43,903 bases of DNA, taken from an uncultured Bacilli bacterium (GTDB taxonomy: Bacteria > Bacillota_I > Bacilli_A > RF39 > UBA660). The notes beneath the pieces are model-generated. The model had not been told where the DNA came from, did no database searches, and worked only from the letters and a program-made list of their open reading frames with translations. The stretch is from assembly GCA_947625635.1 (NCBI GenBank), contig CANQPA010000006.1, positions 1 to 43,903 of the forward strand, given 5' to 3'. The position numbers and the translations under genes were made by a program. Of the stretch, positions 1 to 43,903 are shown one piece after another (the first letter of the stretch is position 1; each line of letters starts with the position of its first letter).

Positions 1-1
1 A

Positions 2-1330
2 GGTAGTTATGGACCTTATATACAAAGTGAGAGGAAAGAAATATATCATACGTTTATTAAGCATTTAATAGAAATTGGTAGAGCTTATCCTTGCTTTTGT
101 GATAAAGAAGAATTAGACTTGATGAGAGAAAATCAAGAAACTATGAAAATAAGAACTGGGTATCATGGAAGATTTGCTAGGTGTTCTAGACTAAGTGTTG
201 ATGAAGCTATAGAAAAAATAAAAAATGGTGAAAAATATGTAATAAGATTTAGAAGCAATGGTAATTTTGACAATAAGTTTGAGTTTGATGATTTAAGACA
301 AGGAAAACTATATTTAAATGAAAACGATATAGATGAAGTAATTATGAAAAGTGAAAATATGCTTCCTACATATCATTTTGCTCATGTTGTAGATGATCAC
401 TTGATGAGGACAACTCACGTTGTAAGAGGGGAAGAATGGCTACCTAGTGCGCCTAAGCATATTCAAATGTTTCAAGCATTTGGCTTTGAGGCTCCAAAGT
501 ATATTCATACTCCGCTTATTATGAAGAAAGAAGGGGATTCGTTTCGTAAAATTAGTAAAAGAAAAGATCCAGAAGCTAGGATGAGTTATTACGAAGAATT
601 AGGATACCCAACACTTGCAGTAATAGAATCACTTATGACTATAATTAATTCAAATTATGAAGAATGGCATAGAGCAAATCCAGATAAAAAATTTACCGAT
701 TTTAAATTTAGTGCTGACAAAATGTCAACAAGTGGTGCTCTATATGATTTAATGAAATTAGATGATATATCTAAAAATATGATATCTAAAATGACCAAAG
801 AACAGGTATATGAAGATTCACTTAGTTGGGCAAAGACTTATAGTAAATCTTTAGAAAATTTAATTGAAAAAGATCCAGAATATTATAAAAAAATAATAAA
901 TATAGAAAGAGAACAAGAAAAACCTAGAAAAGACATTACAAAATATTCAGATATAGAAAATTTAATATGGTATATGTATGATGATATATTTTATAGTAAT
1001 AATAAAGTTTATGAGTGGAAAAATATAATTGACAAAGAAGAAATAAAAAAAATACTAGACACTTATATGGATAAATATATTGATTTATCTGATAAAGAAG
1101 TTTGGTTTGATAAGATAAAACTTATGTGTGAAGATTTAGGATATGCGTCAAACATGAGGGATTACAAAAAAAATCCAGAAGGATTTAAAGGTAATGTAGC
1201 TGATGTTTCAACTGTCTTAAGAGTAGCTTTAACAAGTAAATCGATGACACCAGATTTATATGAAATTATGATTTTATTAGGTAAAGATAGAATTAAAAAC
1301 AGATTCAATAAATTAAAAGAAGGAATTTAG
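2..1330 (+). CDS. gltX: Glutamyl-tRNA synthetase, C-terminal part (5' end outside window)
   Basis: The reading frame is open from base 2, so the gene starts upstream and about 442 residues are seen. The enzyme charges tRNA-Glu with glutamate in the cytoplasm. Class I synthetase features are visible: SYGPYIQSER near the beginning (substrate-pocket region), HVVRGEEWLPSAPKH (anticodon-side of the catalytic domain) and KISKRKDPEA, the KMSKS-equivalent loop. The long helical C-terminal part with several Lys/Glu-rich stretches is the anticodon-binding domain. It ends with a short overlap of 4 nt with a convergent unknown gene. A tRNA-Glu gene lies about 700 bp downstream. The C-terminal half is rather diverged from Bacillus GltX, but the catalytic motifs leave little doubt. 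The HIGH-type motif is outside the window. Confidence 0.93.
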   Translation, partial: GSYGPYIQSERKEIYHTFIKHLIEIGRAYPCFCDKEELDLMRENQETMKIRTGYHGRFARCSRLSVDEAIEKIKNGEKYVIRFRSNGNFDNKFEFDDLRQGKLYLNENDIDEVIMKSENMLPTYHFAHVVDDHLMRTTHVVRGEEWLPSAPKHIQMFQAFGFEAPKYIHTPLIMKKEGDSFRKISKRKDPEARMSYYEELGYPTLAVIESLMTIINSNYEEWHRANPDKKFTDFKFSADKMSTSGALYDLMKLDDISKNMISKMTKEQVYEDSLSWAKTYSKSLENLIEKDPEYYKKIINIEREQEKPRKDITKYSDIENLIWYMYDDIFYSNNKVYEWKNIIDKEEIKKILDTYMDKYIDLSDKEVWFDKIKLMCEDLGYASNMRDYKKNPEGFKGNVADVSTVLRVALTSKSMTPDLYEIMILLGKDRIKNRFNKLKEGI

Positions 1331-1902
1331 CGCCTTCTTTTGTTATATTCATATTGAATATCATCTAGTAGATATATTTTAAATTTATCCAAACATGATT
1401 TAGGACAATTTGACTTAATTAATTTTCTGTTATTATATTTATTTTCAACTGTGTTATAATAATTATATTCAAAATAAAGTGTCATTAAATCAAATACAAA
1501 AATATTATCTTGTTCCATTCTCATTAAGTTATTTTTTAATGATTCTTGTTCTAAATATTTGAGAATTTCTAACTCAAATTTAGGAACATTATTTTTTGTA
1601 ATTTGTTTAGATTTGATAAATTCGTACGTATCTTCGAGTATTATAAGGTAAAAAATGTTTTTATATTTACTTTGTTTTATATTTTCATATAATCGTAAAA
1701 ATACATCATTTTCAAATTGCGTAGTGTTTTGTTTAAATATAAAATCTAATACATCATCTTCTAAACTGTTATCAAAATCTATCTGTGAGTATATATAATC
1801 GGATAAAGAATCATTATTTAATTCAAATTGCCTTTTAAATTTATTATAGTTATAATTTAAATTTTTTCTTAACAGTTCACTTAGTGTTATTAATTCATCC
1901 AT
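1327..1902 (-). CDS. Hypothetical protein, 191 aa
   Basis: I do not recognise this gene. The start at 1902 is supported by an AGGAG site a few bases upstream on the minus strand. The protein has no signal peptide or membrane segment and looks mostly helical, with many Asn, Tyr, Lys and acidic residues. It ends in an Arg-rich tail (KRRR). Two cysteines lie close together near the C-terminus (NCPKSC). The stop codon overlaps the convergent gltX stop by 4 nt. It may be a lineage-specific cytoplasmic protein; no function can be given. Confidence 0.75.
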   Translation of the reverse strand: MDELITLSELLRKNLNYNYNKFKRQFELNNDSLSDYIYSQIDFDNSLEDDVLDFIFKQNTTQFENDVFLRLYENIKQSKYKNIFYLIILEDTYEFIKSKQITKNNVPKFELEILKYLEQESLKNNLMRMEQDNIFVFDLMTLYFEYNYYNTVENKYNNRKLIKSNCPKSCLDKFKIYLLDDIQYEYNKRRR

Positions 1903-1981
1903 AAATTTCTCCTAAAATTTAATATTTATTAAACCATAACATAATAAATTTGTCAATAGTAAAAAAAATTGTTTTCCTCTA

Positions 1982-2010
1982 TTGTAAAAAATTATCATTT
2001 GTGTTAATAT
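1982..2010 (+). promoter_or_regulatory. Promoter of tRNA-Glu
   Basis: TTGTAA (1982-1987) and TAATAT (2005-2010) are separated by 17 bp, and the tRNA begins 18 bp after the -10 box. The spacing is right for a housekeeping sigma factor, although the -35 box is imperfect. Confidence 0.55.
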
Positions 2011-2027
2011 TAAAGTGTTGTATTTTT

Positions 2028-2104
2028 GGCCCGTTGGTGAAGTGGTTTAACACATAGCCCTCTCAAGGCTACATTCAAGGGTTCAAACCCCTTACGGGTC
2101 ACCA
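2028..2104 (+). tRNA. tRNA-Glu (anticodon CUC), CCA encoded
   Basis: A full cloverleaf of 77 nt including CCA can be drawn. The acceptor stem is GGCCCGT with ACGGGTC, the D stem GTG/CAC, the anticodon stem TAGCC/GGCTA with loop CTCTCAA, a 5-nt variable loop, and a T arm AAGGG/CCCTT with loop TTCAAAC. The anticodon is CTC, reading GAG. The acceptor stem is the typical Bacillus tRNA-Glu sequence. The gene is followed by an intrinsic terminator and stands alone, not in a tRNA array. Confidence 0.93.
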
Positions 2105-2115
2105 AATTATTTAAT

Positions 2116-2144
2116 AAAAATCCTTTAATTTAAAGGATTTTTTT
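2116..2144 (+). terminator. Intrinsic terminator after tRNA-Glu
   Basis: The stem TCCTTTA/TAAAGGA (2121-2127 with 2131-2137) is extended by A/T pairs and followed by a run of T. It closes the single-gene tRNA transcript. Confidence 0.8.
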
Positions 2145-2157
2145 GCTTTTTTAGAAT

Positions 2158-2186
2158 TTGACAATATTTTTATTATTTGATATAAT
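2158..2186 (+). promoter_or_regulatory. Consensus promoter of the NlpC/P60 gene
   Basis: A perfect TTGACA (2158-2163), a 17-bp spacer and a perfect TATAAT (2181-2186). Transcription is expected to begin near 2193, right at the foot of a small hairpin (2194-2211). This is the strongest-looking promoter in the first half of the window. Confidence 0.85.
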
Positions 2187-2193
2187 CGACAAT

Positions 2194-2211
2194 GTGCCCT
2201 TGAAAAGGCAC
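2194..2211 (+). promoter_or_regulatory. 5'-terminal mRNA hairpin before NlpC/P60 gene
   Basis: GTGCC (2194-2198) pairs with GGCAC (2207-2211), with TT/AA continuing inside after a one-base bulge and a GAA loop. It begins within a base or two of the expected transcription start and is GC-rich against its surroundings. It could protect the 5' end of the mRNA; no T run follows, so it is not a terminator. Confidence 0.45.
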
Positions 2212-2235
2212 GAATAGAAGTTTAGGAGAGTTATT

Positions 2236-2850
2236 GTGAAAAATTTATTTAAAGGGGTTTTTGGGATCACTATAATTTTAATTTGTATGATGCAAGTTAA
2301 AGCTATTCAATTATCAAAAAAAGAACGTAAGATTGAAGTTTATGAAATTAAAGCAATAGATAATGCTTTAATGAGTAATAGTATAATTGATTTCTATGAA
2401 AATGATACAAAAAAGGCTGAAATTTTAAAAATCAGACAGGAAAAAGAAAATCAGAAAGTAGAAATTAAACAAGAAATTCCTCAAGTTAACTTAGAATTAA
2501 ATAGTAATATTGTTAATTTTGCAACTAGTTATGTAGGGAACCCATATATTAGTGGTGGTACAAGTCTAACTGAAGGTGCAGACTGTTCTGGATTTGTTCA
2601 AACAGTTTATGCTAACTTTAACATTTATTTACCTCGTACTACCTATGAGCAATCTATATTTGGAAAAGAAGTTTTAATAGATGAAATTGAAATTGGAGAT
2701 ATTATTTCGTATGGATATGACGGATATTCTTCCCATTCAGCTATATACATAGGAGATGGTCACATAGTGCATGCTGCTACTCCGGAATTAGGTATCAGAG
2801 TAGATAGTATGTATATAATGCCAATTATTACAATAAGACGAGTTATATAA
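2236..2850 (+). CDS. Secreted NlpC/P60 peptidoglycan endopeptidase
   Basis: A 204-residue exported cell-wall hydrolase expected to cut peptide cross-bridges or stems of peptidoglycan. The GTG start at 2236 follows AGGAG at 2224-2228 with good spacing. Residues 1-23 form a signal peptide (basic start, hydrophobic core, cleavage probably after VKA). A Lys/Glu-rich linker covers about 25-90. The NlpC/P60 domain covers about 91-204 with the catalytic Cys in DCSGFV (C117), His in SSHSAIY (H167) and His in HIVHA (H179). It has no SH3 or LysM wall-binding domain, so it is a minimal enzyme. It is monocistronic, with its own consensus promoter and a 5' hairpin leader. The family assignment is firm; the bond cleaved is inferred. 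Confidence 0.9.
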   Translation: MKNLFKGVFGITIILICMMQVKAIQLSKKERKIEVYEIKAIDNALMSNSIIDFYENDTKKAEILKIRQEKENQKVEIKQEIPQVNLELNSNIVNFATSYVGNPYISGGTSLTEGADCSGFVQTVYANFNIYLPRTTYEQSIFGKEVLIDEIEIGDIISYGYDGYSSHSAIYIGDGHIVHAATPELGIRVDSMYIMPIITIRRVI

Positions 2851-2908
2851 ATACAAAATTAAGATATTTGTAATTAAATATTTTTAATACAATAGTCTAG
2901 GTGGTTTT

Positions 2909-3739
2909 ATGATTGAAAGTTTAAATGATAAAATTAGAAGTATTATATTTGAAGATAATAACATTTTAAAGTCAATAGATATATTAAAACGTTTTGATCC
3001 GAATAAAAGAAAAATTATTATACAATTATTTCTTAGCGATTTTTTTAAAATACTTTTTATAACTGATTCTGAAGATATAAAAATATTCAAAATGTCTACC
3101 AATGATTTATTATATATGTGTAATACTTATTCTAACTTTTTTGCACAAATATTGTTAGGTGCGAAGGATTTTTATAAATTGTCATCAATTGAAAAGATAA
3201 TAATATTGGAAGAATTAGAAGATGAGGGGTTATCTGATGCTATGTTCAATTTTAATAAATTACATATTCTAGATGCATTAGTATATAGTTTTCGCTATGA
3301 TTTAAATTGTTTTAAAGAGTATTATCAGGAATATATTACTAAATATGATAATAGCGAGCGTAGTAAAAATTCATTTACTTCACTTCTCACTATTAAGATG
3401 GATGATCTAAAAATAATAAATGAAGATAAATATAGGAATTTTGCTCTAGAGTTTATGAGATCGTTTTACAAAATGCATTTTTATAATATTTCAAATAATT
3501 TAAATATTTTGTCACAAGAACAGACAGTTTATTTAGAAAAAATAAAAAATAATACACTTGGGCAACTATTCAACTTAGTGGAAAAAGATAAACACTTTTT
3601 TAATGTAATTATGAAGAATTACTTGAATTATACTATATCATTAGATGAAGCAAGTAGAAGCAAAATAGATAAATTTGTTATAGAAAATAGTGAACCTAGT
3701 ATTCAAAAAAAATTAAAAATAAAAAGAGATTTCAATTAA
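2909..3739 (+). CDS. Hypothetical protein, 276 aa
   Basis: I do not recognise this protein. The ATG at 2909 is preceded by AGGTGG at 2899-2904. It appears soluble and helical, with many aromatic and Lys/Asn residues, and has no signal peptide or transmembrane helix. It contains few cysteines and no recognisable nucleotide-binding or metal motif. Its stop overlaps the convergent rnhC stop by 8 nt, and the two genes share no terminator. Confidence 0.75.
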   Translation: MIESLNDKIRSIIFEDNNILKSIDILKRFDPNKRKIIIQLFLSDFFKILFITDSEDIKIFKMSTNDLLYMCNTYSNFFAQILLGAKDFYKLSSIEKIIILEELEDEGLSDAMFNFNKLHILDALVYSFRYDLNCFKEYYQEYITKYDNSERSKNSFTSLLTIKMDDLKIINEDKYRNFALEFMRSFYKMHFYNISNNLNILSQEQTVYLEKIKNNTLGQLFNLVEKDKHFFNVIMKNYLNYTISLDEASRSKIDKFVIENSEPSIQKKLKIKRDFN

Positions 3740-4685
3740 TCTCTTTTATTTTATCTGTATTTTTGAAATTTAATTTAGCAATTTCTTTTAATTTATCGAA
3801 GCTGTATTTTTTAACAATGGTTTTACCAACCTCATTTACTATATCACCAGAGCCTTTAGGTAAATCTATATTTATGCTTGCTGAAATTTTATTAAACTCA
3901 TTAATAAATATAAATCTGCTTATGAGAGAGGCACAGGCAACCGATAAATGCTTTTCTTCACCTTTTGTTAAAAAGGTTATATTTCTAACTACATTAGGAC
4001 TATTTTTTAGATAATTAAAATAAACATAATTTTCAGCAAATTGATCTATGATAATGTATTCATAGTTATTTATTTTACTTTTTAGTTTTAAAAGTACTTT
4101 ATTATGTAAAATTGCTTTTATTTTATTCATATTTATATCATCAGAGTAAAATTTATTGTATTCTTCATTGTTTAGGATTATTGATTCGTACGGAATTATT
4201 TTTATAAATTTTGGCACTATTTTTAATATTTGCTCATCAGTTAGTTTTTTTGAATCTTTCACACCTAACTCTTCCAGGAATTTAATATTTTCCTTTGAAA
4301 CAAATGCAGCTGTTACTACTATAGGTCCAAAATAGTCTCCAGTTCCAACTTCATCTGATCCTATACTAGAACTATTATATATTCTAGGGTTTATATAACT
4401 TTTTTTATTATTTTGATTATTGCTTTTTTTTCCGTTACTTTTAATTTCTACTTTTCCATTATTAATTTTTTCAGTAGTAATCCAAAAATCACTTGAAAGA
4501 TCAGCATCCTTTCCCTGAAATACAACTTTTCCTGATTCATATAAGGTTATTACTGTGTCTCCATCTTTTGCTTGCCATTTTGCATATTGCGGAGCTTTAT
4601 TTCTTTTACACCAATCTAATTCTTTACTCATCATTTCTTGAGTTTTTTCACATACTTTAAATGAAATTACATTATTTTTTTGCAT
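3732..4685 (-). CDS. rnhC: Ribonuclease HIII
   Basis: The 317-residue protein cleaves the RNA strand of RNA/DNA hybrids and, by family knowledge, removes R-loops and RNA primers. The first 90 or so residues form the TBP-like N-terminal domain characteristic of RNase HIII (WQAKDGDTVITLYESGKVVF). The catalytic domain starts near residue 107 with IGSDEVGTGDYFGP, carrying D111 and E112. The later acidic residue lies in IIIDQF (D214), and VKDSKKL is the family's substrate-contact motif. The ATG at 4685 has an AGGTGG site just upstream on the minus strand. In Bacillus rnhC also neighbours a CvpA-family gene (yshB), and here that gene is divergent from it. Confidence 0.95.
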   Translation of the reverse strand: MQKNNVISFKVCEKTQEMMSKELDWCKRNKAPQYAKWQAKDGDTVITLYESGKVVFQGKDADLSSDFWITTEKINNGKVEIKSNGKKSNNQNNKKSYINPRIYNSSSIGSDEVGTGDYFGPIVVTAAFVSKENIKFLEELGVKDSKKLTDEQILKIVPKFIKIIPYESIILNNEEYNKFYSDDINMNKIKAILHNKVLLKLKSKINNYEYIIIDQFAENYVYFNYLKNSPNVVRNITFLTKGEEKHLSVACASLISRFIFINEFNKISASINIDLPKGSGDIVNEVGKTIVKKYSFDKLKEIAKLNFKNTDKIKEIN

Positions 4686-4777
4686 ATTAAACCACCTGCT
4701 TACATTTTACCACAAAAATGGACAAATTACTTCCTTTTTATAAATTTTTATAATATAATTGTAATGGAGATGATAAA

Positions 4778-5467
4778 ATGAATATAGCTGACATAATAAT
4801 ATTAATACTTTTAGCATTTGGAACCCTTCTAGGTTTTAAAAGGGGATTTACAAGACAACTAATTTCTTTGATTGGAATCTTTGTAATATTAGTATTATCA
4901 TTTTTGTTAAAAAATCCAATAAGTGTATTTTTATACAATAATTTGCCTTTTTTCAATTTTGGAGGATTGTTTAAAGATGTTACAGTCTTAAATATTTTAC
5001 TTTATGAAGTAGTTGCCTTTTTTATAGTATTTTTCTTATTAACTATAGTATTTAGACTTTTATTAAGTATTACTAAAATATTCGAACGTTTTTTAACTTT
5101 AACTATAGTACTTGGTATACCTTCAAAAATATTGGGGGCTATACTCGGTTTTATTGAAACAATAATTTATGTATTTATTATTATGTATATATTTAAATTG
5201 CCAACTTTTAATTTTGAAATTATAAACAATTCAAGAATTGGAAATATTATATTGGAAAAAACGCCAATATTAACAAAGGTTTGTGATAAGACCTTATCCG
5301 TATTTAATGACATATATGAATTAAAAGATGAGTATGTTAATACCGATAATGTTCAAGAATTCAATCAAAAGGCACTTAATTTAATGATAGATAATGGAAT
5401 AATTACTAAGGATAATGCACAAAGTATAATAGATAAGGGTAAAATTAGCGGTGTTGTTATTGATTAA
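4778..5467 (+). CDS. cvpA: CvpA family membrane protein
   Basis: A 229-residue integral membrane protein of the colicin V production (CvpA) family. The N-terminal signature is present: ADIIILILLAFGTLLGFKRG followed by residues like those of B. subtilis YshB. Four hydrophobic helices lie at about 2-20, 26-45, 68-95 and 107-140, and a soluble tail of about 80 residues follows. The start at 4778 follows a GGAG site (4766-4769), and TATAAT at 4754-4759 is a likely -10 box with a poor -35. The gene is divergent from rnhC. Family function is poorly defined; roles in envelope integrity or division are suggested in other bacteria. Confidence 0.85.
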   Translation: MNIADIIILILLAFGTLLGFKRGFTRQLISLIGIFVILVLSFLLKNPISVFLYNNLPFFNFGGLFKDVTVLNILLYEVVAFFIVFFLLTIVFRLLLSITKIFERFLTLTIVLGIPSKILGAILGFIETIIYVFIIMYIFKLPTFNFEIINNSRIGNIILEKTPILTKVCDKTLSVFNDIYELKDEYVNTDNVQEFNQKALNLMIDNGIITKDNAQSIIDKGKISGVVID

Positions 5468-5566
5468 TGTATAGTATTTGTAAACAGTAAACTAAAACAT
5501 TCCTTTAAAATACAACAATATTTTTTGTAAAATAACAAATAAAAAGAAAATGTTATATAAAAGTAT

Positions 5567-5594
5567 TTGCATTTTTTATTAGTTGTGATAGAAT
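5567..5594 (+). promoter_or_regulatory. Promoter of the 5637 membrane-protein gene
   Basis: TTGCAT (5567-5572), a 16-bp spacer and TAGAAT (5589-5594) preceded by a TGTGA stretch. The arrangement is nearly the same as in the mtaB promoter. Confidence 0.5.
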
Positions 5595-5636
5595 AAACTA
5601 TGTGATATAAATCTACAAGATACGGAGTTGATTATA

Positions 5637-6347
5637 ATGAATACAATATTAAACTTAGTTATTTCAAACATATATTTATATATATGCATTATAATTGTTT
5701 TACTTATTTTGATAACTATCTTGCTTATTATATGTTCTAATCAAAATAAAAGAAAGAAGATAAAAAATGATTTTGTTGAAGCAGAAAAACTTGAAAGTGA
5801 GTTAGAAAAAGTAGACGATTCTCCGATGTCAAATGAGCTTGAGAATATATTAAAAAAAATGCAAGAAGATATAGAAGTAAAACCAGAAGATGTGGTTAAA
5901 AAATTTGAAGAAGAACAAGAACAGAAAGCAATTATAAGTTACAAAGAGTTAGTTGATAATGTGAAATCAGGTAAAATAGAAGTTATAGATGATGAAGATA
6001 CTGGAACTGATTTTGTTGAGAGTCTTGTAAATAAGGATAGGATAGAAGAACCTGTAATGATTATGGATGATCAGTATGAATCAAATGTTACACCTGAAAT
6101 GGTTAAGGATGCAATAGAAAGTATCTCAGTCAATTCTGTAAAGGAAGAACCGAAAAAATTTAGGCAAAGTGATTTTATATCCCCTGTATATGGTGTTATG
6201 AATAATCACATTGAATATCCTAAAGTAAAAAAAGTTAATAATATATTAGATATAATGAATACAAAAGATTACAATGAATTAACTGAAGAAATAAAAAAAC
6301 AAGAAGAGTTTTTACAGGCATTGAAGGAATTTAGAAACAATTTATAA
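5637..6347 (+). CDS. Single-pass membrane protein with long acidic cytoplasmic domain
   Basis: About 236 residues. I choose ATG 5637, nine bases after CGGAG (5623-5627), over an in-frame TTG at 5628. One hydrophobic helix (about residues 8-32) is followed by a basic stop-transfer patch (NKRKKIK) and a long acidic, Glu/Lys-rich region, part of it probably coiled coil. Near residue 180 there is a conserved-looking SDFISPVYGVM segment. Motifs of the SPxYG kind occur in membrane-bound cell-division and envelope proteins of Firmicutes, but I cannot assign this protein. It is monocistronic, with its own promoter and a terminator immediately after the stop. Confidence 0.8.
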   Translation: MNTILNLVISNIYLYICIIIVLLILITILLIICSNQNKRKKIKNDFVEAEKLESELEKVDDSPMSNELENILKKMQEDIEVKPEDVVKKFEEEQEQKAIISYKELVDNVKSGKIEVIDDEDTGTDFVESLVNKDRIEEPVMIMDDQYESNVTPEMVKDAIESISVNSVKEEPKKFRQSDFISPVYGVMNNHIEYPKVKKVNNILDIMNTKDYNELTEEIKKQEEFLQALKEFRNNL

Positions 6348-6352
6348 AAAAG

Positions 6353-6373
6353 TCAGCTATCGCTGATTTTTTT
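6353..6373 (+). terminator. Intrinsic terminator
   Basis: TCAGC (6353-6357) and GCTGA (6362-6366) form a stem with a TATC loop, followed by seven T and preceded by an A run. It lies six bases after the stop codon at 6347. Confidence 0.85.
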
Positions 6374-6474
6374 ATATAATTATAAGAGAATTTAAAACGT
6401 TTTCACAATATAATATTTTATACTTATTAAATTATTACTATTTTATTGATAAACCTTAATTTACATAACTATCT

Positions 6475-6502
6475 TTGCATTTTTTTCCCTTTGTGATAAA
6501 CT
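6475..6502 (+). promoter_or_regulatory. Promoter of mtaB
   Basis: TTGCAT (6475-6480), 16 bp, TAAACT (6497-6502) preceded by TTGTGA. The -35 box and the TTGTGATA segment repeat those before the gene at 5637. An alternative -10 is TATTAT at 6502-6507, but its spacing is too long. Confidence 0.45.
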
Positions 6503-6520
6503 ATTATAGGAAGTGATTTT

Positions 6521-7807
6521 ATGAAATTTTATATATATACGCTAGGTTGCAAAGTAAATACTTATGAGTCTAATGTGATGAAAGATAATTTGATAAATAA
6601 TGGTTATATTGAATCCAGTGAAAATGACGCTGATATTTATATAATAAACACATGTACAGTAACTAACACTAGTGATAATAAATCTTTAAAAGTCATAAGA
6701 AGAGTTATAAATAATCATAAAGATAGTATAGTTATAGCAGTGGGTTGTATGACACAAGTTAACTATGAGCTTTTACATAAATTAAACGTTTCTATAATAA
6801 TCGGAAATAATGGTAAAAGCAAAATAGCCGAATATATTGAAAGATTTAAGAAAAATAAAAAACAAATTATTGAAGTTGGTAATATAATGGATAAAGATTT
6901 TGAAAATATGTGTTTAAACAACTTTAATAAAACAAGAGCGTTTGTAAAAATAGAGGATGGATGTGAAAATTTTTGTAGCTATTGTATTATTCCATATGCA
7001 CGTGGTAAAGTAAGAAGTAAATCTCCTAAAGTTGTTATAAGGGAAATTTCTAATTTGATTAAAGATGGTCATAAAGAGATAGTTTTAGTTGGTATTCATA
7101 CAGGCCATTATGGATTTGATTTAAATAATTACAGTTTTTCAAAGTTGTTAAAGGAAATAGAAAAAATCGATGGATTGAAAAGACTTAGGATATCTTCAAT
7201 AGAAATAACAGAATTAGACGATGAATTTATGAATATATTAAAAGATAGTAAAATTTTGGTTGATCACTTACATATTCCTATGCAATCTGGATCGGATATA
7301 ATATTAAAATTAATGAATAGAAAATATGATAAAAAATATTTTATTGATAAAATAGAGCAAATAAGGAAAATAAGACCAGATATTTCAATAACTACGGACA
7401 TAATAGTAGGGTTTCCAGGTGAAACAGAAACATTTTTTGCTGAAACAATCGATACTGTTAATAAGATAAAATTTTCTAAAATACATGTCTTTCCATTTTC
7501 TTTAAGAAGTGGTACAAAAGCAGAAAAATTAGAAAATCATATTGACGATGCAACAAAGAAGCGAAGAGTAAGACAAATGATTGAATTAAGTAAAAAATTA
7601 GAGCAAGAGTATTTTAAAAAATTTATAGGAAAGAGATTGAATTTCTTGCCAGAAATATATAAAGATGGATATATAATTGGACATTCAGGCAATTATTTGT
7701 TAATTAAAGCAAAAGGAACTATTAGAGATTTAAATATTTTTAAAAATATAGAAATAACTAAAATAGAATATCCCTATTGTATAGGGAAACAAATTAATAA
7801 ATTATAG
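6521..7807 (+). CDS. mtaB: tRNA (N6-threonylcarbamoyladenosine(37)-C2)-methylthiotransferase
   Basis: A 428-residue radical-SAM enzyme that converts t6A37 to ms2t6A37 in tRNAs reading ANN codons. The N-terminal UPF0004 domain carries three Fe-S cysteines in LGCKVN (C10), NTCTVTN (C45) and VGCMTQ (C76). The radical-SAM domain carries GCENFCSYC (C148, C152, C155). The C-terminal TRAM region, which binds tRNA, begins near residue 370. The CKVNxYES signature separates MtaB from MiaB and RimO. A single-gene promoter lies upstream; GGAAGTGAT is the ribosome site. Confidence 0.93.
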   Translation: MKFYIYTLGCKVNTYESNVMKDNLINNGYIESSENDADIYIINTCTVTNTSDNKSLKVIRRVINNHKDSIVIAVGCMTQVNYELLHKLNVSIIIGNNGKSKIAEYIERFKKNKKQIIEVGNIMDKDFENMCLNNFNKTRAFVKIEDGCENFCSYCIIPYARGKVRSKSPKVVIREISNLIKDGHKEIVLVGIHTGHYGFDLNNYSFSKLLKEIEKIDGLKRLRISSIEITELDDEFMNILKDSKILVDHLHIPMQSGSDIILKLMNRKYDKKYFIDKIEQIRKIRPDISITTDIIVGFPGETETFFAETIDTVNKIKFSKIHVFPFSLRSGTKAEKLENHIDDATKKRRVRQMIELSKKLEQEYFKKFIGKRLNFLPEIYKDGYIIGHSGNYLLIKAKGTIRDLNIFKNIEITKIEYPYCIGKQINKL

Positions 7808-7850
7808 AAATTTATTATTATCACAATCATATAATTAATTAGGTGATGTT

Positions 7851-8243
7851 ATGAAAAAAGAAGAATTTAAGGCATTCGTGAAAAAACATCCTAAGCTTAT
7901 AAGTTATGTGAATACGAATGAAATGACTTGGCAAAAGTTCTATGAAATGTATGATTTATACGGCGAAGATGAAACAGCTTGGAAAGAATATATAACTCCT
8001 AGTTCTGAAAAGGTTAGTGATAATTCTTCATCAAAGATTGTTAAGTCAGGCATTGCTGGCCTTACTTTAAGTGAAGTTGTGAATTGGTTTAAAAATATGG
8101 ACTTAGATGGTATTCAAGAAGGTATAGGTAATGTCCAAAGGGTATTAGGGGTTGTTCAAGACTTTTCTAAAAAGGATAATTCTAAGGATTCTTTAAAAGA
8201 AACTTATAAACCAAGACCATTATATAAACATTTTGAGGATTAA
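7851..8243 (+). CDS. ylbD: YlbD-like protein
   Basis: The 130-residue protein has the N-terminal pattern of B. subtilis YlbD: KKEEFKAFVKKHPKLI, then TWQKFYEMYDLYGEDETAWKEY. Bacillus YlbD is annotated as a putative spore-coat protein, but the family also occurs in bacteria that do not sporulate, so that role should not be assumed here. An AGGTGATG ribosome site precedes ATG 7851. The stop overlaps the start of the next gene (TAATG), which indicates translational coupling. The order ylbD-ylbE-(ylbF-ylbG)-ylbH(rsmD) of Bacillus is partly kept, which supports the call. Confidence 0.8.
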   Translation: MKKEEFKAFVKKHPKLISYVNTNEMTWQKFYEMYDLYGEDETAWKEYITPSSEKVSDNSSSKIVKSGIAGLTLSEVVNWFKNMDLDGIQEGIGNVQRVLGVVQDFSKKDNSKDSLKETYKPRPLYKHFED

Positions 8244-8467
8244 TGAGTCTAGATATACAATTCAAATTGAAAAATAACCCCTTGTATGTAAAATACCTTC
8301 ATGAAAATTCCTATTGGTATAAATATTTGAACCGAGATCCAGATAAATTTGACGAATTTGTGAATGAAGTTAAAGTAAATTACAAATTAAGACCAACAGA
8401 TAAAATAAATAAGGCTTTATCTACTTTTGAAATGATAAGTACAATTATTTCCTCTTTAAATAAATAG
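8243..8467 (+). CDS. ylbE: YlbE-like protein
   Basis: This 74-residue protein matches the YlbE family in length and in its core YVKYLHENSYWYKYLNRDP, where Bacillus YlbE has a similar WY-rich motif. It has no membrane segment. The ATG at 8243 overlaps the stop of ylbD by one base, so the two proteins are probably made in equal amounts. Function unknown. The pair lies directly before rsmD, as in Bacillus, where ylbF and ylbG intervene. Confidence 0.8.
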   Translation: MSLDIQFKLKNNPLYVKYLHENSYWYKYLNRDPDKFDEFVNEVKVNYKLRPTDKINKALSTFEMISTIISSLNK

Positions 8468-8498
8468 TAAAATATGTTAAAATTGTTTAGGTGATTTT

Positions 8499-9038
8499 AT
8501 GCGAATAATAAGTGGTAAATATAAAGGTAAAAATTTAATTGGATTTAATATTCAAGGTACAAGGCCCACCATGGATAGAATTAAAGAATCAATGTTTGCA
8601 ATAATTCAAAATCATATTAAAAAGAGTACAGTATTGGATCTTTTTGCTGGAAGTGGTTCATTAGGAATAGAAGCTTTGAGTAATGGAGCGGATAGTTGTT
8701 ATTTTATTGATGAAAATATTGATCTTATAAATATTATAAAACAAAATACATTAAATATGAGTGAAGAAATTGATATAATTAAAATGGATTATAATGATGC
8801 TTTGAAGTATTTTAAAACAAAAAATATTAGATTTGATATTATATTTTTGGATCCACCATATAAAGCTAATTTAATAAATGATGCTTTAAATAAAATAATT
8901 GAATATAATTTGCTTAAGCCAAATGGGATAGTCGTTTGCGAATATGAAACTGAGGAAATAAATACTAATAAATTAAATTTAATTAAAGAAAAAAAATATG
9001 GAAGTAAATATATAAGAATATACAGTAAAAATAATTAA
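8499..9038 (+). CDS. rsmD: 16S rRNA (guanine966-N2)-methyltransferase
   Basis: A 179-residue Rossmann methyltransferase that methylates G966 of 16S rRNA in the small subunit. The family start MRIISGKYKGKNL and TRPTMDRIKESMF are present. SAM binding is by VLDLFAGSGSLGIEALS (about residues 45-61), and the catalytic IFLDPPY motif (N6/N2 MTase DPPY type) is near residue 119. It corresponds to Bacillus YlbH. It starts 31 bp after ylbE with AGGTGATTTT as ribosome site. In Bacillus coaD follows; here a surface hydrolase with its own promoter follows instead. Confidence 0.93.
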   Translation: MRIISGKYKGKNLIGFNIQGTRPTMDRIKESMFAIIQNHIKKSTVLDLFAGSGSLGIEALSNGADSCYFIDENIDLINIIKQNTLNMSEEIDIIKMDYNDALKYFKTKNIRFDIIFLDPPYKANLINDALNKIIEYNLLKPNGIVVCEYETEEINTNKLNLIKEKKYGSKYIRIYSKNN

Positions 9039-9054
9039 AATATTAAATACAGAC

Positions 9055-9083
9055 TGTACAAGTTTGTCGTTTTTTGGTATAAT
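9055..9083 (+). promoter_or_regulatory. Promoter of the glucosaminidase gene
   Basis: TGTACA (9055-9060), 17 bp, TATAAT (9078-9083) with an extended -10 TGG in front. It lies 20 bp upstream of the start codon. Confidence 0.65.
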
Positions 9084-9102
9084 TAATTAGAAGGTAGGTG
9101 GT

Positions 9103-11166
9103 ATGATGAAGAAATTTTATATAAATTTATTTGTCTTTTTTATACTATCTTTTATTTATATTAATAATGTTCAAGCTAATTATACGGCAACTGTTGTTAA
9201 TCCAGAGGGTGCATCTTGTAGTCTAAGGAGTAATTCATCTGGTTATTGTTTTTATAAAGATAAAACTTTAAATGACTATTTAAGCCCTGTTGTTTGGTTG
9301 GATACTGGTGATGAGGTTACTGTTTTAGATGGATATCCCAATGTTCCTACAAATAATTCAAATGTATGTAAAGATTATTATGTTTATGTAAGCCATGTTT
9401 TTTATAAAGATAAAGTTACTTATTATGGATATTACTGCCATAATAATTTAACGACTACTTTATTAAATGATTCATTAAAAAAGGAGTTTAGAGATGCTGG
9501 ATTTCCAGAAAGTTACTGGGAAAAATTGGCAATACTAAAAACAGCACATCCAAATTGGTCATTTAAAGCAATAAATACACAGCTCTCATTTCATGAAGCA
9601 GTACTCAATCAAACATATAGTAATAAAAGTTTGCTCAGAAGAAGTATGTCCAATAATTATGCATATTTATCATTAAGCGAAGACTCTTTTAATTATTATA
9701 ATGATAGATTTATACCTTACGATGATACTACTGGATCTGATCCGTGGTATAAGACAAATTATAATACAATTGCATACTATATGGATCCTAGAAATTTCTT
9801 ATCTGATATGTATATATTTCAATTTGAAACATTATCATATGATAATAATGTTTCAGATGACAAATTAAGAAATAGTATTAGTAGTATATTTGGAAATGAT
9901 TATCTAGGAAACTACACAGAGACTTTTTTGGAAGCTGGAAAGGAAAGTAAAGTAAATCCAATATATTTGGCGTCTTTATCAAAAGAAGAGGTATCGAATG
10001 GTCCGACTCCAGGTACAGCAATAGACGGTGAATACAATAATATGTATAATTTTTATAATATAGGCGCAAATAGTGGGGCAGATCCAGTTTATAATGGATT
10101 AAATTTTGCTTCATATACTGACGAATCAACATTAAGACCTTGGAATACAACAGAAAGAGCAATAAAAGGAGGAGCAATATGGATTTTTAATAATTATGTT
10201 GCTCCAGGGCAGGATACTAGTTATTTTAAAAAGTATAATGTTGTATATAATTATTTACTTTCAATAGGAAGAACTCCTATTTATAATAATTATGCTCATC
10301 AATATATGCAAAATATATCAGCTCCGTCGAATGAAGCTGTAACAACGTATCGTTCATATTCAAAAAATAATATGTTGGGATTAAGTTATGCATTTTTTAT
10401 TCCAGTATATAATGATATGCCCTCATCGACACCACTTCCAACAAACTCAGGATGGCCAAATAACTATCTGAAAAGTATGAATATAAATGGAAATACTGTT
10501 GCTGGATTTGACGGCGGAGTTACCGAATATAACTATAATTTGGATATTAATAATCCGGTTATAACAATAAAAGCAGAAGCGATAAGTGGTAGATCAAAGA
10601 TTGAAGGTACCGGCACATTTACGATAAATGGAAATACAACAAAAGTTGTTAAAGTAACAGCTGAAAATGGTGATGTTAAAAATTATAAAATAAATATAAA
10701 ATTGACTGGTACAAAATTTGAGGATCCTGTTGATGTTAAAACGACATTAAATAATGCAGGAATTAAAAATAATGATAAGTATTTGAGCGGATTTGCAGTA
10801 GGCAGTGATATAGGCATGATAAAAACCAAAATATTGAATATTAATAAAGATGCCATTGTTTATTTAAAAAATAGTAGCGGAAAAGAAAAAAATAGTGGTG
10901 CCATAGCTACAGGAGATAAAATTACTGTAACTGTAAATGGACAAACTAAAGATTTTGAAGCTGTTATATATGGTGATGTAAGTGGGGATGGTAAAATAGA
11001 TAATATTGACTTTATTAGATTAAAAAAATATTTATTAAAAACAATTACGTTGAATAAGGTTTATGAAGAGTCAATAGATTTATCTAAAGACGGCAAAATA
11101 GATAATATTGATTTCATTAGACTAAAAAAATATTTGTTAGGTGATAAGTCAATAATAAATCAATAA
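9103..11166 (+). CDS. Secreted GH73-type N-acetylglucosaminidase with cadherin-like and dockerin-like C-terminal domains
   Basis: A 687-residue exported autolysin-type enzyme expected to cut the GlcNAc-MurNAc bond of peptidoglycan. The signal peptide is residues 1-25 (cleavage near VQA). An SH3-like wall-binding region covers about 26-115. The glucosaminidase domain covers about 250-400, with [11 protein letters not shown] (E295 or E296 probably catalytic) and [12 protein letters not shown] cadherin-like beta-sandwich follows at about 455-545. A further small domain is at about 550-620. Two dockerin-like EF-hand repeats end the protein: [13 protein letters not shown] (624-636) and [12 protein letters not shown] (659-670), each followed by the same FIRLKKYLL helix. 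ATG 9103 or 9106 may be used, both after AGGTGG. It is followed after 14 bp by a membrane-anchored surface protein, probably a partner. Confidence 0.87.
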
Positions 11167-11180
11167 AGGAGATAAATATT

Positions 11181-12455
11181 ATGAGCAAGAAAAAAATTAG
11201 TTTTATTATTATATGCATATTTTGTTTTATTACAAAAATAAATGCTTACACTTATTCGCTTAATTCTTCTAGTTCTAATGTAACGGTAGGAAGTAGTGTA
11301 AGTGTAACTTTAAGAACGGAAGATGTAATGGGATTTTATAATATTACATCATCTAATGGTTCAATACTAGCTGGAGGAGATGGTGGAAGTATTGATTCCC
11401 CAGACCCTTATTCAAAGACATTTGTTTTTACTGCAAAATCTGTTGGAACTACTACGATAGTAGTTTCACCAACCGGAGGAGGATTAAATGTTTTTTCTAC
11501 TGAGGAACCACTATATCAACGATCTGTTACAATAACAGTAGTTGCTAAAAATACACCACCTTCTATAAATGTAAATCCTACATACAGCAGTAATAATTAC
11601 CTAAAAAATTTGACAGTAGAAGGTTATGATTTAACACCGAATTTTGAAAAAAATACTTTAGAATATAATATAACTTTAAACCCTGGTACTGAAAAAATTA
11701 ATATTGGAGCAGTAGCAGAAGATAGTGATGCTAATGTAAAAGGTATAGGCGAGTTAGAGGTTAGTGAAGGGATTAATACATTCGATATTGTAGTTGTTGC
11801 AGAAAATGGAAATGAGAGAATTTATAAATTGATTGTAACTGTGGAGGAAAAGGATCCTATTAAAGTTAAGGTTAATGGTGGAGACTATACAGTAGTAAAA
11901 AAGAAGGAATTATTGGGTATAAAAGATGGTTATGAAGATACTACCGTTAAGATAAATAATTTTGATATTCCAGCTTTGTATAATAAGATTACAGGGGTAA
12001 CGCTTGTTGGATTAAAAGATAAAGATGGCAATATAGTTCTGTATTCGTATGATACTAAAACTGGAGAATATAGGGAGTATAAGGAATTTAAATTCGATTT
12101 AATGAATTTATATATTCATGAAAATAAAAATAGTAAATATAAAAAAATTACTATAAAGCTTCAAGATAAGGAAATAATTGCATACGATTTAGAAGGAATA
12201 GAAGATTATTATTTATTATATGCAACTAATACAATGACAGGATATGAAGGTTATTATTTATATGATGTAAAAGAAAATTCTGTTCAGAGATATGACGTTA
12301 CATTATTGGATAAATTGACAAAACAAAAAGATAAATATTTAGCAGTAGTTCTTGTGTTAAGTAGTGTTTGTTTTTTAACAATGTTATTTTTACTCATTGA
12401 AATAAATAGAGATAGTAAATTAAAAAACGAAAATTGTAATTTGAGTTCAAATTAG
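11181..12455 (+). CDS. Membrane-anchored surface protein with Ig/cohesin-like and cadherin-like beta-sandwich domains
   Basis: The 424-residue protein has a signal peptide (1-22, ending INA) and a C-terminal transmembrane helix at about 386-408 with a short polar tail, so it is anchored outside the membrane. Residues about 25-120 form a beta-rich domain with VTVGSSVSVTL and FTAKSVGTTTIVV, like bacterial Ig or cohesin-like folds. Residues about 138-225 are a cadherin-like beta-sandwich (YLKNLTVEGYDL ... VVVAENGNERIYKL). The same domain type is in the upstream hydrolase. Residues 230-380 are an unassigned beta-rich region. The ribosome site AAAGGAG lies in the 14-bp gap, and the gene shares the promoter at 9055. 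It may hold the dockerin-bearing hydrolase at the surface; this is inference. Confidence 0.78.
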   Translation: MSKKKISFIIICIFCFITKINAYTYSLNSSSSNVTVGSSVSVTLRTEDVMGFYNITSSNGSILAGGDGGSIDSPDPYSKTFVFTAKSVGTTTIVVSPTGGGLNVFSTEEPLYQRSVTITVVAKNTPPSINVNPTYSSNNYLKNLTVEGYDLTPNFEKNTLEYNITLNPGTEKINIGAVAEDSDANVKGIGELEVSEGINTFDIVVVAENGNERIYKLIVTVEEKDPIKVKVNGGDYTVVKKKELLGIKDGYEDTTVKINNFDIPALYNKITGVTLVGLKDKDGNIVLYSYDTKTGEYREYKEFKFDLMNLYIHENKNSKYKKITIKLQDKEIIAYDLEGIEDYYLLYATNTMTGYEGYYLYDVKENSVQRYDVTLLDKLTKQKDKYLAVVLVLSSVCFLTMLFLLIEINRDSKLKNENCNLSSN

Positions 12456-12493
12456 CAGACATTAATAGAAACAGTTTTATAAAAAATATATAG

Positions 12494-12519
12494 TACACTT
12501 TCAAAAAAAGTGTATTTTT
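12494..12519 (+). terminator. Intrinsic terminator of the surface-protein operon
   Basis: TACACTTT (12494-12501) and AAAGTGTA (12507-12514) make a perfect 8-bp stem followed by TTTTT. Confidence 0.87.
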
Positions 12520-12534
12520 CTTGCACTAAAATTC

Positions 12535-12560
12535 AAAAAAAAGAGAAATAAATTTCTCTT
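12535..12560 (-). terminator. Intrinsic terminator of the minus-strand gene
   Basis: AAGAGAAA (12541-12548) and TTTCTCTT (12553-12560) form a stem; on the minus strand it is followed by a run of T (12540 down to 12535). It ends the transcript of the convergent gene at 12623-13228. Confidence 0.75.
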
Positions 12561-12622
12561 CTTCAGTATAAATTTTTATTAATACCAAATAGAAAGACAT
12601 AGATAATTCATTTTTTAATTTA

Positions 12623-13228
12623 TTAATGTATTAATGTATATGTGTTGAGTATTAGAAAACTAAGAATGATAATAATATTTAGAATATTAAAGAATTTACT
12701 TATTTTTTTATTAGTAATTACGGATAATCCGAACATTAATACTAGCAGTACTATTAACAAACCTGATAATAGGTAGCTTCTTTGATCCTCTTGATAATTG
12801 GTAAATATCAATAAATAAATATAATATCCTATGCAAAGCAGATTAATTTCACCAATAATATTTAAAACGGAAATACCTTTTTTCTTCTTTTTATTATTTT
12901 CAAGTTTAACTTCTTCAAGATTGAATTTCATTTGCCGAGTTAATTCTAATATTTGAGTTTTTCCCAAATTTTTTTCTTTTTCATCATCGTTAATATGTTG
13001 ATCCACATTTTTATTTTTTGATTTTGATTCTACAATTAAATCTTTTTCATTTTTTTTCTTTTCTTTTATCATGTCTATGATATCATCTGCGTTATTTAAC
13101 TTTTTTTCTTGTTCTTTTTCAAGTTGCCTTTGTTTTTTTTCACTCCTAGACATCAAATCTGTAAAAGATGAAGTTTTATCCAAATCATTTTCTTTTATGT
13201 CTGATAAATCGATAGTTCTTTTATTCAT
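12623..13228 (-). CDS. Hypothetical membrane protein with charged N-terminal half
   Basis: I cannot name this protein of 201 residues. The first 120 are highly charged, Lys/Glu-rich, probably coiled coil or disordered. Three hydrophobic helices then lie at about 120-142, 151-170 and 178-199. The start at 13228 is supported by GGTGATAAT just upstream on the minus strand, and TATAAT on that strand at 13249-13244 is a likely -10 box. It sits alone between two plus-strand operons and has its own terminator. Topology suggests a cytoplasmic coiled-coil region attached to a three-helix membrane domain. Confidence 0.75.
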   Translation of the reverse strand: MNKRTIDLSDIKENDLDKTSSFTDLMSRSEKKQRQLEKEQEKKLNNADDIIDMIKEKKKNEKDLIVESKSKNKNVDQHINDDEKEKNLGKTQILELTRQMKFNLEEVKLENNKKKKKGISVLNIIGEINLLCIGYYIYLLIFTNYQEDQRSYLLSGLLIVLLVLMFGLSVITNKKISKFFNILNIIIILSFLILNTYTLIH

Positions 13229-13320
13229 ATTATCACCATAATAATTATAACCTAAAATATCAAAAAAATAAAGTTTTAATGATAAAAAGTGACAATTATA
13301 TAAAAAAAACTACAAATACT

Positions 13321-13348
13321 TTGTAAATGATGTTAAATATGATATAAT
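13321..13348 (+). promoter_or_regulatory. Promoter of the polysaccharide operon
   Basis: TTGTAA (13321-13326), 16 bp and TATAAT (13343-13348), 17 bp before the tagO start. No other clear promoter or terminator was seen until the gene at 26433, so this probably drives much of the operon. Confidence 0.6.
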
Positions 13349-13364
13349 TAAGTAGGTGATATGA

Positions 13365-14420
13365 ATGAATAATACAAATATTACTACAATTTTACTTATG
13401 GTTTTTATACCATTCGTATTTGTTGCATTAATAATACCTTTTATAAAAAATATAGCTTTTCACGTTGGAGCCTTAGATATACCTAATGAAAGGAAAGTTC
13501 ATAAAACTCCTATGCCAAGATTAGGAGGTGTTGGGATATATGCAGGTTTTTTATTAGGATATATGATATTCGGAGAACATACCCCAACTATGAATTCTAT
13601 CTTAATTGGTAGTTTTGTTTTATTGATTACAGGGATTATAGATGATATAAAACCTCTACAGCCACTTTATAAATTAGTTGGTCAAATTATTGCTGCTTTG
13701 ATATTAGTATTTTATGGTAATTTACTTTTAAATGATGTAAGCTTTTTCGGAATTTATTTTAAATTTGGTTGGTTTGCATATCCAGTAACAATTTTATTTG
13801 TATTGGGTTGTATAAATTGCTTAAATTTAATAGATGGATTAGATGGATTAGCTGGAGGAATAAGTGCGATTTTTTTTCTTACAATTGGTATAATAGCCTA
13901 TTGTCAAGGAAGAATAGGTTTATCTGTTGTTATAACATTTATAATGTTAGGTTCTACTTTAGGCTTTTTGATTCATAATTTTAATCCTGCTAAAATATTT
14001 ATGGGTGATTCCGGGTCAATGTTTTTAGGATTTATAATTGCTGTAATAACACTTCTTGGATTTAAAACAATAATAACATCTTCTATAATTATTCCTCTTT
14101 GTATCTTAATAGTTCCTATATTAGATACAATTTGTGCAATTGTAAGAAGGAAATTGAAAGGTGAAAGCATTGGTACCCCTGATAAGAGTCATTTTCATCA
14201 TCAATTATTAAGAAGAAATTATAGCATTAAGGTAACTGTTTTAATTATATATTTAATTACTGCATTATTTTCATTTGCTTCTATTATATGGTTAATTGTT
14301 GACAAGGAAATCGGTTATACCATATATGGTATATTAATGTTGACACTTACAATATTTGTATTTAGAACGGATATATTGTTTGAACATAAAAAAAAAGATG
14401 AAAAAAATGAATTATCATGA
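13365..14420 (+). CDS. tagO: Undecaprenyl-phosphate GlcNAc-1-phosphate transferase (TagO/WecA family)
   Basis: The 351-residue polytopic membrane enzyme transfers a HexNAc-1-phosphate (usually GlcNAc) from its UDP form to undecaprenyl phosphate, the first step of wall teichoic acid or lipid-linked glycan synthesis. About 10-11 helices are visible. Family motifs: IDDIKPL (D93, D94, Mg/substrate), NCLNLIDGLDGLAGG (about 151-165), FMGDSGSMF, and the cytoplasmic loop DKSHFHHQLLRR, typical of WecA/TagO rather than MraY. ATG 13365 follows AGGTGA (13354-13359); an earlier ATG at 13361 is out of frame. The 3' end overlaps the remnant of glf. As first gene of the glycan operon it probably starts the repeat unit, though it may also serve teichoic acid synthesis. 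Confidence 0.93.
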   Translation: MNNTNITTILLMVFIPFVFVALIIPFIKNIAFHVGALDIPNERKVHKTPMPRLGGVGIYAGFLLGYMIFGEHTPTMNSILIGSFVLLITGIIDDIKPLQPLYKLVGQIIAALILVFYGNLLLNDVSFFGIYFKFGWFAYPVTILFVLGCINCLNLIDGLDGLAGGISAIFFLTIGIIAYCQGRIGLSVVITFIMLGSTLGFLIHNFNPAKIFMGDSGSMFLGFIIAVITLLGFKTIITSSIIIPLCILIVPILDTICAIVRRKLKGESIGTPDKSHFHHQLLRRNYSIKVTVLIIYLITALFSFASIIWLIVDKEIGYTIYGILMLTLTIFVFRTDILFEHKKKDEKNELS

Positions 14421-14930
14421 TTATGATGCAATAGTTGTTGGAACAGGATTTGCGGGTGCAACTATTGCAGAAAGATTGGCTAATGATAGTAATAAAAAAG
14501 TATTAGTTATTGATAAAAGGAATCACATTGGAGGTAACATGTATGATTATATGGATAATAATGGAATAATTATACATAAATATGGACCTCATTTATTTCA
14601 TACAAATTTAGATAATGTTTACGAATATTTATCAAAATTTACAAAATGGTTTAAATATGAACATAGAGTTTTAGGTAAAGTAAAAAACAATTTAGTACCT
14701 ATTCCATTTAATTTAACATCGATAGAAAAAACTTTTAAAAAGGAAAGAACAGAAAAATTGAAAAAAATTTTATTGGATAAGTTCGAATTAAACAAAAAAA
14801 TACCTATATTAGAATTAAAAAAATCGACAATTTATACTTGATTAGAAGATTTGCACAATATAAGTATTATAATATGGATTTGGTAATAAATGAGGCATTA
14901 AAGCTTTATGAAATGATAAAAGGAGAATAA
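14398..14930 (+). pseudogene. glf: UDP-galactopyranose mutase, broken by internal deletion
   Basis: The 5' part encodes the N-terminal FAD-binding segment of Glf: AIVVGTGFAGATIAERL, VIDKRNHIGGNMYDY, YGPHLFHT, then KIPILELKKS, where the frame runs into TGA at 14839-14841. In another frame, 14826-14930 encodes the authentic Glf C-terminus: DNLYLI, then RFAQYKYYNMDLV, then a final helix ending MIKGE and TAA. About 142 N-terminal and 34 C-terminal codons remain of an enzyme of about 365-370 residues, so roughly 190 central codons are missing and the junction near 14825 is out of frame. Glf converts UDP-Galp to UDP-Galf; a working enzyme cannot be made from this copy. An assembly error is the alternative explanation. 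Confidence 0.85.
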
Positions 14931-14932
14931 CA

Positions 14933-15928
14933 ATGGCAAAAGTAAGTGTAATAGTACCAATTTATAATGTAGAACAGTATTTACCTAAGTGTCTAGATTC
15001 ACTGATAAATCAGACTTTTAATGATATTGAAATTTTGGCAATAAGTGATGGCAGCCCGGACAACAGTGTAGAGATAATTAAGAAATATGCAAAAAAAGAT
15101 AATAGAGTGAAGTGCATTGAAAAGGAAAATGGAGGATATGGATCTGTTTTAGAATATGCAATTAAGCATATAGAAACAGAATATTTCATAATATGTGATC
15201 CTGATGATTGGTTGAGAAAAGATTCGATAGAAATCTTATATAATAAGGCTAAAGAATTTAAAACTGATTTAGTAATCGGATCCAAGTATTTAGTTTATAG
15301 TGATAACAATGAACAAAAATATGATGATTCTAAAATTAAAAATGTAAATGTGGATATATTAGATAACAAAAAGTATGAAAATGACGAATTAGGAAAAGCG
15401 TTCTTTTTAACTCCATCTCCTCATTCAAAATTATATAAGACAAAATATGCAAAGAAAATAAAATTTCCATCCAAAGTTAGTTTTACAGATTTTTTATTAT
15501 TTACCTTGTACGTTAATAGATGTAAAAGTTTTGTTTATATAAAAGATGCATTATCTTATTACTTGGTTGATAGGCCAGGTAATACTATGACTGATGTTAA
15601 ACCTAGAATTTTTGATTATCATTATACTGTGTTTTATTCAGTAATGGAACAAATTGATAATAAAAATAGTCAAAAATATTTATATAGTCATATGTTAGAT
15701 CATTATAGATATATATGTTTTGAACTAAAAAAATGTAATGATTTAAAGGTGAAAAAAGAAAAGGCCGACAAGATTTATGAGTTATTGAATTTATTATATC
15801 CTTATAAAAAAATAATAAAAAAAGAAGAATATATATTTCCATTAAAACAATCAAGGTATAATAGATTACTATTAAATCATTTAACGAGCAAAAAATTTTT
15901 TGATAATTTAATAAAGAAGGAGAGATAA
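14933..15928 (+). CDS. Glycosyltransferase family 2
   Basis: A 331-residue cytoplasmic GT-A transferase that adds one sugar to the lipid-linked repeat unit. The start VSVIVPIYNVEQYLPKCLDS is classic GT2. Nucleotide-sugar binding is at ISDGSPDNS (D39), and the metal site is CDPDDWL (D89-x-D91-D92). The acceptor-side segment NGGYGSVLEYAI differs from the usual GxSxARN, so this is a distinct subgroup. A long lysine-rich C-terminal helical region follows. AGGAG (14921-14925) lies within the tail of the glf remnant and serves ATG 14933. The donor sugar cannot be told from sequence. Confidence 0.88.
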   Translation: MAKVSVIVPIYNVEQYLPKCLDSLINQTFNDIEILAISDGSPDNSVEIIKKYAKKDNRVKCIEKENGGYGSVLEYAIKHIETEYFIICDPDDWLRKDSIEILYNKAKEFKTDLVIGSKYLVYSDNNEQKYDDSKIKNVNVDILDNKKYENDELGKAFFLTPSPHSKLYKTKYAKKIKFPSKVSFTDFLLFTLYVNRCKSFVYIKDALSYYLVDRPGNTMTDVKPRIFDYHYTVFYSVMEQIDNKNSQKYLYSHMLDHYRYICFELKKCNDLKVKKEKADKIYELLNLLYPYKKIIKKEEYIFPLKQSRYNRLLLNHLTSKKFFDNLIKKER

Positions 15929-15929
15929 T

Positions 15930-17381
15930 GTGAAAAATAAGATAACAAAAAATTATATATATAATTTTGCCTTTACAATATTATCATTTTTAACACCTAT
16001 AATAACTGCACCTTATCTAGCTAGAACTCTTGGATCAGAAAGCATGGGAATAAATACCTATACTTATTCTATCGTGTATTGGTTTATTTTGTTTGGAATG
16101 CTTGGGGTATCAATTTATGGTAGTAAAGAAGTGGCAAAAGTATCAGATGATAGAGAAAAATTATCAAGAAAATTTTCTGAAATTTTTTGCTTACAACTAT
16201 TTAATTTATTTATATCCACGATTATATTTTATATAATATTTTTAATATTTGATTTTAAATACAAAAACGCCTTTCTTCTTCAAGGATTAATGATAGTTGC
16301 TTGTGTGTTTGATATATTATGGCTGTTTAATGGATTAGAGGACTTTAAGAAAATAACAATAAGAAATTTTATTGTTAAGATATTATTAGTAGTATTAATT
16401 ATATTATTCATTAAAAATCCTAAACAATATATGCTTTATATTGGAATATCAGTTGGTATGAGCTTTTTTAACAATATAGTTATGTGGATTAATTTAAAAA
16501 AGTATGTAGATTTTATAAAACCTTCAATAAAAAATATATATAGTCATTTAAAAGGAACAATAGTGCTTTTTTTGCCACAAATAGCAACTACAATTTATAG
16601 TGTTTTTGATCAAACTATGATAGGATGGCTTTATAATGATGTAAGCGAGGTAACATTTTATAATCAAGCTTATAAATTTGTAAATATGTTTTTATTTGTC
16701 ACTACTACAATTGGAACAGTAATGTTACCTAGAATAGTAAAATCAAGAGAAAAAGAAGGAGATACCAAAGTCAAGGAGTTAACTAATAGGACGCTTAGAA
16801 TGGCATTGTTTCTTTCCATACCAATTGCTTTTGGAATATTCTCAATATCTATGTATTTCATACCTTGGTTTTTAACAGAGAAATTTTATAAAGTTGGTTA
16901 CTTAATGAGTATATTATCTCCAATTATAATATTTCTTTCTGTTACTAATGTTTTTGGAACTCAATATATGATTTCAACAGATAAATATAAAAATTATACT
17001 TTATCAGTTACTATAGGATGTGTGATTAATTTAATTCTTAATACTCTCACAATATCTAGTTTAGGGGCTTATGGGGCATCAATTGCTACTGTATTTACTG
17101 AATTTTTTGTTTTAGTATATCAGTATATAGTTGTAAGAAAAGAATTTGATTTTAATGGAGTAAAACTGTCGTCTTTAAAATATTTAACTTGTGCTTTGGC
17201 TATGTCCATAGTAGTAATAATTGTTGGAGAATTGTTAGGTGTAAATTTATTTAGTAATTTAATTCAGGTAGCAGTAGGTTTTATTATTTATATTGGCTTA
17301 TTATTTTTAATGAAAGATGAAATGTTGAAATTTTTTATACATAAAATTCTAAGCTTATTACATATAAAAGAGGAGTGTTAA
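15930..17381 (+). CDS. Wzx-type oligosaccharide flippase
   Basis: A 483-residue MOP-superfamily membrane protein that moves the undecaprenyl-linked repeat unit across the membrane. It opens with basic residues and NFAFTILSFLTPIITAPYLARTLG, the usual polysaccharide-synthase (PF01943-like) N-terminus. About 14 hydrophobic helices can be counted, with a mid-protein FDQTMIGW segment and GAYGASIATVFTE near the C-terminus, both typical of the family. The start is GTG 15930, after AAGGAGAG (15917-15924), two bases after the previous stop. Together with the Wzy-like protein at 20632 it points to Wzx/Wzy-type assembly. Confidence 0.92.
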   Translation: MKNKITKNYIYNFAFTILSFLTPIITAPYLARTLGSESMGINTYTYSIVYWFILFGMLGVSIYGSKEVAKVSDDREKLSRKFSEIFCLQLFNLFISTIIFYIIFLIFDFKYKNAFLLQGLMIVACVFDILWLFNGLEDFKKITIRNFIVKILLVVLIILFIKNPKQYMLYIGISVGMSFFNNIVMWINLKKYVDFIKPSIKNIYSHLKGTIVLFLPQIATTIYSVFDQTMIGWLYNDVSEVTFYNQAYKFVNMFLFVTTTIGTVMLPRIVKSREKEGDTKVKELTNRTLRMALFLSIPIAFGIFSISMYFIPWFLTEKFYKVGYLMSILSPIIIFLSVTNVFGTQYMISTDKYKNYTLSVTIGCVINLILNTLTISSLGAYGASIATVFTEFFVLVYQYIVVRKEFDFNGVKLSSLKYLTCALAMSIVVIIVGELLGVNLFSNLIQVAVGFIIYIGLLFLMKDEMLKFFIHKILSLLHIKEEC

Positions 17382-17384
17382 AAA

Positions 17385-18515
17385 ATGAAAATTTTATTTC
17401 TACAATATTGGTATGATATGTTTGGAGGAGCTGAGACGGTAAATCACACTTTAGCATCACAATTTAAAAAAGATGGATATGATGTTAAAATTGAATGCAT
17501 GTATAAGTGTGGTAATAATGAAATAATAAGTGATATAACTTATGAAAAAAATTATATATGTGATGAGCCTGTCAGACCATCATATAAAGAAATGATAAAA
17601 AACTTTGTGAAGTTAAATGGTCAATTTATTGTAGATTTAAAAAAAGTTTTTCATTTTTATAAATTAAAAAATAAATCTTATGAAATATTGAAAACTATTA
17701 TAAAATCTTATAAACCTGATTGGATAATAATAACAAATATAGAATTAATAAAATATGTCCCCAAACCATATTTAAAAAAATGTCTTATTCATATACATTC
17801 TAATATAGATGAATATATGTCAAATAAAAAATTAAAAAAAAGTAAAAAATTATTATTTAAATATCAAAATAAAGTTTACAAATTAATTTTTTTAACAGAA
17901 GGTTTTGTAAAAAGAGGAATATATTATAACTTAACTAATTCAACATATATATATAATCCAGTAAGAATTAAAAGTTATGAAACAAGTAAGTTAGATAGTA
18001 AAAATGCCATATTTATAGGACGTCTAGATCCTGTTAAAAGAATTCCATTATTAAGTGAAATTTTTAATGATTTTTTGGCGAAAAATAAAGATTGGAATTT
18101 AAATATATATGGGAAAGGGAATACTAAGGGTATAATCACAAATAATAATATTAAATTATGCGGAACTACTAATAACGTTAAAGAAAAAATATTAGAATCC
18201 TCAATTTTTACTTTAACTTCATCATATGAGGGTTTTCCTATGGTAATATTAGAAGCATATGAATGCGGTGTTCCAGTAATAGCCTTTGATTATAAAACTT
18301 CATGCGACGAAATAATAAAAAATGGAATTACCGGCTTTATTATTAGGAATGATGATAAAGAAGAATATATAGAAAAATTATCTGTCTTATGCAATGATAA
18401 AGCTCTTAGAGTAGAAATGGGTAGAAATGCAAAAAAATTTGTTAAACAGTTTTACCCTGAGATAATTGCTAAAAGATGGTACAAATTGTTTAAAGGAGAT
18501 TTAAATGAAAATTAG
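17385..18515 (+). CDS. Glycosyltransferase family 4
   Basis: A 376-residue GT-B transferase that probably adds a sugar to the growing repeat unit at the inner face of the membrane. The N-terminal acceptor domain starts MKILFLQYWYDMFGGAETVNHTLA, with the GGAE loop common in GT4. The C-terminal donor domain holds IFIGRLDPVKRI and SSYEGFPMVILEAYECGVPVIAFD, which contains the E-x7-E motif. It follows wzx by 3 nt, and its 3' end overlaps the next GT2 gene by 11 nt, so the genes are tightly coupled. Donor sugar unknown. Confidence 0.9.
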   Translation: MKILFLQYWYDMFGGAETVNHTLASQFKKDGYDVKIECMYKCGNNEIISDITYEKNYICDEPVRPSYKEMIKNFVKLNGQFIVDLKKVFHFYKLKNKSYEILKTIIKSYKPDWIIITNIELIKYVPKPYLKKCLIHIHSNIDEYMSNKKLKKSKKLLFKYQNKVYKLIFLTEGFVKRGIYYNLTNSTYIYNPVRIKSYETSKLDSKNAIFIGRLDPVKRIPLLSEIFNDFLAKNKDWNLNIYGKGNTKGIITNNNIKLCGTTNNVKEKILESSIFTLTSSYEGFPMVILEAYECGVPVIAFDYKTSCDEIIKNGITGFIIRNDDKEEYIEKLSVLCNDKALRVEMGRNAKKFVKQFYPEIIAKRWYKLFKGDLNEN

Positions 18516-19473
18516 TGTAATAGTTCCCGTGTACAATATGGAAAAAAGATTAGATCAATGTTTAAATTCTTTAGAGAATCAAACTTTAAAAGAAATAGAA
18601 ATTATTTTAATAAATGATGGAAGCACTGATAACTCTTTAGACATAATAGAAAAACATATAAAAAGATATCCTAATAAATATGTTCTAATAAATAGAGAAA
18701 ATAAAGGGATTAGTGCATCTAGAAATGAAGGAATTAAAATTGCTTCCAGCAGTTATATAGCTTTCGTAGATTCCGATGATTATGTAGATTTGGATATGTA
18801 TTATAGAATGTATAATGAGATATTGAAAACTAAATCTGATATAGTTTTGTGTGGTTATAAAAATGTAGATGAGACTGGTCAAATTTTAAGTTACAATTAT
18901 TTAGATAAGTATAAAATTTCAACATTAAAAGAAAATCCAAAACTAGTACATCAAATTGATTACGGGCCATGTAATAAACTTTTTAGAAAAGATTTATTTA
19001 AAAATATTGAATTTCCTTTAAATACTAAATATGAAGATTTGAGTACAATCTTAAAAATATATAAAAAAGCTACTAAAGTTAGTTACATTAATGAATGCTT
19101 TTATAATTATTATGTTAATACATCTGGACAAACTAAAACTATTGATATAAAAGTTTATGATATATATAAAATACTTGATGAAATCTTAAATAGCTTTAAA
19201 AATGAAAATATTGCAATAAAAAAAGAAATTGATTATCTTTGTATTTCTAAATTAATGGATTATAGTGAAATAATATCAGCAAGCAGAAATGAAAAATTGT
19301 CAGTAAAATTTTATTTAGATGCTGTAGAATATTTAAATAAAAATATAAAAAAATGGAAAAAAATTTATATTTTTAATAATAATAATACTATAAAAAAATT
19401 TGTGTTAAAATTTATACAAATTAATAAAAATATAAATTTAATACACTTAAAAAACAAATCAAAAAGGAGTTAG
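18505..19473 (+). CDS. Glycosyltransferase family 2
   Basis: A 322-residue GT-A enzyme. It shows ISVIVPVYNMEKRLDQCL, the nucleotide-binding INDGSTDNS, GISASRNEGI and the DXD-type FVDSDDYVD. The C-terminal 100 or so residues are Lys-rich and helical, as in capsule GT2 proteins. The ATG at 18505 lies inside the end of the preceding GT4 gene, with AAAGGAG (18494-18500) as ribosome site. It probably adds a sugar to the repeat unit; donor and linkage cannot be read from the sequence. Confidence 0.9.
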   Translation: MKISVIVPVYNMEKRLDQCLNSLENQTLKEIEIILINDGSTDNSLDIIEKHIKRYPNKYVLINRENKGISASRNEGIKIASSSYIAFVDSDDYVDLDMYYRMYNEILKTKSDIVLCGYKNVDETGQILSYNYLDKYKISTLKENPKLVHQIDYGPCNKLFRKDLFKNIEFPLNTKYEDLSTILKIYKKATKVSYINECFYNYYVNTSGQTKTIDIKVYDIYKILDEILNSFKNENIAIKKEIDYLCISKLMDYSEIISASRNEKLSVKFYLDAVEYLNKNIKKWKKIYIFNNNNTIKKFVLKFIQINKNINLIHLKNKSKRS

Positions 19474-19480
19474 CAGTTAT

Positions 19481-20629
19481 ATGAAAAAAGTGTTGTTCGT
19501 AGTGGATGAAAAAATGATGGGCGGAGTATCTATAGTTCTTGAAGATATTTTAAAAAAAATAGACAAAACTAATAGTAGAATCGATTTATTAGTTTTACAT
19601 GCTGAAGGAGATAGATTTCAAAATTTAGATAACATAAATTATATAGAAGGATCTAGATTTTATAATGTTATAGATAAAAGTTTGAAATCAGTTTTGAAAA
19701 GTAAAAATATTATTGATATTTTAAATAAAATAAAATTAATTTTCTTATTAAAAAATGGATTAGTAAAAAATGAAATAAAAAGAACAAGAAAAAAATTTTT
19801 GAGAGAAGTATATGATGTAGAAATTGCATTTAAAGATGGATTCTGTACTATTTTTACAGCATATGGAGATAGTAAAAAGAAAATAACTTGGCTTCATACT
19901 GATTATTCTAATAATGATCCTGCTATTCATTACGTAAAAACATATTCTAACGCTCTAAAAAAAATTGATACAATAGTATCAATAAGTGAGGATGTAAAAA
20001 AAAGATTCAATAAAAAGTATGGTTTTGAAGATAAAACTATAATTATAAATAATTATATTGATAAAGAAAAAGTAATTAATAAAAGTAATGAAGAAAAAGT
20101 AAAATATACTGCAAAACTTAATTTTGTAGCCATTGGTAGACTTAGTAAAGTTAAAGGTTATGATAGATTGATAAATATATTTAATCATTTAAATAAAGAT
20201 AACTTATTAGAAGATGTTTCTTTAAATATAATAGGTGATGGTGAGGAAAGAAATTATTTAAATTCACTTATTAAACAAAATTCACTTGAAGGTAAAGTCA
20301 ATTTGTTAGGTAAGAAAGATAACCCATATCCGTATTTAAAAAATTCAGATATGTTGATATTATCGTCTTATTCAGAAGCTTATCCACTAGTTGTTATTGA
20401 ATCGTTGATTTTAAATATTCCTGTTTTTACTTGTGAATTTTCAAGTGCTTATGAAATGTTAAATGAAAGTAACTCTTATATAGTGAAGAATTCATCTGAT
20501 GACATTTATTCAGGACTTAAATATATATTAGAAAATAGGAATTTAATAGAAAAATATAAAAAAAATTTGTTGAAAAATAAATTTTCAAATGAAAAAATAA
20601 TAAAACAAATAGAAAACTTATGGAGGTAA
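19481..20629 (+). CDS. Glycosyltransferase family 4
   Basis: A 382-residue GT-B enzyme. The acceptor half starts MKKVLFVVDEKMMGGVSIVLEDIL (GGV loop). The donor half includes FVAIGRLSKVKGYDRLI, LNIIGDGEERNYL and SSYSEAYPLVVIESLILNIPVFTCE with the E-x7-E pair. It starts 7 nt after the previous gene with AAAGGAG as ribosome site. It is likely a further transferase for the repeat unit, with the same overall design as the 17385 gene but clearly diverged from it. Confidence 0.9.
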   Translation: MKKVLFVVDEKMMGGVSIVLEDILKKIDKTNSRIDLLVLHAEGDRFQNLDNINYIEGSRFYNVIDKSLKSVLKSKNIIDILNKIKLIFLLKNGLVKNEIKRTRKKFLREVYDVEIAFKDGFCTIFTAYGDSKKKITWLHTDYSNNDPAIHYVKTYSNALKKIDTIVSISEDVKKRFNKKYGFEDKTIIINNYIDKEKVINKSNEEKVKYTAKLNFVAIGRLSKVKGYDRLINIFNHLNKDNLLEDVSLNIIGDGEERNYLNSLIKQNSLEGKVNLLGKKDNPYPYLKNSDMLILSSYSEAYPLVVIESLILNIPVFTCEFSSAYEMLNESNSYIVKNSSDDIYSGLKYILENRNLIEKYKKNLLKNKFSNEKIIKQIENLWR

Positions 20630-20631
20630 AT

Positions 20632-22185
20632 ATGAAATTTTTAAAAAATGAAGAATTGCTAAAAAAAATATTTATAGTATTTTTAATGTTGCAACCAATT
20701 TTAGATATATATATTCTTTTTACAAATGAAGTAGTTGATTTTTTTAAATTTTCACCCTCTACTATAATACGAATTTTTATTATTTGTTTACTTTTAATAA
20801 TGATTGTTTTATCCATTAAATTTAACAAGAAATATTTATGGTTTATTGTATATGGAATAGTTCTTTCAATATATTTTGTTTTTCATCATTTTAATGCTTC
20901 TATGTTTAAAGTTACTAATGTTGGGACTTATAATTACTCACTTACCTCAGAATTATTTTATATAATTAGAATGTTATTACCTTTTATTATTGCCTTTATA
21001 ACATATCATATAAATTTAAATAAGAAACAAATATATAAAATATTTATATACTTTACATTAATAATTTCAGCTACTATAGTATTAACTAATATAACTTGTT
21101 TGTCTTTTAGATCATATTCTGAAAATTTTGATTTAATAAGTTCTAATTTCTTTAATTGGTTTTTTCCAAATAATTATACCAATGTAGATTTGTCATCTAA
21201 AGGTATATTTAATTCAGCAAATCAGATTGGATCTATTCTTTCAATTTTGCTTCCAATAACTATTTATTACTTTTTTACAATGAAAGATAACAAAAAATTA
21301 ACAAGTATAACTCTTATTTTCCAAACTTTATCGGTTTTAATGATAGGTACAAGGATATCGTCTTATTCATGGATATTAATATATATGGTAATGTTTATTC
21401 TATATATATACTATTCGTTAATAGTAAAAAAAATAAAATTTGTAAAAAATGATTTTTATTCATTATTAATTATATTTTTATTATTTTTGTTCGTTTTAAA
21501 ATTTGCTCCTATAAATACTAGGAAATATGCATCGGATTATATGGATTCAATAGTATCAAATGAAGAAAAAATAAAAGTGCAAGAAAAAGATTTAAAACTC
21601 AAGATTGATAATCTATTAAAAGAAGATGAAAATGGAGAAGAATTAAAGGAGTTATTAAAAAAATATATATCTATAAATTATGAAGTAAGTTCTATTAACA
21701 AAGAATATATATTAGACATTTACAATTATAAAGCGGATCCTGTTTTTTGGTATAAGATAATGGAATTACCTTATCAAGAAAGATGTGAAAGTAGGCAAAT
21801 AGAGGAATTTGTAACTGCTAGATTATATGAAATAAATAACAATAGTAAAGACAAATTTTTAGGAATGGGATTTTCTACATTCAGAAATGGCAATTTATAT
21901 TTAGAACAAGATTTTAAGGTTCATTTTTATACACTGGGAATAATTGGAAGTTTATTACTGGTATATCCATATATAATTATACTTTTAATGGCAGCAATAT
22001 ATCTTATTAAAAATTTTAAAAAGAATAATCTAAAATTTTTATCATATTGCTTCTCAATTTCACTAATGGTTATTTTTGGTTATCTTGCAGGAAGTGTTTT
22101 AGATCAATTGATAATAACTCTTATATGTGGTTTTATTGTTGGCTTGATTTGTATTAATTTGTTTAGTGGGGGGAAAAATGATTAA
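20632..22185 (+). CDS. Wzy-like polysaccharide polymerase / O-antigen ligase family protein
   Basis: A 517-residue polytopic membrane protein with about 10-12 helices and one large loop (residues about 300-405) rich in Lys and Glu between late helices. That topology and the SKGIFNSANQIGSILS segment, like the N-x-x-G/A motif of the O-antigen ligase/Wzy superfamily, support the call. GTRISSYSW follows the next helices. I chose ATG 20632, five bases after GGAGG (20622-20626), rather than in-frame ATG 20620, which would overlap the ribosome site. It should polymerise flipped repeat units outside the membrane. A ligase role is possible, since the family is hard to divide by sequence alone. Confidence 0.82.
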   Translation: MKFLKNEELLKKIFIVFLMLQPILDIYILFTNEVVDFFKFSPSTIIRIFIICLLLIMIVLSIKFNKKYLWFIVYGIVLSIYFVFHHFNASMFKVTNVGTYNYSLTSELFYIIRMLLPFIIAFITYHINLNKKQIYKIFIYFTLIISATIVLTNITCLSFRSYSENFDLISSNFFNWFFPNNYTNVDLSSKGIFNSANQIGSILSILLPITIYYFFTMKDNKKLTSITLIFQTLSVLMIGTRISSYSWILIYMVMFILYIYYSLIVKKIKFVKNDFYSLLIIFLLFLFVLKFAPINTRKYASDYMDSIVSNEEKIKVQEKDLKLKIDNLLKEDENGEELKELLKKYISINYEVSSINKEYILDIYNYKADPVFWYKIMELPYQERCESRQIEEFVTARLYEINNNSKDKFLGMGFSTFRNGNLYLEQDFKVHFYTLGIIGSLLLVYPYIIILLMAAIYLIKNFKKNNLKFLSYCFSISLMVIFGYLAGSVLDQLIITLICGFIVGLICINLFSGGKND

Positions 22186-23137
22186 AGTAAGTGTTATAGT
22201 TCCAGTATATAATGTTGAAAAATATATTGATATTTGTTTAAAAAGTTTAGTAAATCAAACTTTGAATGATATAGAAATTATTGTAGTCAATGATGGTACA
22301 AAAGATAATAGTCAAAGAATAATAGATAGATATGTGAAAAAATATCCAAAATTGGTTAAAAGCTATATAAAAGAAAACGGTGGACTATCAAGTGCAAGAA
22401 ATTATGGATTAAAGTATGCTAAAGGAGAGTATATAGCTTTTGTAGATTCGGATGATTATCTATCTATTTATGCATTAGAAAAAATGTATAATCATGCAAA
22501 AGTAAACGATTTTGATATAGTCACTTGTGATTTAGAATATATATATGATAATTATACTAAAACAGTATCAAGTAACATTGATAAAGATTTACTTGATGAA
22601 AATCAGGTTAAAAAGGCAATGATAAATATATATCCAGCTGCTTGCAATAAAATTTATAAAAAGGATTTAATAAAAAAAATAAAATTTAAAGAAAAAATTT
22701 GGTATGAGGATGTAGAATTCATTTATAGAGTTTTGCCATATGCAAAAAAAATAGGAACGGTTAAAGAAAATTTATATAAATATTTACAAAGAGAAAATGC
22801 AATTACAAGTACATTTAATGATAAAATATTCGATTATATATCAAATTTTAATGGATTGATTAAATACTATAAGGAAAATTCTTTATACGATAAATATTAT
22901 AGCGAGTTAGAATTTAGTTATGTGAGATATTTGTATGCTACTATGATAAAGGGTATGACACATTTTTCTGATTATAAAAAATATAAAGAAGGTGTGGAAT
23001 TAGCTATAAATAATGTTAAGAAAAATTTCCCAAATTATAGAAAAAATAAATATTTTTATAAAAGTATAAAGGGAATATATTTACTTTTATTTAATAAGAA
23101 TATGGCTAATATAATTTATAGGATAAAGACAAAATAA
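22178..23137 (+). CDS. Glycosyltransferase family 2
   Basis: A 319-residue GT-A enzyme. It has MIKVSVIVPVYNVEKYIDICL, VVNDGTKDNS, GGLSSARNYGLKYAKGEYIAFVDSDDY and later the acceptor-side IWYEDVEFIYRVLP, as in many capsule GT2 proteins. The start at ATG 22178 is preferred because a strong GGGGGG site (22168-22173) precedes it; an in-frame GTG at 22166 has none. It overlaps the end of the Wzy-like gene by 8 nt. It is the third ordinary GT2 of the operon; specificity unknown. Confidence 0.9.
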   Translation: MIKVSVIVPVYNVEKYIDICLKSLVNQTLNDIEIIVVNDGTKDNSQRIIDRYVKKYPKLVKSYIKENGGLSSARNYGLKYAKGEYIAFVDSDDYLSIYALEKMYNHAKVNDFDIVTCDLEYIYDNYTKTVSSNIDKDLLDENQVKKAMINIYPAACNKIYKKDLIKKIKFKEKIWYEDVEFIYRVLPYAKKIGTVKENLYKYLQRENAITSTFNDKIFDYISNFNGLIKYYKENSLYDKYYSELEFSYVRYLYATMIKGMTHFSDYKKYKEGVELAINNVKKNFPNYRKNKYFYKSIKGIYLLLFNKNMANIIYRIKTK

Positions 23138-23148
23138 GGAGTGTATTT

Positions 23149-26100
23149 ATGGGAAAAATTTTATGTAAATTAAAAGATAAATGTAAAAATTCAATTATAC
23201 TAAACAAATTTAAAAAAATTGATAAGAATTACTTTATTATCGCATTTATATGTCTTATATTAATTGGTCCATTATTATCATATTTTTCGGTCAATGGACA
23301 CGATACGCAATTTCATTTTGCTAATACGAAAATATTATTAAATTATTTAATTTCAAGACATTTTAATCTTTTTGATTTAAAAATTTTAGGCATAGCTGGA
23401 AATAATTTGGGATATGGTATTGGAATATTTTATCCTAGATTCGCTCATTCAATTCTTGCATATTTAACGGTGTTCACTAGGAATATTGAAATTTCTTTTA
23501 AAGTTTTTCAATATTGTGTTACATTATTATCCGGTATTTTTATGTATAAACTTATAAAAAGAATTTCTAAAAACAATAATGCAGCACTTGTAGGGAGTAT
23601 ATTTTATATATGTGCTCCATATTTCGTTTCAGATTTTTATATAAGAAATGCTGTGGCAGAATCACTTAATTTTATTTTTACACCGATGATATTTTTGGGA
23701 ATATACGATTATTTATTTTTAAATAATAAAAGGAACTTTTATATATTTTTTGTAGTTGGCTTTATAGGTGTAATAAATTCGCATTTGGTAACCGGTTTAT
23801 TTTTAGTATTTGCAATTATTATATTTCTAATATTAAATATTAAAAAAATGTTTAATATCAAAGTTTTATTAAATTTTGCTTTAGCCTCATTACTTATTTT
23901 ATTATTATCATCTCCATCTTTGGTTCTCATGATCCAACACAAGTTATTTGGTAATGTAGGTGTTTTCATGAAAGATCTTATGGGTAATTCTAGTTGGGCA
24001 TACGGAACTGCGTTAAATATCAGTGATTATTTTTCCTTTACTTTTAATGAGAAAAATAATGGAATAACATTTTATTTAAATTTAATTATGGTAATTATGG
24101 CTTTTTATGCAATTATAAATGTAAAGAAAATTAACAATAAACTAAGTAATAAAAAGATATTGCCACAATTTATAATACTTGCAATAATTGCCTTTATAGT
24201 TAGTACTAAATTAGTTCCATGGTATAAATTTCCAAGCATATTTTTACTTATACAATTTCCATGGCGTTTGCAATTATTTACTGTATTCTTTTTAAGTATC
24301 GTTTCTTCTTTACTTGTTATTATATGGGATGAAAATAAAATCAGTATATATAAACCAATTATTATTTGTGCTACAATATATATTGCTCTTACTTCAATTG
24401 ATTATTCTAAGATAAATTATTTAAACACTTATGATTTGAGTGCATCATCTTTAGGTTCACAAAAAGAATATTTACCTGTTAATACCCTAAATAATATTGA
24501 TTATTTTTATAGCCGTGGTGATGAAATAATTATAAAAAATGGAGATGCACAGATCGAATATTTGAGAAATCAAGTTCCTTTTATGGATGTAAATATAACA
24601 GTAAATAGTGAAGCAACTATAGAACTTCCAAGATTATATTATTTTGGATATAAAATAACATTAGAAAATGAAAAAGGACTAAAAGAAGTAAAATATTATG
24701 AAAATGAATATGGTTTTATAGAAATTAAATTAGATGAATCTGGCTATCTTAAGATTGATTATGTAGGCACTAAGCTATATAGAATTTGTAAATTGTTACA
24801 AATAATTACAATCACTATTTTATTTTTAGTAGTAATTATAATGTTTTTTAAAAGGAGGGGTAAAAAAATCATGAATTCTATAAAAAGCAAATTAAAAATT
24901 ATATTTAATGATAGGACAAAAAATAATATAAAAAAAAACAAATTTAAAATTTTACTTATATTGGGTTTTATAATTACTTTTCCATTTTTAGCTCCACATT
25001 TTGCTTTAGACAGTTATGCTCTTCTAGGCGATAGTTATTTAAATTATTCAGTTCATTTCTTGAAGTCTGGTAGAGTAGTCAGTGCGTTATTTTACCTTGT
25101 GTTTAATTTTATTAAATTACCGTACAATTCTCTATCATCAATCTCAACAATATTGTCTGTTATTATATTAACATTTACAATAAAAGAGTATATATCTCTA
25201 ATAAAAACGGTAAGTAAAGATAACTCTTTACTTACAAATATATTAATATATTTGATTTCTTTTACTACCTTTTATAATTTTATGAATATGGAATCATTTA
25301 TATTCTTAGAATCGTTTGTAATGTTCTTAGGAATATATTTTGTTGTAAAATCAATAAAATATTTTATAAAAAATAACAAAAAAGATACTTTAATTTCTTT
25401 AGTTTTTCTTTTATTAGCAATATCATGTTATCAGGGTGTATTATCTATTTATATTCCAATTACTTTATTGTTTGTAATTAGTTCTAAAGAAAATAATTTA
25501 AAAATAATAATAAAAAAATTCTTAACATCAATATTATTTTATGGATTAAGTTTTCTTTATTCATATATAATAATAAAAATAGTATCAGTTTTTACAAGAG
25601 TAGTTGAATCAAAGGTAAATGGTATTGATATTATATTCAATATAAAATTAATACCATCTCTTGTAAAAGAAACATTTAATAGCTTTTTTGGATTATACAG
25701 TACTAAACTATTTTATTTAATTATAATATTACTAGTATTTTGTTTATTCAAGCTAAAAAGCGATAATAAGATTAAAAATATGTTATATATATTCTTTATA
25801 ATCCTATGTTGTTTAATTTTTGCATATGTACCAAATATATTTATGTCATCATCTAATAATTATATAGCAGCAAGAATGGTGATAAGTATTGGTATTATAA
25901 TTCCACTTATATCAATATATATAATAATTAATTATAATTATAAATTAGATAAAATTGTAAAGTATATATTAATTTTTGTGACATTTATTAACTTCACTTA
26001 TTTAGGTTATAATTATTTAAAAAATTATAAATTAGGGTTAGAGACTTATAGAAGGGATCAAGATTATATACTTTCTATAACAAATAAAATAAGAGAATAT

Positions 26101-26382
26101 GAATCTAAAAACAAAATAAAGATAAAAAATATTTATTATGGTAATGATATGGCTGTTTATTATCATTATAATGATGGAGTAAGTAATGGATTCAATTATT
26201 GTATTCAGTCAGTAGATTGGGCGTTTATTGGATATTTAAATTATATGTTAGGAAAAAATTGCAACTTTTATCCACTAGACAAAAATGAAGTTGATGAATT
26301 ATTCGGACAAGTTGATTATAATAATTATGATGATAAGCAACTGATATTTGATGGTAATACATTATATTTATTATTATATTAG
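23149..26382 (+). CDS. Large double GT-C membrane protein (PTPS-related domain + GtrII-like domain)
   Basis: The 1077-residue protein has two membrane halves. Residues about 20-560 resemble the '6-pyruvoyl-tetrahydropterin synthase-related' membrane family: NGHDTQFHFA after the first helix, GYGIGIFYPRFAHSIL, then about 11 helices and a soluble beta-rich part at about 430-540. Residues about 595-1077 resemble glucosyltransferase GtrII (Glucos_trans_II): FPFLAPHFALDSYALLGDSYLNY, then about 10 helices and a soluble tail. Both are GT-C-type enzymes using lipid-linked sugar donors outside the membrane. An internal AGGAGGGG (24853-24860) precedes in-frame ATG 24871 exactly at the junction, which suggests an old gene fusion. 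The GtrB-like gene at 30872 could supply the lipid-linked sugar. Confidence 0.82.
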   Translation: MGKILCKLKDKCKNSIILNKFKKIDKNYFIIAFICLILIGPLLSYFSVNGHDTQFHFANTKILLNYLISRHFNLFDLKILGIAGNNLGYGIGIFYPRFAHSILAYLTVFTRNIEISFKVFQYCVTLLSGIFMYKLIKRISKNNNAALVGSIFYICAPYFVSDFYIRNAVAESLNFIFTPMIFLGIYDYLFLNNKRNFYIFFVVGFIGVINSHLVTGLFLVFAIIIFLILNIKKMFNIKVLLNFALASLLILLLSSPSLVLMIQHKLFGNVGVFMKDLMGNSSWAYGTALNISDYFSFTFNEKNNGITFYLNLIMVIMAFYAIINVKKINNKLSNKKILPQFIILAIIAFIVSTKLVPWYKFPSIFLLIQFPWRLQLFTVFFLSIVSSLLVIIWDENKISIYKPIIICATIYIALTSIDYSKINYLNTYDLSASSLGSQKEYLPVNTLNNIDYFYSRGDEIIIKNGDAQIEYLRNQVPFMDVNITVNSEATIELPRLYYFGYKITLENEKGLKEVKYYENEYGFIEIKLDESGYLKIDYVGTKLYRICKLLQIITITILFLVVIIMFFKRRGKKIMNSIKSKLKIIFNDRTKNNIKKNKFKILLILGFIITFPFLAPHFALDSYALLGDSYLNYSVHFLKSGRVVSALFYLVFNFIKLPYNSLSSISTILSVIILTFTIKEYISLIKTVSKDNSLLTNILIYLISFTTFYNFMNMESFIFLESFVMFLGIYFVVKSIKYFIKNNKKDTLISLVFLLLAISCYQGVLSIYIPITLLFVISSKENNLKIIIKKFLTSILFYGLSFLYSYIIIKIVSVFTRVVESKVNGIDIIFNIKLIPSLVKETFNSFFGLYSTKLFYLIIILLVFCLFKLKSDNKIKNMLYIFFIILCCLIFAYVPNIFMSSSNNYIAARMVISIGIIIPLISIYIIINYNYKLDKIVKYILIFVTFINFTYLGYNYLKNYKLGLETYRRDQDYILSITNKIREYESKNKIKIKNIYYGNDMAVYYHYNDGVSNGFNYCIQSVDWAFIGYLNYMLGKNCNFYPLDKNEVDELFGQVDYNNYDDKQLIFDGNTLYLLLY

Positions 26383-26432
26383 CAGTAGAAATAATAAATT
26401 TAATATGTTATACTATAAAAGAGAGGTAATAT

Positions 26433-27308
26433 ATGAAATATGGAATAATTATGACGGTACACAATAATCCAAAACAATTAAGAAGGTTGTGCGAAACACT
26501 TATAAATAGTAACGCATATTTCTTCATACATGTAGATAAAAAAAGCAATTTTTCATTGTTTGAAAATGAATTAAATGACATTCCAAGATTAAAATTGATT
26601 TCTACTAATAAGGTATATTGGGCTGATATTAGTCAGGTAGATGCAACTATAGATTTAATAAAAGAAGCATTAGAGGCAAATATGGATTATATATTTTTTA
26701 TATCTGGTCAAGATTATTTAATAAAAAATGATAATAATTTATTAAAATATGTAGATGTAAATAAGAATTATATGGAATATTTTAAATTACCAAATTATGC
26801 TTGGGGAAAAGATGGTAGATGCAATAGATATAAGTATTATCATAATATTATTAATTGTCATAAATCTTTTAAGTTTAATCCAAGGAATAGATATTATAAT
26901 TTTATAAATAGAGTTTTTTTGAAAATTCAAAGAATATTTAAGATAAATAGAAAATTTATAAATGGATATGTTCCTTATAGTGGCGCAAATTGGTTTAATA
27001 TAAATTCAAAGTGTGCAAAGTACATTTTAAATAATTATAAAAAAATATATAAATATTTTAAATTTGTACAATTTCCTGATGAAATGTTTATACAAACCTT
27101 GGTATTAAATTCAAATTTAAAAAATAGTGTTGAGAATGATACATTGAGATATATAGATTGGCATACAGGACCTGAACAACCTAGAATACTTACTAGTGAG
27201 GATTATGAAAAAATAATACAATCAAATGCAATTTTTTGTAGGAAATTAGATGAAAAAAAGGATAAAAAAATATTTGATATGCTTGATAAACATAGGAGTA
27301 TAAAATGA
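26433..27308 (+). CDS. Core-2/I-branching-type (GT14-like) glycosyltransferase
   Basis: A 291-residue protein beginning MKYGIIMTVHNNPKQLRRLCETL and containing AYFFIHVDKKS, DYIFFISGQDYLI and PDEMFIQTLVLN, the order of motifs in the bacterial branch of the Core-2/I-branching enzyme family. The Asp/Glu of PDEMF corresponds to the family's conserved late acidic residues. It should be an inverting transferase (xylosyl or GlcNAc in known members). It follows a 50-bp gap that holds a possible extended -10 box (TGT then TATACT at 26409-26414), so a second internal promoter may begin here. AGAGGTAATAT is the ribosome site. Confidence 0.83.
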   Translation: MKYGIIMTVHNNPKQLRRLCETLINSNAYFFIHVDKKSNFSLFENELNDIPRLKLISTNKVYWADISQVDATIDLIKEALEANMDYIFFISGQDYLIKNDNNLLKYVDVNKNYMEYFKLPNYAWGKDGRCNRYKYYHNIINCHKSFKFNPRNRYYNFINRVFLKIQRIFKINRKFINGYVPYSGANWFNINSKCAKYILNNYKKIYKYFKFVQFPDEMFIQTLVLNSNLKNSVENDTLRYIDWHTGPEQPRILTSEDYEKIIQSNAIFCRKLDEKKDKKIFDMLDKHRSIK

Positions 27309-27772
27309 AGAAAGTTTTATTTATTGCGTCTACGGGTGGTCATTTAAATGAATTATTACAACTTGAACCACTATTTAAAAAATATAATACATACTTAATT
27401 ACTGAAAAAACGAAATCTACTATTAATTTAAAAAATAAGTTTAACAATGTTAATTATTTAGTTTATGGAACAAAGGATCATAAATTTTCTTATATTTTTA
27501 AATTTATATATAATTGTTTAAAATCATTAATTTTGTTTGTTAAAATAAGACCAAAGGTAATAGTCACTACTGGAACACATACTGCTGTGCCTATTTGCTA
27601 TATAGGAAAATTATTTAGAAGTAGAATAATTTTTATTGAAACTTTTGCAAATAGTAAAACAAGAACCTTATCAGGGAAACTAGTTTATCCTATTGCTGAT
27701 GCATTTATAGTACAATGGAAAAGTATGTTAAAATTATATCCAAAAGCAATATTTGGGGGGTGGATATATTGA
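27305..27772 (+). CDS. Alg14/PssD-like glycosyltransferase subunit
   Basis: A 155-residue protein with MKKVLFIASTGGHLNELLQL and VIVTTGTHTAVPICYIGKLF, the signature of the Alg14/EpsE/PssD family. This is the membrane-associated, acceptor-binding half of a two-part GT-B enzyme. The hydrophobic stretch at about 70-85 probably anchors it to the membrane. It overlaps the preceding gene by 4 nt (ATGA) and the following Alg13-like gene, with which it should form one enzyme. Confidence 0.9.
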   Translation: MKKVLFIASTGGHLNELLQLEPLFKKYNTYLITEKTKSTINLKNKFNNVNYLVYGTKDHKFSYIFKFIYNCLKSLILFVKIRPKVIVTTGTHTAVPICYIGKLFRSRIIFIETFANSKTRTLSGKLVYPIADAFIVQWKSMLKLYPKAIFGGWIY

Positions 27773-28248
27773 TTTTAGTTACTTTGGGAACTCAAGACAA
27801 AAAATTTTACAGATTGTTGGAATCTGTTCAAAAACAAATAGATAATAAAATAATAAACGATAAAGTTATAGTTCAAGCTGGCTGTTCTTCTGATTTTAAG
27901 TCTAATGACATGGAAATTTTTGATCTTATTCCAATGGATGATTTTGATAAATTAGTAAAGGATTGCGATTTATTAATAACACACGGTGGGGTAGGCTCAA
28001 TAATAACTGGGTTAAAAAATAATAAAAAAGTCATAGCTGCAGCTAGATTGAAAGAATATAAAGAGCATACAAATAATCATCAGTTACAAATAATAGAAAA
28101 TTTTAAAAATGAAGGATATATTTTGTCATTAGATGATTTTGATAAATTAGATGATGTTTTGAAAAAATCTGTAACATTTAAACCAAAAAAATACAAAAGC
28201 AATGTAAAAAACTTTATAAAATTGATTGATAGGTTAATAGATAGTTAG
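27769..28248 (+). CDS. Alg13/PssE-like glycosyltransferase subunit
   Basis: A 159-residue catalytic half of the split GT-B enzyme whose other half is the preceding gene. It begins MILVTLGTQDKKFYRLL and holds LLITHGGVGSIITGL, the nucleotide-sugar binding loop of Glyco_tran_28 C-terminal domains, and EYKEHTNNHQLQI. TTG 27769 is preferred: it sits eight bases after GGGGGG (27755-27760), gives the usual family N-terminus and overlaps the upstream stop (TTGA). Longer in-frame starts add residues that the family lacks. The stop overlap suggests one-to-one synthesis of both subunits. Confidence 0.88.
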   Translation: MILVTLGTQDKKFYRLLESVQKQIDNKIINDKVIVQAGCSSDFKSNDMEIFDLIPMDDFDKLVKDCDLLITHGGVGSIITGLKNNKKVIAAARLKEYKEHTNNHQLQIIENFKNEGYILSLDDFDKLDDVLKKSVTFKPKKYKSNVKNFIKLIDRLIDS

Positions 28249-28258
28249 GGGGGTTTTA

Positions 28259-29443
28259 ATGGATAAAAAAGTAAAATTTAACAATATTTTATTTTTTATT
28301 GTAATTTTTACAATAATTATAGGAGGTTGGTCAGCTTTAATTCGAAATGAGAAAGACATTTCTTATTCAGAAAATAGAAATTTGGCAAAATTTCCTCACT
28401 TAACAATATCCGGATATTTAAATTCTGAATATCAAAGATATTTTGCGGATGCTTTATCTGATCAATTTTTATATGGACAAACAATAAAAGAAAAATACAA
28501 AACTTTTTCCAACTTCTTAAGCTATGATGATATACCAGAAGCTATTTGTAAAAATAAGTATGTAAGTCTAAATAGTGAATATGCAAGTTTTAATTGTGAC
28601 AAATCGATAATACTTAAGTACAATAAATTACAAGATGATGTCTTGACTGCTATTCAAAATAGATTGAAAGTATATAGCCAGTTAAATAATTATATTGATA
28701 CATATTATTTCTTTCTATCTACAGCTGCCATATACAATTTTGAAAAAAATGAGTATAGTATAGACATTTTAAAAATAGTGGATGAAAATTTAAAAGGTGA
28801 TTACAATATTTCTTCATTAACATTTAGAGATTTTGATGAATTTAAAAAATATTTTTATAAAACTGATCACCATTGGAATAATGTAGGCTCTTACAATGCA
28901 TATAAAAAGATAATAAATATGATGAGTGATGAAGAACCTCTAAAACCAATTGATGAAATTACATTTGATGATACAGTTTTCTATGGATCAGCAGCAAGAA
29001 ACACTCAAATATATGATTTTAAAGAGAAATTCAAAGCATACAAGTTCAATATTCCAAAATATAGTGTTACTGTGGATTTGCAAGAAGGAAGCTATGGTTT
29101 AGAAGATGAATATTTCAAAGGAAATTACGATAGGAAAAAATGGGCTTCCCACTATGGACTTTTTTATGGTGGAGATAATGGTGAATTAATATTTGATTTT
29201 AATGCTCCAGATAAAGATAACGTATTAGTACTTGGCTCATCATATACAAATGCAATTAATAAACTAATATCATCGCATTTTAATAAGACTTATATTATAG
29301 ATTTACGAAATTATAGTAAGATAAAGGGAGAAGAATTCAATATTAAAAAATATATTGATGAACATAATATAGATAAAGTTTTAATAATATTTGATTATAT
29401 ATTTTTACATGACCCAGATTTTGATATAGAATGGAGAGCTTGA
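28259..29443 (+). CDS. DHHW-family (AlgJ/AlgX-like) surface O-acetylation protein
   Basis: A 394-residue protein with an N-terminal membrane anchor (about 9-27) and an outside SGNH-like domain. The name-giving DHHW motif is at 203-206 in KTDHHWNNVGSY, and a Ser-containing VLVLGSSYTNAI lies near residue 330. Such proteins pair with an MBOAT acyltransferase and are thought to place acetyl groups on extracellular polysaccharide, as in alginate O-acetylation. The MBOAT gene follows after one base. GGGGGG before ATG 28259 is a strong ribosome site. Confidence 0.88.
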   Translation: MDKKVKFNNILFFIVIFTIIIGGWSALIRNEKDISYSENRNLAKFPHLTISGYLNSEYQRYFADALSDQFLYGQTIKEKYKTFSNFLSYDDIPEAICKNKYVSLNSEYASFNCDKSIILKYNKLQDDVLTAIQNRLKVYSQLNNYIDTYYFFLSTAAIYNFEKNEYSIDILKIVDENLKGDYNISSLTFRDFDEFKKYFYKTDHHWNNVGSYNAYKKIINMMSDEEPLKPIDEITFDDTVFYGSAARNTQIYDFKEKFKAYKFNIPKYSVTVDLQEGSYGLEDEYFKGNYDRKKWASHYGLFYGGDNGELIFDFNAPDKDNVLVLGSSYTNAINKLISSHFNKTYIIDLRNYSKIKGEEFNIKKYIDEHNIDKVLIIFDYIFLHDPDFDIEWRA

Positions 29444-29444
29444 T

Positions 29445-30848
29445 ATGTTATTTAGTAGTTTAACTTTTCTTTTTACTTTTTTACCTTTAGTTTTGCTAGT
29501 ATATCATTTATCAAAAGATAAATATAAAAATTATATTTTATTGTTTTTTTCATTATTTTTCTATTCTTGGGGTGAACCAAAATACATTGTTATAATGTTA
29601 TTATCTATATTAGTAAATTATTATTTTGCAATATTTATTGATAAAATAAAAAATAGGTTTTATTCTAAATTATTACTTATAGCTTGTGTAGTTTTTAATT
29701 TAGCTTTACTATTTGTATTTAAATATTTGGATTTCTTCATTATCAATATCAATCATATTTTTTCAATGAGTTTTCCTTTAAAAAATATAATTTTACCTAT
29801 TGGGATTAGTTTTTATACTTTTCAAAGTTTGTCTTATGTTATTGATGTTTATCGAAAAAATGTAAAAGTGCAAAAAAATATTCTATTCCTTGGAACATAT
29901 ATTTCATTTTTTCCACAGTTAATAGCTGGACCAATCGTTAGATATTCAACTATTGAAAAAGAGTTAAAAAATAGAAGTCATACATTAGAAAAATTCTGTT
30001 CAGGATTTAGAAGATTTATAATTGGTTTAGGAAAGAAAGTAATAATTGCTAATAATGTTGCAGTTTTAGCTGATTCGATACTAAATAATGCTATTTCTTT
30101 TGAATATAAAGGTATAATATTAATATTAGGAATTCTTGCGTATACATTACAAATATATTTTGACTTTTCAGGTTATAGTGATATGGCAATTGGTTTAGGG
30201 AAAATGTTTGGCTTTACTTTCTTAGAAAATTTTGATTATCCATATATATCTAAAAGTATAACTGAATTTTGGAGAAGATGGCATATGTCCCTTTCATCAT
30301 GGTTTAGAGATTATGTATATATTCCGTTAGGTGGTAATAGGGTATCTAAGTTTAGATGGATTATAAATATATTAGTTGTTTGGATGCTAACAGGACTTTG
30401 GCATGGTGCTAGTTGGAATTTTATTATATGGGGGCTTTATTTTGCCATTATATTGTTGATAGAAAAATTATTTATAAATAAAATATTAAATAAACTACCA
30501 GTAATAATTAGGTGGCTATATGCGTTCATTTTAATAAATATTGGTTGGATAATATTTAAATTAGATGATTTAAATTCTATAATTTATGTTTTATCTAATG
30601 TATTTAATTTAAGTAATAAATCTATAAGTTACATAATTGCAGAAAATTATTATTTATTAAATTATGTACCTTATGTTATTATGGGTATAATATGTATGTT
30701 TCCAATATCTAGAATTATTAGAAATAAATTTTCAAAATATGAGAGTTATATTTATTTGAGAGATTTATGTCTTGTGATAATTTTTTTGATTTCTATATGC
30801 ATATTAGTAACTAATACATATAATCCATTTATATATTTCAGATTTTAA
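29445..30848 (+). CDS. MBOAT-family O-acyltransferase (AlgI/DltB-like)
   Basis: The 467-residue polytopic membrane enzyme is expected to move acetyl groups across the membrane to the partner encoded just upstream. Family motifs: FFPQLIAGPIVRY, YFDFSGYSDMAIGLGKMFGF, EFWRRWHMSLSSWFRDYVYIPLGG and LTGLWHGASWNFIIWG with the conserved His at position 320. About 10 helices. It starts one base after the DHHW gene, so both are translationally linked. It could in principle act on teichoic acid like DltB, but there are no dltA or dltC genes, so glycan O-acetylation is more likely. Confidence 0.92.
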   Translation: MLFSSLTFLFTFLPLVLLVYHLSKDKYKNYILLFFSLFFYSWGEPKYIVIMLLSILVNYYFAIFIDKIKNRFYSKLLLIACVVFNLALLFVFKYLDFFIININHIFSMSFPLKNIILPIGISFYTFQSLSYVIDVYRKNVKVQKNILFLGTYISFFPQLIAGPIVRYSTIEKELKNRSHTLEKFCSGFRRFIIGLGKKVIIANNVAVLADSILNNAISFEYKGIILILGILAYTLQIYFDFSGYSDMAIGLGKMFGFTFLENFDYPYISKSITEFWRRWHMSLSSWFRDYVYIPLGGNRVSKFRWIINILVVWMLTGLWHGASWNFIIWGLYFAIILLIEKLFINKILNKLPVIIRWLYAFILINIGWIIFKLDDLNSIIYVLSNVFNLSNKSISYIIAENYYLLNYVPYVIMGIICMFPISRIIRNKFSKYESYIYLRDLCLVIIFLISICILVTNTYNPFIYFRF

Positions 30849-30871
30849 AAATTTAAGGAGTTGTTGGACAA

Positions 30872-31813
30872 ATGAAAATGTTAAGTGTTATTGTTCCTTG
30901 TTATAATGAAGAGGAAGCGTTACCATATTTTTATGAAGAAATTAATAAAATTTCTAAAAAAATGGATTATTTAAATTTTGAATATATCTTTGTAAACGAT
31001 GGTTCAAAGGATAAAACTTTAGAAATTCTTAAAAAGTATGCAAAAAAGGATAAAAGAGTAAGATATGTATCCTTTTCAAGAAATTTCGGTAAAGAGGCAG
31101 CAATAATAGCTGGTTTAGAATATTCTAAGGGTGATTTTGTAACATTAATGGATGCAGATTTACAAGATCCTCCATCTTTGCTAGAAAAAATGTATAAAAT
31201 TATAACTGTAGATGGATATGATTGTGTAGCTACAAGAAGGGTTACTAGAAAAGGTGAGCCTCCAATTAGGAGCTTTTTTGCAAGAATGTTTTATAAATTA
31301 ATAAATAAGATGTCAAAAACTGAAATGGTTGATGGAGCTAGAGATTATAGATTAATGACTAAACAAGTGGCAGATGCCATCATATCTATGAAAGAATATA
31401 ATAGATATTCTAAAGGTATATTTAGTTTTGTTGGCTTTAAAACTAAATGGTTAGAATATGAAAATGTAAAAAGAGTAGCTGGTGAAACTAAGTGGTCATT
31501 TTGGAAATTATTTGCATATGCTATTGAAGGTATAACTGCATTTTCAACGGTTCCTTTAATATTTTCTGCTTTATTAGGTGTTATACTTTTCTTCTTTTCT
31601 GTTGTAATGATAATTTTTATAGTTATAAGAACGTTGATATTTGGGGATCCTGTATCTGGGTGGCCATCTTTAGTATGTATTATACTATTTTTAAGTGGAG
31701 TACAGTTATTTTTTATGGGAGTTATTGGTCAATATTTATCAAAAACATATTTAGAAACAAAAAATAGGCCTATTTATATTGTGAAAGAAACAGAAAAACA
31801 TAAAGATTTATAA
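30872..31813 (+). CDS. GtrB/DPM1-like bactoprenol glycosyltransferase
   Basis: A 313-residue GT2 enzyme with a soluble N-terminal domain and two C-terminal helices (about 230-255 and 265-290). Motifs: SVIVPCYNEEEALPYFYEEI, VNDGSKDKTLEIL, SFSRNFGKEAAIIAGLEYSKG, LMDADLQDPP and RKGEPPIRSF. This set is typical of GtrB/YkcC-type enzymes that load glucose or another hexose onto undecaprenyl phosphate. The sugar would be flipped and used by a GT-C enzyme such as the GtrII-like half of the 23149 gene. It is the last gene of the operon; no convincing terminator follows in the 70 bp before the next promoter. Confidence 0.9.
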   Translation: MKMLSVIVPCYNEEEALPYFYEEINKISKKMDYLNFEYIFVNDGSKDKTLEILKKYAKKDKRVRYVSFSRNFGKEAAIIAGLEYSKGDFVTLMDADLQDPPSLLEKMYKIITVDGYDCVATRRVTRKGEPPIRSFFARMFYKLINKMSKTEMVDGARDYRLMTKQVADAIISMKEYNRYSKGIFSFVGFKTKWLEYENVKRVAGETKWSFWKLFAYAIEGITAFSTVPLIFSALLGVILFFFSVVMIIFIVIRTLIFGDPVSGWPSLVCIILFLSGVQLFFMGVIGQYLSKTYLETKNRPIYIVKETEKHKDL

Positions 31814-31884
31814 TAATATACCACTTGAATTATTTTATAACAATATTCATATAATATAACATAGAATTATTTAAATCGATGAAT

Positions 31885-31913
31885 TTGACAATTTATCATA
31901 AATTTGATACAAT
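31885..31913 (+). promoter_or_regulatory. Promoter of the large non-coding RNA
   Basis: A perfect TTGACA (31885-31890), 17 bp, then TACAAT (31908-31913). Transcription should begin near 31920, just before the 5' half of the RNA's closing stem (31923-31928). Confidence 0.85.
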
Positions 31914-31919
31914 TCTATT

Positions 31920-32530
31920 CGCAATGGCACATTATTCTAGTCATTTAATTTATTATGAGGACGGGGCTAAAAATCCGTTAAAGAGCATACCTGTGAAACT
32001 TCTTGTGCTTGCTTTGATTGCCCAAATTAGGGTGAGTGCTGGAAATGAGAATGTTGGGCATCCATAATGGCATATGTAAATGACCCACCATTCGTGGAGA
32101 CCTATTGTTGTGTATAGCCTATACGTAATTACTGATGGACTGTATACGAAATAGGATTAAACCTACTTTGTGACGAAAGTTATGAGTAGTGTAGCTTGTC
32201 TTGAGTGAATAATTGGGATAATTGATTAACAAACTGGTAAGTTTATAGCTAGAATCTACATGGTTTGCAATTTGAAATATTGTTTGCAAAAAAGAATTAA
32301 TAATAAATGGATGTTGAGGAAATCTCCTAGAGTGTTGTTACTACGAGATTATAGTGCGTACTAAGTGGCAATCAAGTAGTGTATTCGGTGACGATATACT
32401 AAGATTTTTAAAGGGGAACCGCTTGTTGGTAACGATAAGTAAATATTAGGGAAATCCGACTTGACCTATGACGTAAAGTTAATCGTATTAACGCCATTAT
32501 ATAAAAAGAATCGTTTTGGATTCTTTTTTT
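31920..32530 (+). ncRNA. Large structured non-coding RNA, probably OLE-type (about 610 nt)
   Basis: Between a near-consensus promoter and a strong terminator lies about 610 nt without a credible coding frame. G+C is about 39% over 31981-32220, against about 22% in a sampled line of the gene before it. Pairings I can draw: closing stem AATGGC 31923-31928 with GCCATT 32493-32498; GTCAT 31940-31944 with ATGAC 32468-32472; TGCCCAA 32019-32025 with TTGGGCA 32054-32060, extended by GAT/ATC; CCAC/GTGG 32085-32097; TTTGCAA 32264-32270 with TTGCAAA 32284-32290; AATCTC 32321-32326 with GAGATT 32345-32350; AGTGTAT 32378-32384 with ATATACT 32394-32400; GTTAAT/ATTAAC just before the closing stem. Length, single-transcript layout and an OapA-like gene two genes downstream suggest OLE RNA. 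The presence of a large RNA is well supported; the family name is inference. Confidence 0.78.
32503..32530 (+). terminator. Intrinsic terminator of the large RNA
   Basis: AAGAATC (32506-32512) pairs with GATTCTT (32519-32525) around a GTTTTG loop, followed by a run of T to 32530. It starts five bases after the closing stem of the RNA. Confidence 0.92.
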
Positions 32531-32533
32531 GTA

Positions 32534-32562
32534 TTGTATAAAAAAAGTAAATATGGTATATT
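32534..32562 (+). promoter_or_regulatory. Promoter of the deacetylase-oapA pair
   Basis: TTGTAT (32534-32539), 17 bp, and TATATT (32557-32562) with an extended TGG in front. It begins right after the terminator, so the protein genes need not depend on read-through from the RNA gene. Confidence 0.6.
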
Positions 32563-32577
32563 GTAATAGGTGATAAT

Positions 32578-33834
32578 ATGAAAAATAATTTGTTAATAAG
32601 TTTAACTGTTATATTATTTGTTTTACTAATAATTTTTTTGTCATTGAATATAAAAAAAGAAAAGGAAACAAATAAAGCTACATCAAAAGAAAATACTATT
32701 ATTGAAGACATAAAGAAACATTATAATGAGTATGTTACAACAAATAAAGAAACAATTCTCTATAAAAAAGAAAATGATGAATATATTGAAGCAGGCAAAA
32801 TTAATAAAAATGTTAATCTTAAACTTTCAAATGTAGAAATAAATGTTGATACAAAATATTTTTACTTACCAGATTTAGATTTATATATTAATTATATTGA
32901 TGTAGAACCAATAGAAAAATATACAAAAAATAGTAGATTTAAAAATTATATTTACTTTAATAGTAATATAATTACAAAAAATTCTACAACTTTTTATGAC
33001 GTTGATAATAACTATCTTTATACATTAAATGATTCATTTGAATTTAAAATATTAATAAAAGATGAAGATAGATATGGGGTTGTTTTTAATGATGAGCTAC
33101 TTTATATAAGTAATAATGACGTAGAAAAAATCTATGATAATTTAAATACAGATTTAAAAAACAAATCAAAAATTAGAACGCTTACTTATCATTTTATATA
33201 TAATCCAGAAAAACAAGAATGCGATCAGTCAATTTGTCAATCACTAGAACAATTTGAATCTCATTTGAAATATATAAGAGAAAATAATTATTTTACTTTA
33301 AATATGGATGAGCTTGATATGTATTTAGATGGTAAGTTACAAATACCAGAAAAAAGTATAGTTATTACAATTGATGATGGAACTACCCTTGATTTAGATG
33401 CTGTAAAATTATTGGAGAAGTATGATATAAATGCTACACTATTTGTAATAACAAGTTGGGTTGATCCATCTCCATATAAATCTACTAATTTGGATTTCGA
33501 GTCACATACTGATAATATGCATAATCAATACGAATGTAAAGGGTATGGAATGCAGGGTGGTGGAATACTTTGCTTACCAGAAGAGCAAATCTTGAATGAC
33601 TTGAAAACAAGTCAAAATAAATTAGGTGGAAGTAAATACTTTGCATATCCATTTTTTGATTTTAATGATAGGGCCATTGCACTTTTAAAAAAAGCAGGTT
33701 TTAAAATGGCATTCATTGGTCAATATGATACAGAAGGTTATTCATATCCTAAAAAGACAGATAAATATAAGGTAAGAAGAATGACAATATTTTCTAATAC
33801 ATCAATGGAAGAATTCATATCATATTTGAAGTAA
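32578..33834 (+). CDS. Membrane-anchored polysaccharide deacetylase (NodB domain)
   Basis: A 418-residue protein with an N-terminal membrane anchor (about 5-22), a middle beta-rich domain (about 40-190) and a C-terminal carbohydrate esterase 4 domain (about 255-410). The metal and catalytic residues are visible: ITIDDGT (D266, D267) and SHTDNMH (H310, H315). KYFAYPFFDFND and FKMAFIGQYDTEG are the later family motifs. It should remove N-acetyl groups from peptidoglycan or from the exported glycan outside the cell. AGGTGATAAT precedes ATG 32578. It is followed after 14 bp by the OapA-like gene, and both lie just after the large RNA. Confidence 0.9.
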   Translation: MKNNLLISLTVILFVLLIIFLSLNIKKEKETNKATSKENTIIEDIKKHYNEYVTTNKETILYKKENDEYIEAGKINKNVNLKLSNVEINVDTKYFYLPDLDLYINYIDVEPIEKYTKNSRFKNYIYFNSNIITKNSTTFYDVDNNYLYTLNDSFEFKILIKDEDRYGVVFNDELLYISNNDVEKIYDNLNTDLKNKSKIRTLTYHFIYNPEKQECDQSICQSLEQFESHLKYIRENNYFTLNMDELDMYLDGKLQIPEKSIVITIDDGTTLDLDAVKLLEKYDINATLFVITSWVDPSPYKSTNLDFESHTDNMHNQYECKGYGMQGGGILCLPEEQILNDLKTSQNKLGGSKYFAYPFFDFNDRAIALLKKAGFKMAFIGQYDTEGYSYPKKTDKYKVRRMTIFSNTSMEEFISYLK

Positions 33835-33848
33835 AATAGAGGTAATAT

Positions 33849-34394
33849 ATGAAAAAAAGTATAAGCAAAAAGTTTGTTGATTATAATTGGATTTTAAAAA
33901 TCATAATTATATCTTTTTTAATTTCAATTCTATTTAGTTTTATAGCAGAAACAGCAATACCAAATGTTAATATAATATTTGGCGTATTACTTACACTGAT
34001 ATTTATTTTTATAGGTATAATATTTGATATGATAGGCGTTTCTGTTGCTTCAGCAGATGAATCTAAATTTCATTCTATGGCTTCAAAAAAAATAAGAGGC
34101 GCAAAAATGGCTATCAAATTAAAAAGAAATGCTGATAAAGTATCCAGCTTTTGTAATGATGTTGTGGGGGACATATGTGGAATTATTTCAGGTTCTACAG
34201 GAACTGTTATAGCAATTAAATTAATTGAAATATTTAAAGTTAATGATTTATTGGTAACTTTAATTGTTGTAGGATTTATATCCTCTCTTACCATCGGTGG
34301 CAAAGCTTTAGTCAAAGGGATTGCTATGAGAAAAAGTGATAAGATTTTATTTATATTTGCTAAGTTTTTAAATTTTTTTAGGAATATCAATTAA
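33849..34394 (+). CDS. oapA: OapA-like membrane protein (OLE RNA-associated; DUF21/CorB-like)
   Basis: The 181-residue protein has four hydrophobic helices at about 13-35, 41-66, 107-125 and 133-155. Between helices 2 and 3 is a basic cytoplasmic-type loop: ADESKFHSMASKKIRGAKMA, then IKLKRNADKVSS. Next comes NDVVGDICGIISGSTG. This is how I remember the OLE-associated protein OapA, a small relative of the DUF21 domain of CorB-type magnesium proteins without CBS domains. By family knowledge OapA binds OLE RNA and brings it to the membrane; mutants are affected by magnesium, cold and alcohols. The roughly 600-nt RNA gene 1.3 kb upstream fits. AGAGGTAATAT is the ribosome site. The name rests on recall of the family without a search. 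Confidence 0.68.
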   Translation: MKKSISKKFVDYNWILKIIIISFLISILFSFIAETAIPNVNIIFGVLLTLIFIFIGIIFDMIGVSVASADESKFHSMASKKIRGAKMAIKLKRNADKVSSFCNDVVGDICGIISGSTGTVIAIKLIEIFKVNDLLVTLIVVGFISSLTIGGKALVKGIAMRKSDKILFIFAKFLNFFRNIN

Positions 34395-34448
34395 TACTTT
34401 GTCTATTATTTTTAAGAAATTTATTGTATAATACTATGAGGTGATTTT

Positions 34449-35723
34449 ATGTTTATTGATGAAGTGATTATTGAGTTAAATGCTGGGCGTGGCGGAAATG
34501 GCTGTATGGCATTTAGAAGAGAAAAATATATTGAAATGGGAGGACCATACGGCGGAAATGGCGGAAATGGTGGAAATATTGTTTTTGAAGTAGATGAAGG
34601 ATTAAATACACTTATAGATTTAAGATATAAAAAGTTGTATAAAGCAAAATCTGGAGAACACGGTGAGGGAAAAGGTTGTAATGGAAAAAATGCTGAAGAT
34701 TTAATTATAAAAGTACCTATTGGTACAGTAATAACGGATTTAGATACAAATTTAATCATAGGAGATTTAACTAAAAAAGGTGAAAAAGTAGTGGCTGCAT
34801 ATGGTGGAAGAGGTGGAAGAGGCAACATGTCCTTTGCAACTAGAAATAATCCAGCACCTGCATTTTGTGAAAACGGCGAACCTGGAGAATATAAAAAAGT
34901 CAAAGTAGAACTTAAATTATTAGCAGATGTAGGTCTTGTTGGGATGCCAAGTGTTGGGAAGAGTACTTTTATAAGTAAAGTAAGTTCAGCTAAACCAAAA
35001 ATAGCTGCGTATCATTTTACAACTTTAACTCCAAATTTAGGCGTTGTGAAAACTAAAGATAATAGGTCTTTTGTGATAGCTGATTTACCTGGTTTAATTG
35101 AAGGTGCTTCAAATGGTGAAGGGCTAGGAGACAAGTTTTTAAAGCATATTGAAAGAACAAGAATAATTGCTCATGTAATTGATATGTCTGGTATTGAAGG
35201 TAGAGACCCTTTAAGTGATTATAAAATCGTAAACAGAGAATTGAAAAATTTTAACGTGAAACTAATGGATAAACCACAAATAGTGATTGCAAATAAAATG
35301 GATATGGAGTCTTCTAAAAGTAATTTAGAAAAATTCAAAAAAGAAGTAAAATGTAATATATATCCAATTAGTGCGATTACTGGTAAAGGGCTAGATGAAG
35401 TTTTAATTGAAATAGCAAATATACTTGATAAAATTGAAAAATCGCCTTTGTATGAAGAAGAAAAATTTGAAAGTCACGTATTATATAAATTTAAGCAAGA
35501 GCAACCATTTAAAATAATTAAAGAAGGTAACATATTTGTAGTTTCTGGTGAAAAAGTAGAAAAATTACTTAAAATGACTTGGTTTTCAAGTGATGAGGCC
35601 TTCTTAAGATTTTCTAAAAAATTAAGAAAACTTGGCATAGATGAAAAATTAAAGGAAATGGGAATAAAAGATGGAGATACTGTTCGTATTTTAGATTATG
35701 AATTTGAATATAGAGCCGATTAG
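34449..35723 (+). CDS. obg: GTPase Obg (ribosome assembly / stress)
   Basis: The 424-residue essential GTPase acts in late 50S subunit assembly. The glycine-rich Obg fold covers 1-158 (ELNAGRGGNGCMAFRREKYI, GGPYGGNGGNGG, GGRGGRGNMSFAT). The G domain covers about 159-330 with GMPSVGKST (G1), TTLTPNLG (G2), DLPGLIEGAS (G3) and ANKMD (G4). The C-terminal OCT domain covers about 345-424 (FKIIKEGNIFVVSG ... FEY), as in Bacillus and Staphylococcus Obg. ATG 34449 follows GAGGTGATTTT; TATAAT at 34427-34432 is a probable -10. Here it follows the OapA-like gene and not rpmA, as is usual in Bacilli. Confidence 0.96.
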   Translation: MFIDEVIIELNAGRGGNGCMAFRREKYIEMGGPYGGNGGNGGNIVFEVDEGLNTLIDLRYKKLYKAKSGEHGEGKGCNGKNAEDLIIKVPIGTVITDLDTNLIIGDLTKKGEKVVAAYGGRGGRGNMSFATRNNPAPAFCENGEPGEYKKVKVELKLLADVGLVGMPSVGKSTFISKVSSAKPKIAAYHFTTLTPNLGVVKTKDNRSFVIADLPGLIEGASNGEGLGDKFLKHIERTRIIAHVIDMSGIEGRDPLSDYKIVNRELKNFNVKLMDKPQIVIANKMDMESSKSNLEKFKKEVKCNIYPISAITGKGLDEVLIEIANILDKIEKSPLYEEEKFESHVLYKFKQEQPFKIIKEGNIFVVSGEKVEKLLKMTWFSSDEAFLRFSKKLRKLGIDEKLKEMGIKDGDTVRILDYEFEYRAD

Positions 35724-35749
35724 GTATTTGTTTGATATAAATTACAAAT

Positions 35750-35780
35750 AAAAAAAAAGAAATTTCTTTCTTTTTTTTTT
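35750..35780 (+). terminator. A/T-rich terminator after obg
   Basis: A run of A, then AGAAATTTCT and a long run of T. The stem is entirely weak except for the two G/C pairs, but the long T tract and the position after obg make termination likely, perhaps in both directions. Confidence 0.5.
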
Positions 35781-35813
35781 AGACATGATATAATATATTT
35801 AGTGGTGATATTT

Positions 35814-36539
35814 ATGCTGTATACATCAACAAAAAATCAAAGAATTAGGCAATTAAAAAAATTAAATCAGAAGAAGTATAGAGATGAATCTAATGAATTT
35901 TTAATAGAAGGTGAACATTTAGTACAAGAGGCTTACCAAAAAGGATTTTTAAAGGAATTATTTTTAAAACAGGGAATAGATTTTAAATTAGATGTGAAAA
36001 CTAGTTACATAACTAATGATGTTTTAAAATATGTAAGTAATTTAGATAATTCTTCGGGTATTATAGGGTTATGTGATAAAATTAATTCTGATACAATTGG
36101 AAATAAGGTATTAATATTAGATGAAATTCAGGATCCAGGTAACTTAGGAACAATAATTAGAAGTGCTGTTGCGTTTAATATTGATTCAATTATCTTAAGT
36201 GATAATACTGTCGATTTGTATAATGATAAAGTGTTACGTGCAACTCAAGGTATGATATTTAATATAAATATTATTAAGAAAAATTTATTATCATTTATAC
36301 CAGAATTAAAAAATAATGGATATAAAATTTATGGTACGAGGGTAAATTGTGGAAAAAATTTAAAAAATATTGAAAAGAATAAAAAATTTGCTATAATAGT
36401 TGGTAACGAGGGAAATGGAATTAAAAAAGATATATTAAATTTATGTAGTGATTATATTTATATAGATATGAATAAAAATTGTGAAAGTTTGAATGTTGCA
36501 GTTGCGACTAGTATAATACTATATGAATTAGATAAGTAG
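35814..36539 (+). CDS. TrmH/SpoU-family RNA methyltransferase (YsgA-like)
   Basis: A 241-residue SPOUT enzyme that methylates ribose 2'-OH, probably on 23S rRNA. The N-terminal substrate-binding part (STKNQRIRQLKKLNQKKYRDE ... FLIEGEHLVQEA) is like Bacillus YsgA. The knotted SAM domain has LDEIQDPGNLGTIIRSAVAFNID, IIVGNEGNGI and SLNVAVATSIILYEL, the three SpoU motifs. I prefer ATG 35814, after GGTGAT (35804-35809), over GTG 35802, which would put the ribosome site inside the gene. TATAAT at 35789-35794 with TGA before it is a likely -10 box. The target nucleotide is not known from sequence. Confidence 0.9.
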   Translation: MLYTSTKNQRIRQLKKLNQKKYRDESNEFLIEGEHLVQEAYQKGFLKELFLKQGIDFKLDVKTSYITNDVLKYVSNLDNSSGIIGLCDKINSDTIGNKVLILDEIQDPGNLGTIIRSAVAFNIDSIILSDNTVDLYNDKVLRATQGMIFNINIIKKNLLSFIPELKNNGYKIYGTRVNCGKNLKNIEKNKKFAIIVGNEGNGIKKDILNLCSDYIYIDMNKNCESLNVAVATSIILYELDK

Positions 36540-36546
36540 GTGTTTT

Positions 36547-37032
36547 ATGGAATACATATACATAGGCAAACTTGTAAATACACACGGTATTAAAGGTGAG
36601 GTTAGAATAATTAGCGATTTTAAATTTAAAAATGATGTTTTTTTGCCAAATAATACTATATATATTAACAAGCAGAAATATAATATAGTTTCATATAGGC
36701 ATCACAAAACATTTGATATGCTAATTCTAGATGGTATAAATAATATTGACGATGCTTTGAAATTAAAAGGAAGCAACGTATATATAAACAAAAATGATTA
36801 TGTTTTTGATGATTATTTAGATGAAGATTTAATTGGAATGTTAGTTTATGATAATGAAAGATACAAAGGAAAAGTAGTAGACATATATAAAACAAATTAT
36901 AATACTATATTAGTTATTGATGGTATAAAACACCACTTAGTACCGAATATTAAGCAATTTATTAATAAAATAGATTTTAACAATAAAAAAATATATGTTA
37001 ATTATATAGCGGGGTTAGATAATGAAAATTGA
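36547..37032 (+). CDS. rimM: 16S rRNA processing protein RimM
   Basis: A 161-residue assembly factor for the 30S subunit head that binds S19. The N-terminal RimM barrel shows IYIGKLVNTHGIKGEVRI and the C-terminal PRC-barrel shows DEDLIGMLVYDNERYKGKVVDIY and HHLVPNIKQFI. It starts 7 nt after the methyltransferase gene, with TAGGTGTTTT as ribosome site, and overlaps trmD by 11 nt. The usual neighbours rpsP and rplS are absent on both sides, so only the core pair is kept. Confidence 0.93.
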   Translation: MEYIYIGKLVNTHGIKGEVRIISDFKFKNDVFLPNNTIYINKQKYNIVSYRHHKTFDMLILDGINNIDDALKLKGSNVYINKNDYVFDDYLDEDLIGMLVYDNERYKGKVVDIYKTNYNTILVIDGIKHHLVPNIKQFINKIDFNNKKIYVNYIAGLDNEN

Positions 37033-37690
37033 TATTTTGTCACTTTTTCCGAGTATGTTTGATGGTTTTAAAAATGAGTCAATTATAAAAAGAGCTATAG
37101 ATAGAAATTTAGTAGAAATTAATATACATAATATTAGAGACTATTCTAAAGATCCGCATAAAAAAGTAGATGATTATGGTTTTGGTGGAGGCGCAGGAAT
37201 GGTTTTAATGCCACAACCAATATTTGACGCCGTAGCCGATCTAAAAAAGGATAATTCAAAAGTGATATTAATGACACCTCAAGGTATTAAATATAATCAG
37301 AAGAAGGCATATGAATTATCACTTGAAAATCATTTAATAATAATTTGTGGACACTACGAGGGATTTGATGAACGCATAAGAAGCATTGCTGATATGGAAA
37401 TAAGTATTGGTGATTTTGTATTAACAGGTGGTGAAATTCCAGCAATGGCCATTAGTGATAGTATAATTAGACTATTGGACGGTGTAATAGAAAAAGAATC
37501 GCATTTAAATGACTCGTTTAATAATAATTTGCTAGATTATCCAGTCTATACACATCCAAAAGAGTATAATGGTATGAAAGTTCCAGATATTCTTTTATCC
37601 GGACACCATGCTAATATAGAAAAGTGGAGAATCGAACAACAAAATAAAAGAACAAAAGAAAGAAGACCTGATTTGTTAGAAGAGAGATGA
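37022..37690 (+). CDS. trmD: tRNA (guanine37-N1)-methyltransferase
   Basis: A 222-residue SPOUT enzyme making m1G37 in tRNAs, which prevents frameshifting. Motifs: MKIDILSLFPSMFDGF, YGFGGGAGMVLMPQPI, GHYEGFDERI and IGDFVLTGGEIPAMAISDSI, which forms the knot with the SAM site. ESHLNDSF and LDYPVYTHPKEYNG complete the family set. Full length, with an 11-nt overlap with rimM. The stop is TGA, direct evidence for TGA as a stop codon in this genome. Confidence 0.96.
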   Translation: MKIDILSLFPSMFDGFKNESIIKRAIDRNLVEINIHNIRDYSKDPHKKVDDYGFGGGAGMVLMPQPIFDAVADLKKDNSKVILMTPQGIKYNQKKAYELSLENHLIIICGHYEGFDERIRSIADMEISIGDFVLTGGEIPAMAISDSIIRLLDGVIEKESHLNDSFNNNLLDYPVYTHPKEYNGMKVPDILLSGHHANIEKWRIEQQNKRTKERRPDLLEER

Positions 37691-37694
37691 TTAT

Positions 37695-38153
37695 ATGAAT
37701 GAAAAACATTATTATATATATAAAAACGGCTCAAGTAGAGAAATAGTTTATATAGACTATAACAGATTAAAGGGTTTTAACTTTCAACCTAAGAATAATG
37801 TTAAATATGATGGAATAATGGTTAATAAAATGGTTATAATAAAGCCATCAATGATAGAAAAAATATTGAGAAGGAAAATTAAAAAAAAGCTAGACTTATA
37901 TTTAAAATTAATTATTAATTTTATTGATAGTGATGATAGTTCAGATAGTGATGCGTTAAGAGAAGCATTAAATGATTTGGGGCGATATAAAAATATAGTT
38001 CAATATAAATATAAAAAATATTTAGATGAAAAATATTTTAATATACTATTAAAAAAAATATTAATATTGGAGTATGAATTAAATTCAAAATTAGTTAATT
38101 ATAATTCATTTGATTATGATAAAGAAATAATGTCTCAGGGAAGAAGAAGATAA
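37695..38153 (+). CDS. Hypothetical protein, 152 aa
   Basis: I do not recognise this protein. It is soluble and basic overall, with a Lys-rich segment (RRKIKKKLDLYLK) and an acidic Ser/Asp patch (DSDDSSDSD) in the middle. The final third is helical and ends SQGRRR, an Arg triplet ending also seen in the unrelated unknown at 1327-1902. It begins 4 nt after trmD and so is probably co-transcribed with obg-side translation genes. Ribosome site GAGAG before ATG 37695 is weak. Confidence 0.72.
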   Translation: MNEKHYYIYKNGSSREIVYIDYNRLKGFNFQPKNNVKYDGIMVNKMVIIKPSMIEKILRRKIKKKLDLYLKLIINFIDSDDSSDSDALREALNDLGRYKNIVQYKYKKYLDEKYFNILLKKILILEYELNSKLVNYNSFDYDKEIMSQGRRR

Positions 38154-38296
38154 GTTTATATTTATTTTCTTATTTTTTTTATTAATAATTATTTGATGGA
38201 TAATGGTACAATAAAAAAAATAGCTATAGTAAAATGAAGAAAATATTACATTAATAAATATCGTTATGCTACAAATAATTTCTAAAAATTACACTA

Positions 38297-38325
38297 TTGA
38301 TAATTTTTAATTTTTATGCTATATT
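38297..38325 (+). promoter_or_regulatory. Promoter of the acidic protein / pilin-like gene pair
   Basis: TTGATA (38297-38302), 17 bp, TATATT (38320-38325), with TGC as extended -10. The roughly 140 bp between the unknown gene ending at 38153 and this promoter hold only AT-rich sequence; I see no strong terminator there. Confidence 0.65.
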
Positions 38326-38342
38326 AAAAATAGGTGATACGG

Positions 38343-38732
38343 GTGAGTAAAGAAAGAGAAAATAAAAATGAAATGTCGAATGAATTTATCGAGAAAAAAA
38401 ATAATAATAATAAATATTTAATAGTTATATTTTTATATATCTTCGTAATAATTTTATCTATATTTTTAGTCTTAGGATTAAAGAATAAAAAAGATGATGT
38501 ATTAGATAAGATAAACGAAAATAATAATTATGTTGAAGATGGTGAGATAGACAATAATAATTTGGAAGATAATTATATTGATGGGGAACAAGAAATTACT
38601 GATGATTCTGATGTAGAAAAAGATATTGATATTGATGCCAACGATAGTAATAATAGCGATAATGAAGACAATATTAATAGTAGCGATAGAGAAATTAACG
38701 ATTTAGAAACTTTCGTTGATATGCTTGGTTAA
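38343..38732 (+). CDS. Single-pass membrane protein with very acidic low-complexity tail
   Basis: About 129 residues. I choose GTG 38343, which follows AGGTGAT (38332-38338) with good spacing; an earlier in-frame GTG at 38334 lies inside that site. A Lys/Asn-rich N-terminus, one strong helix (about 23-45), a KNKK stop and then about 80 residues of Asp, Glu, Asn and Ser follow. The tail resembles a disordered spacer. It ends LETFVDMLG, perhaps a short docking peptide. It is co-transcribed with the pilin-like gene 13 bp downstream. Function unknown. Confidence 0.72.
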   Translation: MSKERENKNEMSNEFIEKKNNNNKYLIVIFLYIFVIILSIFLVLGLKNKKDDVLDKINENNNYVEDGEIDNNNLEDNYIDGEQEITDDSDVEKDIDIDANDSNNSDNEDNINSSDREINDLETFVDMLG

Positions 38733-38745
38733 ATTAGAGGAATAT

Positions 38746-39672
38746 ATGAAAAAAAATGGTTTTACATTAGTAGAATTATTAGGCGTTATTGTTCTTCTTG
38801 CACTAATTTTTACATTAGTTTTCCCCAGTGTTCAAAATATTATTAACGAGAGTAGAACATCGACATATGAAAATCAAATTAGGACAATATTGGATGCAAC
38901 GTATAATTGGTCTTTAAAAAATATGAACTTGCTTCCAGATGAGGGGAAGGTTACTTATATAACTTTGAGTGAGTTAAAATCATATGGATTTGTAGATACA
39001 AATATAGTTAATCCAATTACCGACGAACCTTTTCCAGATAATTTGGTTATAAGTATTGCTGATGTGGGTAATAGTTATAAAAATAATAGCAATTTGTCAA
39101 TAAAAAATGGAAGGTATTTATATACAGTAGAATTAGAACTGACTAATTCTAGCGTTAATTCAACAAATCGTCCAATAATACAATTAGAAGGTTTATTGCA
39201 AAATTCTAAAGGAGATTATGTAACCGTTGTGGATTTAAATGGCGAAATTGAAAATGCAATATATCACGCAACTTCGAGTGATGGAGTTGATTTGACTGAC
39301 AAGGTTATAGTCACTACTATCAATGATGGAGTTGCGGTTGAAAAAATTGATACTTCAAAAGTTGGAATATATCAAATTAAATATACTGTTGTTGATAATA
39401 GAGGTAATTCTGCAACTGTAATTAGAAATGTTATAATAGGTGATACTGAGCCACCAGTACTAGTTTTACCCCCTAGCAAAACTTTATCTTTAACTGAGGT
39501 TAACTATGATTTAATGGAAGGAGTAATCTGTACTGATAATAGTACAATTTGTAATGTTTCAACAGAAGGCTCAATAAAATTTGGCGTTGCAGATAAATAT
39601 ATTATAGAATATACCGCAAAAGATCCAGCTGGAAACACTACTACTGGAAGGAGAGTCATAACTGTTGAATAA
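38746..39672 (+). CDS. Type IV pilin-like surface protein with Ig-like domains
   Basis: A 308-residue protein that starts MKKNGFTLVELLGVIVLLALI, a textbook class-III/prepilin signal: short basic leader, G|F cleavage point, Glu at +5 and a 20-residue hydrophobic helix. Residues about 25-160 resemble a pilin head. Residues about 165-230 and 235-308 look like Ig-like (DUF5011-type) domains, the second with GDTEPPVLVLPPSKTLSL and YTAKDPAGNTTTGRR. ATG 38746 is preceded by AGAGG; longer in-frame starts are unlikely. No peptidase, ATPase or platform gene is nearby, so it depends on machinery elsewhere or is a membrane-held adhesin. Confidence 0.82.
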   Translation: MKKNGFTLVELLGVIVLLALIFTLVFPSVQNIINESRTSTYENQIRTILDATYNWSLKNMNLLPDEGKVTYITLSELKSYGFVDTNIVNPITDEPFPDNLVISIADVGNSYKNNSNLSIKNGRYLYTVELELTNSSVNSTNRPIIQLEGLLQNSKGDYVTVVDLNGEIENAIYHATSSDGVDLTDKVIVTTINDGVAVEKIDTSKVGIYQIKYTVVDNRGNSATVIRNVIIGDTEPPVLVLPPSKTLSLTEVNYDLMEGVICTDNSTICNVSTEGSIKFGVADKYIIEYTAKDPAGNTTTGRRVITVE

Positions 39673-39698
39673 AATAGAACAATTTGTTCTATTTTTTT
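39673..39698 (+). terminator. Intrinsic terminator after pilin-like gene
   Basis: AATAGAACA (39673-39681) and TGTTCTATT (39685-39693) form a perfect 9-bp stem followed by a T run, immediately after the stop codon. Confidence 0.92.
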
Positions 39699-39733
39699 AT
39701 TAAAAAAATTAATAAGAACGATTAAAATTTACT

Positions 39734-39761
39734 TTGACTTTGTTCATTTATATGGTATAAT
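39734..39761 (+). promoter_or_regulatory. Promoter of the CotH-VTC-DUF4956 operon
   Basis: TTGACT (39734-39739), 16 bp, TATAAT (39756-39761), with TGG as extended -10 element. Confidence 0.75.
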
Positions 39762-39791
39762 ACATAACATATAAAAAAAGGAGAATGTTTT

Positions 39792-41333
39792 ATGAATGCA
39801 AATAAAATAAAAATATTTTTATTCATAATACTAATAATTTTCTTGATTTTACTATTTATATTTAGTATATTTGGAATGTCTATATCATTATTAAGTGTAG
39901 AGAATATAAAAAGTTCAAGAAAAGAAAAAAATAATCTTATAAATGATTTAAAAATTAATGGTGTGAATGCAGTTTATGATGAAAATAGTAATATATATTA
40001 TTATTCGATTAATAATCAATATGAGAACAAAAATTATATTTTAAAGCTTGAACTAGATAAAGGATATAAGTACAAAATTATAGATAATAGTCTAAATATT
40101 GTAAAAGTGACGTATGATACACCAATAAAAATTATTATATATAATAACAAGTATTATTGTGAAATCAAATTACAATTTACTAATTTGCCGATAATATCTA
40201 TAAATACAAGTGATGAAATAACCGTTAATGATACTAGAACTGAATTTGAATATATTAATACAAATACTAAAAATGTTACAATAAGTAATAATGCAATGAT
40301 ACATATTAGAGGTGCATCATCATTATCATTTGATAAAAAGTCATATAAAGTAGAAATGTATAATAAAGATTTTTCTAAAGAAAAAAATGTTACAATAAGT
40401 AACTTTTATCAAGGCTCTGATTTTATTTTAGATGCTGTGTACAGAGATCCTTCAAAAATAAGAAATTTACTATCGATACAATTATGGAATTCAATATCTG
40501 AAGATTTTTCAGAAGTAAAAGTAAATAGTGAATTTGTGGAACTTTTTATAAACGATGAATATAAAGGATTATATTTATTTACAGAGCCAATAAATAGGAA
40601 GAAACTAAATTTAAAAAAAAGCAATTCAAATGATACAAGTATTATAATTAAAACAAATGGCTGGTACATGGTAGATGATAATAGTAATTTTAAAAATATA
40701 ACTGATCAATCTTATTTGTTTTATGAAATTAAATATCCAAATGACAATGAATTATTTCCTAAAGTATGGGATAAATTTATGAATATGATATATAGTTATT
40801 ATAGTTCCGATGAGCAAAATACTTTTGAAATTATAAGCAATACTTGGAATTTAAAAAATTATATAGATGTTATAATCTTTAACGCATTTATTGATAATAC
40901 AGACAACAATCTTGCAAAAAACAACTATTTTTATATGAATAGTTTAAATTCTAAGGAGCTCTATATTCAACCTTGGGACATGGAGTATAGTTTTGGATTA
41001 GAATATAGTTTTAATCCAAATGAAAATTTTGCAAGTAAAAATTACGATAATTATAAAAATATTAAGACCCTATTTAAACATGAATATTCAGATGAAATAA
41101 ATCAATTATTAATAGATAGATATTGGAATCTAAGAAAAAATATAATAACAGAGGATTATTTTGACAATTTGCTAGATTGTTATTTAAATGAATTATCAAA
41201 AGGTTCAGCTAAAAGAGATGCAAAGATTTGGTATGAGTATGATGTAGAAAAGGAAATAGAAGAAATAAGGTATTGGATATATCAAAGGATAAATGTTTTC
41301 GATAAATATGTGAGTGATTTAGAAAATGAATAG
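39792..41333 (+). CDS. CotH-family kinase-like surface protein
   Basis: A 513-residue protein with a membrane helix near the N-terminus (about 8-32), so it lies outside the membrane. The CotH fold begins near residue 160: IHIRGASSLSFDKKSYKVEMYN, DFILDAVYRDPSKIRNLLSI, VELFINDEYKGLYLFTEPI and NNYFYMNSLNSKELYIQPWDMEYSFG. The last gives the conserved Asp of the kinase-like active site. In Bacillus CotH phosphorylates spore-coat proteins; in non-sporing bacteria its substrate is unknown. AAGGAG precedes ATG 39792. It overlaps the VTC-domain gene by 8 nt, the first step of a widespread three-gene set. Confidence 0.9.
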   Translation: MNANKIKIFLFIILIIFLILLFIFSIFGMSISLLSVENIKSSRKEKNNLINDLKINGVNAVYDENSNIYYYSINNQYENKNYILKLELDKGYKYKIIDNSLNIVKVTYDTPIKIIIYNNKYYCEIKLQFTNLPIISINTSDEITVNDTRTEFEYINTNTKNVTISNNAMIHIRGASSLSFDKKSYKVEMYNKDFSKEKNVTISNFYQGSDFILDAVYRDPSKIRNLLSIQLWNSISEDFSEVKVNSEFVELFINDEYKGLYLFTEPINRKKLNLKKSNSNDTSIIIKTNGWYMVDDNSNFKNITDQSYLFYEIKYPNDNELFPKVWDKFMNMIYSYYSSDEQNTFEIISNTWNLKNYIDVIIFNAFIDNTDNNLAKNNYFYMNSLNSKELYIQPWDMEYSFGLEYSFNPNENFASKNYDNYKNIKTLFKHEYSDEINQLLIDRYWNLRKNIITEDYFDNLLDCYLNELSKGSAKRDAKIWYEYDVEKEIEEIRYWIYQRINVFDKYVSDLENE

Positions 41334-42006
41334 TAATTTTAGAAATGAGATAAAATATTCGATTACGAATAATGATTTTTATATTATTGATCATAATTTG
41401 AAGGTATTATTAAAAAAAGATTCAAACTGTAAAGGAGAATTTTATACAATATCAAGTATATATTTTGATAATTATAGTAGAACGTCTTATAATCAGGTAA
41501 AAAATGGTATTAGTGAAAGATGGAAATATAGAATAAGGTTTTATAACTATGATGATTCGTATATTAAATTAGAGAAGAAATATAAAGTTAATGGATTAAC
41601 TGACAAAAAAAGTGTTACAATAACAAGAGATATATTTGATAATATATTAAAAAACAAATTAAAAATTGAAAAATCTAATAATGCACTATTAAATGAATTT
41701 ATAATAAAAATGAAAACAGAATTATTAAGGCCAATTATATGTATTGAATATGATAGAATACCATATATATATAAAACGGGTAATGTTAGAGTAACTCTTG
41801 ATTATAATATAAGGTATACTAAGGACTATACTAATTTATTTGATGATCAAAAAAAAGTGTATTATTTAAATGACAAAATATTAGAAGTGAAATATAGTGA
41901 GTTTTTACCTGATTTTATTAGATACAGGTTAGAGTTGAACCATTTACAACAAACTTCATTTTCTAAATTTAATAATTGTATAGATAATTTAAGCAGGAGG
42001 TTTTAA
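41326..42006 (+). CDS. VTC-domain polyphosphate polymerase-like protein
   Basis: The 226-residue protein contains the VTC tunnel-fold domain, which in yeast Vtc4 makes polyphosphate from ATP. The visible signature is RNEIKYSITNNDF near the start, then ISSIYFDNYSRTSYNQ, ERWKYRIRFYNY, YIKLEKKYKVNGLTDKKSV and a late ILEVKYSEFLPDFIR. The alternating Lys/Arg/Glu residues line the tunnel in relatives. It is soluble and presumably cytoplasmic. It overlaps the CotH gene and is followed after one base by the DUF4956 membrane protein, so the three products probably work together. Confidence 0.88.
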   Translation: MNSNFRNEIKYSITNNDFYIIDHNLKVLLKKDSNCKGEFYTISSIYFDNYSRTSYNQVKNGISERWKYRIRFYNYDDSYIKLEKKYKVNGLTDKKSVTITRDIFDNILKNKLKIEKSNNALLNEFIIKMKTELLRPIICIEYDRIPYIYKTGNVRVTLDYNIRYTKDYTNLFDDQKKVYYLNDKILEVKYSEFLPDFIRYRLELNHLQQTSFSKFNNCIDNLSRRF

Positions 42007-42007
42007 T

Positions 42008-42688
42008 ATGATTTTAAAGATTACTTTTGATGATATTTTTAAAGATAAGTTTTTAAGCAACTTCTCGTCAAATATATCACTTTCAACTATATGTGTTACC
42101 TTAATATATGCATTTTTATTATCATTAGTTGTATTTTTTATATATAAGTTTACAAGCAAGAATGTCATATATTCAAAAAAATTTAATATATCTATGAGTT
42201 TAATGTCAATTGTAACAGCTGCAATTGTTTTATCAATGCAGGCAAATATTACTGTATCACTTGGTATGGTTGGTGCTCTTTCAATCGTAAGATTCAGAAC
42301 GGCTATAAAAGAACCAAGAGACTTATTATTTCTTTTTTGGAGTATATCTAATGGTATAATAATTGGGGCTCAAATATATTCAATTGCTTTAGTGTTAGCT
42401 TTAGTACTTTCAATTGCAATGCTTTTTTATGATTTAATACCAGAAAAGAAAATTCCATATTTGTTAGCTATATATTTTAAAAATGTTAAATCTAGAGATA
42501 TAGAGGTTATACTTAAAAGTTATAAAGTTAAGTATAAATTGAAATCTCAAAATATATCCAATAAAGAATCTAGTTATATATATGAAATAAAGGTAAAAAA
42601 GAACAATGACTTTGTAAATGAAATAGTGAAGATAAAAGGGGTTAGTGAGGTAAATTTAATGACTCAAGATGGAGAAATTAATTATTAG
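42008..42688 (+). CDS. DUF4956 membrane protein
   Basis: A 226-residue protein with four hydrophobic helices (about 30-48, 65-87, 105-125 and 125-145) and a soluble C-terminal domain of about 75 residues. The core ITVSLGMVGALSIVRFRTAIKEPRDLLFLFW is the DUF4956 signature. Its GALSIVRFRT segment is nearly invariant in the family. CAGGAGG before ATG 42008 is a strong ribosome site inside the end of the VTC gene. It is the membrane member of the CotH-VTC-DUF4956 set; no biochemical function is established. Confidence 0.9.
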   Translation: MILKITFDDIFKDKFLSNFSSNISLSTICVTLIYAFLLSLVVFFIYKFTSKNVIYSKKFNISMSLMSIVTAAIVLSMQANITVSLGMVGALSIVRFRTAIKEPRDLLFLFWSISNGIIIGAQIYSIALVLALVLSIAMLFYDLIPEKKIPYLLAIYFKNVKSRDIEVILKSYKVKYKLKSQNISNKESSYIYEIKVKKNNDFVNEIVKIKGVSEVNLMTQDGEINY

Positions 42689-42690
42689 TA

Positions 42691-42716
42691 AAAATAAGCT
42701 TAGATGCTTATTTTTC
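42691..42716 (+). terminator. Intrinsic terminator after DUF4956 gene
   Basis: AAAATAAGC (42691-42699) pairs with GCTTATTTT (42706-42714) around a 6-base loop and is followed by T residues. Confidence 0.88.
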
Positions 42717-42717
42717 T

Positions 42718-42747
42718 TTGACTTTAAAAGTCTAAATGTGCTATAAT
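42718..42747 (+). promoter_or_regulatory. Promoter of parE with internal palindrome
   Basis: TTGACT (42718-42723), 18 bp, TATAAT (42742-42747) with TGC before it. A perfect inverted repeat GACTTTAAAAGTC (42720-42732) covers the end of the -35 box and part of the spacer, so it could be an operator. Confidence 0.7.
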
Positions 42748-42763
42748 GATAAAGGTGATAACG

Positions 42764-43903
42764 ATGGTAAAATATGATGAAAGCTCAATTAAAATCTTAG
42801 AAGGACTTGAAGCGGTTAGAAAAAGGCCAGGTATGTATATTGGCTCAACTGATAAAAGAGGACTTCATCATTTAGTATGGGAAATCGTTGATAACGGAAT
42901 AGATGAGGTTATCAATGGATTTGGTAAAAAAATAAAAATAATATTACACAAGGATCATAGTGTTAGTGTAGAAGATGAAGGTCGTGGAGTTCCAGTTGGA
43001 ATGCATTCATCAGGTATGAGTACTCCTGAAGTTATATATACAGTTCTTCATGCCGGAGGAAAATTTGAAACTAGTGGATATACTGTATCAGGTGGGCTTC
43101 ACGGGGTTGGAGCATCAGTAGTTAATGCATTATCAAAATGGATGGAAGTAATAATTAAAAGGGATGGCTATGAATATTTTATTAGATTTAAAGATGGTGG
43201 TAAAGTCGATATTCCATTAACTAAAAGAGATAAAACAAGTAAGACCGGTACTAAAGTCAGATTTATGCCTGATGATGAAATATTTTCGACTACCAATTTT
43301 TCTTTCACAACAATATGTGAAAGAATGCAAGAAAGTGCCTTTTTACTTGAGGGATTAACTGTCGAAATAACAGATGAAGAAGATAATAAACATGAAAGCT
43401 TTTGTTATGCAGATGGACTTAAATCCTTCGTGGAATACGTTAATGAAGATAAAACTGAATTACATAAAACAATGGTGTTATCTGGTGTAAAGGATAAAAT
43501 AGATGTAAAGGTAGCTTTTCAATATACGGATTCGTATTCAGAAAATATTATTTCATTTGTAAATAATGTTAAAACAATTGATGGAGGAACCCATGAGGTT
43601 GGATTTAAAACAGCCTTAACTAGAGTGTTCAATGAATATGCTAAAGCTAATGGGTATTTAAAGTCTAAAGATAAAAATTTAGAAGGTCCAGATACAAGAG
43701 AAGGATTGACAGCAGTAATTAGTTTAAAAATACCTGAGGAGTTATTACAGTTTGAAGGTCAAACTAAATCAAAACTAGGTACACCAGTTGCACGAATGGT
43801 GGTAGATAGCATTGTATCCGAAAAGTTAAGCTTTTTTCTTGAAGAAAATAAGGCAATTGCAATTAAAATATTAAATAAAATGATTAAAAGTAAATCAGTT
43901 CGT
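42764..43903 (+). CDS. parE: DNA topoisomerase IV subunit B, N-terminal part (3' end outside window)
   Basis: The first 380 codons are present and open to the end of the window. The protein is the ATPase subunit of topoisomerase IV, which separates daughter chromosomes. The GHKL ATPase motifs are EGLEAVRKRPGMYIGSTD, EIVDNGIDEV (catalytic Glu and Mg-binding Asn), EDEGRGVPVGMH and SGGLHGVGASVVNALS. The transducer domain follows with NNVKTIDGGTHEVGFKTAL and LQFEGQTKSKLG. ASVVNALS and the overall match to Bacillus ParE separate it from GyrB. ATG 42764 follows AAAGGTGATAACG. It lies downstream of the CotH trio with its own promoter; the parC gene should be just outside. Confidence 0.94.
   Translation, partial: MVKYDESSIKILEGLEAVRKRPGMYIGSTDKRGLHHLVWEIVDNGIDEVINGFGKKIKIILHKDHSVSVEDEGRGVPVGMHSSGMSTPEVIYTVLHAGGKFETSGYTVSGGLHGVGASVVNALSKWMEVIIKRDGYEYFIRFKDGGKVDIPLTKRDKTSKTGTKVRFMPDDEIFSTTNFSFTTICERMQESAFLLEGLTVEITDEEDNKHESFCYADGLKSFVEYVNEDKTELHKTMVLSGVKDKIDVKVAFQYTDSYSENIISFVNNVKTIDGGTHEVGFKTALTRVFNEYAKANGYLKSKDKNLEGPDTREGLTAVISLKIPEELLQFEGQTKSKLGTPVARMVVDSIVSEKLSFFLEENKAIAIKILNKMIKSKSVR

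Follow-up and report, generated by a model that had tools for sequence, protein, structure and literature searches.

OLE RNAs are among the largest structured bacterial RNAs and have no known biochemical function. A first-pass annotation, made from the letters of a stretch of DNA of an uncultured Bacilli bacterium (RF39; UBA660), took one segment of it for an OLE ribonucleoprotein locus placed beside envelope genes in a host far from the classical extremophiles, which raises the question of whether this RNA is an OLE and, if so, how much of the ribonucleoprotein remains in such a host. We addressed this question in the whole stretch (43,903 nt, contig CANQPA010000006.1 of assembly GCA_947625635.1; hereafter the window) and by comparison of 145 genomes from the host's family. 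The host genome is a 1.3-Mb MAG that is 90% complete and 8% contaminated, and a single absence in it proves little, as the MAG is incomplete. The host is indeed far from the classical extremophiles, but such a host is not a novelty: Fernando and Breaker reported OLE from the uncultured gut clades RF39 and TANB77 in 2024, together with shortened OLE variants and the loss of OapB and OapC (PMC11332333). The OLE RNA class, its OapA partner and its presence in such gut hosts are all already known, and the additions made here are the separation of ole from oapA, the retention of RNA motifs without OapB and OapC, the turnover of the L9.3 palindrome, and the lack of an anticorrelation with MpfA.

A search with the Rfam OLE model, which the annotation had proposed, matched the full model (positions 1-616) at 378.2 bits (cut-off 50), and this is the only OLE copy in the host genome. 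The RNA is 606 nt long and its G+C content is 36%, versus 24.5% window-wide, close to the length of about 610 nt and the raised G+C that had been read from the sequence. Standard pairs were present at 139 of the 153 model pairs. We consider the identity of this RNA as OLE practically certain.

The published OLE fold is supported in the family by an alignment in which predicted pairs have changed on both sides. Among 64 near-full-length family OLEs, 91% of the base-pair cells were paired, versus 39-46% when the columns were slid by one to three, and two-sided changes, which the annotation had proposed to look for in related genomes, occurred at 113 of 144 model pairs (mean of shuffles, 84). The stem that had been proposed to join the two ends of the RNA consists of perfectly complementary strands, and in these 64 relatives its five outer pairs tested were 85% paired, with two-sided changes in three. 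The covariance model, the covariation and the relatives of OapA described below all agree with the original reading of an OLE ribonucleoprotein locus, the features of which are collected in Table 1.

Table 1. Features of the OLE locus in the window, with the evidence for each.
Feature	Position	Strand	Evidence
Sigma-A type promoter TTGACA-17-TACAAT, TG before second hexamer	31885..31913	+	Motif match and family comparison
OLE RNA gene, RF01071 full-model match	31908..32513	+	378.2 bits, E 1e-107
Terminal stem, 31923-31928 pairs with 32493-32498	31923..32498	+	Perfect complement; paired in relatives
P4 hairpin, A-rich loop GCUAAAAAUC (dimer bridge B1)	31960..31979	+	UAAA conservation; cryo-EM (PMC12286853)
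K-turn strands J4a/5 UGUGAAA and J6/7 GUGGAGA (OapC site in other species)	31988..32100	+	Conservation
P9.3 hairpin, self-complementary loop UAGCUA (dimer bridge B3)	32230..32266	+	Palindrome conservation
P12.2 and P13, loops GGUGAC and GGUAAC (where OapB makes contact in other species)	32379..32440	+	Conservation
Intrinsic-terminator-like hairpin and U run	32503..32530	+	Folding energy, z -6.6
418-aa secreted or anchored protein, polysaccharide deacetylase domain	32578..33834	+	PF01522, E 2e-12
OapA, 181-aa CNNM-type membrane protein	33849..34394	+	Identity to relatives, PF01595, fold matches

The annotated promoter was found at the 5' end of the RNA gene and matches the consensus at 11 of 12 positions. 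A lone match proves little, because shuffled versions of this AT-rich region yield such promoter-like matches just as often (23.6, versus 24 in the region itself). Across the family, sigma-A sites with at most one mismatch lay at the start of the model match or immediately before it in 68 of 95 OLE genes, versus 2 of 475 shuffled controls, and it is this comparison of predicted sites, not the single site, that constitutes the proof of the promoter. The strong terminator of the annotation corresponds to a terminator-like hairpin (32503-32527) followed by a U run, with a folding energy of -11.8 kcal/mol for the stretch; a consensus terminator scan did not pick up this hairpin, because its stem has few G-C pairs.

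The 181-aa protein encoded downstream is OapA. It is 48-57% identical to the OapAs encoded next to OLE in relatives, and the core CxDxxGDxCxxxSG is common to all 18 aligned OapAs. The OapA/DUF21 profile search that had been proposed for this protein gave a PF01595 (CNNM) match that scored 37 bits (cut-off 28.4). It had been described as a four-helix protein with a basic loop, and the predicted model (pLDDT 87) accordingly contains long helices at residues 12-39, 42-68, 95-129 and 133-161 and a Lys/Arg-rich stretch at about 82-98, while its five best PDB fold matches were all CNNM/CorC Mg2+ transporters (best E 1.7e-3). By its profile match and its model, the protein has the characters of the OapA class, namely a size of about 20 kDa, four membrane helices, likeness to CNNM proteins and a basic cytoplasmic patch. 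Its closest named relatives come from MAGs labelled uncultured Bacilli, Tenericutes, Mollicutes or Erysipelotrichaceae, many of them from animal guts, with genomes of about 0.5-1.7 Mb. One family genome (G112) carried two OapA genes (C48:29-562 and C110:6163-6696), by duplication or contamination.

The distribution of the two genes in the family was nearly identical. OLE was present in 98 of the 145 genomes and OapA likewise in 98; both were found in 96 and neither in 45, with two genomes having OLE only and two OapA only (Fisher p 1.6e-32). Three of these four discordant genomes (G018, G085 and G087; one OLE-only and both OapA-only) are probably explained by contig ends, which fall where the missing partner would be expected; in the fourth (G034), OLE follows a gene resembling that of glutamyl-tRNA synthetase and has no OapA in its vicinity. 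When named genomes were searched with OapA only, 73 of the 80 loci had OLE immediately upstream; this search reached the classical lineages Anaerosolibacter, Thermosediminibacteraceae and Petromonas, where OLE scored 404-558 bits and OapA was 43-49% identical. RNA placements made with an nhmmer OLE profile, the training set of which held some duplicated sequences, agreed with those of Infernal wherever both were run. Two OLE matches were observed in one genome (G025), at C14:9541-10150 (L040, 610 nt) and, near a contig end, at C3:70010-70394 (L039, 385 nt), the second being a candidate variant copy or a contaminant contig.

An oapA gene directly downstream of ole is usual for OLE loci but not obligatory. 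The gap between the two has a family median of 33 nt, and of 94 genomes 9 have a gap of more than 300 nt. In the window it is 1,336 nt and contains one gene, which the annotation had not mentioned, with strand and order unchanged. This intervening gene encodes a polysaccharide deacetylase in the window and in relatives L051 and L053, a 134-aa membrane protein in G048, which belongs to the window's genus, and a likely acyltransferase (judged by eye) in G036. In two further relatives, L058 and L077, with OapAs 69% and 64% identical to that of the window, the deacetylase and OapA genes stay and OLE is on another contig, following an Alg13-like glycosyltransferase gene (again by eye). Loss of the RNA in OapA-bearing relatives lacking an adjacent OLE was rejected for six of the seven genomes, as OLE was found elsewhere in them (372-411 bits). 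Relative L055 (G146), with an OapA 72% identical to that of the window, yielded no OLE anywhere in its 0.9-Mb assembly, and may be a case either of OapA occurring without OLE or of incomplete assembly.

The separation of the genes, the inserted deacetylase and the relocations could also be taken as signs that OLE is decaying in the window's sublineage and has become a dispensable relic, to which one could add that 47 of the 145 family genomes have no OLE match (45 of them also having no OapA), that some family OLEs are only about 380 or 480 nt long, and that G146 has OapA with no OLE found. However, the window RNA covers all 616 model positions, with standard pairs at most of the model pairs, and has a near-consensus promoter and a palindromic loop; the unlinked relatives retain OLE at high scores; and G146 is small and may be incomplete. 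We find decay hardly credible on this evidence. Both OLE and OapA are retained though unlinked, so that something other than co-transcription must account for the retention of the pair. As far as sequence comparison can tell, this shows that the RNA and OapA evolve as a pair despite the separation of their genes and the loss of two other partners.

The genes around the locus suggested another explanation, an envelope-modification operon in which OLE and OapA would act on or with the neighbouring deacetylase and O-acyltransferase genes. In the window, MBOAT/AlgJ-like, glycosyltransferase and deacetylase genes flank ole, the deacetylase gene also adjoins oapA in the close relatives L051, L053, L058 and L077, and a cell-wall link has been proposed by Fernando and Breaker (PMC11332333). 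However, the annotated placement beside envelope genes did not extend beyond the window and its closest relatives. Most family members have ole and oapA among unrelated genes (such as translation factors, ABC transporters and tRNA synthetases), and no conserved third gene beside ole and oapA was found across the family. Even within the genus the intervening gene differs (G048), and in the window a terminator stands between OLE and the deacetylase gene. A conserved envelope neighbourhood was rejected as a functional clue at the family level, the neighbours of the pair being unrelated, and we regard the operon as quite improbable. On the other side of oapA, an obgE-rlmB-rimM-trmD-like block (34449-37690) lies between this gene and a prepilin-like gene at 38716, which in relatives L051-L053, L055, L058 and L077 directly follows oapA; the block in the window is a rearrangement beside the OLE locus.

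The annotation had proposed that homologues of OapB and OapC be sought elsewhere in the genome, and none that was credible was found, either in the host or across the 145 family genomes. OapC (YbxF/L7Ae) was detected in 0 of 145 (7 of 14 control genomes were positive). In the host, adk, map and infA are adjacent, with no OapB gene intervening between the last two. A profile built from genuine OapBs, which are encoded between these two genes and were confirmed against PDB 7k9b, gave no credible match over the 145 genomes, with nothing better than E 0.002. The KOW profile PF00467 was rejected as a test for OapB, since even in classical OLE genomes it failed to detect this protein. The lack of OapB and OapC is not disqualifying for an OLE, as their absence is already published for RF39 and TANB77.

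The RNA motifs that these proteins contact in other species persisted in the family. Of the 75 near-full-length OLEs, 67 have the P13 loop GGUAAC and 66 have both k-turn strands; of the 22 short ones, 21 have GGUAAC but only 2 the J6/7 strand (GGAGA). Conservation of this kind is what protein contacts would give, and small analogues too divergent to detect could have taken over the roles of OapB and OapC by binding the P13 loop and the k-turn; because L7Ae and OapB homologues are undetectable, any such partner would have to be unrelated to them or very divergent. However, cryo-EM showed that the OLE k-turn forms in the RNA alone (PMC12286853), so that its conservation requires no protein, and the family offers no conserved third gene with ole and oapA. 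We consider divergent partners rather unlikely, and propose instead that OapB and OapC take no part, because the genomes lack them, and that their contact motifs would be retained, most simply, for the RNA's own fold.

In the published cryo-EM structure, the A-rich P4 loop forms bridge B1 of the OLE dimer, and two copies of L9.3 make a kissing contact through the palindromes GGCC, GAUC or AGCU (PMC12286853). We observed UAAA in P4 of 74 of the 75 near-full-length family OLEs and an A-rich P4 loop in all 22 short ones. The L9.3 tetramer was palindromic at fixed alignment columns in 58 of 69 OLEs, versus 28 expected when the 3' halves were shuffled (maximum 42 in 20,000), and palindromic in 66 of 69 with small register shifts, where the shifted cases may include chance palindromes; GUAC, UGCA, ACGU and UCGA appeared as further forms. 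Fixed columns were used after an automatic loop-centre rule was dropped as unreliable on asymmetric loops. Sixteen palindrome-to-palindrome changes were placed on the tree. This retention of self-complementarity despite sequence change extends the cryo-EM dimer, as a predicted structure, to the window's clade, and a loop that is nearly always self-complementary while its sequence varies provides independent evolutionary support for that dimer.

Family OLE lengths clustered near 600, 480-520 and 380 nt, the forms of about 480 and 380 nt occurring in other genera than the window's. A 480-nt example lacks P7, P8 and the P9 tip, and a 380-nt example lacks P5 to P8. Because the short OLEs lose the P9 tip (and mostly also the k-turn), the L9.3 contact cannot be essential everywhere. 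In four short OLEs (L186, L187, L192 and L195), GAUC, a published dimer palindrome, was seen in what appears to be a new short P9 hairpin.

The published anticorrelation between OLE and MpfA was not seen in this family, where a long CNNM protein occurred in 6 of 98 genomes with OLE and 1 of 47 without it. This weakens, here, the idea that OLE does MpfA's job.

Our best explanation of the locus as a whole, to which we assign a probability of roughly three in four, is an OLE ribonucleoprotein reduced to its core. The RNA, about 600 nt long, would be transcribed from a strong housekeeping promoter and end at its own terminator. Two copies probably form a dimer, with the A-rich P4 loop and the self-complementary L9.3 loop as its contacts, as conservation, covariation and the published cryo-EM suggest, and OapA, encoded further downstream, would anchor the dimer at the membrane, as work in Halalkalibacterium halodurans and the co-occurrence of the two genes suggest. 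An RNA dimer with OapA and free of OapB and OapC is, from the sequences, the somewhat favoured form of this complex. By homology, its most likely job would be the tuning of Mg2+ handling and of the membrane or envelope stress response, a function that we hold to be evenly balanced in its chances for the window OLE and that is inferred from H. halodurans only. Dimerisation, OapA anchoring and the Mg2+ and membrane-stress role have been inferred from work in H. halodurans and Clostridium (PMC9723947, PMC12286853, PMC12265935). We suggest tentatively, and with slightly less conviction than doubt, that OLE in this gut family is a two-component machine of RNA dimer and OapA, in which the OapB and OapC sites would primarily serve the quaternary fold, with the proteins as later or optional additions, and in which neither gene linkage nor substitution for MpfA would play a part. 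The window's lineage can be regarded as a natural simplification, in which the RNA and OapA stay paired even where their genes lie apart, and OapB, OapC and the MpfA trade-off are gone, so that the search for the core activity narrows to the RNA plus OapA.

Comparison with known systems places the locus as follows. The 181-aa protein shares the CNNM transmembrane fold with MpfA, CorB and CorC (CNNM, CBS and CorC domains); unlike them it has no CBS or CorC domain, only CNNM having been matched. It resembles OapA in its small size, its CNNM-type membrane character, its conserved core and its occurrence only with OLE, but differs from the OapAs of classical OLE hosts in sequence (43-49% identity), and its binding to OLE RNA is putative. 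With the full-length OLEs of H. halodurans and Clostridium the window RNA shares all 616 model positions, the helices of domains 1 and 2, the A-rich P4 loop, the k-turn strands, the P12.2 and P13 loops, the palindromic L9.3 loop and the OapA partner; in contrast to them, it lacks a short helix at model positions 424-435, its oapA lies 1.3 kb away behind the deacetylase gene, dxs does not follow, and its host is without OapB and OapC. It shares with the variant 1 and variant 2 OLEs of TANB77 and RF39 (PMC11332333) an uncultured gut host with a reduced genome and no OapB or OapC, but is itself of nearly full length, with P7, P8 and P9.3 retained.
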